In this document: piece after piece, positions 1 through 64,000 of the stretch
How the letters are laid out: each line of letters begins with the position of its first letter
Position numbering within the stretch: position 1 is the stretch's first letter
From: Ctena decussata
Taxonomy: Eukaryota > Mollusca > Bivalvia > Lucinida > Lucinidae
Direction of reading: 5' to 3'
Assembly: GCA_963989385.1 (NCBI GenBank)
Contig: OZ022509.1
Coordinates: forward strand, 78,328,667-78,392,666
Length of the DNA stretch: 64,000 bases
Notes under the pieces: generated by a model
Seen by the model: the letters and a program-made list of their open reading frames with translations, nothing else
Databases searched by the model: none
What the model was told of the DNA's origin: nothing
Program-made: the position numbers and the translations under genes

Positions 1-191
1 TCTTTGTTGGTATAGGTATAGAAAATAAATATATTTTCTCTTCCTATACAAACAATAAAATACTGAAACACACCCTCCCTGTATATATAATTAATCATGT
101 CAATATTTCAAGTTTTTCTCAGTATTTATATTTCGGTATTACTGTCATCAGTAAAGACCAGTGCAACAAAAACGGATATTTGCTAGACTTT

Positions 192-238
192 TTAGCTCAC
201 CTGAGCCGAAGGCTCAGAGGTGAGCTTATAGGATGGGA
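192..238 (+). other. head stem-loop plus TATAGGATG motif
   Basis: A 14-bp stem with a 3-nt GAA loop and a 2-nt bulge, followed directly by TTATAGGATGG. The same arrangement heads the elements at 43511 and 62131, and at the minus-strand copy ending near 15915. Confidence 0.8.
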
Positions 239-418
239 GTCGAGCCGTCGTCCGTGGGTGCGTGGGTGGGTGCGTCAACACTTTCAAACATAAATATCTC
301 AGAGACCAGGGCCGATCGCAATCAAATTTTATCTGAAGCATCATTTGGGTGGGGGAAAGGCTGCATTAGGTTTTGGTGCCGATCAGCTCAGAACTCTGGT
401 TTCCACGGCAACAGATAG

Positions 419-2400
419 CCCCCATAGGGTTATAATGGGGAAAACGGCGTCATCACGTTTTCTCCACTGTTTTTGATTAGATCCTTATCATACTTGCAGG
501 TAATGATGACATACACAAGAGCTTGGATGAGTTCGACATTTGGTTGGATTCGAGCACAGACTACGGAGTTAGCTGCCCTTGAGCGTTTGAAAAAAATCCC
601 ATAGGGTTATAATGGGGAAAATGGCGTCATCACGTTTTCTCAACTGTTTTTGCTTAGATCCTTATCATACTTGCAGGTAATGATGACATACATAAGAGCT
701 TGGATGAGTTCGAAATTTGGCCGGATTCGAGCACAGACTACTGAGTTAGCTGCCATTGAGCGTTTGAAAAAAATCCCATAGTGTTATAATGGAGAAAACA
801 ACCTCATCACATATTTTTAGAAAAACTTTGTCATCGCTCTATTGCCTACATTTCTCAACGGATTTTGAAATAACTTCACACAAATGTAGGGCATGACAAT
901 ATCTCGAGCAAGTTCGACTTTCAGGATGCTGCGCCCAAGGTCAAGGACACTGTGGCTATTTTTAGAAAAACTTTGTCAGCGCTCTAGCACCTACATTTCT
1001 CAATGGATTTTAAAATAACTTCACACAAATGTAGGGCATGACAATATCTCGAGCAAGTTTGACTTTCAGGGTGCTGTGCCCAAGGTCAAGGTCACTGTGG
1101 CTATTTTTAGAAAAACTTTGTCAGCGCTCTAGCACCTACATTTCTCAATGGATTTTAAAATAACTTGACACAAATGTAGGGCATGACAATATCTCGAGCT
1201 AGTTAAACTTTCAGGGTGCTGTGCTCAAGGTCAAGGTCACTGTAGCTATTTTTAGAAAAACTTTGTCATCGCCCTAGCACCTTCATTTCTCCATGGATTT
1301 TGAAATATCTTGACACAAATGTAGGGTATGACAATATCTCAAGCAAGTTCGACTTCCAGGGAGCTGCACCCAAGGTCAAGGTCACTGTGGCTATTTTTAG
1401 AAAAACTTTGTCAGCGCTCTAGCACCTACATTTCTCAATGGATTTTAAAATAAATTCACACAAATGTAGGGCATAACAATATCTTGAGCACGTTGGACTT
1501 TCAGGGTGCTGTGCCCAAGGTCAAGGTCACTGTGGCTATTTTTAGAAAAACTTTGTCATCGCCCTAGCACCTTCATTTCTCCATGGATTTTGAAATAACT
1601 TGACACTGTTGTAGGGTATGACAATATCTCAAGCAAGATTGACTTTCAGGATGCTGTGCCCAAGGTCAAGGTCACTGTGGCTATTTTTAGAAAAACTTTG
1701 TCATCGCTCTAGCACCTACATTTCTCAACGGATTCTAAAATAATTTCACACAAATGTAGGGCATGACAATATCTCGAGCAGGTTTTTCTTTAAGAGTGCT
1801 GCAATCATTTTTTTGATTAGATCCTTATCATACTTGCAGGTAATGATGACATACATAAGAGCTTGGATGAGTTCGAAATTTGGCCGGATTCGAGCACAGA
1901 CTATGGAGTTAGCTGCCCTTGAGCGTTTGAAAAAAATCCCATAGTGTTATAATGGAGAAAACAACGTCATCACATTTTCATTTTTCATCGGATCCTCTTC
2001 ATACTTGCAGGTAATGAGGATATGCATAAAAGCTCTGATTAGCTAGCATTTTGGCTAGATCTCACTACTGACTATGGAGTACCTGCCCTGAGCATCCAAA
2101 AAATCAATATCGCCACTTTTTCTTGGTTTCTACTGATCCGATCCTTTTCAAACTTGCAGGTAATGAGGAAATGCATAATATCTTAAACAAGTTTAAATTT
2201 TGGCCAGATCAGGCCAACCACTACGAAGTTAGCTGCCCTTGACAGCTCTGTCTATTGTGCTCTTGATCGGATACTTTTTAAATTTGCATATATTAAATGA
2301 GGGCATACATAATGTTTTGGATGAGTTTAATTTTCAGCCTGATTGGACCACTGACTGTGGAGTTAGCTGCCCTTGAGCATCTTAAATATCTGTATAGGTT
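419..2400 (+). repeat. 177-bp minisatellite, interrupted
   Basis: The landmark CCCATAG-GTTATAATGG recurs at 421, 598 and 775, exactly 177 bp apart, and again at 1938 after the interruption at 811-1809. Three further diverged units with CTTGCAGGTAATGA-like cores run to about 2400. The first units are nearly identical and the last ones much weaker, so homogenisation has acted on the left side of the array only. Confidence 0.85.
811..1809 (+). repeat. 145-bp minisatellite nested in the 177-bp array
   Basis: The landmark (C/A)TATTTTTAGAAAAACTTTG starts at 811, 956, 1101, 1246, 1391, 1536 and 1681, an unbroken spacing of exactly 145 bp. Each unit ends in CCAAGGTCAAGGTCACTG, which contains the orphan nuclear receptor half-site TCAAGGTCA in most copies. 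The array splits a 177-bp unit between its CATCAC and TTTTTGATTAGATCC parts. Confidence 0.9.
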
Positions 2401-2449
2401 TACAATGTCTCTCAGGTGAGCAATTGTTGCCCTTTGGGCTACTTGTTTC

Positions 2450-3145
2450 TGAATGATATACATGTATATTTGATATATATCTCTATCTTTAGAGGAACAC
2501 CCTCTAGTCATCCACAGCTTTAAAAAATGACTGATAACGGATACTTCTCAAGGGTTGGACTCCATATCAGCATTATCTTCCTGACTGACCTTGAAGTTCA
2601 TGGACACATCATGGGGTCTTGCATTCAAGTTCCTTTATTGTTGAACTTCTTAAATTGTTTGGGGGGGGGGGGATTAAGATGATGCTCGGTAAAACTCTGA
2701 TCCCTAGTTTTCTTAATAAATTGAATAATAAATAAGCACTCATGTCATGTAAGATTCCCTGTACAGTACAAGTTCACTGGCATTAAAAGGCTTTGGAACA
2801 TGTAAATTAACCTTAAGCAAAATTAGATTGACAATTGTGACTGATGAGTGTGAATGACATAACAGTAACACAAAAGTTGGACAAACAAATACATGTGCTT
2901 TGGATCCAGTATGAAACACATTAGATGTGTATTTCTTTGTCCTTGTTTTTTAGAAGGGCGGAACAATTGTCCATTTCTTTTCAGTTAATTTGTTCCAGCC
3001 AAGGGTAGTCCAAGCCATCCAGGGTTAGTTTCTATATAAATTGACCTCTAGGGACCCAGGAAAGAGTTCTAAGCAGGCACTGTTGTGTATAAAGCACTGT
3101 GTTAACACAGGGTTAACAAGCCATCAGGGTCTGAGTCATTAAGGT
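2450..3145. other. no gene seen
   Basis: AT-rich sequence with no supportable coding region. It holds a run of twelve G at 2661-2672 and otherwise nothing recognised. Confidence 0.6.
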
Positions 3146-3161
3146 TCTGCTGTATTTAGCT

Positions 3162-3237
3162 GGGCCGCGTAGCGCAATCGGTAGGGCACCTGACTCATAA
3201 GTCAGAGGTCCTGGGTTCGAAACCCGGTCTGGCCACA
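3162..3237 (+). tRNA. tRNA-like SINE head 1
   Basis: The A-box region TAGCGCAATCGGTAGGG and the B-box GGTTCGAAACC are clear. The anticodon arm CTGAC-TCATAA-GTCAG has a six-base loop with CAT, and the 3' end GGCC pairs with the 5' GGCC. The arm geometry is not that of a functional tRNA, so this is read as the pol III promoter of the SINE and not as a host tRNA-Met gene. Confidence 0.7.
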
Positions 3238-3410
3238 TACTTTCGTTTCTCCTTCTGCTGATTCAAGAAGGACAGTTGTCAGTTACTGGCAAAAGTATGT
3301 GCACTTAGTACTGGTTAACCGCTTAGGAGGTCTAAGCCTGCCCAGGAGTAGTGTGGTTAGGTTAACTGACCGTCCCGACATGACCTTAGCTGTTTACCAT
3401 GGACGTTGCT

Positions 3411-3485
3411 GGGCCGGGTAGCGCAATCGGTAGGGCACCTGACTCATAAGTCAGAGGTCCTGGTTCGAATCCTGGTCTGGCCACA
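3411..3485 (+). tRNA. tRNA-like SINE head 2
   Basis: Second copy of the same head, nearly identical to the first, with B-box GGTTCGAATCC and the same CAT-containing loop. It has lost one G before the B-box relative to copy 1. Expected to act as an internal pol III promoter, if active at all. Confidence 0.7.
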
Positions 3486-3735
3486 TACTTTCGTTTCTCG
3501 TTCCGCTGATTCAAGAAGGGCAGTTGTCAGTTACTGGCGAAAGTATGTGCACTTAGTACTGGTTAACCGCTTAGGAGGTCTAAGCCTGCCCAGGAATAGT
3601 GTGGTTAGGTTAACTGACCGTCCCGATATGACCTTAGTTGTTTACAGTGGCCGTTAAGCATCAAATCAACCAACCAACCAACCATGGACGTTAAGCATCA
3701 AATGAATCAATCAATCAATCAATCTGCTGTATTTA

Positions 3736-5367
3736 CTATTGCAGGTTTTGAAACTCCGTCTATTTGAAGAGTTTTCCTCCAGAAAGCAGAAAGAACTAGC
3801 AGCTGTCAAGAAGAGATGTATAAATAGAGATGCTCAAAAGAAAACCTTAGTTACTCTGAAATTGCTGCAATCATTATTTTGAACAGATAAATTATGAGCC
3901 TGAAGTTACAAGACCAATCAATGTGTTCCAAATAGAAAAGAAAAAAGTGTATGTAAATCTAAACTGAAAGTACCTATAAATGTGATGATGGCAGCCAATT
4001 CCGGTTTATGCCATTTTAGAGGTCTCACTGACTATCTAAAGTGAATGGAATTACATCTGCCAAGATTTCATACAATTTTTATAAGAGGACTAACTTTTGT
4101 GACTTCCAGTCTGCTTCCCTGGATGACAAAGTCTTTCTGAAATGAGGTCTATTTTTAAAGAAAAGAATTTGCTTTCAGCAGAACAAATTCATTTCATTAA
4201 AAATAGACCACCATTGAGAAGGGCAGCAAAACTTAAAATGGCTGAATTGCTTCCCCTGAAAGTGTATCCATACTATTTAAAGATAAAATGACAGCAACTG
4301 TTGCTGTTGGAGCAGATACGAAAAAAAACGATAAAAAAAACAACAACACACAACTTGACCAGTCCATCCTGAACAGGGTTGCCACAGTCGGGGTAAAATA
4401 CATGTAATTTGGAAAACAAAGTTTTTTCCAGGTCAAGGAAAAGTTAGGGAGTTTTGTGGTTTGTAAGGAAAATTGGAAAGGACTTGAAAAGTTAGGGAGT
4501 TTTGTGGTTGGTAAAGAAAATGGGAAAGGACTTGAAAAGTCAGGGATTTTAAAAATTAAGGACTACAGCAATCTTCAATCTTTTTACTCTGTTCAAGAGA
4601 AGAAAGGATATACTTTCTAGAGAGATAATCCAGGTGCCTCTTCCTTCTCATTGAGAGCTATTTTTATAGGAAAGAATTTGCTCCCTGGGGGAGCAAATTC
4701 TTCCATGTAACAATAGCCCCCAATATCCAATACAATTAGCACTGTTGAAGTAAAGAGTTAAATTAACCTTTGGCTCTATAAAAAGGGAATGGAAAACTGT
4801 AAAGTATCACAGAAAAGGCAGGGAATTACGAAGTGGAGGATAAGTGGCAACTCGGTGTGAAAATTCAGATTTAAGGAAAGATTGTTTATTGTAATAGTGA
4901 GGTTCTCAAACATTTACTCAAATCTTGCTTAATATAATCAGGATAGATTTCACCTTGGCATACAAAAATCTGAAAGAAGGATACAGCAGGGTGTTATGAA
5001 ACAGTTCTTACTTTGAAAGTTGTTCTGGAATTCATCATACTTCAGAGAGCCTGAAACTGGGATGAACGGAAAGGCAAACATCATAATACAGTTAGACTCA
5101 CTTATAAGGGAGTTCTGCAATAAATTGTGACAAGTTAATGCATGACCACACGCAAGGAGACAGTAATGGCAAATTGATCACTCAGGGTTTGCCATGTGTT
5201 ACAAATATTGATTGTCATACCGGTATGTAGAATGACCATTTGGGTAAAATGTGTAATCTGTACATGTGTATAGTAACAGAAAACAAGAAGTCCCTTTTAC
5301 ATTCCAGGAGACATAAATTTATAATCAATAAAATAGAGCAATAGTATGTGAAGAATCAAGATTATAC
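3736..5367. other. gene-free stretch with small repeats
   Basis: No coding region is supported. A 48-bp tandem repeat (AAAAGTTAGGGAGTTTTGTG, starts 4439, 4487, 4535) is present. Hairpin-type AAGAATTTGCT motifs occur near 4160-4205 and at 4672-4702, and the same motif returns at 5953-6030 and 32772-32812. Confidence 0.6.
4672..4702. repeat. AAGAATTTGCTCC hairpin motif
   Basis: AAGAATTTGCTCC and its inverse GGAGCAAATTCTT form a 13-bp perfect stem with a five-base loop. Related, less perfect versions lie at about 4160-4205, 5953-6030 and 32772-32812, so this is a dispersed foldback repeat and not a terminator of a local gene. Confidence 0.6.
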
Positions 5368-6745
5368 TTTTTATACTCCACATGTTAGTGGCGGTGTATT
5401 ATGTTTTCCCACTGGCTGTCCATGTCTGACGATCTGTCTGTAAGCACTTTATTTTAGTTCGAGTATCTTTACACAGATTGTCTTTGAATGTAGCATGTGC
5501 TTTAGTTTTGAGAATGCCTCACTTGGGATTATAAATGGACAAATTTCGATATATTCTGACAGAGTAAATGCCCTTATCAATTCCTCAATAGTAGTTTTTG
5601 GTCTGTAGTTCCTTTACACTTAGAAGTTTCTTGATGCATTGAGCTTCGGTACTGGCTTAATGTAAATGGGTACACTTTCAGAAGTTGGCCTGTGCCGCCT
5701 AATGGATATGAGTGCTGACTCTTAAGCATGTGGTCTCTCATCACTGTGAGTTCAAGCCCCAGCTGTGCACATGTGAGAAAGTCTAGTTCTGCTAATGAAA
5801 GGTCAGATGGTGTGTCCACAGGAGCTCAGGTTTTCGCCCACCTCTGCTTAATGATTCTGTAAAATTCATATTTATAAAAAAAACTCTTTCAGGGAAAGCA
5901 TCACTGCCATTTTAATTTTTTTCTCCTGCTCAAGTTAGGTGAGGACTCCCAGAGGAAAGAACTTGCTCCTCTTAGAGGGAAGAATTTGCTCCTTTTAGGG
6001 GAAGCAAATTCTTTCCTTTAAATAGAGTAACACCCATATGGAAAAGTGTCTTTGCCAGGGAAAGTAATTAGGAAGTTAGCAAAGTTGTTCCTCTTTGTAA
6101 AAATGGTGGCTTATGTTGAGGTGTACCCATTCACATTAAGCAATGCAGTATCTTAAACGTTTGCTGCTAAACAAATGCAGGTTTGGTAGGAAAAAAGGGG
6201 TGACAGGTCAGTATTGCAAGAGTTATGTCACTTTGTAATTCTTACAATTATATGTATTATGACTGATAGTATATACGCTGTTAAATCAAATCCTCTTAGA
6301 GCTTTCAGTGGATCCTTTAAATACTTTGCAAATAGGTTACAGACATATTGAAGATGTTGATGCTAAAAAAATATTTTCAACAAATATACAGGGTTTTGAA
6401 CGTAGCCAATTTCAGATCTCCGCATATGTTCAATGTAGCTTTTAGTGGATCTTTTTACAATACCATGCAGATTTGTTAAAGTGTTAAAGACATATTGAAT
6501 ATATGCATGATGAAGTTTAATACGGAAAAAAATATTTTTTGTTAAATTGACAGGGTTTTGAACCTAGCCATTTTTCTGACCCCTGCATGTTTTAAATAAT
6601 AGTTGATACATGTACTTGTAGTGCATACTTTGTAAATTCAACTTCTCTTAAATCTATCATTGGATCTTATGAATACTTTGTTGATTTGTTACAGACATAT
6701 AGAAGATGTGCATAATGAAGTTTGATGCTGAATAAATTATTAGAA
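5368..6745 (+). mobile_element. possible pearl-like element, TATACTCCAC type
   Basis: A T-run and the imperfect stem ATACTCCAC / GTGGCGGTGTAT head the element, followed by TATG and a GTCC/GTCTG stretch. From about 6285 to 6740 three diverged units of roughly 160-220 bp recur with landmarks GTGGATC, ACAGACATATTGAAGATG and CAGGGTTTTGAACSTAGCCA. No tail was recognised, so the right boundary is only the end of the repeats. Confidence 0.45.
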
Positions 6746-7120
6746 TTTTGTCTTAAAGATTTTGGTTAAAGTTTTATATTTATGTAGACATAATTTCACA
6801 ATGCCACAATGGAGTCAGTTGATACTAATGCTTGGACTGATGTTAGATACTGGTTCCATGGCTTTTGCCCTTTCAGTATTGCCCTTCCATCTGTTCGATA
6901 TTATGTATTATGGAAATGCTGTTGAAAGGGCTGCGGTAAACTCGCAAGTTATTCTGTCCATCTATCTACCCATCATGCATGCTAGTTCTGATTTTACGTA
7001 TGCTTTTAGATTACACTGATCTATAGGCTTGTCTGCTTGTCCAAGCTTAGTCAGGTTTGTGTATGTGTAACTGTTAGAGAGAAACAGACCAGTTTAATGC
7101 AATTCTTCAGTCTCCAAAGA

Positions 7121-7380
7121 GGTGCCATGGTCTAGTGGTTAGAGTGACTCAATAACAATGCACAAGGTTGCGGGACAGTCATGGACTCAAACCCGGATCA
7201 GGCCATCCGGCGACTGGCAAACTCTGTCAAGCCAGCAGTAAATGGATACCTGTTTCACATCAAAGATGCATAAGGCAGTGAATGAAGAGGCATGGGCTCC
7301 ACCTTTCATATGCTGTGCCCAAGATACAGTGGGCCTCTAACCCCCACTGCCGCTACAGCCAGTAGGCTGTTAGAGATCTT
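7121..7380 (+). mobile_element. tRNA-derived SINE-like sequence
   Basis: GGTGCCATGGTCTAGTGGTTAGAGTG is an A-box-type tRNA start, and GGACTCAAACCC at about 7183 is a weak B-box. A body follows with no coding potential, ending near a T-rich stretch at about 7380. Copy number and target duplication could not be seen in this window. It could instead be a decayed tRNA pseudogene. Confidence 0.5.
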
Positions 7381-7420
7381 TACCTTTTCTTTTCAGTCTT
7401 CCCCACTGCCTTACTGCTAA

Positions 7421-8447
7421 AGGCCCGTTCTCATTATTTCGGTTTGGCATCCCCGGTAAGTCCCAGTTCGTGATCTGGGGGTAACCTTGTCAAACCAGGA
7501 GAACAACCCTGGCAGCACCGTAAACATCCTGGATGCTGCGGGATGAACCCTGTTGATCGCTAACTGTTCCGGTTGTTTTAAAATTTTAATACAACCGGGA
7601 GTCACCAGAAAAGATATCAAGAACCAGCTTAATCCTGGGATTTCCGGGACAGGTCCGGGTTTCCACCCTCCCTCTACCATGATAAATTTAGCATTACGGT
7701 GAGCCTTTGGCTGGCTCAGCTCAGGAGCCCTGTTTCATACCGGTGGAGGCAGGGATTGGAACAAGCCCTGTTTTTACCTGAAAAATGGCAGTACACCTAC
7801 GGTTAGGGCCAGTAGATCCCAGTTTTGTTAGGGACTGATCCGGTTCAATAGTGTTAATTAGGGATGAACCCGGCTCCACCACGGTTAAAGATGGTGATGT
7901 GTTGATCTGGCTAACTGCCCCGGTTGTTTTAAAATTTTAATGCAACCAAGAGTCACCAGGAAAGATATCAAGAACCAGCTTAATCCTGGGATTTCCGAGA
8001 CAGGTCCGGGTTTCCAGCCTCCCTTTACCATGATAAACTTTAGCATTCCAGTAAGATGTTGAACTCTGGCCTTTGGCCGGCTCAGCTCTGGAGCCCCGTT
8101 TCATACCGGTGCAGGCAGGGATGGGAACAAGCCCTGTTTTTACCTGAAAAATGGCAGTACACCTACGGTTAGGGCCGGTAGATCCCCGTTTTGTTAGCGA
8201 CTGATCTGGTTCAGGACGGTTCATGTGGGATGAACCCGGCTCCACCACGGTTACAGATGGTGAAGCTGCGGTGACATGGGGTGTAATGTCCCGGTATGTA
8301 ACAAATTCTAGACCGGGGATACACCATGAGTACGTCGGTAATGTGAGAATGCCATTTATTTCTTTAGGAAAAAGGATCATCACGGTATACCTGCTTTTCT
8401 TCACTGGGCGATACCGGGACGAGCACTGTGACAGTGAGAATGGGGCT
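7421..8447. mobile_element. PIF/Harbinger-like non-autonomous DNA transposon
   Basis: The termini AGGCCCGTTCTCA (7421-7433) and, inverted, AGCCCCATTCTCA (8435-8447) match at 11 of 13 positions. They are flanked on both sides by TAA (7418-7420 and 8448-8450), the 3-bp TWA duplication typical of PIF/Harbinger elements. The interior has no transposase and instead consists largely of a 351-bp tandem duplication. Its unusual C/G-rich text (ACCGG, CCCGG, GGATCCAG-like words) differs from the AT-rich surroundings. A 155-codon open frame on the minus strand (7937-8404) is considered a by-product of that composition. Confidence 0.7.
7553..8265. repeat. 351-bp tandem duplication inside the Harbinger-like element
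   Basis: CCGGTTGTTTTAAAATTTTAAT begins at 7569 and 7920, and the flanking text (rules from AGTCACCAG through CTCCACCACGGTTA) repeats in order. The second copy carries a short extra segment near 8050 and many point differences. Confidence 0.8.
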
Positions 8448-8450
8448 TAA

Positions 8451-8842
8451 GGTATGAACTGGAGAGAGGACAAGTGAAACCAAGATTGTAGACATATGAA
8501 GTTTCTACTGAAGTTTGCTTTATCTTTACAAGATTTTAGCTTTACAACAGCTTGATACTTGATCGAGTTTCAGTGTCCAGTCTTGAGCTTTCAATGTGTC
8601 AGTTAAGGTTAGCCTGTATTGCACACTCGTGCTTACAAATAAATTTTGTTTCAGCTCACCTCTTAAATTGTTCATTTAGCGTTGTTTGCCCTGAGCCAGA
8701 GTTGATTTCATGTTTAGGGGAGTTGAGCATTGAAAAAAGGTTGTGTGTATTGCGGGTTAAGTCACCATTTAGGGAAGTACCCCACCCCATTACCACTGCA
8801 CCTGACTCGCGTTTTAACATGTTTTGATTAATCTAGCTGAAA
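8451..8842. other. no gene seen
   Basis: The only open frame is 91 codons long and has no recognisable family. No splice or promoter pattern accompanies it, so it is left uncalled. Confidence 0.55.
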
Positions 8843-10460
8843 TTGCACAACCCGCAGGTTTGCACTATAACCACTGTGTGAGTCCGTCCATCCGTTATCA
8901 GTTAGCGAAAACCGTTATCAGTTAGCGAAAACGCTGATAACTCTTGAACCGCATGGGATATTTTGACAAAATTTTGCATACTTATACATGTCAACATTGT
9001 CTAACGACTCCCATGCATAACAACCTTATTTGATGGACGAGGCTTTGCTGAGCACAAGTTGAAAATTTACGACCAACTACTGAAAATGCTCATAACTCTT
9101 GAACACCGTGGTAAATATGGTTCAAATTTTGTATGCATATGTATTTTAACATAGTCCAGCTACCGGCATGCAAAACAGTGACGAGGCTTCACTGAGCATC
9201 AGTTTGGCCGGTCGAGCTCTTTTATTGAAAATGCTCATAACTCTTGGACCGCTTGGTATATTTGCTATAATTTTGTATACTTATGTAATTTAACATTGCC
9301 CAGCCACTGGTATGCAAAACAGTGACGAGGCTTCACCGAGCATCAATTTGGCCGGTTGAGCTCTTTCATTGAAAATGCTCATAACTCTTGGACCGCTTGG
9401 TATATTTGCTTCAAATTTTGTATACTTATGTAATTTAACATTGCCCAGCCACTGGTAAGCAAAACAGTGACGAGGCTTCACCGAGCATCAATTTGGCCGG
9501 TCGAGCTCTTTTATTGAAAATACTCATAACTCTTGGACCGCTAGGTATATTTGCTTCAAATTTTGTATACTTATGTAATTTAACATTGCCCAGCCACTGG
9601 TATGCAAAACAGTGACGAGGCATCACCGATCATCAGTTTGGCAGGTTGAGCTCTTTTATTGAAAATGCTCATAACTCTTAGACCGCTTGGTATATTTTAC
9701 TTAAAATTTTGTATACTTATGTAATTTAACATTGCCCAGCCGTGGTATGCAAAACAGTGACGAGGCTTCACCGAGCATCAGTTTGGCCGGTCGAGCTCTT
9801 TTATTGAAAATGGTCATAACTCTTGGACCGCTTGGTATATTTGCTTCAAATTTTGTATACTTATGAAATTTAATATTGCCCAGCCACTGGTATGAAAAAC
9901 TTTTTATTGCACAACCCGCAGGTTTGCACTATAATCACTGTGTGAGTCCGTCCGTCCGTCCATCCATTACCAGTTAGCGAAAACGCTTATAGCTCTTGAA
10001 CCGCATTCTATATTTTGATACATGTCAACATTATCTAACGACTCGCATGCATAACCGTCTGTTTTGATGGACGAGGCTTTGCTGAGCACAAGTTGGAAAT
10101 TTACGGCCACGTAGTGAAAATGCTCATAACTCTTGAACCCCGTGGTATATATGATTCAAATTTTGTATACTTATGTATTTTAACATTGTCCAGCCACCGG
10201 CATGCAAAACGGTGACGAAAGTCTAAACAGTATTGCACGACCCACAGGTGTGCACTTTAATCGCTGTGCAAGTCCATCAGTCTGTTTGTCCTTCCGCTGT
10301 AGTCAGTGAGTGAAATTGCTCATAACTCTTAACCACATGGTGTAGTTTGATAAAGATATGCATCATTCTACAAGAAATGACAAATTTCATTTCCATACAT
10401 TCCTTCTGGCACCGGAAACTGATTATTCTACATTCACCACGGTTGTGCACATTACCATCA
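8843..10460 (+). mobile_element. pearl-like tandem-core element, GCACAACCCGC type
   Basis: The head TTGCACAACCCGCAGGTTTG folds as TGCA-AACC with GGTT-GCA, then CTATAACCACTGTGTGAG and GTCCGTCC follow. The head recurs at about 9906 and, more diverged, at 10235, so the locus is a run of one long and two truncated copies. The core is a 145-bp minisatellite. No coding sequence is present. It has the same plan as the AGCTCACC elements although the sequence is unrelated. Confidence 0.7.
9081..9900 (+). repeat. 145-bp minisatellite (TGAAAATGCTCATAACTCTT)
   Basis: The landmark TGAAAATGCTCATAACTCTT starts at 9081, 9226, 9370, 9515, 9660 and 9805, a spacing of 144-145 bp. Each unit also has TTTGTATACTTATG, GCAAAACAGTGACGAGG and GGCCGGTCGAGCTC. 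Two 63-codon frames on the minus strand are simply this unit read through and are not genes. Confidence 0.88.
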
Positions 10461-10974
10461 GTTGATTTAGAGAGAGGTTAAAGAGGTCGTCATTTAATCA
10501 CCAGACGAAATAAAATCTAGCAAGGGGGTATCTCGGTGGAAAAGGTTCCGCCATTTATACGGAGCGAAACTCGCTACGTAGATTTGTAGGAGCCCTGGTA
10601 GCCCCGTGAACTTATGATTCCGGGATCGATAGCCGCTTGAGGTGTAAATGAAGTCTCACTGCACTCAGCATTTCATTATCACCACTTAGCGTCCTGAAAT
10701 ATTAGAATAATGTTTAAAAGGACGTAAAAATCGCAAATCATCCGTCAATCCATACGGAGATTCGTTTGTTCTTGAAAAATATGAATTCTACATTGAGCGA
10801 AACAGTTTTCACTCAGCACTCAACTCAGTATTGGCTAATACAAAAATTGGCTGATAGCGGTCTAGTTTTACATGAAGAAAACGCCAGCAGTAAATTAATT
10901 TAGCTGATAACAACCAATTTGAACCGTACATAAATAAAATAATTTGTTATATGCGAACTGAAGAAAAATGTCTC
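10461..10974. other. no gene seen
   Basis: Single-copy-looking sequence without long open frames or repeats that recur in the window. Confidence 0.55.
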
Positions 10975-11285
10975 CCCACTCGCGTACTGAGAGAACCGCA
11001 AACTCTGGCTTCTGATTGGTTGAGGTGGATTCGCGATTTTCGCGTTTTCTACGTCATAGGCAAACGCAAATGAGTGTCCCTGATTGGTTGATATTTTCTT
11101 CGCGAAATCTGAGTCAAAACGCGTTTTTACGGGTTTCAGGTAATCCGAGTTGATTGGCTATTGGGAAAACGCGTTTAACGCGTGTGTACGCGCATCAACG
11201 AGTTCCGAAACGCGTTTCATACACACGCGCGAGGAACGCGTTCGAAACGCGTTCAAAACGCGAAAAGTGTACGGTTTTGCGCTGC
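10975..11285. promoter_or_regulatory. CpG-rich cluster of ACGCGT and ATTGG motifs
   Basis: Three inverted CCAAT boxes (GATTGG at about 11013, 11080 and 11150) are followed by a run of ACGCGT palindromes between 11115 and 11265, many as AAACGCGTTT. A TACGTCATA CRE-like site lies at about 11050. CpG density is far above that of the surroundings. This looks like an unmethylated promoter or a transposon promoter. Which gene it would serve, and in which direction, is not visible. Confidence 0.4.
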
Positions 11286-11417
11286 CGGTACTGTACTGCA
11301 AGCACAGTAGGCCCTTACCCTACAATGTTCCAAATTAGTAGGACATTCCGGCACTGGAAGTTACACACTGCACCATCGCACCACCCGACCACCCTCGAGC
11401 TACTCGTAATACAATGA

Positions 11418-11735
11418 AATCCCATATACCGCTTTTCAAACCCAAAGGGAAAGACACACATACATGTACATAAATCAGTCAACCGAACGAACATCTCTTC
11501 CAAAACTGGTGGTCAACCAGCCTCCTTAACTGAAAACAAAATTAACATCTGTCTTACCTATTTTCTGTTTTAAATTACAAAAAAGCAAAATGCGCAGCTA
11601 TTCAGGTGACAATATTGCTCGAAGACCACAGAAAAGCGGTCATAAGAACACGCAACAGTAATGAACCACAATAGAGGTATCACCTTGGAACGATCGGTAA
11701 TAGATTACTGGGGTGTGTGGGGAAGGTTAAATAGA
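11418..11735 (+). repeat. B-family fragment, left part
   Basis: Contains AAATCCCATATACCG, AAACCCAAAGGGAAAGA and the closing TGGAACGATCGGTAATAG/ATTACTGGGG segment that recurs at 22.5, 50.4, 51.9 and 53.2 kb (plus) and 26.8 and 41.8 kb (minus). Interrupted here by the hairpin element that follows. Confidence 0.7.
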
Positions 11736-12085
11736 GGATCTTACATGAGTACTCATGTATTATTGAATTTATTAAACGAGTTGGGGAAAAAGATAAGATG
11801 CGAGGCTCTGCCGAGCATCTTATCGTTTTCCCCAACGAGTTTAATAAATTCAATAATACAGGAGCACGAATGCAAGATTCTATTTATCATATGACACTAA
11901 AATTGCATTTTATTAGCAAATTTTACACTAAAACGTCGCGATTTCGCCATTATAAAACGCAACGTTTTAATGGACGTCAGCGTATAACGTTACGACGTAA
12001 TTTGCATATTTAATCCACTAGTGGATTATCGTTTTTAATGCATGGCTTTATTACACTCTCAGATGCGACGTCATATGATAAACTA
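11736..12085. mobile_element. foldback MITE with CRE-like motifs, copy 1
   Basis: Inserted in a B copy: B text stops at GGTTAAATAG and resumes with TGTTACTGGATCCAAACC. A 104-nt hairpin at 11756-11859 opens the insert. Its right half holds GACGTCAG, CGACGTAA and GCGACGTCAT. The elements at 21058-21276 and 48716-49112 have the same plan. Exact ends and target duplication are not resolved. Confidence 0.55.
11756..11859. repeat. 104-nt inverted repeat
   Basis: TGTATTATTGAATTTATTAA at the left end is the exact inverse of the right end, and the arms continue inward through GTTGGGGAAAA and GATAAGATGC to a GAGGCTCTGCCGAG loop. There are only a few mismatches in about 45 bp. Confidence 0.85.
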
Positions 12086-12450
12086 GTGTTACTGGATCCA
12101 AACCCACCACTGCTTCCGCAGTCCTTGGACACATCCAGCTATCTGTTTCAGCCACAAAAACGTTTCCTTTACAACTATATCTTTGCAGGAAACAAAAACA
12201 AAAAACACATGGAGACATATGATGAATCTGCGATGAGAACTCAACAGAAACAACGTTGTGTTACACCTGAGCGATCTCTGTGGTGTCTGACAGCGCAACT
12301 GATATTGAGACAAAAGATTTCCACTAGTTGAAGCCCGATGGCCAAGCAACAGACGAACCCTTCCACATATGGTTCTACTCTTGAAGGTAACACTTTGCTC
12401 CTAGGTAAGCAAGTTCGTCCTTTAAATGTTGACCACAAATCAGAATGGTC
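12086..12450 (+). repeat. B-family fragment, right part
   Basis: TGGATCCAAACCCACC is followed by ACATGGAGA..., AACTCAACAGAAACAACG and AAGCCCGATGGCCAAGCAACAGACG. The same order occurs at 22560-22870, so this is the continuation of the B copy broken at 11735. Confidence 0.65.
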
Positions 12451-12661
12451 AACTCTGTAAGGCAGAATTTGTAGAAACAGCGATAACAGTTTCTTCTAGG
12501 TTTTTAAAGCTGAGCACAACTGAGAATGGGGTGAACTGTTAAAGGAAGAATTTGTAACAATTGCCTCTATCTAAGGTACAATAAGCATCTGCATACCTTT
12601 TCACGGCTGATATAAAGCTGGTCACACGTACTTAACAAACTCAAAAATAATGAAATGTTAA

Positions 12662-13335
12662 GAGCCATTCTCTGTAATGACTTAAATTTTTACATAGGGC
12701 CGTGGCACGCATAGTCACCGATTTTGCTCAAACTTTCCTATATTACTTATTGTGACACAAAAACAAGATAACAACATCAGTTTCATTCCAAAGCATGCCC
12801 GTTGCCATGGCAACAGCAGCTATACATTTTGGGAAAAAATGTGCTGAAAAATGTCCTAAAATGGGCAATTTTTCAACAAATATATTAACTTTCAAATGCA
12901 TGACAAGCTCTAATTTCTTTCTACCTACAAATAACTTGTTCACACTAACTTTAAAAAAGAAATTAAAAAATTATTTGGAAACCCTCTGTGGTCATCAGGC
13001 TCAAGCAAAGTGGGTGGGGGTTTCCATATATGGCAAAAATCCAATTTCACACATCTTTAAGGACATTTCGAGAGTTCTTGCGGCCTCGTCAATATATGTG
13101 TGCACCGTCCTCCTACAGAACAGTGTTCTGTGAATATGTTTCTGGAAAAACATGCTTGGGAAAGTACACTTCCTGAAGCGTTATCATAGCAACAATAAGT
13201 GTACCGTTGCAAAAAGCAAGTCCATAGGGGTACAGTCCTTGTAATGTCAAATCATCATAGTTTATGATCATATTTGTTTCTATATTTTGAAACTCATTTT
13301 ACAATATATTTATCTTCTATAAACTATGGACATTT
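12662..13335 (+). repeat. left subterminal arm of the foldback element
   Basis: Mirrors 18290-18933. An open frame of 112 codons (12795-13133) lies here, but it is inside the inverted arm, starts in the GTTGCCATGGCAAC palindrome and matches nothing I recognise, so it is not called a gene. Confidence 0.7.
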
Positions 13336-13339
13336 TGTT

Positions 13340-14360
13340 GGTTTCTCTTATCAAGGTCAAGGTCACAGAAACAATAAAAACTGCTAAAATGCGTATGTTT
13401 TTTTTCATATTATGTGTTCTGTATCAACCATATATTGCAGCAATGGCTTTGAACCTTGTCATTATCTGACATATTACAGAAACTTTCAAATACACATACA
13501 GTTGGGTTTACTCAGGAAGATACAAGGTCAAGGTCAAGGTCACACAAACAAGAACAAATGCTACAAATACATATTTTTTTAAACGTTTTGTGTCCTATAT
13601 GAACAATAAATTGCAGCAATGTCTTTCTATTTGGAATTTATTTAATATATAACAAAAGCTTTCAAACAAACAACTTTCCTCCAGAAGCATCCAATTTCAA
13701 GGTCAAGGTCAAGGTCACAGAAACAAGAAAAATACTAAAAGTGCGTATTTTTCTCATATTTTGTGTTCTGTATCAACAATATATTGCAGCAATGTCTTTG
13801 TACCTGGCCTTTATCTAACACATTACAATAGCTTTCAAATACACATATAGCTTGTTTCATTCAGAAACCTCCAAGGTCAAGGTGCAACATTTTGTGTCAT
13901 ATATCAACAATATACTGCAACAGTGCCTTTGCAGTTGGCATATGTTTAATATGTTACAAAAGCTTCAAGCAAACAACTTTTCTTCAGTAGCCTCTAAGGT
14001 GAAGCTCAAGGTCAGAGAAAGAAGGAAAAAATGCTAAAAGTGCATATTTTTTTCTCATTTTTTTTATGTTCTGTATCAAAATATATTGCAGAAATATCTT
14101 TGTACCTAGTCTTTGCCTACTATATTACAATAGCTTTCAAATACACATACAGCTAGTTTCCTTTAATAAACTCCAAGGTCAAGGTCAAGGTTACAAAAAC
14201 AAGCGAAAATGCTAAAATGCACAGAATTTCGGTATTTGTGTCCTATATCAACAATACATTGCAGCCATGTCTTTGTAGTTGGTCTTTATTTAGTATATAA
14301 CAAAAGCTTTCAAACAAACAACTTTCTTCCAGTGGCCCCAAAGGGTGAGGCTAAGGACAC
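13340..14360 (+). repeat. 174-bp minisatellite with TCAAGGTCA, left arm
   Basis: CAAGGTCAAGGTCA-type sites occur near 13351, 13525, 13698, 13868, 13996 and 14173. Spacing is about 173-175 bp except for one shortened unit (13868 to 13996). Each unit also has GCTAAAA-TGC, TGTTCTGTATCAAC and AATATATTGCAGCAATG. It is the inverse of the array at 17330-18290. Confidence 0.85.
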
Positions 14361-14363
14361 AGA

Positions 14364-15915
14364 AACAAGAGGCCATGAGGCCCTGAATCGCTCACCTAAG
14401 CAATTGGTCAAGTAGCTCTTACTTATGTCTGAATTTGTCAAAATATAAGTCTTGGGTCAAAAGTCAAAGAATGACCATGACTCATAAATCTCCATGGACT
14501 CATTAAGACACCATATATACCATTTTTATGCCAAAATCTTCAAAACTTTCCATGAAATCTTATGTTCTACCATTTTCCCATATTTGACCATGCCGCAAAA
14601 AAGGTAAAGGTAAACCAAAGGTCATTATTTGAACAATATTGGTAATACTTCAGTACTCCATGCGACTTACCAAGTTTCAAGGTCATCGGTCTATTTGTTC
14701 TTGAGAAAAAAGTATTAAAGTTTTATATGATAAATGGGTATGGCGGCCCGTTCATCATGTGACCTGGACCGTTTGAACAAATTTTCATTCCCTCAACCCC
14801 TGGAGACTTTGCCATTTATGGGCATGGTGGCCATGTTGATTATGTGACCTGGATCGTTTGAACAACGTTTTGTTCTCTCAAGCCCTGGAGGCTCACACAT
14901 GAATTTTGGTTACAATTTGCCCAGTGGCTTTTGAGATGATGTTTGAAAATGTCAAAATATAAGAGACCTGGGTCAAAGGTCAAAGAATGACCTTGACTTT
15001 TTGTACTCATAAACTTCATGTACTCATTAAAATGACTGTATTTTCCAATTTTTCCAAATGTTCAAAACTTACCATGAAACCTTATGTTCTAGCATTTCCA
15101 CATATTTGACCTTGCCATAAGAAAGGTCAAGGTCAACCTTAGATCATCATTTGAACAATCTTGGTAGTACTTAAGTACTTTATGCTACATACCAAATTTC
15201 AAGGCCATTGGTTTATTGGTTCTGCAGAAGATTTTTGAAGCTTTTTACCATATATGGGTGTGGCAGCCATGTTGGTCATGTGACCTGGACCGTTTGAACA
15301 AATTTTTTATCCATCAACCTCTGGAGACTCTATGTGAAATTTGGTTACAATTGGCCCAGTGGCTTTTGAGGAGATGTTTAAAATTGTTGAAACATGAGAG
15401 AAAGAATGACCTTGATCTCTTGTACTCATAAATCTTCATGTACTCAGTAAGATGGCTGTACGCACCAATCTTTAGCCCAAAATCTTCAACGGTTTCCAAG
15501 ATATCATATGTTCTAGCATTTTTCCATATAAAAGCACAAGGAAGCACATTTGACCTTACCGTAAAATACAGTCAAAATCAGCCCAATGTCATAATTTAAA
15601 CAATCTTGGTAGTACTCGCTTACCCGATGCTCCATACCCAGTTTCAAGGCCATCTGCCTATTGGTTCTGGTGAAGATTTTTAAGGGTTTTTATCATATAT
15701 GGGCGTGGTGGCCATGTTGGTCATGTGACCAGGATGTTTGAACAAATTATCGTTCCTAAGACTCCAGGAGCCTGCATATGAAATTTGGTTACAATCGGCC
15801 CAGGGTTTCAGAGGAGAAGTCATTTGAAATTGTGGACGGACGACAGACGTACGATGGACAACAAAGCCTACCTATACTATAAGCTCCCCTGGAGCCTCTG
15901 GCTCAGGTGAGCTAA
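14364..15915 (-). mobile_element. pearl-like element, AGCTCACC type, copy 2
   Basis: The tail is at the left (AACAAGAGGCCATGAGGCCC, then CGCTCACCT) and the head at the right (ATAAGCTCCCCTGGAGCC... GGCTCAGGTGAGCTAA). The core is the 455-bp unit with GTCATGTGACC, CATATATGGGCGTGG and TTTGAACAA also seen at 43.5-45.2 and 61-63 kb. It lies inside the foldback element and is therefore younger than, or transposed together with, that element. Confidence 0.8.
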
Positions 15916-15979
15916 CCAGAGGACCATTGGTTCTGTAGCTCACCTGAGTCCATTCACCCTCAGCACTCAGGGGTAAGTA

Positions 15980-17215
15980 ACTGAAAGGCAAATTGTACAA
16001 TAAGGCCTAATTTCAAATTTGACTGAGTTGTTATGCTTGTCCTAGTTAATATTAGCAAAATTGATGAAGTTACAATAAAAAAAAAACATGTTTGTAAAAC
16101 TTTATCCTAAATATTGCAGTTACACAGAAGTAAATGACAATTTGCACTTTTCCCAATACAAGTCTATAGAAACTTTAAAATGCCATAGCAATGAAACCAC
16201 GTCAGCAACAATAATAAAAACAATATTTATGTAGTGGCTAATGCCATAAACATGTATGCAGAGAATCAGCTTCATCCCCCTATATGGTTTTTGTGGGAAA
16301 GATTTTTGAATATTGTTTCAAAAATTTTCCTTATGTTGCCATGGCAACGAATCGAATTCAGTGATTTGGACAAAATTAACATGAATCATAGAGTACTACT
16401 CAAGAGACATTTCTTTAGAAAAAAATCCAAATAACTGCAGTGAGGTAGCAAAAAAATGCCAATTTCCATTTTTCCCATTATAAATTAATGGAAACTATAA
16501 GTTGCCATAGCAACCTTACTGCTTAAGCAATTCCCATTAAAAACATTTATGCTATAGAAGCTAGTACTAAGAATCTTTCTGTAAAGTTTGAGCTTTATTG
16601 GCCACATAGTTTCTGCAAAAATGATATTTTAAAATCTTTTCTATTTTTAATGATTTGGTTGCAATGGCAATAAGCCAAATAGTGCAATTTGCATAAATTG
16701 AATGAGAGTGGTTGGTGACTACTCAAGGAACATTTCTATAAAATTTTGTCAAAATACCTGCAGTGACATAGCAATAAATGCAAATTTACTTTTTTCACAT
16801 TATAAGTCAATGGCAATTTAAAGCTGCCATAGCAACCAAACTGCTGAAGAAATTGCCACGAAAAACAATACTTTTACAGAGGAAAGTACTAAGACCTTTT
16901 CTTTGAAGTTTCAGCCTTATTGGTTGCATGGTTTCTGAGGAGATGATGTTTGAATATTTTTTTCTATTTTTAACCATTCGGTTGCCATGGCACCCAGTCA
17001 AATTGTGCTATTAACGTAAATTTCATGTTATTGATAGAGAGCTACTCAAGGAACATTTCCGTAAAAGTTTTGTCAAATCATCTGCAGAGAAATAGCAATA
17101 AATGCAAATTTTCAATTTTTCCCATACAAGTCAATGGAAACTGTACGTTGCCATAGCAACCAAAGTTCTGAAGCGATTTGGATGAAAAACAGTATTATTG
17201 GTTCCCCTTGACTAT
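15980..17215 (-). repeat. 322-bp minisatellite, right arm only
   Basis: GCCATAGCAA recurs at 16182, 16504, 16826 and 17150, a spacing of 322-324 bp. Units share CCATTNTAAGTCAATGGAAACT, TACTCAAGGAACATTTC and ATCTGCAGTGA-like text. There is no counterpart in the left arm, so the foldback element is asymmetric here. Confidence 0.85.
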
Positions 17216-17329
17216 AGATACTAGATATGAAATTTGGTAAGAATGAGCCTTGTCGTTTAAAAGGAGATGTCTACTAAATAAAGACCAAGCACAAATACAT
17301 TTTCTACATTTAATTTTGATACCTAACAC

Positions 17330-18290
17330 AAAATTTTAACAAAAGGTGCATTTTTAGCATTTTTCTTGTTTTTATGGCCTTGCCCTTGACCTTGGAAGAT
17401 TCTGGAGGAAACGAACTGTACATGTATTTGAAAGCTATTGTAATATTCCAAATAAAGACAAAGTATGAATACACATTCTGTATTTACTGTTGATACGGAA
17501 CACAAAATATGAATGAAAGGTGCATTTTAGCATTTTTCTTTTTTTGTGACCTTGACCTTGACCTTGTAAGTTAATGAAAGAAACAAGCTATATGTGCATT
17601 TGAAAGCTATAGTAATATATTAAATAAAGGCCAAGTCCAAAGACATTTGCTCTATTAAGTGTTGATAAAGAACATGAAATGTGAGAAAAATGTGCATTTT
17701 AGCATTTTTCTTGTTTTTGTTACCTTGACCTTGACCTTGGAAGCTACTGCAGGAAACAAGCTATATGTGCTTTACAAAATTATTGAAATATATTAGATAA
17801 AGACCAAGTACAAATACATTTTCTGTATCTACTGTTGATACAGAACATATGATGAACAAAATGGGCATTTTTAGCATTTTTCTTGTTTTTGTGACCTTGA
17901 CCTTGACCTTGGAGGTTACTGGAGAAAACAAGCTATCTGTGCATTTGAAAGCTATTGATATATACTAAATAAAGGCCAAGTAGAAAGACATTATATAAAT
18001 TTACTGTTGATACAGGAAAAAAAATATTAACACTAATGTGCATTTTTTAGAATTTTTCTTGTATTTGTGACCTTGACCTTGACCTTGGCTGTTACTGGAG
18101 AAAGCCAGCTATATGTGTATTTGAAAGTTGTTTTCATTCACTAAATAAAATCCAAGTATAAAGACAATGCTGCAATATTTTGTTGCTAGAGAACACAAAA
18201 GCATAAGGAAAAAAACGCATTTTAGCCATCTTTTCGTGCTTCTGTGACCTTGACCTTGACCTTGAACATAGAAACTAGCAATATGTTGAT
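17330..18290 (-). repeat. 174-bp minisatellite with TGACCTTGA, right arm
   Basis: GCATTTT-AGCATTTTTCTT recurs at 17348, 17522, 17694, 17865, 18040 and 18217 (171-177 bp). Every unit is followed by GACCTTGACCTTGACCTTG, the inverse of the left-arm motif. Confidence 0.88.
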
Positions 18291-18937
18291 ATTTTATAAA
18301 AGACCAATTTACTATTAAGTGTTTTTAAAAATTTAGGAACACATATATTTATAAGATATGATGATTTGACATTTTAAGTATTATTACCCTACATTTTGGA
18401 ATTTTGCGACGGTCCACTTATTGTTGCTATGGTAACGCTTCAGGAAGTATACTTTCCTAGGCATGTTTTTCCAGAAACTTATTCTTGGACTGTTGCTTTG
18501 TTAGATGAAGCTGCACACATATGCCGGTATGGCTGCAAGAATTCTACAAATAACCTTAAAACTGCCTTAAAATAGCCTTTTGCAATATAGCACTACCCCC
18601 ACCCCCACTTTGCCAAAGCCTGATGACATTACAAGCATTCCAAATACAATTCAAAGTTTTGGTGTCGACTCAACGTGAACAAGACATTTACATATGAGAA
18701 GCATTCAGAGTATGTCATTCTTTTTCTAATACATAAATTTGTTAGAAATATGTCTATTTTAGTACAATTTTTACCTCAATTTCTGACAAAATATATAAAC
18801 AGCCGTTGCCATGGCAATGGGCACATGTAGGAATGAAATCGACATGGTTTTCGTGCTTTGGTGTCACAATAAGTAAATAAGGAAAGTTTGAGCAAAATCG
18901 ATGACTATGCGTGGCGCGACTTTTGAATGGCTCTTAA

Positions 18938-19520
18938 ATATTTAATTCACATCTAACAAAATAGAAACTTCTCAAATGATGCTTTCTGAGGGTAATACTT
19001 TTATTCATTTTTCTGAACTGAATTTTACCGCACAACGTGGACAAAATGCATTGACCGTTTTCTGAAAATTTATTGCATGTATATCAAAAACAAATTTAAT
19101 ACCGCGGAACTGTTCAGTCTCGGCAGAAACGGTGCGTTTGAATTTTATTTGATTAAATGTTCCGTTCATGACCTTGGTAAAAGGATGGTCGTAAGATCAT
19201 GAACTCTCTTTCTGTATTCAGAAAACAAAAGCGTTAATTGACAAGGGGTGATAAATGTTTTCATTAATTTTCTATAAATCTTAAACAGACACCTCAATTA
19301 CGTTCATGGAATGACACGTTTTCAATTAACCTGCTCTCGTTTGCAGAGATATCACACTGCATAACCGCTTGTTTTTAGCCGATGCATTTATGTGACCTAA
19401 CATACGACTTGGAAAAACGCACATAACAATTTAGGCTATTTTCTCCTCTCGGCAACGACAATTTCGAAAAACAAGGTTCCAGAGAAAACAACGGTTCAAA
19501 TTGTTATTTGTTTATCCCAA
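18938..19520. other. no gene seen
   Basis: No repeat found elsewhere in the window and no supportable coding region. Confidence 0.55.
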
Positions 19521-20400
19521 ACAAGAACTGTCAGAGGTTCTGACTATAGCCCCGCTGCAACGCTTAATAACGCACTGCCATGTAAAATGAGCAATAAATA
19601 AGTTGCAAAGAAAACTTAAACACATATTTTCATCATTATAGATATGAAATGAAAGAAAAATGGAAAAAATAAAGAATTACTTAAACTAATTACCCCAGTC
19701 CCACAATACAACGTTGATCCGTATACCACATATGAAGTGTCTAGCTAAAATAGATCCTGCGAAAACTGTGACAAATTTACCTTCATACAGATAAAATTGA
19801 TTAATTAAAAGAAGAATAAGAGCAATGTGCCAAATTCTCAACCCCAGGATACAAGAACGCATCATCCATATTTATACCAAGTTTTAAGATTCTTAATTTA
19901 GTACTATTTGAGAAAACTCTTGACACAAATTTTCAATGTTGCAATGCAAAATTGGAATAGAAAGAAAACTGGATAAAAAAGTGAAAGAATAAAAGCAATG
20001 AGCCTGAGTCTCAATCTAACAATACAATCATTCATATATATCTCCATATAAATGCCATGATTGCAGAATGTAGCTCGTACAGTTTCTGAGAAAATTGTGA
20101 CATAAACATACCCTGAAATGACAGAAAAAATAAATAAATGGAAGAATAAAAACAATTAGCCACCTTCTCCATCTCACAATACAATAACTCATTGCTCCTA
20201 TATACACCAAACTTCAAGATTCTAGCTTCAGTTATAGTTCCTGAGAAAACTCTGACACAAATGTTCAATATTAACATGCAAAATACGGAAAGAAAGAAAA
20301 ATAGATAAAAATAGAAGAAAAAAAAGCATAGAGCCCGAGTCTCAATCCCACGATACGATCACTCATTCGCCATATGTATGCCACGTTTGAAGATCCCAAA
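19521..20400 (-). mobile_element. pearl-like element, minus strand, with about 175-bp core
   Basis: AACAAGAACTGTCAGAGGTT at the left end, read on the minus strand, is a GTCAGAACCTCTGAC hairpin followed by AGTTCTTGTT, the same tail form as in the other pearl-like copies. Units with CTCAATC-CACAATACAATCA, GAGAAAACT-TGACA and AGAATAAAA-CAAT start near 19660, 19821, 19995, 20153 and 20328. The head end at the right was not identified, perhaps displaced by the tRNA-like unit. Confidence 0.5.
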
Positions 20401-20450
20401 GGACAAGAAAATATAATCTGCACTATGATGAAAGTCTTATCCGAAAGACC

Positions 20451-20522
20451 GGAGAAGTGGGGAATCGACCTTGCGATCACTGGATTGGTAGTCCAGCGTG
20501 TTTTCCACTAGACTACCGCTCC
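20451..20522 (-). tRNA. tRNA-like unit, Gly(ACC)-type anticodon
   Basis: Read on the minus strand, 72 nt fold as a tRNA. The acceptor GGAGCGG/CTTCTCC pairs at six of seven positions, and the anticodon arm CTGGA-CTACCAA-TCCAG is perfect with anticodon ACC. The T arm has only two good pairs, though its loop resembles a B-box (GGTCGATTCC). Directly downstream at 20391-20440 the text is that of repeat family D, so this is more likely a SINE head or a tRNA pseudogene than an active tRNA-Gly gene. Confidence 0.5.
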
Positions 20523-21057
20523 TAATTTGAATTAAAGTATGTTTTTTTTTTTAAACCAAACAAAACCTCATTTGCGCCAAATTAGGAACGTACTGCATTA
20601 ATATCTAATGTTATTGCATTATTACCTAATGTCATTTATCTATCCCAGCTTCAAATCTTATGGTATATATTTTCCATTTACGTTTTTGTGCAGCCCCGTT
20701 GTTCTTCAATCCATATTGAAATCATTGTCAGAGAAGTTGAATCAATTTATACATGAATGTCGTCTTAGATAGCATTTATAAATACGGCCAAAACGTGCAA
20801 GCAGAGCTAAAAATATCGGTCCTTTAGTTGCTCTAGGGAAATCTATAATAATTTATTATCAATATGTTATCTGAAAACTCAGATTTGTTTAATCTGATAT
20901 CACTCTGAGGAATTTTTTCGACATTCAAGTTTATTGTTATTTATTTTTGTCTTCTTATTTTCATCTAAATCATTTTGTCGCTATTTTCGGAAAACTTACA
21001 TTTTTTCACTGATACGTTTACTGATAAAGGTGACCATTTTCAATATATTTATCCCCG
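20523..21057. other. no gene seen
   Basis: AT-rich, with only short frames and no repeat shared with the rest of the window. Confidence 0.55.
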
Positions 21058-21276
21058 TTCTAATGCACTTATTCACATTTTCATCTTTTAAGGTGTACTT
21101 TTTTGCACCCATTGCAAGCGCTTTCAGCAGCGTAAAACCAAACGTCAGCCAATGAGAAGCGAAGTTTTACAATGACGTCGGGTTTGCGACAGTATATCGC
21201 AGGATATACTGTCGCAAATTTTTGACGTTATCCAATCAGACGTCGCGTTATATTTGTAAGTGCATTAAAATGCGTT
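21058..21276. mobile_element. foldback MITE with CRE-like motifs, copy 2
   Basis: The outer TAATGCACTTA and its inverse TAAGTGCATTA lie near 21060 and 21258. At 21183-21218 a perfect 16-bp stem TTTGCGACAGTATATC with loop GCAG forms the core. Around it are AACGTCAG, ATGACGTCGG, TTGACGTTA, AGACGTCGCG and two CCAAT boxes (GCCAATGAG, TCCAATCAG). Confidence 0.55.
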
Positions 21277-21623
21277 GATGTTTTACATATTGCTCCTACC
21301 GATTAAAGTTATAATGTGTTGTAAAAATAGCCATCAGAGGAGATGGCAAATCCCCGGACCGAAGGCCCCCTCCGCCTTGGTAAACAGGGTGCACTTCAAA
21401 ACGCATATAAATAGTATACTTTCATTCTTTTATGCTCCTGATTGACATTATCCGTTTGACAGATGCATGATGATCTAACACTCAGACCAAAATATTATGC
21501 CAGATTGCTAAAAAGAGGTAAAATCTCAAATAGCAACCATGTAGACAATGTATTGCGTATGATACATTCAACATTTCAAGTTGTGTGAATAACTTCTAAA
21601 GTGCAAGCGCTACAAATCTAATT
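21277..21623. other. no gene seen
   Basis: Nothing recognisable apart from GGACCGAAGGCCCCCTCCGC near 21357. Confidence 0.5.
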
Positions 21624-21678
21624 TTTAGCTCTCTAGTAAGTGAATTTGGACAAAAAATCAAAATCTGAAAAAAAAAAT

Positions 21679-21722
21679 TGTGTGTGTGTGTGGGGGGGGG
21701 GGGGGGGAGGAGGAGGAGGGGG
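21679..21722 (+). repeat. TG / poly-G / AGG microsatellite
   Basis: (TG)n passes into a run of about 16 G and then (AGG)n. It can form G-quadruplex structures on the plus strand and is prone to assembly error. Confidence 0.9.
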
Positions 21723-22277
21723 CAGTGGTGGAGGAGTCACATAGAGTTAGGAACACTAAATTTGTGGAACAGGCCTGGGTTATACAGATATGGAGCAGAA
21801 ACACAAACTGCAGTTCAAACTTCCGAAAGGAAATAACTCGGAAAAGTATGAAGGCAAGAGCTGTCATTCTTGTATGAGACAAATTGTCATGATCTAATCT
21901 CCATATCTGTGAAGTATCATAAAAATATTTTAAAGGGTTTTCGAGTTATGGAGCGGACACGAAATCACACCTAAAACCATCAAGGGGAAATAACTTAAAA
22001 TGTTGGCCGGACACATCAGCTTGACCTGTTCTACATAACTGTGAAGTATCATGAAAATATTCCAAAGGGTATTCAAGTTATGGAGCGGACACGAAATCAC
22101 ACCTAAAACCATCCAGGGGAAATAACTCAAAACGTAAGAAAGCAAGGGTTGTCATTCTTGTTCACGACTCATTGTCAAGATCTGTTCTACATATCTGTGT
22201 AGTTTCAAGAAAATATTCCAAAAGGTATTCAAGTTGTAGAGCGGACACGAAATCATACCTAAAAGTAAAAAGTATGC

Positions 22278-22876
22278 AAAGACCAGGAACTGAAACAATC
22301 AAAATCCAAATCCAGCCCTCAAACCATAGTTGGAAACAACTAAGATTACAAATAATCAAGATACAGAGAACATATGGCCAACCGAGTGAGCAGCTTGTTC
22401 CCAAAAGGTGGCCACTCAGCAACCCAAACCGAACCAAAAATAATAATAACATACATAAGGTAAAACATCACAGAAACTCTGACACCAAAAACAGGCAACA
22501 AAGAACCACAACAGAACTACCGCCTTGGAACGGTCAGTAATGAATTACTGGGGGGGCTTAAATCGATTTTACAGGCCCAACCTCACCCTCAGTTTCTGAA
22601 GTGGTACAAAACATTTAGTTGGTTGTTCGGTTCGCATGATAACCCTCTAACTCGTCAATGAATCATCACGGTAAACACATAAATCAAATTTCAATACCAT
22701 GAAGAAGCAAAGACGAGGACTCAACAGATACAACGGGCCGTCTGACAGGTGGAGATCCCTGTCCTGCCAAACAACCCCACTGGAAATCTGAAGCAAAAGA
22801 AGGTCACCAGTTGAGCCCCGGTGGACCAAGCAACAGACAAAAAGGCTCCGGTCCCAACCAACTAAAATATATAGCT
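22278..22876 (+). repeat. B-family fragment
   Basis: Includes AGACCAGGAACTGAAACAATC, CCGCCTTGGAACGGTCAG, ATTACTGGGGGGGCTTAAA and CCGGTGGACCAAGCAACAGAC in the same order as at 11.4-12.4 kb. On its right it joins the coding remnant on the opposite strand. Confidence 0.75.
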
Positions 22877-23216
22877 TTAGGTCAGGGCCATCATAGAGTC
22901 TGACGACCGATCCCCCGGTGTGCAATTAAAGAGTGCAGCAAAGCTATCAACCGTGATTGGGTTAATCACTAAGCATGCAGACTGTCGCATAACATTTAAA
23001 TTATAGCCAATACGTTTGTGACGTATTATTATTTTTCGGAATTGATCAGAAAAATCAGTCCTACCCTTAATCTTTTTGAATTTGTATACTAAGTCACCAT
23101 AAAATTCTGGTTCCGATAGGCCTTGGTGTAAAAGAAATTTTAATCCGACATCAAATTTTGAAACCAATTCATGGTGTCTACGCTAGAATTTAGAAAAAGC
23201 CTTTCTAAGTTTATGA
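22877..23216 (-). pseudogene. fragment of a mollusc-type repeat-associated ORF
   Basis: The minus strand reads YHKLRKAFSKF, one TAG stop, RRHHELVSKFDVG, then about 90 open codons including LSEPEFYGDLVYKF and ACLVINPITVDSFAALFNC, to a stop. The same YHKLRKAFSK start is present in another repeat context at 34816. I have seen closely similar text as an uncharacterised repeat-borne protein segment in bivalve genomic sequence (recollection, not checked). I do not recognise a catalytic domain in it. It is broken by the in-frame stop and lacks flanking coding sequence, so it is a remnant. It may belong with the B family, which abuts it on the same strand sense. Confidence 0.6.
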
Positions 23217-23748
23217 TACCTAAAACCATCAAGGGGAAATAACTCTAAAAGTAAGAAAGCAAGAGTTGTCATTCTTGTTCGCGACACATTGTCATGACCT
23301 GTTCTACATATCTGTGAAGTATCATGAAAATATGTCGAAGGGTATTCAAGTTATGGAGCGGACACGAAATCACACTTAAAACAATCAAGGGAAAATAACT
23401 CAAAACGTAAGAAAGCAAGGGTTGTTATTCTTGTTCGCGACACATCTTCATGACCTGCTCTACATATCTGTGAAGTATCATGAAAATATTCCAAAGGGTA
23501 TTCAAGTTACATAGCGGACACGAATTGGCCAAAAAATTCACCAAAGGAAAGATAACTCAAAAATTACAAAAGCAAGAGTTACCATTCTTGCACGCGACAC
23601 ATCGCCATGACCTGTCCTACATAATTGAAGTATCATGAAACTATTCCAAAGGGTATTTAAGATATGGAGCGAACAAGAAAATGTTTACAGACGGACGGAC
23701 GCCAGACTCATCGCTATATCCCTGGAACCTTTCGGTCGGGGGATAAAA

Positions 23749-24822
23749 AGGCGATGATCAGGAAATTTCAACTAAAGATGTAATGACCAATTCAACTGTA
23801 AAGGAAGCAATGTTTTAACCACCCCAAGATCCTAATAAGATCACTTTTAAGATTGATTTTGAAACCCTAGGTCTTTGAAAGGAAATAGCTGATTGTGGTA
23901 TTCAAACAATTATATCAATATGATGGGTAATACCAAACCTCATTTAAGTACACACTATGCATGCAATATCAAAATTGAAGACAAAACATGTATATTTCTT
24001 TCCTTTTATGTTTATGAAGGCGGGATCTGAAGTCTGTACATGTATTCCTGATCATTGCATACCTTTTTATTTTCGAAAGACAAATGATAATTCAACTGAC
24101 AGAGATGATTCAAAAGTAAATAGGAAAATTCTCTGTATTGCCACAATTCAATCCTCGATCCCAGTTAAGACACCATGTGGGAAAAGGGAACACAAAATTA
24201 GTCATTACCAAAGGCATCATCAGCGGCAGCTATGTGAACAGCCATTTCAAATGTAGGTGGTCACCGGGCTAGCCTCAACATCACTAACAATATATCAATA
24301 ATAGACTTTAGGAAAAAAATTTGTAAGATGTAAATTCTTAAAAGCCACCGAATACTTTATGAAAATAAACTTTTGAAGAGACAAATTTAGTACTGCATGT
24401 ATCAATGAAACGTGTTCTTTAGACTAACAACAGTACATACCACATAAGAAAGCAAAACTGATTGAACTGAGAAAAGATGCGTGCAACAATTATTTATACT
24501 GAAATGTCAAATACTTAGGTTATTGTAAAACAATCAATGTTCGACTCCTTATTCAAAACAACTTTGTTGTCACGTACTAAATGACAGTATTAATACTTTC
24601 TCAGCGGTAATAGCAAGTTGAATTTATTGTTGCCCAGTGTGTGGAAATCGCGACTGTGTCTGCCATTAACTGTGCACTTTGGATTGGAAATCTAAAAGTA
24701 CTTCATCTATACACGCCATGAATCCATTTTTTTTATCTCTCTCTCTCTCCAGCTCTCTCTCTCTCTCCCGACTAATCCTTCATAAACGATGACATATGTC
24801 TTCCTGAAAAAAAAATATATTC
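23749..24822. other. gene-free, with B2 fragment and TC microsatellite
   Basis: Between 24030 and 24270 is a B-related fragment (GACACCATGTGGGAAAAGGG, CATCAGCGGCAGC, GTAGGTGGTCACCGGGCTAG) that recurs at 50190-50310 and 55695-55815. A (TC)n tract broken by CCAG lies at 24735-24768. Nothing else recognised. Confidence 0.6.
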
Positions 24823-25058
24823 TAGCCGCGACACGAAAAAACCAACAAGGTGGCTTTGCGCCCGGCACAGAGTCAGATTAGCCTGGGCATCCGCCCAGTC
24901 TGACCATAGTCTTTGCTGTCCGCATGGAGGTAGCTTAGACCCTTAGCTACCCTTTAATCGCTTAATGAAGAGTCTGATCAGACTGAGGGGATGCCCAGGC
25001 TGATCTGAGTCTGCGCTGGGCGCACAACCACATTGTTGGTTTTCTCATGTCGCGGCTC
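24823..25058. mobile_element. GAGCCGCG MITE, copy 1
   Basis: An imperfect palindrome of about 235 bp. The ends AGCCGCGACACGAAAAAACC and inverse CATGTCGCGGCT, the inner CCAACAA / TTGTTGG, the GCGCCC...GGGCGC pair, and the central GCTTAGACCCTTAGCTACCC follow. Nine copies or parts occur in the window; no open frame. The target duplication is not clear in this copy. Confidence 0.85.
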
Positions 25059-25162
25059 ATTTAATTTGTCAGTGCCGCAGCTTTTACTGTTTTGATGGTA
25101 GGTTTTTTCTTACACTAAAATAGATGTCTTTAAATGGATTTGTATAGAAAAAAAATACTATT

Positions 25163-25498
25163 TTAGGCACTGTTTAGCCTTCGGCTTCTTACACACATTT
25201 CTTTAAAAGAACTGTAAATGCAAGTGACATATCTTGACGTGCGATGATATTTAGTTTCAATAAATACTCCACGGAATCCTCTAAAATGGTTACACGTTGA
25301 CACGTTTTCAATTAAGTGACCGTTTCCTGACAGCGAATCCGGTTTCATCTGTATTATGTCATTAAACTCAGAGTCAGAGACCAAATGTTGACCTTCCTTC
25401 GTTTGTTGGCTACGTAACGTCTGGAGTATAGACCCCGAAAAGTTAAGCATATCTGAATTCCAATTTCTCTGCTGGACCATTGATAGACTACCCTTGTT
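25163..25498 (-). CDS. candidate terminal exon, function unknown
   Basis: On the minus strand a splice-acceptor-like TTTAAATTTCAG precedes 25498, and the frame stays open for 111 codons (NKGSLSMVQQRNWNSDM... to ...VRSRRLNSA, stop at 25163-25165). The composition is mixed and hydrophilic with many Ser, Glu and Lys, unlike the low-complexity reading of the nearby repeats. The stretch is not part of any repeat seen in this window. I recognise no domain, signal peptide or membrane segment. No upstream exon and no AATAAA were found close by. It may be a real 3' exon of a gene extending to higher coordinates, or chance. Confidence 0.3.
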   Translation of the reverse strand, partial: NKGSLSMVQQRNWNSDMLNFSGSILQTLRSQQTKEGQHLVSDSEFNDIIQMKPDSLSGNGHLIENVSTCNHFRGFRGVFIETKYHRTSRYVTCIYSSFKEMCVRSRRLNSA

Positions 25499-25826
25499 CT
25501 GAAATTTAAAGACAACTGTTGTTAGCTGTTTTACGGCCCTGTTATTTCATAACCTATGTGAGAAGTGAGATTTACTTTGATGAAATAGCAGTGTCACTGG
25601 ACTGTTACATAATAGGATTACGACACCAAATAAACAAGAACATTTGTCTTTAAGTGTTTGTGTGACATTAGCTATACGCTTTGCATGTTATCTACCTTAT
25701 GTAAACTGTTAAAGATTTGGACTTTAATTGCTAGTTGTTTTCTCTGCATATCATATAAATGTCAGAACTACGGCTTCAGCAGAATTATTCCTCGCACGGA
25801 AATTCAAAGCACTGTCAAACATAATT

Positions 25827-26059
25827 GAGCCGCGACACGACAAAACCAACAAAGTGGTAGTGCGCCCAGCAAACTCAGATCAGCCTGGGCAACCGCCCAG
25901 TCTGATCAGAGTCTTCGCTGTACGCATAGAGGTAGCTTAGACCCTTAGCGACCCTTTGAGCACTTAACGAAGAGTCTGGCAAAATGTGCGGATGTCCAGG
26001 CTGAACTTAGTCTATGTTGGGCGCACAACCACTGTGTTGGTTTTCTCGATTCGCGGCTG
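25827..26059. mobile_element. GAGCCGCG MITE, copy 2
   Basis: Full-length palindromic copy, flanked by AATT on both sides (25823-25826 and 26060-26063). This supports a 4-bp target duplication. Confidence 0.88.
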
Positions 26060-26304
26060 AATTTATAATTGGAACTGTCTACTTTGTTGCATTAATGTTT
26101 GAATTTTTATAAGCCTTTACGTAATGCGACTGTCACAAACAATGATTATGCAGCCATAAAACGTCGACAAACGCATGCAAAAAAACGAAAAATGACACGA
26201 GTATGTGCAATTCTGGTGCCTGATGCTCAGAAACCCAAACCGCGCCCGTTAGGAAATATTTGGAGTGGATGCCAGTTGCCTGTCTAGGTCTGACCATCAT
26301 GAAT

Positions 26305-26539
26305 GAGCCGCGACACGACAAAATCAACAAAGTGGTATGTAAATCACGCGAACTCAGGACAGTCTGGGCATCCGCCAGGTGTCCTCAAAGCCATCGCTGT
26401 CGGCATGGAGATAGGTTAGACCCTTAACTACCCTTTAAGTGCACAGTAAAGACTCTAATGAGATTGGGCCGATGCCCAAGCTGATATGAGTCTTAGCGTG
26501 GCCCTCATACAACTTTGTTGGTTTTGTCGTGATGCGGCT
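26305..26539. mobile_element. GAGCCGCG MITE, copy 3
   Basis: Same termini (GAGCCGCGACACGACAAAAT, and GTCGTGATGCGGCT inverted). The interior is more diverged, with GCGCCC lost on the left side. Confidence 0.85.
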
Positions 26540-26604
26540 AATTTTGGTTTTTCAAATGTCTGAGGTTTAACGACACTGAAGACCTTTCCTTCGCTATATT
26601 TTAC

Positions 26605-26730
26605 TGATTGTTTATCACGTCTATGAGAAACTGAAAACAGAAATGTTTAAGCCCCACCCCCCATCCCATAATTGTTTTTCACGTCTATGAGAAAGTGAAA
26701 ACAACCGGAAATGTTTAAGCCCCCCCCCCT
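26605..26730 (+). repeat. tandem duplication of about 65 bp
   Basis: ATTGTTTATCACGTCTATGA and ATTGTTTTTCACGTCTATGA start near 26609 and 26671, each ending GAAATGTTTAAGCCCC plus a C-rich run. Confidence 0.8.
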
Positions 26731-27125
26731 CCCCGCCTTCCATAGTAATCTTTTGCTAACCGTCTCAAGGCGGTACTTCTGTTGCTGTTCCTTGATGTTA
26801 TATTATGCTATAACCGCTTGTCAATGGTCTCTGGCGGTTTGGTCATCTGTATTGCTGCCCAATTTGCCATAAATTTTGTTTGGTTTGTAGTTAAAATAAC
26901 AAATAAGTAAAATGGATGTTGATGCTGTTATTGGGGTAGCTGAATGACCATCTGTTTGGGAAAGAGCTGCTCATTCGGTTTACTATGCGCGTCTTTCGTA
27001 AACTTATGTCAATTTATGTGTGTATGTGCTTCTTTCCCTTTTGGTTTTAAGAGCCTAATGTTGGATTTGATTGTATTAGTTCCTGATCATTGCCTATCAC
27101 ATTACTTTACATGTAATGTTGCATG
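26730..27125 (-). repeat. B-family copy, minus strand
   Basis: On the minus strand this has the B order: GATCAGGAACTAATACAATC, CCAAAAGGGAAAGAAGCAC, AAAGACGCGCATAGTAAACC, CCAAACAGATGGTCATTC, ACAGAAGTACCGCCTTGAG. It is one of the longer uninterrupted B copies. Confidence 0.75.
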
Positions 27126-27806
27126 TATTACCTGTTTCAAATTATCATGTTAGACTTTGTCCAAGGACTATTTTGTAAAATTAAAATGTTTTGTTTTGGA
27201 TGCCACATGAGTTTACGCTGATAGCGTAATCATTTTGTGTGCACATCAGTATTAGGACACAAGAGCGCAAGAAAACTTTAAAATCTCCTGGCGGAAGACT
27301 TTGTGGAACACTGTCAGACGTTGGTACTAATAGAAAGGAATGACTTTATTACATTACAGTTTAAACATCTCTGAAAGAAAGTGCAAAAACCGTCTACTAC
27401 TAGAATTATACGACTTCATATAATGTGTATGTCACAACTGATTATAACTGATTCGCATCTAACCATATTTGAGAAAACGTAAACTCACTGTTTTGGGGTA
27501 AACGCCTACCTTTTTATAAAAAGAAAATAAGCAGACGGTGCATGCCCTGATCGGGCGCTGCAGAATGCGGCAGCTGATCAGGATCAACACTGCTTACGTA
27601 AAATTTCCAGCAATGTCTTTAAAAATGATAATAAATAATAAAAAAACAACGTGTATGACAAACACCTAGAAAACGATGATGGATGGATGACTAAATAGCG
27701 AACTTACGTCCTTTTTCAAGTTCAGCAGTATTTCAGTCATATCGTAATGAAAGGCTATGTGAAATGTAGCCCCGTTTACTGTTACAGTAGTAGTTGAAAT
27801 TATTTC
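27126..27806. other. no gene seen
   Basis: A short GATCGGGCGCTGCAG...CAGCTGATCAGGATCAAC segment at about 27548-27590 resembles the centre of the TTAA MITE at 46824-47062. Otherwise nothing. Confidence 0.5.
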
Positions 27807-27887
27807 CGCCGCCAGCGGGAATTGAACTCGGAAACAAGTGCTAGTTCAAAAGGCAAACGCTACACCCACTGAGCTACCAGACCTACC
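27807..27887 (-). tRNA. tRNA-like sequence with good A and B boxes
   Basis: The minus strand reads TGGTAGCTCAGTGGGTGTAG (A-box) and GAGTTCAATTCCCGC (B-box) at tRNA spacing, with CTTTTGAA in the anticodon loop position. The acceptor ends do not pair well. Probably a tRNA-derived repeat or tRNA pseudogene. Confidence 0.5.
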
Positions 27888-28114
27888 CCTAATATGATGA
27901 ATGGACGCATAGAATTTATTAGGTTAGAAGAGTACACTAGCCTTAAATTGGTAATCCTTGAAGTGTTTCTCTTCGAATATTTGCTCATTGATTTGTGCAA
28001 GCAAAGATATTGGCCATCAGCTTAGGTCGCCTTAGCTGGCGGTTTTAAGGTTAAGAATCGGCGATGCATTACACGTGGCTCTGCTGATTCGTTAACCTGA
28101 CTTGGGTGGGTTGG

Positions 28115-29640
28115 GCCTTGTGTTCCCGTACATCATCCATAGTACAGCTTATATTTTATTTTGTATTTTGAGATCTGAGAATATAGTCTGACAAATCATA
28201 TATGTTTGATTAGTTTAAGCTGTTATTCTGGATCATCGAGTTTTAAATATTTGGACCCCTTTCTGACTATAATCAGTCATTGTATCGATTGCCTTTTTAA
28301 AGGGCTACTGCACTGTTTCTTCACTATTTCCAGAAATATTCCTAATTAACAGATATTTATGAGAGGAACAGATTGCTGAAAACCCCATCGAAAAATTCTT
28401 ACCCAAACTGTAATTATTGACAATTAAAGTTTAAGCAAATTAGATTTTAAGCCCCGCCCACTTTTCCTTTTCTACAGCTTTACTTGCAAAATGTGATTTG
28501 GATTCCAGTTATTATTACCATATTCTGATGCAAAATATTCAAACTTTTTTAAAACTTTTTTCATGAAATGATTTAACTCGTCTCACTGAATCTATTTTAG
28601 GGGAAAAAATGTAAAACATTATTTGAAAATATAATTTTTTTAAAATAAAAATTTTATGAATGACTCAGATGACGTCATAAGAGTCCGTGCATATTTTTCA
28701 GCTATTTAAAATTTAAATTGCTTATAACTTTTTAACCATTTGGAATTTTTCTTTGCGGTTTTCGAAATTCTTTTAGACAAAACAATACCAGTTATTTCCA
28801 GTGATTTCGGTGCTGGTTGAGAAACAGTACAGTAGCCCTTTAAAATAAAGAAATAACAGTATTCTTCACTCTGAGTTTCGTCATCAGATATTGTCAGAGT
28901 CACTGATGAGGCTTGTGTAGCCGAAACTTTTAATTATGGCCCATGTTTTTTCTAATATTTGAATGTGTTCTCTGCTCTTGATGGATACCTTTTAGATTTT
29001 ACTGCAGCTGATATTGTGCCATGTAGCGGCCGTAACACATCTCCCCATGCATCATCCATAGCGCAGATTACACGTCTTTATTGTTGTCTTTTGAGGTCGG
29101 AGAATACATTTTAAGAAATTGGAAATGAGAAATTTTCTTTTAAATGTGGTTTTCTTCTCTTGAAGGAACACTTAGATAGTTTCATTTGACTGCACTGCTG
29201 CTAATGATGTGCTGTGTGGCGGCCTTAAACGTCTCCGTACATCATCCATGGTGCAGATTATATTTTATTGTTGTCCTTTGAGATCGGAGAATAGAATCTG
29301 ACAAACTAGAAATATTTGATACTTATCAGTCACTTAAACGACTGCCTTATTTCAATTTGGAAATTAAAGTATTGTTTTCTCCGGTTTTCGTTACCAGATA
29401 TTGTCAGGGTGACTGATGAGCTTATGTAGCCGAAATTTTAAAGTATGGCCTATGTTCTTGATTTTGAATGTGTTACATTCGCTTGCAGGAACTGTTTAGT
29501 ATTCAAATTCAACTGCACTGCAGCTGATGTTGTACCGTTTTATGGACGTAAAACGTCTGTCTGTGCATCATCCATAGTGCAGATTGTATTTATTTTTTGT
29601 CCTTTGAGATCGGAGAATATAATTTGAGAAATCAGGATTT
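28115..29640 (+). repeat. D-family cluster (CATCATCCATAGTGCAGATT)
   Basis: The landmark CATCATCCAT occurs at 28131, 29050, 29240 and 29566, followed each time by AGTGCAGATTATATTTTATT, GTCCTTTGAGATCGGAGAAT. It alternates with a companion segment (TTTCGTCACCAGATATTGTC, GGTCACTGATGAGGC, GCCGAAACTTT, GGCCCATGTTC). Both segments recur at 51.3-51.5 and 52.2-52.6 kb, and the companion alone at 47.6 kb on the minus strand. No coding potential. The first D segment is split by a TTAA element. Confidence 0.75.
28301..28839. mobile_element. TTAA-flanked TIR element (AGGGCTACTG)
   Basis: AGGGCTACTGCACTGTTTC and its near-perfect inverse GAAACAGTACAGTAGCCCT bound 539 bp, with TTAA directly outside each end (28297-28300 and 28840-28843). 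The D relatives at 51.39 and 52.40 kb read GCCT-ATTAAGATT-AGAAATAAC without the insert, which is an empty site. TTAA duplication is typical of piggyBac and Kolobok elements. There is no transposase, so this is a non-autonomous copy. Confidence 0.85.
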
Positions 29641-30280
29641 TCATATTTTCGCTCTCTTAAACAATACTTATGTCATAACAAACACTTTTACAATCACTCG
29701 AATCAGTAGTACCGGGGAATTTCCAAACCTTCGGACAAATGAACTAATTACCTGTCCTAAATTGGACTAGTTTGGCTTGAAAATGCAGTCAAAGATGGAA
29801 TGCTCGTTTAAGAACAGTCTTATCTTTGCTCAAACCTATCGGTACCAACACTCAGAAGCTATACGGTAAATGTGATAACAGTGACATCCTTCTTTTGAGG
29901 AATAGCTTTCGTGCAACTGTATTGCAATTGTTAGCCCAAATAGAACAAATTAAATACAGCAAACATCTGATATTTGAGTTCTCGTTTTGGCTATCTATCA
30001 ATCCCCATATACTGACACAAAAAGAAACTAGGCTGTTAACTTAGAAATAAAGTACCTGTGTAGATAAAATATAAACTAATTAGATATCAAAATGAGTGGA
30101 GTTCATTTGGCAACATGGTGCATTATTTTTAAATTATTTTAGATAATTTTGAGTATATTTCTTTATCCTTAAATGACTAGGGGGTAAAAAAGTAAAAGTT
30201 GCACATTTTAAAATTCTGATCTAAAATATTTTTGACCGCAGATATGTGACAATTTATATGGAAATTAATCAGTATCTAGC
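29641..30280. other. no gene seen
   Basis: A 72-codon frame at 29826-30044 shows no recognisable family, and no repeats are shared with the window. Confidence 0.5.
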
Positions 30281-30511
30281 ATGTCCTCCTCTCCTACAGA
30301 TCAACGCAAGTATACTAAAACCATTCAGAACCGTTTGTGTACCTACACGTTGCTCTTGCGCAGTTCTTGTAGCGGTTTTGGGACGTTGGTGATCTCTAAC
30401 GTGCTTATTCTGATAGACAAGTGGTTGCAAATTGATGTCGGCATTTCTGTGGCAGTTAAACTGTCTAGCGACGTCACTAGCACTGATGCCAGATGCAAGT
30501 TGTAGTAGCAC
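30281..30511 (-). pseudogene. broken Tc1/mariner-like transposase N-terminal fragment
   Basis: The minus strand reads QLASGISASDVARQFNCHRN, the typical helix-turn-helix segment of a Tc1/IS630-type transposase. It is followed by a VRDHQRPKTATRTAQEQRV linker in the place where these proteins have R-P-G-R-P-R and T-x-x-Q-D/E-x-x. The frame then departs from the family after about residue 55, and the catalytic DDE part is absent. It is a truncated, frameshifted remnant of a DNA-binding domain. No terminal inverted repeats were found around it. Confidence 0.6.
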
Positions 30512-31315
30512 CAGATTTTGTTTTAGTTTTCTTGAAGCCGAGGCATCTTGTAAACGATGAAATTCAAAACGAAATGTGATTTTGTAATTGCATAATCAGT
30601 ATAGAATTTGGTCAGTGTTAACACGTAGCTGTAAACATGTGCACTGAAAGCACGTGCAAACAGTTGCAAAATGTCCTGTGACCAGTTTGAAGGACACGCT
30701 TGCTCTAGAATATTGTGCCATTTAGTACAGTATGTAGAGGAGTATTTACACACTCTTGTTGCATGATTTAATTGCTGTAAGCAGAGCAACTAAAAAGTTA
30801 AGCTAAATAAAATAGTACATGGTTACTTTTTGGTGTGTAGCATTTTAATGATTGAATTCTAAATACTCACTTTATAGCGGGTGACATGTTTACACACTTG
30901 CTTCTGATGTTATTCAAGCGCAACTTTGTACGGAAAGACCTAATAACCCCAGAACTAAATTGGCTTCATTTTTACATCCGTTTGGGTAAATCAGTTTTAG
31001 GTAAACAATAAGTAGTTTCCAAATTGTCAGTTAATCAAATTTAAAATTGTTGATTGTCGTTATCGTTTTGATTTTAAATTAAAAGAATTTGGATAGCTTT
31101 GTATGTTTGTTTTTGACCATAATATTTCAGGATTGGCAACATTAAGTCAAAAATGGTATGACAGTGAAGTGCACATGCAGGCTCTTAACAGACTTAAAAG
31201 AACAGTTTAGGTCACGAAATCTCAATTCTCTTAACAATTAAATTGGACTTAGCTATCAGCGCAGACGCCTATTCTGGAAATGCGCATTTTGCATTTTTTC
31301 TCCCGACCAAGCTCC
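30512..31315. other. no gene seen
   Basis: Open frames are short and unrecognised; no repeat landmarks. Confidence 0.5.
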
Positions 31316-31505
31316 TATAGAGTTATAGCTTTAAGCCCATTTAGGGTGAATTGCTGCCACTTTGTATCTGATCGTCTAGAATAGATCGTTAATTGAAAGC
31401 CTCAGGTGATGTAACAACTTATAGGATTTGATAGCCTGAAAATACGCAAACTAACTTAAGAGACAAATTGGTTTTGTTATCAATATGTCGAGGAAATATT
31501 TCACC
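31316..31505 (+). repeat. dispersed repeat shared with 42788-42972
   Basis: TATAGCTTTAAGCCCATT, TAGATCGTTAAT, GCAACTTATAG/ACAACTTATAGG, CCTGAAAAT-CGCAA and TATGTCGAGGAA occur in the same order at both places over about 190 bp. Confidence 0.75.
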
Positions 31506-31650
31506 TTTTGTGTCTGTAGGCAAACTTCATGACCGCAGTTAATCGCGCAATTGAGTCTGCAGAAAGTTGCATCCTATTTGGTAGATCATAATATGAGACT
31601 GAAATTAATTGTGTAGGTTTAACAGTGTAACCTCCGTACTTTCAAAAATT

Positions 31651-31788
31651 GTGAGCTCTCGCCAAGAGCTTGATATACTGGTACTATTTTAGTTACTTTA
31701 TCAAAGTGAGCGCTCGACAAGTGCCTGCTATACTGAGACCAAAGCACACCTTGCTCCCAGTACACTGAGCATTTGTCAAGCACTCACA
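31651..31788. repeat. three copies of a 30-bp motif, two direct and one inverted
   Basis: GTGAGCTCTCGCCAAGAGCT (31651), GTGAGCGCTCGACAAGTGCC (about 31706) and the inverse of GTGAGTGCTTGACAAATGCT (ending about 31788). The outer pair can form a hairpin. Confidence 0.6.
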
Positions 31789-31828
31789 TTGCTTAGCGGT
31801 CTTCTAGCGTCTCCACGGACAACAGACT

Positions 31829-32090
31829 TTGTTGTTGTATTGTACTTCACGTCCAGTGTAAACAGCTATGTTCATGTCGGGACGTTCAGTTAACCGAACC
31901 ACACTTTTCCTGGGAAGGCTAAGACCTCCGACGCGGATTACCAGTACTAAGTGCATATACTTTCGCCAGTAGTTGACAACTGACCTTCTTGGATTAGCGG
32001 AAGGAGAAAAGTGGCCGGACCGAGTTTCGAACCGGTACCTCTTGCTCTTGAGTGAGACACGCTACCGACTGCGCCACGCGGCCCGGCGGT
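31829..32090 (-). mobile_element. tRNA-derived SINE, copy 3
   Basis: On the minus strand: tRNA-like head (GCGTGGCGCAGTCGGTAG, GGTTCGAAAC), the same body as at 3159-3722 (TCAACTACTGGCGAAAGTAT, TTAACTGAACGTCCCGACAT) and the tail GGACGTGAAGTACAA then (CAA)n. The direct repeat AACAGACT flanks it (31821-31828 and 32091-32098). This head has CTCAAGAG in the anticodon position where the others have CAT, so the heads diverged or were exchanged. Confidence 0.88.
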
Positions 32091-32098
32091 AACAGACT

Positions 32099-33017
32099 AA
32101 GGAGAGCTTTATCTAAATTGAAAAGTACAGCTACCGCTCAGTGTGGTGCATCTCTATATATTCTGACAGCATGCATGTCTAAGCCGCGGCAGTCCTAAAT
32201 CTACAAAATCCACTGGCTTTGTATCTAAAGTTTTGTCTAAGTATGCACTTTTGTTGGCATTTAGTTGCACTTTCTTGGCATGTCTTCGCCTACTAGTCTC
32301 CAATTAACGTTTTTGCACTGGACAAATATAACAGGTGAATTAAAACGAACAATTTGTGGGAAAACACTATCATCTGGAAAATTTGCTATTGATTGTGATA
32401 TCCTGTATATTGTATAAACATCTGCCAGAAATACAATTGTGTACCTTAATGATCAGACGCGGAGCAGTTAGTGTCAATTAGAAGAGCAATATCGTTAAAA
32501 TAAGATTTGCTGTCGGCTAAATACTTACCACATCTTCCCTGTTATTTATTTCACTGTGTTGTGGATCACGTTCTTCCGAGATTAGGTATATAATATTGCA
32601 ATGTCCTGAGCATGGTTTCAGTGTCTTAATGTCAATTGTCTTCCTTCTACAGCTATTGAAGTATCTTTTCTTTGCTATAGCAATGTGTATGGGGACACTT
32701 CCATGGTCAACGTTTGTGTCAATACGCCTGTCCGATATGGAGGGTGGGGTTATCAACACTTAATGGTTGTTGGAAAGAATATGCTTCTAGAAGAGCAAAC
32801 TCTTTCCATTATAGTTGCTCATAGTATCAAGGTCTTTCTTTAAAAATTGATTTCCAACTGAGGAGAGAGGCAAAAATAAAGAAAAAAGCAGAGATTCTGA
32901 AATTTTTTATCCTTTCAGCTCAATCATGGTCATTGCATAGTACGTTTGACTGTTACAGCTGTAGAAATACTGTTAATGAGATGATCGTGTCTAAATCATT
33001 GTAACTTAAGCAGTTGT
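32099..33017. other. no gene seen
   Basis: Apart from an AAGAATATGCTTC...GAGCAAACTCTT hairpin motif at 32772-32812 related to the one at 4672, nothing recognised. Confidence 0.5.
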
Positions 33018-34102
33018 TTTTGTCGCACCTGCTTTAGCAAGGTGCGATATAGGAGTTCACTTTTCCGTCCGTCCGTCCGTCAGTCATTCCGTTCGTCCGT
33101 ACGTCCGTCCGTCCGTACGTCCGTCCGTCAACAATTACGTCGACCCTAGTGTTTAAGTCCATTTCTCACAAACTATGATACCTACAATCATCAAACCTGG
33201 CATAAAGCTTCTTCTTAGAATGTTCTCGAGGGTTTTTGCTCTTATTTTCACCCCTGACCTATAATTTATGCGCTACTGACTTTGTAAAACAGTCCGTCAA
33301 CAATTACGTCGACCCTAGCGTCGACCCTAGCATTAAAGTCTATTTCTCGCTAACTATGATACCGACAATCATCAAACCTGGCATAAAGCTTCTTTTTAGA
33401 ATGTTCTCGAGGACTGTTGCTCTTATTTTTACCCTTGACCTATGTTTCATGCTCTGCTGACTTCGTAAAATGGTCCCTCAACAATTACGTCGACCCTAGC
33501 TATTAAGTCCATTTCTCGCAAACTATGATACCTAGAATCATCAAACCTGGCATCAAGCTTCTTCTAAGAATGTTCTCGAGGGCTGTTGCTCTTTTTTTAC
33601 TTTGACCTATATTTCAGGCTCTGCTGACTTTGAAAAATTTGATATTCAAAATTATGTCGACTCTAGTGTGTAAGTCCATTTCTCACGAACTATGATAACT
33701 AGATTCATCAAACCTGGCATCAAGTTTCTTCGTAGAATGTTTTCAAGGGCTGTTGCAATTAATTTACCCTTGACATATATTTAACGCTCTGCTGACTTTG
33801 CAAAATTTTACACCCAAAATTATGTCAGTCCTAGCGTTTTAGTCCTTTTGTCTGAAAGTATGATACCTGTAGTCATCACACCTGGCATAAAGTTTATTCT
33901 TAGAACGTTCATGAGGGATGTTGCAATTATTCCTACTCTTGGCCTATATTCTATGCTCTTCTGACTCAGTAAAATATTACATCGAAAATTGTGTGGACCC
34001 TAGCATTTTTGTCCATTTCTCATACAAATTCTTTTAACTAAAGTCTTTACTACTGTGGAAGCCCAATGCAGGTGCGACATAGCATTCCGCGGAATTCTTG
34101 TT
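33018..34102 (+). mobile_element. pearl-like element, GTCGCACCTGC type, complete
   Basis: The head stem TCGCACCTGC-TTTA-GCAAGGTGCGA is followed by TATAGGAG and (GTCC)n. Six units of 168-181 bp follow, starting near 33129, 33298, 33479, 33647, 33815 and 33983 with CAACAATTACGTCGACCCTAG and ATCATCAAACCTGGCAT. The tail AGGTGCGACATAGC contains the palindrome ATTCCGCGGAAT and ends TTCTTGTT. Head and tail share the GGTGCGA word, as the AGCTCACC elements share GGTGAGC. Both ends are present, so this is the cleanest example of the architecture in the window. Confidence 0.8.
33063..33128 (+). repeat. (CCGT)n microsatellite
   Basis: Variants of GTCC/CCGT repeat for about 65 bp between the head and core of the element. 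Confidence 0.9.
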
Positions 34103-34800
34103 GGTGTTTTGGGAGCAAATATTTTTAACTGGTCAAGTTTTGGGTGCAACAAATTAGGTATTTGCCGACAGTGCAGTGTTATTTGATAGCTACATGTGCT
34201 TACTTAAACAAGACTCTTTCCAAGCTTTTAACTCCCATAGTGTTGGCTTAATAAGTATAGAGGATTAACTGCAGTCTTGCAGTCTTGATTAACTGTGTAT
34301 GTTCTTCTTTCCCTATTGGTTTTGAGAGCGGAATGTGGGATTTGAACGTATTAATTCCTGATCATTGCCTATCTTTTTACTTTGCGAATATTATTCCACG
34401 GGATGAGAATCATAGCATTTAGGCAAATTTCTGCTTTTTCATCATATTCTCTACTTTCAAAATGTTGCAAATTAAGTCTGATCTGTTCAGATCTCGGTTA
34501 CAAAAGCGGGCGTTGGCATTTCAGTATTTTTCACTGATAGTGAGTCTCGTTCCTGTAATACTTCTGGCTTGAAAAGCATGGTGGTGTAGCCATACACCTT
34601 AGAAGCTTGAACCTCAGGCAACTGGAACAAAATTGTCTAGTTACATGTAAATCCAGGCTTTGTACAGGTCATATATTCTTTCTTTTTTTTTTTTTACTTT
34701 TTTTACTAAACAGTATACTAATAAAATTCAGCTCTAAAACATTATTGCATTGGGCACATGTTTTAAAGTACAATTGCTAATTTATTATTTTACTCTTTTT
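34103..34800. other. no gene; B(-) fragment
   Basis: A B-family fragment on the minus strand spans about 34300-34385 (CCTGATCATTGCCTATC, GTTCTTCTTTCCC). A run of T lies at 34681-34694. Nothing else. Confidence 0.5.
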
Positions 34801-34810
34801 TTCAGGAAAT

Positions 34811-34884
34811 AAAGAAAATTATCACAAGCTCCGCAAAGCATTTTCAAAGTGTTATCGGCATCATTACGACCTGTGTAAAGAATG
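34811..34884 (+). pseudogene. second fragment of the YHKLRKAFSK ORF
   Basis: NYHKLRKAFSKCYRHHYDL matches the start of the minus-strand remnant ending at 23216, then a TGA stop follows (34883-34885). A T-run plus CAG precedes it, resembling a splice acceptor. An unrelated 65-codon frame continues to 35079 in another frame and ends near a GTGAGA donor-like site. The frame change means this is not one intact exon. Confidence 0.55.
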
Positions 34885-35091
34885 ATTCCTGGCAAAAAGG
34901 GCATCCCATTTAGGTCAGATATGCCAGACAATAAGTCATTTAGCAATGTTATCAAAGCAAGAAATCATTACAATGTTGAAAGATTTTGCTGCTGGAAAGA
35001 AAACAAAAACGTGAAACGTCCGATTTTTCAAGCATTACAAAGAGAATTATATCAAAAGGTGAGACACGTTATCAGTTAAATTGAAACAAAT

Positions 35092-35328
35092 GAGCCGTGA
35101 CACGAGAAAACCAGCAGAGTGGCATGTGCGCCCAGCTAAGACTCAGATCAGTCTGGACATCCGACCAGTCTGATCAGACTCCTTGTCATGTTCTTTAAGG
35201 GTAGCTAAGGGTATAAACTAGCTCCATGCGGACAGCGAAGACTCTGATTTGACTGGGTGGATGCCAGACTGATCTGAATTTTCGCTGGGCGCACATGACA
35301 CGTTGTTGGCTTTGTCGTGTCGCGACTC
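35092..35328. mobile_element. GAGCCGCG MITE, copy 4
   Basis: Full-length copy with GAGCCGTGACACGAG and GTCGTGTCGCGACTC ends. AAAT flanks both sides (35088-35091 and 35329-35332). Confidence 0.88.
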
Positions 35329-35474
35329 AAATGGAAAACTCATATCAGCCTGAACGTCCGCACAAAATTATAAAATCCCTCTCTTTGTGAACAAGAAACC
35401 ATGAAACCACAGGAATTAATCAATTAGGATTCTGTGAATTATGGCAAATTGCATTGAGATTTTTCGCATGCAGA

Positions 35475-35631
35475 TGTCATAGGGTGTAGGTAATTAGGTA
35501 TATAAACACTTGTACTGCCTTGCGGTACAAGCCGGCTTTTATAGCGACGTGGTAGAGTGCTCGACTTTAGATCGAAAGGTCCCGGGTTCGATCCTCGGCC
35601 CGGGCGTGAGATTTTTTAAGAGTCCGTGACA
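35475..35631 (+). repeat. left LTR
   Basis: TGTCATAGGG start, TATATAAA at 35500-35507 as possible pol II TATA box, tRNA-like segment, ending GTCCGTGACA. Identical in length to the right LTR. Confidence 0.9.
35530..35617 (+). tRNA. tRNA-like pol III unit inside the left LTR
   Basis: TAGCGACGTGGTAGAGTG resembles an A-box and GGTTCGATCC (35585-35594) is an exact B-box. The T arm CCGGG-TTCGATC-CTCGG pairs. The anticodon arm TCGA-CTTTAGA-TCGA would place TTA at the anticodon (reads UAA), and six T follow at 35612-35617 as a pol III terminator. The acceptor stem pairs poorly, so it is not a usable tRNA. The same unit is in the right LTR at about 35805-35892. Confidence 0.65.
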
Positions 35632-35633
35632 AA

Positions 35634-35646
35634 TGGCGCCCAACGT
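35634..35646 (+). other. primer binding site, tRNA-Lys type
   Basis: TGGCGCCCAACGT, two bases after the left LTR, is the sequence expected to pair with the 3' end ACGTTGGGCGCCA of tRNA-Lys (CUU). Confidence 0.85.
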
Positions 35647-35737
35647 AAAATCCAGCCTGACCCCTGTGCAGTAATTCCTCGAGCCTATTCTTATATGCAG
35701 CTCTTTAGCCTGGAACTTCGGGGACGAAGTCCAATTT

Positions 35738-35749
35738 GGTGGGGGAGAA
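35738..35749 (+). other. polypurine tract
   Basis: GGTGGGGGAGAA ends exactly at the base before the right LTR, where plus-strand priming is expected. Confidence 0.85.
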
Positions 35750-35906
35750 TGTCATAGGGTGTAGGTTATTAGGTATATAAACACTTGAACTGCCTTGCGG
35801 TACAAGCCGGCTTTTATAGCGACGTGGTAGAGTGCTCGACTTTAGATCGAAAGGTCCCGGGTTCGATCCTCGGCCCGGGCGTGAGAATTTTTAAGAGTCC
35901 TTGACA
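35750..35906 (+). repeat. right LTR
   Basis: Matches the left LTR except for four substitutions. The T-run is shortened to five by an A, and the end reads GTCCTTGACA. Confidence 0.9.
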
Positions 35907-35910
35907 CAGA

Positions 35911-37265
35911 AACCAAGTTGTACAGTACAGGCTCGAAAGCTAATTGTCGCAGTTGTGAGGTTTTATTGTGCATACACCTTAAAAGCCACGGTGAGTGAAT
36001 AGTATTTTAGTCACATGAATAAATATGATGAAAAGATATAGGAAATGCAACACTCACAATCCACAGTACCGTATTTTCTCGTACATAAGACGGAATGAAA
36101 AAACACTCAGAATAAAAAGTTCCCTTCACATGTAAATACGCCATGTGTAATTCGGCTTTTCTCTTCAAAAACCATCCTAAAAATCGAAGTCCGAGCTAGA
36201 TTTTTCGAAAAATTGGTTTAGGGGGAATATCTCCGTCTTATCACCGAACAAATGAGATTCGTTGAAGACATCGAACGACGGACGAAGAGGAACTACAAAA
36301 GAAGAAACTCTCTGGAAAGGCCAGGAGTAAACAAATTTAAACAGGATTGTCTCTGATTGTTTTGATTTGCAATGATGTCTTGTTCTTGTGATAAGGAAGT
36401 TGAACTAAATGAAGTTTTCAATTTGCACGTCTAGATAATTAAATGATCAGTTAAACATTAAAAAATGCATATTTTGAATATATATTTATCCATCAGAACT
36501 TTAGTTAGATAAAGCAAAATAATTCTTCTGGTACCAAAGTCACATTTAACTAAGTACATTTAACTAATTCAGGAAGTGCTGTTACCTTTATAGCAGTGCA
36601 TGTTCTGAATTTTAGTTTTAAAATTGGTCCCTTTGTAGATTGAGATATACACCGTACTACATGTACATCTTGCGGGGGTTTATATATCTCAGCTCACTAT
36701 TAGTACCTCCCACAGAATCACAGCGACGAAACTGCACACATTAAAAGCTTACAAAACAAAAGGGAACTATCAAAGAAAAAGGAAGCCGAAGCACATTGTG
36801 TAGTTTCATGTTAGCCTTTGGCCATCACCCTAGACACTCCCGAGCAAGCTTATATTATCAATGCTTCATGTAACAGGGAAAATCATTTCTTTCGAATCTT
36901 AGCTACACCGTTAGTTTTCGCGCTGCAAGTTAGCTACTGTACAACACTTACAGCGTGTAAAATTATCCATACGGTTTATAGGGGTTGGATGTTATTATTC
37001 AAACGCAGTAGATTTGCATCATATCATTGAGCACGTAAAATGGTGTGTTCTTTCATGATGTCAGGAAAATGAGGACCGTATTTATCTGCGTTGGTCACAT
37101 GATCGTCATCATGTTAATATTTATAGCGCGAAAGACATATCGGTCTCCTGTATGTAAACAGTTTAGAAACACGCAAGCAGTACTTACCACGAATCATGTT
37201 TTCTTTGAGCAGATATAGAAAATGCATTTATCGATCGGGAAAAGCTTCCTCGAATTATTCGAAAA
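35911..37265. other. no gene seen
   Basis: No recognised repeat or coding region. A 70-codon frame at 36818-37030 matches nothing known to me. Confidence 0.5.
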
Positions 37266-37363
37266 TACGAAATGCGTGTCAAATCTTTTGATACTTTGAG
37301 CAGTCTCCTAACTATGAACAGCCTTTCATTGGTATTGCACGTTACACAGGAAGTTGCCGATCA
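37266..37363 (+). repeat. 365-bp satellite, left part of split array
   Basis: TACGAAATGCGTGTCAAATC through TTGCCGATCA matches the end of the satellite unit at 39039 and 39404. It is cut off at TA by the TA-flanked element. Confidence 0.85.
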
Positions 37364-37365
37364 TA

Positions 37366-38763
37366 CAGTGGACTCGACAGTATCGGATCAAGTTCAATAA
37401 AACTCCCGTTTTGTTGTATATGAATGCTAAAAGTATGTATGTTATGACACAAAACAATTGCAAAATATCCCTTCTATCTATCCATGTCAAAATATTTACG
37501 AAATTTATTCCTTTAAGGGCAGATAACCTATGCAGACTTACGGTAGGGTCCTGCGACAGTAACGAATCAGGTGCGACAGTATCGGATCATATGATATTAT
37601 TTTATATGAGAGTTTCTCCTAGGCACTCTGACAACCTTCTTAGCTTCAATAATTCTGCTGCATAAACAGTTGGACCTATTAAACACTCTGAGGAAACTTT
37701 TACGGCCTTTCAACGATATTTTTCATGTGGTCCTTCACCAGCAACGGTTTTGTCTGTTAAATAAAAGTTGAATGCATACAAAACTACAAGCATGCCAAAA
37801 TTTCTTAACTCAGTAATCCCCTGCGCCTCATAGCATGAAACTACTCAAACAGTAAAGATCATAAACTGCCTTTGCAAAGTGTAGACCCTGATAAGACCGT
37901 GGTGTCTGACCAGGATCAACAAATTTACGGTGATTTTCCGCCTTAAAGATATTTCAGTGCAATCAGTGTATAAACACTACATGGTCATTCAACGAGTTCT
38001 CTGGCATTAATCTGAGTCTACACAGTGTACAGATGTCCATCCGATGAACGCCAGTCATTATTGGGTTCACATTCATGCGAGCTGATCTCGAATGTTTCAA
38101 CAGAATGTTAAGCAGAAGCTTGGTTGTGCTACGCATAACCTTCATTATCATACGCTAGAATGTGGGACTTGGGATGGGGGATATTTTACAAAAAGGATGT
38201 TGTCTTAGTTTTAAACTGATTTTCTTTGAACAAAAGACACAGCAGCCACTCAGGTAGTTGATTTATGACTTGTTTTCAGCATCAGACCGTACATCCAACA
38301 TGCAGTTTCCAGCTGAGGCCTGTATTTCAGTTCAAATTATATAATGATCCGTTACTGTCGCACATCGGTGCCTCACTTTTCAAGTCTTTAGTTTCATCAA
38401 ATACTGGGATGTCACAAAAATAATGACTGCCTGCAATTTTAGGGATGCCAGGACACATTACAAAGCAAAATTGGTTTCAATCGCCAAATGATAGAATAGT
38501 TTAAATAACCGAAATCTATCTTTGGGGTAACGAGCAACTGGCAAAATGCAAGCGCCGCTGAAGTGGGGCCAGGCTTTTCAACAACTTTGATTTGTTTCTC
38601 ACCCGCAGATTTCGATCGAATTTTCACCCTGCACTTTGCCATTGGTCGAACTTGATGACTGTTATATAATAGTAAAAACTGTTTGCTTCATTTGTGAGAA
38701 AAATGGTTGATAATCTAAGAGTGATCCGATACTGTCGATGATCCGATACTGTCGAGTCCACTG
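37366..38763. mobile_element. Tc1/mariner-type non-autonomous element, 1.4 kb
   Basis: The ends CAGTGGACTCGACAGTATCG and its exact inverse are flanked by TA on both sides (37364-37365 and 38764-38765). The satellite copies outside read GCCGATCA-TA-GTATCATT, exactly the reconstructed empty site. Extra copies of CGACAGTATCGGATCA lie just inside the ends (about 37573 and, inverted, 38345 and 38720). The interior has only short frames and no DDE transposase. TA duplication fits the Tc1/mariner superfamily. Confidence 0.88.
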
Positions 38764-38765
38764 TA

Positions 38766-39770
38766 GTATCATTAAATAGAATTATCTTAAAACGGTATTA
38801 AGTTTTTGCTTCATCTAAATTGGCTTTCTCTTGCACAAGGCAATTGAGGCAGCCATAAGCAGTGCCCCTATTCCGTTGCAATTGACTTATACAAAGCATC
38901 AGCTGAGGCCGTGGAAAGGGGAGGGGGATGGTCAACTATTTCAACTATCACAACGATTTGAGCCACTGAGATACACAAATGATTGGAGCCAGAATTCGAA
39001 CGTGGCGTGGGAAACATCATTCTATTCTCGTACGAAATGCGTGTCAAATCTGTTGATACTTTGAGCAGTCTCCTAACTATGAACAGCATTTGATTGGTAT
39101 TGCACGTTACACAGGAAGTTGCCGATCATAGTATCATTAAATAGAATTATCTTAAAACGGTATTAATTTTTTGCTTCATCTAAGTTGGCTTTCTCTTGCA
39201 CAAGGCAATTGAGGCAGTCATAAGCAGTGCCCCTATTCCGTTGCAATTGACTTATACAAAGCATCAGCTGAGGCCGTGGAAAGGGGAGGGGGATGGTCAA
39301 CTATTTCAACTATCACAACGATTTGAGCCACTGAGATACACAAATGATTGGAGCCAGAATTCGAACGTGGCGTGGGAAACATCATTCTATTCTCGTACGA
39401 AATGCGTGTCAAATCTGTTGATACTTTGAGCAGTCTCCTAACTATGAACAGCATTTGATTGGTATTGCACGTTACACAGGAAGTTGCCGATCATAGTATC
39501 ATTAAATAGAATTATCTTAAAACGGTATTAATTTTTTGCTTCATCTAAGTTGGCTTTCTCTTGCACAAGGCAATTGAGGCAGTCATAAGCAGTGCCCCTA
39601 TTCCGTTGCAATTGACTTATACAAAGCATCAGCTGAGGCCGTGGAAAGGGGAGGGGGATGGTCAACTATTTCAACAATCACAACGATTTGAGCCACTGAG
39701 ATACACAAATGATTGGAGCCAGAATTCGAACGTGGCGTGGGACACATCATTCTATTCTCTTTCTAAACTT
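38766..39770 (+). repeat. 365-bp satellite array
   Basis: Three units start near 38766, 39130 and 39495 at 365-bp spacing with very few differences between them. The identical small frames on both strands at 38831, 39196 and 39561 are this unit read three times. Such close identity implies recent amplification or an assembly-sensitive region. Confidence 0.92.
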
Positions 39771-40131
39771 AAGTAGGGAAAGGTTATATTGTTCAGAGAG
39801 AGACAACCCAATAGTCTCGTTTAAATTTAATAAGAAATATACTGTCTGTTTGCCTCGTTTGTTTTTGCTTTAACTATCCGATAAAATAAGGCATAGTATG
39901 ATGGCTGCACCAGTTTTCGGGGTATTAACGTTTGCTCGCATCATAAAAACCTAAACTGATAGTCTGAGAGTACATAAAAATATGTATTAAGTAATTTGTG
40001 ACTTACATTTTATGTCCGCATTTTTCCATGTTTACTTATTTGATCAAATTCAATCTGATGCTCGGCTGAATCTACTCTCTGAAACCGCACCAGTTTTCGG
40101 GGTACGTTAAAGAATACGCCTCCAAAATGCA

Positions 40132-40269
40132 TCAGCTGCAGATCCATATGATAACACCTGCCTTCGTGAGACCTGCAGTTACTTTAGGCTGTGGGAACGA
40201 TCTTTGAATTATCAGAAAAAAGTTCATAATTGAAGAAATCGCCGTGTCATCTTCGTCGGTACCATCCAT
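40132..40269 (-). CDS. weak candidate first exon
   Basis: On the minus strand ATG at 40269 opens MDGTDEDDTAISSIMNFF and stays open to 40132. Donor-like GCAG-GTGT and GCAG-GTCT sites lie near 40157 and 40172. It is preceded by a motif cluster typical of TATA-less promoters. The acidic N terminus is plausible for a nuclear or cytosolic protein, but I recognise no family. It lies between candidate inverted repeats, so it could belong to a transposon. Confidence 0.25.
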   Translation of the reverse strand: MDGTDEDDTAISSIMNFFLIIQRSFPQPKVTAGLTKAGVIIWICS

Positions 40270-40285
40270 AAATTTTGCAGTGTTT

Positions 40286-40340
40286 CCAATATGGCCGCTT
40301 TCACGGTCTCCAACGGTGACGTCACGGATGACGTCAAAAC
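40286..40340 (-). promoter_or_regulatory. two CREs plus YY1/CCAAT-like site
   Basis: TGACGTCA occurs at 40317-40324 and 40329-40336, 12 bp apart. CCAATATGGCCGC at 40286-40298 resembles a YY1 site. In this order they would sit just upstream of the candidate minus-strand ATG at 40269. Confidence 0.45.
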
Positions 40341-40491
40341 TAACGTGCTCTCGCGCATCAATTAGTGTATGATGTAACATGCTGATTCAATTTTCTGTTT
40401 GCCTAAAACAATCATCATTACAGGTCCCTGACAAGTGGCGCTGTATTATCTGTCAGAATACTCCGAATTCTGGAGCACCCCGAAAACAGGT

Positions 40492-41204
40492 ACATCGACC
40501 ATAATATAGTTCGGGCATGTTTAGGTTTTTGCATGTTTTCTCCTTCGTCAACTCATAGATGTTTCAGTGAAATACGCTGGAGCAGAACGATCTTAATATT
40601 AAATTGGAGTTTTGTAGGACGATTTTAACCGGTCTACTAGTTTAAACATATTTATTGCTTCTATAATACAGCAATAGGGTCGGGCTCACAATAGTATGTA
40701 CGGCCCTTCCCCTACAGTGCAAATTTTAAAGCATACAAGGCATATATATGACAGCTCAGCAGTAGAAAGATATGATTAGAAAAGCCCACAGCACATCACA
40801 AAATAGGTTAAAGAACAATTAACTGTTCAGAGCAGCCCCTGCATGCACATCACCAGCTACAAAGGAAAGGAAGGTAAGATCATGTCTTAGAGTACAACAA
40901 CAAAAACATCAATCTAGAATTAATAGTAAATCATGAGAGAGAGTAAAAAGGAAAAAGACAAGCAAAACAAACACAAGAAAACAAGATTATTCCGGTCTAC
41001 TCGCACCTTCCACCCAAATTTTTATTACTGGCCGTTCCAAGGTCGTGCGTCCGTTTTGGATAATCGATATTATTGTTTGTGTCGCTTATCTATAGACTTT
41101 CAAAAATCGGTATGTTTTGTCTCTTTTCTTTTATTCTGATGTATGTTAGACGTAAAAACAAATAAAAAAGATAAATAAAATCAAACAGACAAACAGATAA
41201 AAAA
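40492..41204. other. no gene seen
   Basis: Nothing recognised. Confidence 0.5.
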
Positions 41205-42215
41205 AGTTTTGGTGGGTCCGTTGCATTCATGTGTGTTTAGGACTGGTTTTAAGACCACCTATGTGGGAATGGGTTGTCCATTTTTGGTATCCGATCATGT
41301 CGTCTTACTATTTTTGCTTTTACTATCGCGCAGGGACAGGGGTGTCTACTCCCTTGTTAGACCAATATGGGCAACGGGAGGGTGCCGCCCTAAAACTCTG
41401 TTTTCGACATGACCCGCTCCGAAAGTCGGTTCAAAAGCTTTTAGTCGGTTCAAAAGCTCCGTAGAGCTTATGTTACATGTTGTACGTCTTTCCGGCTCAA
41501 AATAAATTTTGTCTTGTCTTTTCCTCTTTATGAAAATTATCGGCTACGAATGGCCCCTTTTTATACAGAAATGTTGCCCTGTGCTATTTTCAGTGCCACT
41601 CTGGAAGCCATTTTCTGTCAACCTGACCCGCTCCAAAAGATTTCAATTTCAGTTCGCGCTATTTCACAAATCTGTTTTCTCCGGTATACAGTTTCGCCGA
41701 AAATCCGGTGTTTCGTTGTACCCATTTCCATGCGATTTAATCAATAGCAACTTCGTGATATTACCGCCTTCCAGGGCTACTGTTTAATTTTGAAAACACC
41801 TAAACCGTACCTTCACGGAATTGCCTTGGTTTAAACCCCCAGGAGTTATTACAGACCGTCCCATGGCGGTACTTTCGTTGCGGTTGCATTTGATTTATAT
41901 TCGGTGCTGTTTGATTCATGTATTATCATTTTAACTTTTCTGTGATAAAATTGAAAATAGGTAAAAATAGTTGTTAAATGTTTTTCGTATAATTTGCTTA
42001 GTCTGTTGTAACCCTTCTGTTGGTCTAAATTATTTAGTTTGGTAAACATAGCTGAGTTGCCACCTATTTAGGAAAGAGCTGCTGACTCGGCTTATCACTT
42101 GTAATTTATTGTTTGTTGGGTGTCTTTGTCAATCTTTCCCTTTGATGTTGGGGATAGGGTTTGGGATCTGATTCAGTCAGTTCCTGAAGTGCAGTTACTC
42201 TTTAAATTTGGACAC
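41205..42215 (-). repeat. two B-family copies, minus strand, with unrelated middle
   Basis: B landmarks on the minus strand lie at about 41205-41300 and 41815-42215 (ACCGCCATGGGACGGTCTG, CAGCAACGAAAGTACC-type text, CCTATCCCCAACATC). The 41300-41815 stretch between them has short frames only. Confidence 0.55.
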
Positions 42216-43290
42216 CGTTAGTAAGTGTCTGATGGCTACCAACATTGGTATCTATTAATACTGATCGGTACCTCGGTATCAATGATTGTAAACTGGTTCC
42301 GCAGTTGTCCACAGTTTGTATGACAACTGGTAAGGACTACTGTTGCGACGGCTTTCATTGCATAATGCAATTTAGCCAATCAGCTATTCCGTAACAAATG
42401 AAATTACCCTTAGTAATACTATCGACGCCTAATTGCAACATTATTGGGGTATTTCACTAACTTACATCCACATTGCTTCTTCTTTAAAATAAACAACGAA
42501 ACAAATCTTTGTTGGTTGCGGTAGATCTATAAAATCTCGCATGAATTCTCGCTAGATCTCACGGGCAGATTTTTGACCGTTTGGATTAGTCATTACCTGT
42601 CCCTATATGCGATAGCTATAAGGGGACAGGACCAGTCTACAATGTTTGTTGCCAGTTGGAGAAGTCGTGATGCATATTCGGATTTCTCGCCCTACAACAG
42701 CTTACGAAAATCGTTGTATTTATTTGGCTGCCATTGGTACTGTTCGTCTTTTTCTTTGTCACCGTTTTCTCTGATACAGCTCACATACCGTCTATAGCTT
42801 TAAGCCCATTGCCATGATTACTGCTACTTTGTATTTCATCGTTTTCAATAGATCGTTAATAGAGAGCCGCTGGGGATACTGCAACTTATAGTATGTAATA
42901 TCCTGAAAATGTGCAACCTATCTTACTCGACAGATTGCTTTTGTTATCATTATATCGAGGAATAACTTCGCCTGCGGCTGATGTCTTAAGACAATTAATC
43001 AGATTACATACATATATTATTCTGCAGCACCGGATTATCGTAGACAATGTACGTTAAGAGCAGAGATATTTTGTTGTCATTCTTAGCTTTATATTTTTCA
43101 TGCAGCTGCTGTGTTTGCAGAACAAACATGTGTACATGTGTTATATTTTAGTGTTAAAGCAAAGAACTGTTTGAGCGGAAACCTAAGTTACGCAGTTACT
43201 TTCCCGTTGACAGCCATGATAGCAGCTGTATATTGGACAATATCTGTTTACTATTAAATTGTAACTTTATTGGCTTTTCGCTTGTCTCTC
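42216..43290. repeat. gene-free, with dispersed repeat at 42788-42972
   Basis: The 190-bp repeat at 42788-42972 matches 31316-31505. The remainder shows no coding region or repeat. Confidence 0.6.
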
Positions 43291-43312
43291 TTTTTTTTTT
43301 TTTTTTTTTTTT
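43291..43312 (+). repeat. T22 homopolymer
   Basis: Twenty-two T in a row directly before a B(-) fragment (43316-43390). Confidence 0.9.
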
Positions 43313-43410
43313 GCTTTATTGGTTTCTTTTCCCATTTGGTGTTTGAGGCAGGATGTGGAATTCGATTTACCGTTTCTTGATCATTGCTTTCTCATCTGTT
43401 TTAAGGGTCG

Positions 43411-45277
43411 AGTCGGGTTACTTCGGACAGCGGGTAAATTCGGACATACCATTGCAAACAGTGAAAATCCAGATAAGACGGCTCATAATGAGTCGTCATA
43501 TCAGGATTTTTAGCTCACCTGAGCCAACGGCTCCGGGGGAGCTTATAGGATGGTAAGGCTCCGTTGTCCGTCGTCCGTCGTCCGTCCGTCGTCCGTCGTC
43601 CGTCCGTCCGTCCACAATTTCAAACGACTTCTCCTCTGAAACCGCTGGGCCAATTGTAACCAAATTTCATATGTAGCCTCTAGGGGACTTAGGAACGAAA
43701 AGTTGTTCAAACGGTCCTGGTCACATGACCAACATGGCCGCCACGCCCATATATGCTAAAAACCTATAAAAATCTTCTTCTTCAGAACCAATAGGCTGAT
43801 GGCCCTGAACCTTGGTATGTAGCATTGGGTACGCGAGTACTACCAAGATTGTTCAAATTATGACCTTGGGTTGACCTTGACCTTTTTTACGGCAAGGTCA
43901 AATTTTCTTTCTGGTGCTTTTATATGGGAAAATGCTAGAACATAAGATTTCTTGGAAACTGTTGAAGATTTTGACCTGAAAATTGATATATACAGTCAGC
44001 TTAATGAGTACATGAAAATTTATGCGTACAAGAGGTCAAGGTCATTATTTGACCTTTGACCCTGGTCTCTCATATTGCCACAATTTCACACATCTCCTCA
44101 AAAGCCACTGGGCCAATTGTGACCAAATTTCATGTAGAAGGCTCTAGGAGGCGAGGTATTGAAAATTTGTTCAAACGGTCCTAGTCACGTGACCAACATG
44201 GCCGCCATGCCCATATATGGTAAAAAGCTTTAAAATTCTTCTCCTCATGAACCAATGGGCTGATGGCCTTAAAACTTGGTATGTAGTATCGGGTACACAA
44301 GTACTATTTAGATTGTTCAAATTATGACCTTGGGTTGACCTTGACCTTTTTTACGGCAAGGTCAAAGTTGCTTTCTGGTGCTTTTAGATAGGAAAATGCT
44401 AGAACATAAGATTTCTTGGAAACTGTTGAAGATTTTGACCTGAAAATTGGTTTATACAGTCATCTTAATGAGTACATGAAAATTATGCGTGCAAGAGGTC
44501 AAGGTCATTCTTTGACCCTGGTCTCTCATATTGCGACAATTTCACACATCTCCTCAAAAGCCATAGGGCAAATTGTAAACAAATTTCATGTAGAGGCTCT
44601 AGGGGGCAAGGAAACGAAAATTTGTTCAAACGGTCCTAGTCACATGACCAACACGCCACCTTCCCCATATATGTTAATAACCTTTGAAAATCTTCTTCTC
44701 CAGAACCAATGGGCCAATGGCCTTGAAACTTAGTATGTAGCATTGGGTACGCAAGTACTACCAAGATTGCTCAAATCATGACCTTGGTTTGACCTTGACC
44801 TTTTGTACGGCAAGGTCAAATTTGCTTTCTGGTGCTTTTTTGTATGCTAGAAGATAATGATTTCATGGAAACTGTTGAAGATTTTGACCTGGAATTTGGT
44901 ATATACAGTCATCTGAATAAGTACATGAAAATGTACACGTACAACAGGTCAAGGTCATTCCTTGACCTTTGATCTTTAACCCTGGTTTCTCTTATTACCA
45001 ATCCTCAAATGCCACTTGGCAGGTTGTAACCAACTTTCATGTAGAGGCTCTAGGGGGCAAGGGAACGAAAATTTGTTAAAAAGGCCCTAGTCAAACGAAA
45101 ATTTATTCAAGCGGTCTAGGTCAGATGACCTACATGGCCACCATACTCAGGTGAGCGATTCAGGGCCTCATGGCCCTCTTGTTACTGTTTGTCCAGTTAA
45201 TTTTGTTTTAATTCCAAACAACTGGCAGGAAACAATGTCACTGTCCGAATTTACCGGCTGTCCGAATTTAATCGACT
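43411..45277. mobile_element. TIR element with nested pearl-like copy
   Basis: The left AGTCGGGTTACTTCGGACAG followed by CGGGTAAATTCGGACA, and the inverted right end (45242-45277), match over about 36 bp with few differences. The word TTCGGACA occurs twice in each end. Between them sits the complete pearl-like element 43507-45183 with little else, so the host element would be only about 190 bp without it. The target duplication was not resolved. Confidence 0.65.
43507..45183 (+). mobile_element. pearl-like element, AGCTCACC type, copy 3
   Basis: Head TAGCTCACCTGAGCC/GGCTCCGGGGGAGCT, TTATAGGATGG, then GTCC/GTCGTCC microsatellite (43562-43612). The core is about 3.4 units of 451-463 bp (CTCCTC landmarks 43631, 44094, 44550, 45001), each with GTCACATGACCAACATGGCC and GACCTTGGGTTGACCTTGAC. 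The tail CTCAGGTGAGCGATTCAGG, GGGCCTCATGGCCC hairpin and TCTTGTT closes the element. Confidence 0.85.
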
Positions 45278-45406
45278 TTGCCATAATGTTCAGCAACAGA
45301 GCAGTTCGTGTCAGATTAACGAAAGTTTTCACTAATAGAATCATTTACTTTGAGCTACAGACATCTCAGGTATATGTATTTATTTAGCTGGACCATTTCT
45401 TGATTA

Positions 45407-46143
45407 CTCTCTTGTTGAGGCACTCCAGCAAGTGGTTTTTATTGGAACTTTCTTCTTTAAAGAGGCTTAAATATCAAAATTTTAGATTTAACATACCCAA
45501 AACCATTTCTCGTAGCCAAATACTGACTTGCAGCATATTGCATGACCTCTTTTGTCTATTTTTATCATTTTTTGTTTGGAGGTGGGTTTTCCAATAGTAA
45601 AAAATATTCCTTCTGGTTTCCAGCATTTGATGAGGTTCATTTTAATTTTAATAAAGCTGGGAACCACCCATTGTGACATCACAACAGAAATGATGTCATC
45701 ATTAATCACCTGATCTGTTTTGGAATGTGACCATTTCAGCAAAGGGTTGTTTGCAGTGTCAGCAGCACTTATGCATCTTTTTGTTTTCCAAAAAGATATT
45801 ACTTATGAAAATAACTGCTCTAAGATATAAGCATAAATTCTTCTGAACTGATTTCATGTTAATTTTATATGAAATGGTAATTTTCAAGAATGTGCTTGAA
45901 ACATGCCACCCCTACAGCAATAATGGTTATCTTCAGGCGGCCATTATGAAACTGAAAAAAATACATTGCAAGAGATTACTTTCCTAGCTTGAGAGCATGC
46001 CAATGAATTTCAAAAACTCTACTGGACAAATCTGTCTACGAGAAATGGTAGTAAACTGAACCATGTAAGCGGAATTTGCTGTTTCTTTATCCTTTAAGTA
46101 TAAACTTCAAAAAACCACTTGCTGGAGTGCCTCAACAAGAGAG
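45407..46143. mobile_element. TA-flanked TIR element (CTCTCTTGTTGAGG)
   Basis: CTCTCTTGTTGAGGCACTCC continuing AGCAAGTGGTTTTT is exactly inverted at the right end, giving terminal repeats of about 34 bp. TA flanks both sides (45405-45406 and 46144-46145). The 737-bp interior has no transposase. It is compatible with a Tc1/mariner-type non-autonomous element. Confidence 0.85.
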
Positions 46144-46154
46144 TAGTTTTATTT

Positions 46155-46262
46155 TTTCGCCTACGCCAGGTAAAAAGATAGGCAATGACCAGAAATTAAT
46201 ACAATCAAATCCCATATCCCGCCATCAAAACCAATAGGGAAAGAAGCACAGACACACGGTAG
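46155..46262 (+). repeat. B-family fragment
   Basis: GGCAATGACCAGAAATTAAT, AATCCCATATCCCGCC, CCAATAGGGAAAGAAGCAC. Confidence 0.75.
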
Positions 46263-46819
46263 TTGTATACATCATTGTTAGGCCACTAGTATAATTCTAA
46301 GGTATTAAGTGAATCTAGTCTGAATGCATTTATGACAATGCTTTTCCTTCGCAATAATACAACTATCACAAGGAGATTATAGATATTCTTCTGTTGTACA
46401 CTATTTCCGATGTATTATACTTTCCAACCCCATGAAGAAAATGTTCGTTCTGAGAGTTGATAATATTGAAGGATGTGATGATATTCAAGGATCTGCCTCC
46501 TCATTTTTAAATCGCAAATTCTCTTGTCATGACTTGGTTAATGTTATTTTATTTTTAGACTTTGGAGGAAACGTGAGTTCTGAAAAACTAGGGTGTGCCA
46601 TTTAGATTGGTTACGTGTAGGCCGAACACTAAGTTAATTAGACTGATTAAAAACTTCCGTAACGAATATTTTATTTCATCAAGAAACTTCTACAATTTAT
46701 TAGGTTGTTTACCAGCCTGAAATAAAGCGAGAAAGACAAAAGTTAGCATTTATAGTTCTAATGAGAGGAATTAAATCACACACGGCCACCTGGCGCAGAA
46801 AAAGTACATGTACATTCTA
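46263..46819. other. no gene seen
   Basis: Nothing recognised. Confidence 0.5.
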
Positions 46820-46823
46820 TTAA

Positions 46824-47062
46824 CTCTTTCGGGGCCAAATTTTTCAGACGACAAATTTTCGTCTGCTCAAATCATAAGACGACAGGTTTGTAATTGGAAA
46901 TTTTAACAATCTAAAGACATTTTTCATAAAATCAGGCTTTTTAAGTTCATATTTGAATGGCAAACAGTGTAGATCCTGATCAGACGGCTCTTTTAAGAGC
47001 CGGCTGATCTGGATATACGCTGTTTGCAAAGTCGCATTTTTGCGACTTTGGCGCCGAAAGAG
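46824..47062. mobile_element. TTAA-flanked MITE (CTCTTTCGG)
   Basis: CTCTTTCGGGGCCAAA and TTTGGCGCCGAAAGAG bound 239 bp, with TTAA on each side (46820-46823 and 47063-47066). Inside, GATCCTGATCAGACGGCTC and GAGCCGGCTGATCTGGAT form a second inverted pair. It fits a piggyBac-type non-autonomous element. Confidence 0.85.
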
Positions 47063-47099
47063 TTAACAGTCTTATTAGCCGATCAACTCGATCAAATGA

Positions 47100-47700
47100 A
47101 AATCTTAAAGAGTCTCTTTAAGAGCAGGGAGGACATTCAAAGAAGGAACATAGGCCATGCAAAGTCTTTTATCTTTTAACGATGACTTATTACCTGAAAA
47201 AAAAACTGCATTGCATAGAGAAATTACTGTGACAAAAGCACTCCGAATGGCAAACTCACAAACTGAATATTTGGTGGTGGCATATGCTGTAAATGGTACC
47301 GCACTAAGAATTGAGAAAAGGTGTGAGATTGTTTTTCTGCTTCGTTTGTGTTTCAGTTAGCATTTAATATGTGTAACCTATACACTACAGTTTTATATTA
47401 TTAAAGGCTCATTTTTTCTGTTGATGGTATAAGTTCGTGATTTAATTTATCGTGAGCTGTCGCTGGGAGGTTCTCTTTTAAGTTTCCTTTATTGTCAATT
47501 TCAGTGGTTAAACTAACTTTAAACAAATTAAGCATCCTTGTGTTTCACATGAAAATGAACTAAAATAAAATCTTAAAGAGTTCCTTCAAGAGCAGACAAC
47601 ACATTCGAAAGAAGGAAAATGGACCATACTTCGAAGTTTCGGCTATTCAAGCCTCATCAGTGATCCTGACAATATCTGGTGACGAAAGCCAGAAAAAAAC
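47100..47700 (-). repeat. D-family companion segments, minus strand
   Basis: TTTAAGAGCAGGGAGGACATTC at about 47115 and, more fully, 47570-47700 (GCCTCATCAGTGATCCTGAC, AATATCTGGTGACGAAA). The text between them (a 67-codon frame at 47157-47360) is unrecognised. Confidence 0.65.
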
Positions 47701-48715
47701 ATACTGTAATTTCTTGATTTTGATAAGGCAGTTATTTCAAATAATGATTAGTAGCAAAAAGGGTCCAAATGATTAAAAGCAATAGTCTTGAAAAAAAGTC
47801 CTCAACAGCAAAAGAAAGCTGATTCTGTGATTTTTGGCAACTAAAATTACTTACTTTTGATACCATAAACATGAATAAAATGGTAAAAAAACAGTGTACA
47901 GGCGTGGGACCCCATTCATTGGCATGTTTTTGTCTATGTAAATCGCTCCACGAGAAACCAGAAAAGAAAGTTATATTTTGTTGATGCAAGTATTCTGAGA
48001 GATAATTAACAATATATTCAAGATCAATGTGTAAAGCTTTTTTTACACAATTATATTTTGTTGTTGCCAACATGTTTTAACAAAATAAGATAAGTCTTGT
48101 ATTTTCGAATTATGATTTAAAAGAGTTACTTCAAAGCAGAGAACACATTCTTACAATTCATAAAAGTTTCCACTAACGCCGTCTCTCTTCCCCTGAAGTA
48201 CCTGTGATGCGTCCTCAAAGTGTGTGTAAAACCGTAAAGAGAATTTTGAACAAAGTAGTATAATGCAACAGCGTGTCAGTATTCGCTTGAAAGGTCCTGA
48301 AGCCATTTCGATCCAACTTAAGGATAGAGACAGCCTAAAGAAATGTGTGATGCGCAAGAATTTGGTTCCCATGGTCAAGGTCAGGATCATGATCTGGAAA
48401 TAAATGTAAAGTCCAGCTTCCGCATTTTCTTAAAACACACACACATGCGCAATACGACAGCGAACTTTATCTAAGTTCAAATCAAGGTTACCATAAATGA
48501 GATGGCGTATCACGCTTAGATTTGGCTTCTAGGCCCGAGGTCCATGTCACACTCTGGTGTCACAAAGCCAATTCTGTGTCTACAATTAATCAAAAATTAC
48601 TATAAAATGGGAATACACTTCACAGAAAGATAAACATACTGTTACATGAGTGTTGAGCCAAGATACAGTCTGTTTTTCTTATATTTACATTCTTGGTGTA
48701 TTTAATGAAAAGCCC
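47701..48715. other. no gene seen
   Basis: Frames of up to 113 codons on the minus strand lack recognisable features; no repeats. Confidence 0.5.
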
Positions 48716-49112
48716 TATAGTAAACCATTGGAACGTAATGTAGTTTACATTCCAATAATTACATTGAGACACGCGACGTCAATGACGTAAAGATAAACAA
48801 TGGCTCTCTACAACCCGATTGGACGTTAGCAACGTCATGACGTCATGCATGCCGTTCTGCTGTTAGCAGAAAAAATGCGTGTACATGTTTTATTGCTTCA
48901 ATTTTAGCGCTTATATAAGATTTTTCATGAAAGATTTGATTGAAACGAATGTAAATATAAGCAATGAACTTAATTTTTCCGATGTTTCTCGAAGTGTAAA
49001 CTACATTGGCTCACTAGCAAAGTTTACATGAACCCCTTCGGGGTTCATTCACTTTGCACGTGACCCAATGTAGTTTACACTTCGATAAACCTCAGAAAAA
49101 TGAAATTCATTC
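48716..49112. mobile_element. foldback MITE with CRE motifs, copy 3
   Basis: AATGTAGTTTACA recurs at 48738, inverted at about 48995, and again at 49066. The right part (48963-49112) is one long hairpin whose arms run from AATGAACTTAATTTTTCC to the inverse near 49112, with TGAACCCC-TTC-GGGGTTCA at its tip. The left part carries GCGACGTCAATGACGTAA, TGACGTCA (48838-48845) and a CCAAT box in reverse. Confidence 0.65.
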
Positions 49113-49365
49113 CTTAATTAAACTACTGGTAATTTTTTCCATAAACTGAAATAAAGTTACTTAAAAAGGAGTACACACCACAATGTTAAAGTACATGATT
49201 ATACACTGAGGTATAGTATACTATAGATCGAAGTTTATTATGTGGCGTTATCGAATATGGGCCTAGTCCATTTTTACTATGATTTAGGTGTTTCAGGTAT
49301 AATAATGCAAAACTGATAATTATTTAAGCTTTAGCATGCAAACTATATACTGTAATCGTTCCACT

Positions 49366-49443
49366 GGCGCAGTGGATACAGCACTGGATTCTCGATACTT
49401 TTGACTCGTATGGACATAGGTTCGAGTCCCTATCTATCTTTTT
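49366..49443 (+). tRNA. tRNA-like sequence with B-box and T-run
   Basis: CACTGGCGCAGTGGATACAG (A-box) and ATAGGTTCGAGTCCCTAT (B-box arm) followed by a T-run of about ten. The anticodon arm is not well formed. A related sequence lies inverted at 49866-49945, so these are probably tRNA-derived repeats. Confidence 0.5.
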
Positions 49444-49857
49444 TTTTTGCTACTGAACTGTGTATGTTTGTTTTTTTATATATACTTCTTTTTATTTATT
49501 TTTAGTGAGTTATCTTTTATAATTTTTCTTTTAGTTATTTTATGTTTTATGAAAAAATCAGAATAGGCTAGTCAGTGCGCAGGCTGATCAGTGTTCACTG
49601 TTCGTATATGTCATAATGTACCGTCTTCGCGACGCCACTCAATTACGCGAAGAACATATATCATAGAAACCTTCAGAACATTTTGTACGACTGATAATTT
49701 TGTGTCACTCATTTTAATATCAGACGTCTTTCTAACAGCAAGTAAAAGTTCGAAATGTTCATTTGGAAACTTTCTTATATAATACTCATTTAATACTCAC
49801 TAAAATTTGCACGAAGAAATTCTAGACATTTGTGAATAACCATTATCATATAAGACG

Positions 49858-49945
49858 CAAAAAAAAATGGTGGGACTCGAACCCATCACGATACTATTTA
49901 AACCTATTAACTGCTGTGCTGTATCCTTTCCGCCACTGCTTGTAT
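49858..49945 (-). tRNA. tRNA-like sequence, inverted relative of 49366
   Basis: The minus strand reads GTGGCGGAAAGGATACAGCA, then GGGTTCGAGTCCCACCA and a T-run. It shares the GATACAGCAC word with the plus-strand unit 430 bp away. Confidence 0.5.
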
Positions 49946-50144
49946 AGTGACAATTATGTTTTTGACATATAAGTAGACAAACTTGACTTTTACCTTTGGA
50001 CGAGTCCATATACCTGTTTCACCTTTGTGTGTTTATGTTATTGTTTGTTGAGCGTCCAAAATACCGTCGGCGATCTATAGTCCGACTATATCTTCGGAAA
50101 GGCAGAGATTAAGAAACCATGTCATTAGCTACAAAATAAAGTAA

Positions 50145-50500
50145 ATATACAAATTTCTCAGGAACTGACACAATTAAATCCAATATCCCACCTAAGACAC
50201 CATGTGGGAAAACGACAATATAAAACTAGTCTCCACCAAAGACATCACCAGCGGCAGCCATGTGACCAGCCATTTCCCATGTAGGTAGTCACCGGGCTGG
50301 CCTTAACATCACAAACAATAATACAATAACGGACACAGCAACAAACAGCTCATAAAACAACCAAGAAGAATCGATATAGAAGTGCCGCCTGGACGGCCAG
50401 TAATGAAATTACGGGGAAGCTTAACCGGTTTGCGGTCGCGACCGACCCTCGCCCTTGGCTCCGCTATGAGTTTACAGACACTTTATAGTTTGGTTTGCGT
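50145..50500 (+). repeat. B/B2-family copy
   Basis: CAGGAACTGACACAATTAAATCC, GACACCATGTGGGAAA, CACCAGCGGCAGCCATGTGA, then GCCGCCTGGACGGCCAGTAA and ATTACGGGGAAGCTTAAC. It joins the B2 text seen at 24 and 55.7 kb to the B ending seen at 51.9 kb, so B and B2 are parts of one longer repeat. Confidence 0.75.
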
Positions 50501-50729
50501 GGAAGATTCCTAGTTCATGAGTGTAATATCTCAGAAACACCCATTAAATGCATAATTAATTTATAATCAGTTTAGAATTGCACTAAACTGAGCATTGTGA
50601 ACATGTACATCAAAGCATTAAATGAAACGGTGAAAATATAAAACGCAACAGACTAGGTCTACGTCGCAGTTTATTCTTTGATCTTTAAGGATGGCATTGC
50701 TTCGGCTTAATTCTATTGATTGATTCTAG

Positions 50730-50880
50730 GTTTGTCTTTCACCTGCATAATCCGTTCGACAGACAGACGGAGGAAGTGTACAGGTCAATGTACACGAGGA
50801 CTACAGACTATGTTAGAGTTAATCTGACCTATAAGAGCATGTACCTATTCACTTGTTCCAGCCACGCTTACTTTAAACAG
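50730..50880 (+). CDS. weak candidate internal exon, function unknown
   Basis: GATTGATTCTAG precedes 50730 and ACAG-GTATGC follows 50880, giving acceptor- and donor-like sites around a 151-bp stretch. It is open in the frame FVFHLHNPFDRQTEEV through YKSMYLFTCSSHAYFKQ. The text is varied and does not recur in the window. No domain recognised; the acceptor lacks a strong pyrimidine tract. Confidence 0.25.
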
Positions 50881-51289
50881 GTATGCCTTCCTTCATTTAT
50901 TATACGGTAAAATCACGAGGTAATTGTGGGACATTCAACACGTGCGATCGTATTTGTGGGACAATGTCACGTGCTACGTTGTCGCTGCATTGGTCAGTTA
51001 TAGATTATCAGGTGACTTCTGAGTGACATTCCGGGTGTGATACGTGTATTGGACCAGAAACATAATGGGCATTAAGGTGTATAGGTACACCTAAATATTT
51101 TTGCCATTTTGTAAAGGAGAAGGTATGGTGCTTTCCTCTCTGCTTCCACGGACAGACAAGCCTTCCACTTAGAATACACTCTTGAAGAGTTGATCGCTAT
51201 TGTGTCGGAATGAAAGTGTACACGTTCACCTAAACATAAACCTTTTCGAAGCAACGCTTTTTTAAACAGGTGTACTGAGATACCTGAAA

Positions 51290-51530
51290 TTTGAGATTGG
51301 TTTAGACTGTTATTCTAGATCATCGTCTTTTATATTATTTGGACTCTTTTTGATACTATTTTCAGTCTTTCAATCGACTGCCTCATTAAGATTAAGAAAT
51401 AACAGTATGCTTTTTCTCTGGTTTCGTCACCAGATATTGTCGGGGTCACTGATAAGGCTTTATCAGTCGAAACTACGTAGTCTGGCCCATGTTCCCTTCT
51501 TCTAAATGTATTCTCTGCTCTTAAAGAAAG
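51290..51530 (+). repeat. D-family copy with intact TTAA site
   Basis: GATTGGTTTAGACTGTTATTC, GACTGCCTCATTAAGATTAAG and TTTCGTCACCAGATATTGTC. The middle segment is the empty-site counterpart of the TTAA element at 28301-28839. Confidence 0.8.
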
Positions 51531-51535
51531 TAAAT

Positions 51536-52165
51536 TATGGGCAATGATTAGGAATTAATACAATCAAATCCCACATTCTGCTCTCAAAACCAATAGGTAA
51601 AGAAGCACATACATACAGAAAGTGACAAACGTTTACGAAAGACACGCACAGTAAACCGACTGAGCAGCTCTTTCCCAAACAGATGGTCATTCAGCTACCC
51701 CAATAACAGCATCTAAATCTATTTTTACTTACTTTTTTTTACTTTAGTTACAAAACAAAACAAAACAGAAATCAGATTGGGCAGCAATACGGGTGACCAA
51801 ACCACCAGAGACTATAGAAAAGCGGACACAGCACAATATAACATCAAGGAACCGCAACAGAAGTACCGCCTTGGAACCGTCAGCAAAAGATTACTGGGGC
51901 GGGGGGCTTAAACATGTTTCACTGGACCCAAACCTCGCCCTTGGTTTCCGCAATGGTTCAACATGTACAACACAACAGACTAAACAAACTTTAAGGAAAA
52001 CATTTAAGAACTATTTAACCTATTTTTTTTATCATTAAACATAACGGGAAGCAAAGTGGGCAGCTATACAGGTGGCCACATTGCTAGCAGACCACAAACG
52101 AATTGACTCAGGCACAAGAAGGTGAAGAACCACGACAGAAGTACCGCCTTGGCACGGTCAGAAAA
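51536..52165 (+). repeat. two B-family copies
   Basis: 51536-51985 is a long copy (GGCAATGATTAGGAATTAAT to GCCCTTGGTTTCCGCAATGG). 52060-52165 is a truncated one (GGTGGCCACATTGC, GAAGTACCGCCTTGGCACGG). Confidence 0.75.
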
Positions 52166-52184
52166 AATCTTTAAGATTTTAATT

Positions 52185-52560
52185 TTACTTCACTGCTGCT
52201 GGTGTTGTGCCGTGTGGCGGCGATAAAACGTCTCCCCGTACATCATCCATAGTGCAGAGTATATTCTATTTTCGTCCTGTCAGATCAGAAGATATATTCT
52301 GAGAAATCTGAAATTTGAGATAGGTTTAGACCCTTATTCTAGATCATTGTCTTTTATATTATTTGGACCTGTTTGATACTATTTTTAGTCTTTAAATTGA
52401 CTGCCTAATTAAGATTGAGAAATAACAATATGCTTTTTCTCTGGTTTCGTCAACAGATATTGCCAGGATCACTGATGAGAATTTATTAACCAAACCTACG
52501 TAATCTGGCCCATGTTCCTTCTTGTGAAAGTATTCTCTGCTCTTGAAGGAACTCTTTAAG
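52185..52560 (+). repeat. D-family copy, both segments
   Basis: CATCATCCATAGTGCAGAGT, GACTGCCTAATTAAGATTGAG and TTTCGTCAACAGATATTGCC. A second intact TTAA site for the element at 28301. Confidence 0.8.
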
Positions 52561-52877
52561 ATTTTAATATATTTCTTCATTAAATGCAAGGTTAGACACG
52601 GACGTATTTGTGGGAGATTAGTAGACACGCGGCATTTTGTTTGTGGGACTATGTTACTTGCTAAGTTGTCGCTGCATTGGTCAGTTGTGTACTACCAGAT
52701 GTCTTTGTGTAAACTTCTGTGCGTGGCTTGGAGAGGTCTATTGAACCGAACTACATCAGCTAACAGTAACATAGTCGATCAGTAGTACACACTCAATTAA
52801 GCAAACGGAGGTTTTGGCGGATTATTGTAATCAGCGATAGTGTTTATTTTATATATTTACTCTTCCACCAAAGTAAA

Positions 52878-53270
52878 AAGATAGGCAATCATCAGAAATT
52901 GATACAAGAAATCCAACACCCCGCTCTTCAAACCAAATGGGAAAACACACACACACATAAAAAAGAACTAAAGTTCACGAAAGACACGCATGGAAAACGT
53001 AATGAGCAGCTTTTTCCCAAACAGATGATCATTCAGCAACACTAACTAACAACAGCAGCAACACCTGTTTTATGTATTTTATATTTCAAATTACATACCA
53101 AAACAAGCAAAGAAAAGTCAGAAAGCAGAATGAGCAGGTGACCAGACTGCAAGAGACCATAGATAAGCTGACATAACAAAATGTAGCACAGAGGAAACAC
53201 AACAGAAGTACCGCCTTGGAACTGTCAGCGAAAGAATACTTGGATGGGGCTTAAACTCGTCGGATCATCA
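52878..53270 (+). repeat. B-family copy
   Basis: GGCAATCATCAGAAATTGAT, CAAATGGGAAAACACACACA, AACAGATGATCATTCAGC, GTACCGCCTTGGAACTGTCAG. Confidence 0.75.
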
Positions 53271-53882
53271 TGGTAAATTTCGTTAATCATGAAAGACTAA
53301 TCTACGGCTACTATGAGCCTGCCCAAAGTCTTGAAAGTCAGACGTCACCTAGCCTGCTGTAACATTTTAGGAATGAGTTGTCATTTAGAGTAGGCCCGGC
53401 TCAGAGTCATACAATAAAAAGGTTCTTTGGAATGTTAGAATGATTTCAGACAAATAATTCACTAGTGTCCTAAAGCACATGCGTAAAAGACGAGTGAGTC
53501 TTCGCAAAGAAAACATAAGAGCCAGTGGGAATTATTTCTCTATATCACGACGTCTATAGTGGGTTCAAAATAATCGGCAAAACCGATTTTCTTACTAAAC
53601 ATTGTGCTATTGTCTTTCAGACATAGTTCATATATGCTTTCCTTAGACAAATGTTCACCAGACTTATATTGGTTGAATGTTTGCCTAAATGGATCACACT
53701 GAGACAAAATATAGACTTCTATACAAATTAATCTTTCTTTTCCATAACTGATTGACAGCAGCATATTTTCGATATCATATTTAAGAATTTCTACATAGTG
53801 TGTTCGTGGAAACGTTAAAACATCAAACCTAATACCAGATCACAGAATGTCCTTGATATCACAATGTTCAAAGCAGTGCGTT
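53271..53882. other. no gene seen
   Basis: Nothing recognised. Confidence 0.5.
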
Positions 53883-53886
53883 ATAT

Positions 53887-54122
53887 GAGCCGCGACAGGA
53901 CAAAACCAACAATGTGGTTGTGCGCCCAGCGCAGACTCAGATCAGCCTGGGCATCCGCCCAGTCTGATCAGAGTCTTCGCTGTCCGCATGAAAGTAGCTT
54001 AAGCCCTTAGCTACCCTTTGAGACTTTAACGAAAATTCTGACCAAACTGGGCAGATGTCCAGGCTGATCTGAGTATGCACTGGGCGCACAACCACATTGT
54101 TGGTTTTCTCGTGTCGCGGCTC
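53887..54122. mobile_element. GAGCCGCG MITE, copy 5
   Basis: Full-length, flanked by ATAT on both sides (53883-53886 and 54123-54126). Interior complementarity is well preserved. Confidence 0.9.
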
Positions 54123-54272
54123 ATATAAGAGATCTACCGTCAATACTCTGAAACAGTCTTGAGACACTTTAAATAATTACCATACTCGTCCTAAAATAGG
54201 TCAGTTTGGTTTTACAGTTTAATTATGAGTCCAAAAGATACCAACAGTGTAGATTGATCAGCAGTCAGATAT

Positions 54273-54503
54273 AAGCCGCGACGCGAGAAAACCAACAATG
54301 TGGTTGAGCGCCCAGCGCAGACTGAGATCAGCCTTTAAACCAGTCCTATCAGATTCTTCGCTAAGCCCTCAAAGCGTAGCTAAGAGTCTAAGCTACCGCC
54401 ATGCGGACAGTGAAGACTTTGATCAGACTGGGCGGATGCCCAGGCTGATCTAAGTCTGCACTGGGCGCACAACCTCATTGTTGGTTTTGTCATGTCGCGG
54501 CTC
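54273..54503. mobile_element. GAGCCGCG MITE, copy 6
   Basis: Full-length with first base G changed to A. ATAT flanks both sides (54269-54272 and 54504-54507). It lies 150 bp from copy 5. Confidence 0.88.
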
Positions 54504-54507
54504 ATAT

Positions 54508-55650
54508 GGTTCTGAACTGTTTGCTCAAACCTCTCTATCCAAAATATTTCGATTTTTGTACAGTTTGTGGTTACAGACTGCTGCGAAGGAATTATGTAGT
54601 TGAAAGAAGTGTGCGAGTAAAGATCTGACTACTCTTTGAGTAGCCAGGGATTCCATGGTACCAAGGTACTTAATGTTTAAAGTGAGACAACACATGCTGT
54701 GTGCAACAATGCATTGACTGGTGCACAATAGTATTTTCAGCAAACCATGTTCTAACTTATAATAAAGTTTAATGCTTAAATAAATCCTGTTATTATTTAC
54801 AAGCAGGCCTCAAACAAAGTCATGCTAACTATTTTCCTGTCAGAATACAGTCTCATGATACCAAGGCAACCAGAAAGCTATCAAATTTGCAGAGCTTACA
54901 AGATAAAAAATATTAATATCTCACACTGTTACAGGCAAGATATTAATGGTTATCATCAGCCTAATTGGAACTCATAAAAACTTTTGATAAAAGTGTTTTG
55001 ACCATTTGAAATCTGGAAATGGCATATTTAAAATTTCCTCCATTATGACATTAGGTGTGTAGCATTTACTCGGACTGTGTGAATATCTTATAATGTAGTT
55101 TCACCAAGCAAGAAATATTTGTAAGAGTAACTTTAAACGTATATGGATGAGAAAGGAATGTCTGAACGGTTGCAGCCAGTTTGCTGATTTCCTATCGAAA
55201 TGATTTGTGTGAATTTGTGCTATTTTCAGTTTAAAGGCTTAATGGCAGCCCATATATCAATCCCTCAAAAAATAAATAAGCATACATTCAAGTTGTAATT
55301 ATTATTTGCATTTTTAAGGGGAGGGTATGTTGAACCATTCAATAGCAAAAGTTGAACTAAGAATTATTGCTGACATTAAATATCAACAAGTGTATAGTAC
55401 TGGTGGTGGCTGGAAAAGTTGAGAAACCACATTTTCCAATTTTTTACTTTATTCTATATTTATTCAGATATTTATCCTAATTATCTTATGAATTATTTTG
55501 TAGTACAAAGTAGTAACCCCCTATTTTATCAAAATAGTAATATACAGGCCCAGCAAATAGTTTAAGTTTCATAATAAAGCCAGATCCAGTTTACCTTTGT
55601 ACCATGGAACCCTTGGTACCATGAGACCCTGCTATATATGGATACACCAA
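54508..55650. other. no gene seen
   Basis: No repeats shared with the window and no supportable coding region. Confidence 0.5.
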
Positions 55651-55654
55651 AGGA

Positions 55655-55856
55655 AGGAGGAAAATTCTCAGGAACTGACACTATTCAATTCCAGATCCAA
55701 CTCAAGACACCATGTGGGAAGGAGACAAAACAAAACTAGTCATCACCAAAGACAACACCAGCGGCAGTCATGTGAAGAGCCATTTCCCATGTAGGTGGTC
55801 ACTGGGCTAGCCTTATAGACAGGACTTCTTTGCCGCGGGGGGGGGGGGGGGGGGGG
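55655..55856 (+). repeat. B2 fragment followed by G20
   Basis: CAGGAACTGACACTATTCAA, GACACCATGTGGGAAGG, GTAGGTGGTCACTGGGCTAG; then GCCGC and twenty G at 55837-55856. Confidence 0.8.
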
Positions 55857-57069
55857 AGTCTGGTTCCCAGGAATAGAATATCTTACCTGTACAGATAAAG
55901 ATGTCTCTTATCGACGTTACCCAAGTGGCTCAACGGTACAAAAAATGACACTGTGGAAGTTAATCCTCCTTATATAGTACCACTCCTGTCTTTAACATCA
56001 CAGACAATATACCAGCACTTTTTCCGCCATATTTCACTAAGAAGAACACTCGAAAAAGGAAACACTTCAAAAATGACAGATCTATAGTAGGGCGAATTAC
56101 ATGTGCGCAAATTTCGTTTTGATCCCCAGCATATGTTTGCCCAGCCCTTGGGGAATATGATTATGCAACTCTCATAAGGGAATGTTTTAAGTTGTCTGAA
56201 TGCAAATGTGCCCCTTAGTCAAAATAAAGGTACTTCTGGCAATTTACCAGACAAAGCAGAAGTAACTTATCAATAAATTCGGCCTTTCATACAGCAAATC
56301 TGTTCTGAGAAAGCCTTGTCCATTGCATGCAGGACAGTCCATGTTGACTGAGATCGCAGTGCACTGTAATAAACTGATGTCGCTTTTATTTAGGACAAGC
56401 ACGGTGGCTTCTTTAAAGTTTCTTATACTTTTGAGAAAGTCTTAGAGTCTTCAATAATATTAACATCGGTACTCCTTCGCTTTCATTTAAGACAAGCATG
56501 GTGGCTTCTTTAAAGTTTTTAAAACTTTTTGAAGCAGTCTTAGGTTTCTCAATAATGGAAATTGAAATATATTAACATAAGAACTCCTTCACTCCTTAAA
56601 ATAAGTAAGTCATCATTTTAATCTAAGTAACTGCGCAATTGTAATGCCATTCCGTCGCGCAAACATATGAAGAATGTGCTGAAAACCGTTGCGCAAACGT
56701 ATTAAAAATCAGCGCATATAGTTTGCCAATCAGCGCAAGTGTAGATCTCCCGTACTATAAATGGAGTGCTTCCCTTTAGGAGTTTGCCCAGTTGAGAAGT
56801 AGAAATGGAGTGCTTCCCTTTAGGAGTTTGCCAAGTTGGGAAAATAGGCACAAATATAATGGCATCGGTTTCCGTTGAAGATGACCTCACTTTCTTATTT
56901 AAACAGTCAGTTAGGGTTTTCACTTTTTAATATTTTATCCGTCATTTTGTACATTGTATTACAGTATTTTTAGGAGGAATACAGCCTTTGGTTAAGTTGT
57001 TCAATATTTAGAATAATTGCGGTGTCTAATTTGGAAGTTGTCCATTGCAAAAGAAAATTCAATTTTTGG
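55857..57069. repeat. gene-free, with two short tandem duplications
   Basis: A 99-bp duplication (AGGACAAGCACGGTGGCTTC at 56391, AAGACAAGCATGGTGGCTTC at 56490) and a 44-bp duplication (ATGGAGTGCTTCCCTTTAGG at 56761 and 56805). No coding region. Confidence 0.7.
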
Positions 57070-57306
57070 GGCTCAACATTAGAAATCCAACTAAGTGGCA
57101 TATGCGCCCAGTGAAGACTCAGATCAGCCTGGGAAACCGCCCAGTCTGATCAGAGTCTTTACTGTGCGCTTAAAGAGATAGCTGAGGGTGTAAGCTACCT
57201 CAATGCCGACAGCGAAGACTCTTCTCAGCATGGGCGGATGTCCAGGCTGATATGAGTTTTTGCTGGATGCACATGACAGTCTGTAGGTTTTGTCATGTCG
57301 CGGCTC
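57070..57306. mobile_element. GAGCCGCG MITE, copy 7, left end decayed
   Basis: The interior and right end (TGTCGCGGCTC) are intact; the left terminus is degraded to GGGCTCAACATTAGAAATCC. Confidence 0.8.
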
Positions 57307-58519
57307 AATTTGGAATCATATTGTAGATGTTCATATACAGCTGTCTATTTCAGGAAATATCACCCGCTTTGTCAGAAAACCTGAACGAAAGCATTTGGGA
57401 ATGTGTGACAAGTCCACTCTGAAAACCCTCTGTCCATTCAGGCGAGCAACGTATATATTCACATGAAAGACGGGACGTTTCAATTCCAAAGCAGTCTCAA
57501 AGATCTAGATCCGTCTTGAAAAACGGACCCAGATCTCTGCGATTGTTTTTAAACAGAAAATCGTGACTTTTATGCTGAATTACAAAAGACTGCTTTACAT
57601 AGCTGCGGATATTTTGGAAGGATAAACTCACGTCCTATCACCGCACAGGGTACGTGTTTATTTATGTTTAAAATGTCGTAAGACAAAATATTTGCGTGAA
57701 TTTGTTACTCCTGACCAGACCGACCAGAGTCCTCAGGGGCGATTGTCGATCTGGATGTTTTCAGTTTGCACATATATAACGAGCGGTTGCTAATGCTATA
57801 TCTGATGTGAGTCTAAAAGTGGTTACAGTGTAACAATATTTTGATATGTATTGGTACACCGCGATTTTCGTTCGCCAATTTGTTTCAAAAACGAATAAGT
57901 TGGTGTCTTCCTGTTCGCTTGCTTTTCCAAAAAAGGTTTATTGTGTAATGAACGATTGTGTTCCCAGTGAGGGAATTTCTATTAAGAAAGACGCAATGTA
58001 TGCTAAAAATTATTTTTATTCTGAAAAGTGCTTGTTTCGAAAATAAGCATATCCGTAACTTGAGTATAAATCATTTAGCGGGAAACAAATCTGGTGTATT
58101 TCAGAACAAATTCTTCCAAATAAATAATTAATGTCACTCCATAAAATTTAGCTGTTTCTGTACTGAGTTATGGTTTTGACGTAAATACGAATTACCGTAG
58201 AGCTTGAGTTATGGTTTGTGCAGACAACATTTATCCATAGAACGTCACAGAGCATTTCTTATCTGCACTTACATGGGCATATTACTCTTTTGTCTAGTAC
58301 AATACATTTATCAGACAATTTCAAGAAAAGTAATACGTTAAATGCAACTTTAAGAGGAAAGTGCTTGAGACGTACAGATGTCAGACAGTTTTTGCCGATA
58401 TTTTGGTAGAAGGGATTAGGATACACAATGTTTCTTGTCAGGTTTGTCGTTCTGTTTGCGTTCTTTAACAACGAATCCCGTTTCAAATTGGGGGCTACTC
58501 TGAAATGTAATAATTTGCC
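57307..58519. other. no gene seen
   Basis: Short frames only; nothing recognised. Confidence 0.5.
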
Positions 58520-58830
58520 CCTCTCGACATTTGGCACTCTTGTTTGCGACACAGTGGCATAACCTATTCTACATATCTGTGAAGTATCATGAAATATTTC
58601 AAAGGATATCTACCAAAGCACCAAAGGGGAGATAACACAAAAAGTTCAATAGCAAGAGTTACCATTCTTGTATGCGACACAATGACCTGTTTACATTACT
58701 GTGAAATATCATGAAACTATTTCAAAGGGTATTCGAGATATGAAGCCGACAAGAAAATGTTTACGGACGGACGGACGGACGCTAGGCTCATCGCTATATA
58801 CCCCGAATCTTTCGGTCGGAGAATAAAAAT
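58520..58830 (-). mobile_element. pearl-like element C, partial copy 2
   Basis: CTGTGAAGTATCATGAAA and GGGGAGATAACAC core text, then (GGAC)n and CATCGCTATATACCCCGAATC with the T-run head on the minus strand. Only about two core units remain. Confidence 0.7.
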
Positions 58831-59030
58831 TATTGGTGGTCAGTCATCGTTTGGTTTATTGCTTACTGGCATATTTTTTTCGTCAGATTTGATTATATAA
58901 CGATGGTCCCCAGGTCGCTCATCGAAGCAATTCTACAAGGTGCACCTCCTGGTATCGATCCTAATCTATCTGAAGAAGAGAGTTGGCTGTAGAAATTATT
59001 CAAATACCACATTTGAGTGTACCTAGAGTA

Positions 59031-59151
59031 ATAAGCTACCTTCATGACGACAGGGAAGACTAAATATTATAAGGCTAAGCGGATGCCCAGGCTGATCTGA
59101 GTCTTTGCGAGGCGCACATGCCACTTCGTTGGTTTGTTCGTGTCGCGGCTC
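59031..59151. mobile_element. GAGCCGCG MITE, right half only (copy 8)
   Basis: Begins inside the element at AAGCTACCTTCATG and runs to GTGTCGCGGCTC; the left half is missing. Confidence 0.8.
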
Positions 59152-59770
59152 ATTTAAAACCCTGCACATACAAGATTAATAACCTACTGAATGCTGACTC
59201 AAAAATAAGATATTGTATTAATTATTTGTATTTATATTTCCATTTGTTTTGTTCATTTATTTAGATTTTTTATTTATTTTTTACATTAATACCGCACGTT
59301 AAAACCCTTAAATCATGTACATATTAGAATCATAGTTTTGAAACTTGCAGCGACTCAAAACAATAAAAGCATTACTTATTAAAGGTCAACTCTTCTCTTT
59401 GTCTGACATTGTTGGAGAAAAGTATAATGAATTCATTAGTTGACTTCATGATGCAAAAATCCCATTTGCTTATGTCAGATGCTCTTTTGAGTCTTGTCGT
59501 TGTGAATCCATAGGAATTCGTTGACACTATTATTCACTCCACATAATGCGTAATTTAACTAATCTAGAGACTAACAATAGAAAAGGACGTTGACGTGTGT
59601 GAAAAGTTGTAAAAGTAAAAACCATTAGCTACAATGGGGTTACTATGTGGCTGATCGGCAGCTGAAATTCAGATCCTTTGACATTTTGCCCGTGCTGCAG
59701 CATTGTCGCAAGCGATCGGAAATATTTGCACAAATCAGTCGCATTTCTCGCTGGCAAAGCTGGTACATTT
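59152..59770. other. no gene seen
   Basis: AT-rich, nothing recognised. Confidence 0.5.
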
Positions 59771-60005
59771 GAGCCGCGACACAAAAAAACCAACAAAGTG
59801 GTATGAGCGCCCAGCAAAACTCTGATCAGCTTGGGCATCCATCAAGCCTGACCAGACGCTTCTCTCAGCGCTTAAAGGATAGCTAAAGGTTTCAGTAACC
59901 TCTATGCGGATAGTGAAGACTCTGATCAGATTGGGCGGATATTCAGGCAGATCTGAGTCTTCGCTGGGTGCTCAACCACTTTGTTGGTTTGGTCATGTCG
60001 CGGAA
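59771..60005. mobile_element. GAGCCGCG MITE, copy 9
   Basis: GAGCCGCGACACAAAAAAACC start and GGTCATGTCGCGGA end; the last bases are changed, so a target duplication cannot be read. Confidence 0.85.
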
Positions 60006-60960
60006 CTTTTCATTCAGATAAGCTTGGGAGCTGTTTCCTTCATTGTTATCCAAACTTGTATAATACATGTACCTGTACGTTAAGACATCATATACAAGAC
60101 CACATAAAGAGCAGTCGTTTGCCTCCAGCGAGGATTTGTGCTGCAGATCTGTTATGTTCCTCGCTGTTTTCTGTGGGTTCATTATGGCAACTCTTGTGAT
60201 AATATTGCAGGTGCATGGGCACATTTTCATCTTTTGCACTATTTATAAATGGGCTAGGGGTGAGCGGGGGGAGTCGGGGCAACCGTTTCGTGACTTTTGA
60301 TGTGCTTCCCTGGACGACGTAGCCTATCCAAAATTAGGTCTTCTTTAAAAGGAAAAATGCTGCTAGGGAAGCCAGTATATGTCTTTTAGAGAAAACGCTT
60401 ATGGAATGAAAATAGTAGAGTTGCTCTGCCTGAAATTGTACCCACTTACATATACACAGTCAGACACAAGTTAAGCATCACCCCAATTTTATTTGAAAGT
60501 TAAATTTCATATTCGACAAATTCGACCACGTTGCAGAATGTATGCTTAATTGAGAACCCAGTCATGGTGTGTTACAATGCTTCACTCTTTATTTGCATGA
60601 CGGTGATTCGGGCCTCAGACTCTATGATGGCATGTTCGTAAAGCTTTAAAGAGTGGGTTGGGGCTTGATGAATTGTCTTCGGCTTGGCCCACTTTGGTTT
60701 AACTGATAATTTCCTTGAACTCTGGATGACAGCGGAGTTTGGTTTAGGCAAGGGTACTTTTCTTTGTTTTATCAAAGAGATCAATTTGATTTTTTTTATG
60801 CCGTCGCTATGGTTCATTGATTGAGTAAGGGAGCCATTAAGCGAACTGAACCTTTTATGTATGTTTATTATGAATTGCATCGGGACCAGGATGAAGTTTG
60901 TCGACAGTAAAAGAAAAAAGAAAATCAACCGGTAGTCTATGCTACTTGCCGTTCTAAGGC
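60006..60960. other. gene-free; possible single transposon end near 60455
   Basis: TA followed by CACAGTCAGACACAAGTTAAGCATC (from about 60455) resembles a Tc1-type terminal repeat, but no partner was found. A 118-codon minus frame (60572-60928) lies beside it without a recognised domain. Confidence 0.3.
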
Positions 60961-63170
60961 GACAGTCCCGATGTTATTCTTAACCAATAGGCCGATGGCC
61001 TTGAAACTTGGTATGTAGCATTGGGTACACAAGTACCACCAAGATTGTTCAAATTATGACCTTGGGTTGACCTTGACCTTTTCTATGGTAAGGTCAAATT
61101 TGCTTCCTTATGCTTTTATATGGCAAAATGCTGCAACATAAGATATCTTGGAAACAGTTGAAGATTTTGGCCTAAAAATTGACACATACAGTCATCTTAA
61201 TAAGTACATGAAGATTTATGAGTACAAGAGGTCAAGGTCATTCTTTGACCTTTGACCCAGAACTCTCATATTTTGACAATTTCAAACAATCTCCTCAAAA
61301 ACAACTAGTCCAATTGTAACCAAATTTCATATAGATCCTCCAGGGGTTGAGGGAATGAAAATTTGTTCATACGGTCCAGGTCACATGACCAACATGGCCA
61401 CCACGCCCATATATGGTAAAAACCTTTAAAAATCTTCTTCTCCAGAACCAGTTGACCGATGGTCTTGAAACTTGGTATGTAGCATCGGGTACTCAAGTAC
61501 TATCAAGATTGTTCAAATTATGACCCTGGGTTGACCTTTACCTTTTTTACGGCAAGGTCAAATATCAGAAAATTGCTAGAACGTAAGATTTCATGGTAAG
61601 TTTGGAAGAGTTTGGCCTAAAATTGGTATATACAATCATCTTAATGAGTATATGAAGATTTGTGAGTACAAGAGGTGGTCAAGGACTTTCTTTGACGTTT
61701 GACCCAGAAATCTCAAATTTTGACAATTTCAAACAGTCTGCTCTAAAACCACTGGGCCAATTGAAACCAAATTTCATATAGAGCCTCGAGGGGTTGAGGG
61801 AATGAAAAAAATTTCTAACGGTCCTGGACACATGACCAACATGGCCGCCACGCCCATGGTAAATACCTTTAAAACTCTTCTTCTCCAGAACCAATTGACA
61901 TATGGCCTTGAGACCTTGTATGTAGCATTGAGTACTTGAGTACTTTCAAGATTGTTGAAATTATGACCTTGTGTTGACTTTGACCTTTTACAGCAAGGTC
62001 AAATATGGGAAAATGGTAGAACATAAGACTTCATGGAAAGTTTTGAAGATTTTGGCCTGAAAAATTGGTACATACAGTTGTCTTAATGAGTTCATGAAGA
62101 ATTATGAGTACAAGAGGTCAAGGTCATTTTAACCTCACCTGAGCCAGCGGCTACCTGGGAGCTTATAGGATGGTAAGGTCCGTTGTCCGTCGTCCATCCG
62201 TCCGTCGTCCGTCCACACTTTCAAACGACTTCTCCTCTGAAACCGCTGGGCCGATTGTAACCAAATTTCACATCACAAATTATGACCTTGGGTTGACCTT
62301 GACCTGTTTTACGGCAAGGTCAAATTTGCTTTCTGGTGCTTTTATATGGGAAAATGCTAGAACGTAAGATTTCATGGAATCTATTGAAGATTTTGGCCTA
62401 GAAATTAGTTTATAAATTCATCCTAATGAGTACATGAAGATTTATGAGTACAAGAGGTCAAGGTAATTCTTTGACCTTTGACTCAGAACTCTCATATTTT
62501 GACAATTTCAAACAATCTCTTCAAAAGCCACTCAGCCAATTTAAACCAGTTTTCGTATAGAATCTCGAGGAGTTGAGGGAACGAAAATTTGTTCATACAA
62601 GCAAGATCACATGACCAACATGGCCGCCAGGCCCATATATGGTCAAAAGCTTTAAAAATCTTCTTCTCCAGAATAAGTTGACTGATGGCCTTGAAACTTA
62701 GTATGTAGCATTTGGTACTCAAGTACTGTCAAGATTGTTCAACTGATGACCTTTGGTTGACCGTGACATTTTTTATGGCAAGGTCAAATATTCGAAAATT
62801 CTAGAACATAAGATTTCATGGAAAGTTTTGAAGATTAAGACCTAAAAATTTGTGTATGCATTCATCTTAATGAGTACATGAAGATATGTGAGTATAAGAG
62901 GTCAAGGTCATTCTTTGATCTTTGACCCTGAACTCTCATATTTTGACAATTTCAAACAATCTCCTCAAAAACCAATAGGCCAATTGAAGCCAAATTTCAT
63001 ATAGAGCCTCCAGGGGTTGAGTGAATGAAAATTTGTTCAAACAGTCCAGGTCAGATGACCAACGTGGCTGCCACGCCCATATATGGTAAAAAGCTTTTAA
63101 AAACTTCTACTCCAGAACCAATTGACCGATAGCCCTAGGTCATTCATATTTCAATATTTCCCAGCATAGC
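60961..63170 (+). repeat. 455-bp array of the AGCTCACC family, with nested head
   Basis: The landmark GGCC(T)TGAAACTTGGTATGTAGCAT and the GTCACATGACCAACATGGCC, GACCTTGGGTTGACCTTGACC words recur through about five units, related to 43.6-45.1 and (inverted) 14.4-15.9 kb. No head precedes the array at 60961, so it is truncated. A second head at 62127-62220 (CTCACCTGAGCC, TTATAGGATGG, GTCC repeats) starts a further copy inside it. No tail was found before 63170. Confidence 0.8.
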
Positions 63171-63307
63171 TTCACAAGCTATTTGGCCAATTTCATAGAT
63201 AGCTGCCTTGGGCTGGGGGAACAAAAGTTAATTCATTGGGTCCAGGTTACATGATGAAATATGCTCATGCTATGCCCATACATAGCAAGGGTGTAGCTAC
63301 CTAAACG

Positions 63308-63377
63308 GCAAATACACAGGTGCGTATTGAAATTTTGTCAAAATTGACAAAATTTCAAAACGCACCTGCATATTTGC
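63308..63377. repeat. near-perfect 33-bp hairpin
   Basis: GCAAATACACAGGTGCG then TATTGAAATTTTGTCA forms the left arm, AAAT the loop, and the inverse follows to 63377 with three mismatches. No second copy was noticed in the window. Confidence 0.85.
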
Positions 63378-64000
63378 TTGCTGAAAATTTATAAATTAGA
63401 CCAGATTTCAATACCAATTGCCAAAGTGTCTGAAATACTACATTTCTCTTCAAGAAGCAGAGAATAAAACATGGTTGTGCGTATAATGAAATTACCTCTA
63501 GTTAGGCTTCTGCATAGTAACCAGCAGCTAGTTCAAAGTGAAATATAGGTATAGCTTTTCCAGCATCAGTGTTGGGGTTGTAAACTTCTGTTGAATTTTC
63601 TGGTTAGCATTGATTTGTGACAGTGCACAGAGAGAGAAAGAACATTTAGCTTAATTCATGTATTTTTATGAAACTTGGTATTTGCAAATTAATACAACTT
63701 GCTGAAACTTTTCAGTGAACAGAGCTTTCTAATACTGTAAAATTGCTTTATTTTTACATGTTCTTTATTTCAAAGTTTTCTTTCGAAATTGTTGGCCAGT
63801 TCTTAAAACTCCAAAACTCATTGTGATATGATTATGGTTTTTGGTTACTGTGCTTCCACTCATTGCCGTCTATGTGAAATTTTATTTACTGCCCTTCAAT
63901 ACTTTCAGAGTTTCCATGATTTGAAGTCAAGAGTGCTAATTGCTGGAGGGCAAAACCAAATCAAGTTAAAACATCGTTGGCAGAAGATAATTCAAGACTA
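63378..64000. other. no gene seen
   Basis: Nothing recognised up to the window end. Confidence 0.5.

Follow-up and report, generated by a model that had tools for sequence, protein, structure and literature searches.

The LTRs of Cassandra, a plant TRIM, contain 5S rRNA sequence. In animals, TRIMs with tRNA-derived sequence in their LTRs were named Helenus (Kojima, 2024; PMC10886601), and the accessible portion of that paper records their occurrence in six animal phyla, with 4-bp target site duplications (TSDs), Gypsy-like primer sites, a published size range of 311-1263 and several families per genome. Helenus elements with tRNA-Lys primer sites are known from wasps, vertebrates and bivalves, the TRGCY motif is found in most, not all, Helenus LTRs, and their pol III function is described there as not yet validated (PMC10886601). 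Bivalves also harbor biv-TRIM, in which no canonical primer site could be recognized by those who described it, and the accessible text of that report makes no mention of pol III (PMC6934838).

Within the window (the whole 64-kb stretch of Ctena decussata DNA that was analysed) lies an element that we regard with considerable confidence as a 432-bp LTR element of the Helenus kind, present in hundreds of copies and characterized by a likely pol III RNA, apparent priming by tRNA-Lys(CTT) and a predicted Gypsy-type helper. In the model we propose, RNA pol III would transcribe the element from a tRNA-like promoter inside the LTR, the host's tRNA-Lys(CTT) would prime reverse transcription, and the enzymes of a Gypsy-type helper would copy and insert the product. 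In addition, the family may leave a readable record of failed reverse transcription, in the form of strong-stop DNAs that are palindromic or joined to tRNA (to 76 nt, CCA included), some with a TSD; the chances for and against this second proposal appear to us about even.

Anatomy and genomic distribution of the element

Sequence and repeat comparison show a complete, protein-less miniature LTR element, present as a single copy within the window (Table 1). Its two 157-bp LTRs are direct repeats that differ by four substitutions and no gap, their termini read TGTCA...TGACA, and the flanks (...GCAGA on the left, CAGAAA on the right) yield the TSD CAGA. The interior opens with AA and TGGCGCCCAACGT and closes with GGTGGGGGAGAA, which abuts the right LTR; no ORF of at least 120 aa overlaps its 118 bp. 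The primer site, TGGCGCCCAACGT followed by AAAATCC, is complementary over 13 nt to the CCA-tailed 3' end of tRNA-Lys(CTT), as read from a gene of the same genome. The initial annotation had described a complete 432-bp miniature LTR element with 157-bp LTRs, a Lys-type primer site, a polypurine tract and a CAGA duplication, and all of these parts were seen.

Table 1. Positions in the window of the element, its parts and its flanking duplications
Feature	Positions	Strand	Basis
Target duplication CAGA, left	35471-35474	.	sequence
Left LTR (157 bp)	35475-35631	+	repeat comparison
TATA-like box TATATAAA, left LTR nt 25-32	35499-35506	+	sequence
10-nt palindrome AAGCCGGCTT, LTR nt 55-64; head-to-head junction, putative RNA 5' end nt 55-59	35529-35538	+	
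tRNA-like segment, left LTR	35535-35606	+	RF00005, 21.9 bits, cut-off 29
A-box-like TAGCGACGTGG, left LTR	35542-35552	+	sequence
B box GGTTCGATCC, left LTR	35585-35594	+	sequence
T6 run, candidate pol III terminator, left LTR	35612-35617	+	sequence
Non-coding interior (118 bp)	35632-35749	+	no ORF of at least 120 aa
Primer site, 13 nt, TGGCGCCCAACGT	35634-35646	+	sequence, tRNA-Lys(CTT) comparison
Polypurine tract GGTGGGGGAGAA	35738-35749	+	sequence
Right LTR (157 bp)	35750-35906	+	repeat comparison
tRNA-like segment, right LTR	35810-35881	+	RF00005, 21.9 bits, cut-off 29
B box, right LTR	35860-35869	+	sequence
T5 run, right LTR	35888-35892	+	sequence
Target duplication CAGA, right	35907-35910	.	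sequence

Along the LTR, a TATA-like box (nt 25-32) is followed by a tRNA-like segment (nt 61-132) that holds an A box (nt 68-78) and a B box (nt 111-120), and then by a T run (nt 138-143). The Rfam tRNA model RF00005 aligns end to end in both LTRs, with mispaired acceptor and D stems and a score of 21.9 bits against a cut-off of 29, and ARAGORN called no tRNA in the element's LTRs. A functional tRNA gene in the LTR is unsupported, given the sub-threshold score and the lack of an ARAGORN call; the segment is tRNA-like, not a tRNA gene. The consensus forms used were TRGYNNARNNG for the A box and GGTTCGANNC and GGTTCGANNCC for the B box. An A-box-like segment, an exact B box and a T run had been claimed for each LTR, and all three are there, with the T run being T6 on the left and T5 on the right, but the exactness of the B box GGTTCGATCCT holds for GGTTCGANNC and fails for the 11-nt GGTTCGANNCC; TAGCGACGTGG, the A box, departs from its consensus at one base. 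Of the box motifs of Helenus, GGTTC and TGG are present, and the position of TRGCY reads TAGCG, one base off. No Rfam match to 5S rRNA was found in the window at gathering cut-offs or in the element at E up to 10, and a 34-nt LTR pattern had no match in IMG/VR.

The genome (1.66 Gb, 245 contigs) was searched for further copies, a check that the initial annotation had proposed, and the outcome is a dispersed family. With 40 of 1,645 candidates scored, the full-element search gave at least 63 matches, at least 43 of which span at least 409 of the 432 bases at 94-100% identity, a count that includes the copy in the window and also some array units that overlap. A pattern for the start of the interior was found at 200 places (up to three mismatches) and one for the junction of LTR end, primer site and AA at 445 (up to one mismatch), the reversed-pattern controls being 0 in both cases; the LTR-end pattern was found at 1,865 places (up to two mismatches; reversed control 47). 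The excess of LTR ends over junctions suggests many solo LTRs, although the mismatch limits differ and no ratio is given.

The TSDs were scored in a set of 122 loci (L001-L124 less L019 and L026; some others overlap), in which units with the same body were collapsed and only those with both ends readable were counted. Perfect 4-bp TSDs flank 16 of the 29 readable canonical LTR-interior-LTR copies, whereas shuffling of the right flanks gave a mean of 0.81 and a maximum of 6, with none of 50,000 shuffles reaching 16; shifted controls gave 0, 2 and 0, and 5-bp TSDs were found in 0 of 29. Among the 13 canonical copies that lack a perfect TSD, L012, L013, L033 and L108 continue into primer-site sequence. 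Three insertions (L002, L007 and L022) look young, because their LTR pairs are identical and their TSDs intact, and in L017, L027 and L056 tandem LTR-interior arrays lie inside one TSD. A solo group of 12 units had no TSD, but these were chosen for odd right ends and are uninformative on true solo LTRs. A chance or simple repeat is ruled out by the genome-wide family, the reversed-pattern controls of 0 and the TSDs.

At 10 sites (L075, L086, L093, L096, L097, L115, L119, L120 and L123), a second type of interior accompanies the same LTR family. To judge from these sequences, LTRs and interiors have undergone reassortment.

The window holds other repeats as well. Positions 3159-3645 consist of two tandem 248-bp units whose tRNA-like heads (35.5 and 39.2 bits in Rfam) have CAT where an anticodon would be, which suggests a SINE with a tRNA head or a tandem repeat. 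B boxes in tRNA-like contexts also occur at about 32033 (-), 49419 (+) and 49883 (-), with a T run after two of the three; they possibly belong to other tRNA-derived SINEs. A 365-bp tandem repeat (2.7 copies, 99% matches) occupies 38764-39759, with a 17-bp repeat adjoining at 38722-38755. On the minus strand, an open frame of 108 aa at 30272-30595 has helix-turn-helix matches below curated cut-offs; we take it to be, perhaps, the start of a decayed transposase. Elsewhere in the assembly, the mitochondrial contig C245 (locus L139) carries a COI that is highly divergent and has a long additional C-terminal extension in frame (code 5). Its best match, to an unnamed protein, reaches 76% identity, and the best named matches, spread over many animal groups with bivalves among them, reach about 65%.

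RNA start and polymerase

If the head-to-head LTR junction described below is the self-paired 3' end of minus-strand strong-stop DNA, the RNA starts at LTR nt 55-59, and we infer a start 2-6 nt upstream of position 1 of the tRNA-like segment. Pol III starts at this distance on tRNA genes. Such a start would fit pol III, and with the TATA box upstream it would fit pol II too. R would begin at nt 55-59, its end probably lying at the T run close to nt 143, and a full-length RNA would accordingly need to read through the first T run.

The counts among 142 distinct LTRs bear on the choice of polymerase. The A box TAGCGACGTGG is exact in 110, the B-box core GGTTCGA is present in 125 and a run of at least four T in 137, and boxes are likewise kept in other Helenus families (PMC10886601, section 3.5, in the part accessible). 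AATAAA is found in just 2 of the 142, and the TATA stretch (nt 23-31) is more variable than the LTR average (0.091 vs 0.054). These observations argue against the idea that the same element is transcribed by pol II from the TATA box at nt 25-32, with the tRNA-like segment being a SINE passenger in an ancestral LTR. That idea does have points in its favor: TATATAAA begins 30-34 bp upstream of the deduced start, TATA[AT] lies within nt 16-40 of 134 of the 142 LTRs, and a full-length RNA made by pol II would meet no pol III terminator, whereas the T6 run of the left LTR should halt pol III before the interior. On balance, we see transcription by pol II as possible and rather unlikely, and pol III as clearly the more probable polymerase; transcription from the LTR by pol III, a proposed trait of Helenus and TRIMp3, is what we would predict for this family.

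Conservation of the boxes was considered as proof of pol III use and dropped as not significant. Variation is 0.026 in the A and B boxes, half the 0.054 of the entire LTR, but selection on them is unsupported because 17% of random pairs of 11-nt windows are equally conserved and U5 (0.016) is even more so.

LTR joints to tRNA-Lys and to inverted LTRs

A set of rearranged copies is found alongside the canonical ones. A pattern of LTR end, two free bases and TGGCGCCCAACGTGG (up to one mismatch) occurs at 57 places (control 0), and the loci examined contain 57 LTR ends that continue into the complement of tRNA-Lys(CTT) past the 13-nt primer site of the window element. The joined complement is 14-76 nt long, with GG(GGC) extending it, and the pattern is blind to extensions shorter than about 14 nt. 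Ten of these sites lead to the second interior type, and 5 of the 10 have an 18-nt primer site; an 18-nt extension alone is therefore no proof of tRNA copying, because the second interior may encode such a site. Of the other 47 sites, 19 have a complement of 14-17 nt, 21 one of exactly 18 nt and 7 a longer one. The sites are not all separate events, since some joints recur at several places (L076/L092; L080/L082/L084/L121), and when 14 tail-to-tail units are set aside and repeated joints merged, 29 distinct joints are left, with 15 at 14-17 nt, 7 at 18 nt and 7 beyond. In HIV-1, as described in the accessible part of one report, the methylated A58 of the primer (m1A58) stops plus-strand strong-stop synthesis at 18 nt, and on unmodified tRNA the full-length tRNA is copied, with a few internal stops as minor products (PMC13191261).

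Four copies run clearly deeper into the tRNA, namely 27 nt in L091, 43 nt in L073, 75 nt with three differences in L102 and 76 nt with one deleted base in L078, and all four open with an intact TGG, the complement of CCA. Two further read-through calls, L113 (22 nt, doubtful) and L077 (31 nt, maybe from another tRNA-like template), are not relied upon. When any TGACA end followed by read-through was searched, 6 places were found (control 0), 5 of which are LTRs of this TRIM family. Matches to the tRNA body number 14, comprising 10 genes and 4 copies with CCA (L078, L102, L130 and L138). In L130, a forward tRNA-Lys with CCA lies between an older related LTR, to which it is joined, and an inverted LTR. 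Separately, L138 (G000:C6:16367000-16367700) is a tRNA-Lys copy with a genomic CCA and no family LTR seen beside it, and resembles a processed retrocopy of a tRNA.

At 14 of the 57 sites, what comes after the tRNA copy is the element's own LTR in inverted orientation, with nothing between the two in 13 of the 14. This order would be expected of a plus-strand product if its 3' end, ...GCCC-AACGT-GGGC, folded back and self-primed. A further four sites have one joint in common, leading to the apparent inverted end of a different Lys-primed LTR element; in L076 and L092, the common joint leads to the inverted LTR of a second Helenus-like family. Each of these sets may be one event that was copied later, and the foreign-LTR joints give the impression that one particle had contained RNAs of different elements. 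The second family appears to be the one seen at L010, where an LTR-like repeat contains two tRNA-Thr(GGT) calls (1139-1212 and 1373-1446). These are among the five that ARAGORN made across 68 loci, four for tRNA-Thr(GGT) (two in L010, one each in L016 and L051) and one for tRNA-Ser (L053). Integration targeted to tRNA genes was considered and dropped, since the calls of L010, the sole locus inspected, lie within that repeat. Such tRNA-Thr-like LTR copies would inflate tRNA gene counts.

A second kind of joint connects two LTRs head to head. The junction CCACGTCGCTATAAAAGCCGGCTTTTATAGCGACGTGG, the one that the genome-wide junction search covered, occurs at 22 places with up to three mismatches, 14 of them exact (control 0), which make 18 clusters when places within 2 kb are merged; L025 has a further variant. 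It sits in the palindrome AAGCCGGCTT at LTR nt 55-64, and nt 54 is wholly absent. Among the 68 places within L001-L070 that had been chosen by interior or whole element, 9 have inverted parts; L025, L039 and L068 share the head-to-head junction, and the junctions of the others differ from one another. Minus-strand strong-stop DNA of HIV-1 self-primes at the R region, according to the accessible part of PMC4668388. Hairpin energies of the strong-stop DNA ends were no better here than those of shuffles, and the case for snap-back hence rests on junction sequences, not on folding. The palindrome at nt 55-64 could also prompt template switches by itself, irrespective of where the RNA starts.

From these structures, we infer that the rearranged copies are integrated dead-end products of reverse transcription. 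Plus-strand strong-stop DNA would have run into the primer tRNA, often snapped back and then integrated, and minus-strand strong-stop DNA, with the AAGCCGGCTT palindrome at its 3' end, would have used that palindrome to pair before integrating. Eleven U3-to-U3 units (an LTR and, further on, an inverted LTR, with a U3 end on either side) have readable ends, and a 4-bp TSD surrounds the whole unit in 4 of the 11 (L015, L062, L094 and L102; p 0.005 by shuffling), with 7 lacking one; integrase apparently accepted such units, given these duplications. Units with two U5 ends had a TSD in 0 of 5.

Could the LTR-tRNA and inverted LTR structures instead be ordinary nested insertions, insertions next to tRNA genes, or assembly chimeras? 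The family is abundant and nested copies exist, some joints recur, and the structures are those of the assembly. After merging, moreover, the peak at 18 nt is blunter, which together with the repeated joints weakens the reading as a record of reverse transcription and strengthens this alternative. Three observations nonetheless make it improbable in our view: one kind of head-to-head junction recurs in as many as 18 clusters; one 4-bp duplication flanks each of the four U3-to-U3 units as a whole; and in L078 and L102 the CCA complement follows directly after LTR+AA, whereas none of the 10 places at which the tRNA-Lys(CTT) gene was read continues into CCA. A chance segmental duplication of a tRNA-like repeat, which the initial annotation had named as the outcome that would overturn it, could yield two near-identical 157-bp tandem copies, but its probability is negligible in view of hundreds of dispersed copies with the same anatomy, for the LTR pair is not unique and the copies have primer site, purine tract and target duplications.

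A joint of a different sort may point to the helper. The right LTR of L012 continues into AAATGGCGCCCAAC and an open frame whose beginning lies within the primer site. This open piece had no Pfam match above noise; a second one downstream in the same flank, scanned separately, matched PNMA (E 4.1e-14), which we take to be a Gypsy-derived gag. The arrangement suggests that a switch occurred at the primer site to the RNA of a Lys-primed Gypsy-type element, which would make the latter a candidate for the helper class only.

Relation to known systems

The raw sequence confirms a recently described class, that of LTR elements that have seemingly borrowed a SINE-like promoter, and the genome appears to keep dozens of this element's failed replication intermediates. 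If so, the primer tRNA, the m1A58 stop and the RNA 5' end might all be read from scars without an RNA experiment, and the scars would offer a test of the RNA start and the priming tRNA, both of which have so far rested on sequence comparison for Helenus. A strong-stop model for the origin of SINEs is said to have been put forward by Ohshima, Okada and others in the 1990s. The tRNA-plus-U5 units, if the reading as strong-stop DNA is right, would be the DNA form which that model predicts for the birth of tRNA-derived SINEs, and they would put definite loci behind the older idea that a tRNA-headed retroposon can start out as strong-stop DNA. The word strong-stop is absent from one review (PMC3747384), and the literature covered, which leaves most subscription journals outside, held no report of integrated strong-stop, primer read-through or palindromic LTR products as a genomic feature.

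TRIMs with tRNA-like LTRs are already known as Helenus, and on its anatomy, compared by description, the present element is a further member. It is shorter than about 1 kb and, at 432 bp, within the published size range, with two LTRs, a primer site, a polypurine tract and no coding capacity; both LTRs contain tRNA-derived sequence (the full-length RF00005 alignment, below cut-off); its primer site is complementary to a tRNA 3' end (13 nt of tRNA-Lys(CTT)), and the family has 4-bp TSDs (16 of 29) and tandem arrays, as do the Helenus elements in the part of PMC10886601 accessible. The integrated copies of the tRNA primer and the LTR palindromes seem to be undescribed in the main text of that paper, where a word search for 'palindrom', 'strong-stop' and 'inverted' found none of them.

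Beyond Helenus, the predicted logic is that of Cassandra, in which a pol III promoter likewise lies inside the LTR of a coding-less element (PMC10886601, accessible part), although the promoter sequence is 5S in Cassandra and tRNA-like here, with no 5S match in the element. The bivalve biv-TRIM, in the accessible part of its description, is also a small protein-less LTR element in an animal and forms tandem arrays, but its conserved inner segment TGATCCCAAAGGAC is absent from both strands of our element, which in turn has a primer site (PMC6934838). Finally, the same kinds of failed strong-stop intermediates have been described for HIV-1 in the accessible parts of two reports (PMC4668388, PMC13191261), whereas the products seen here sit integrated in an assembled genome, some of them with target duplications.
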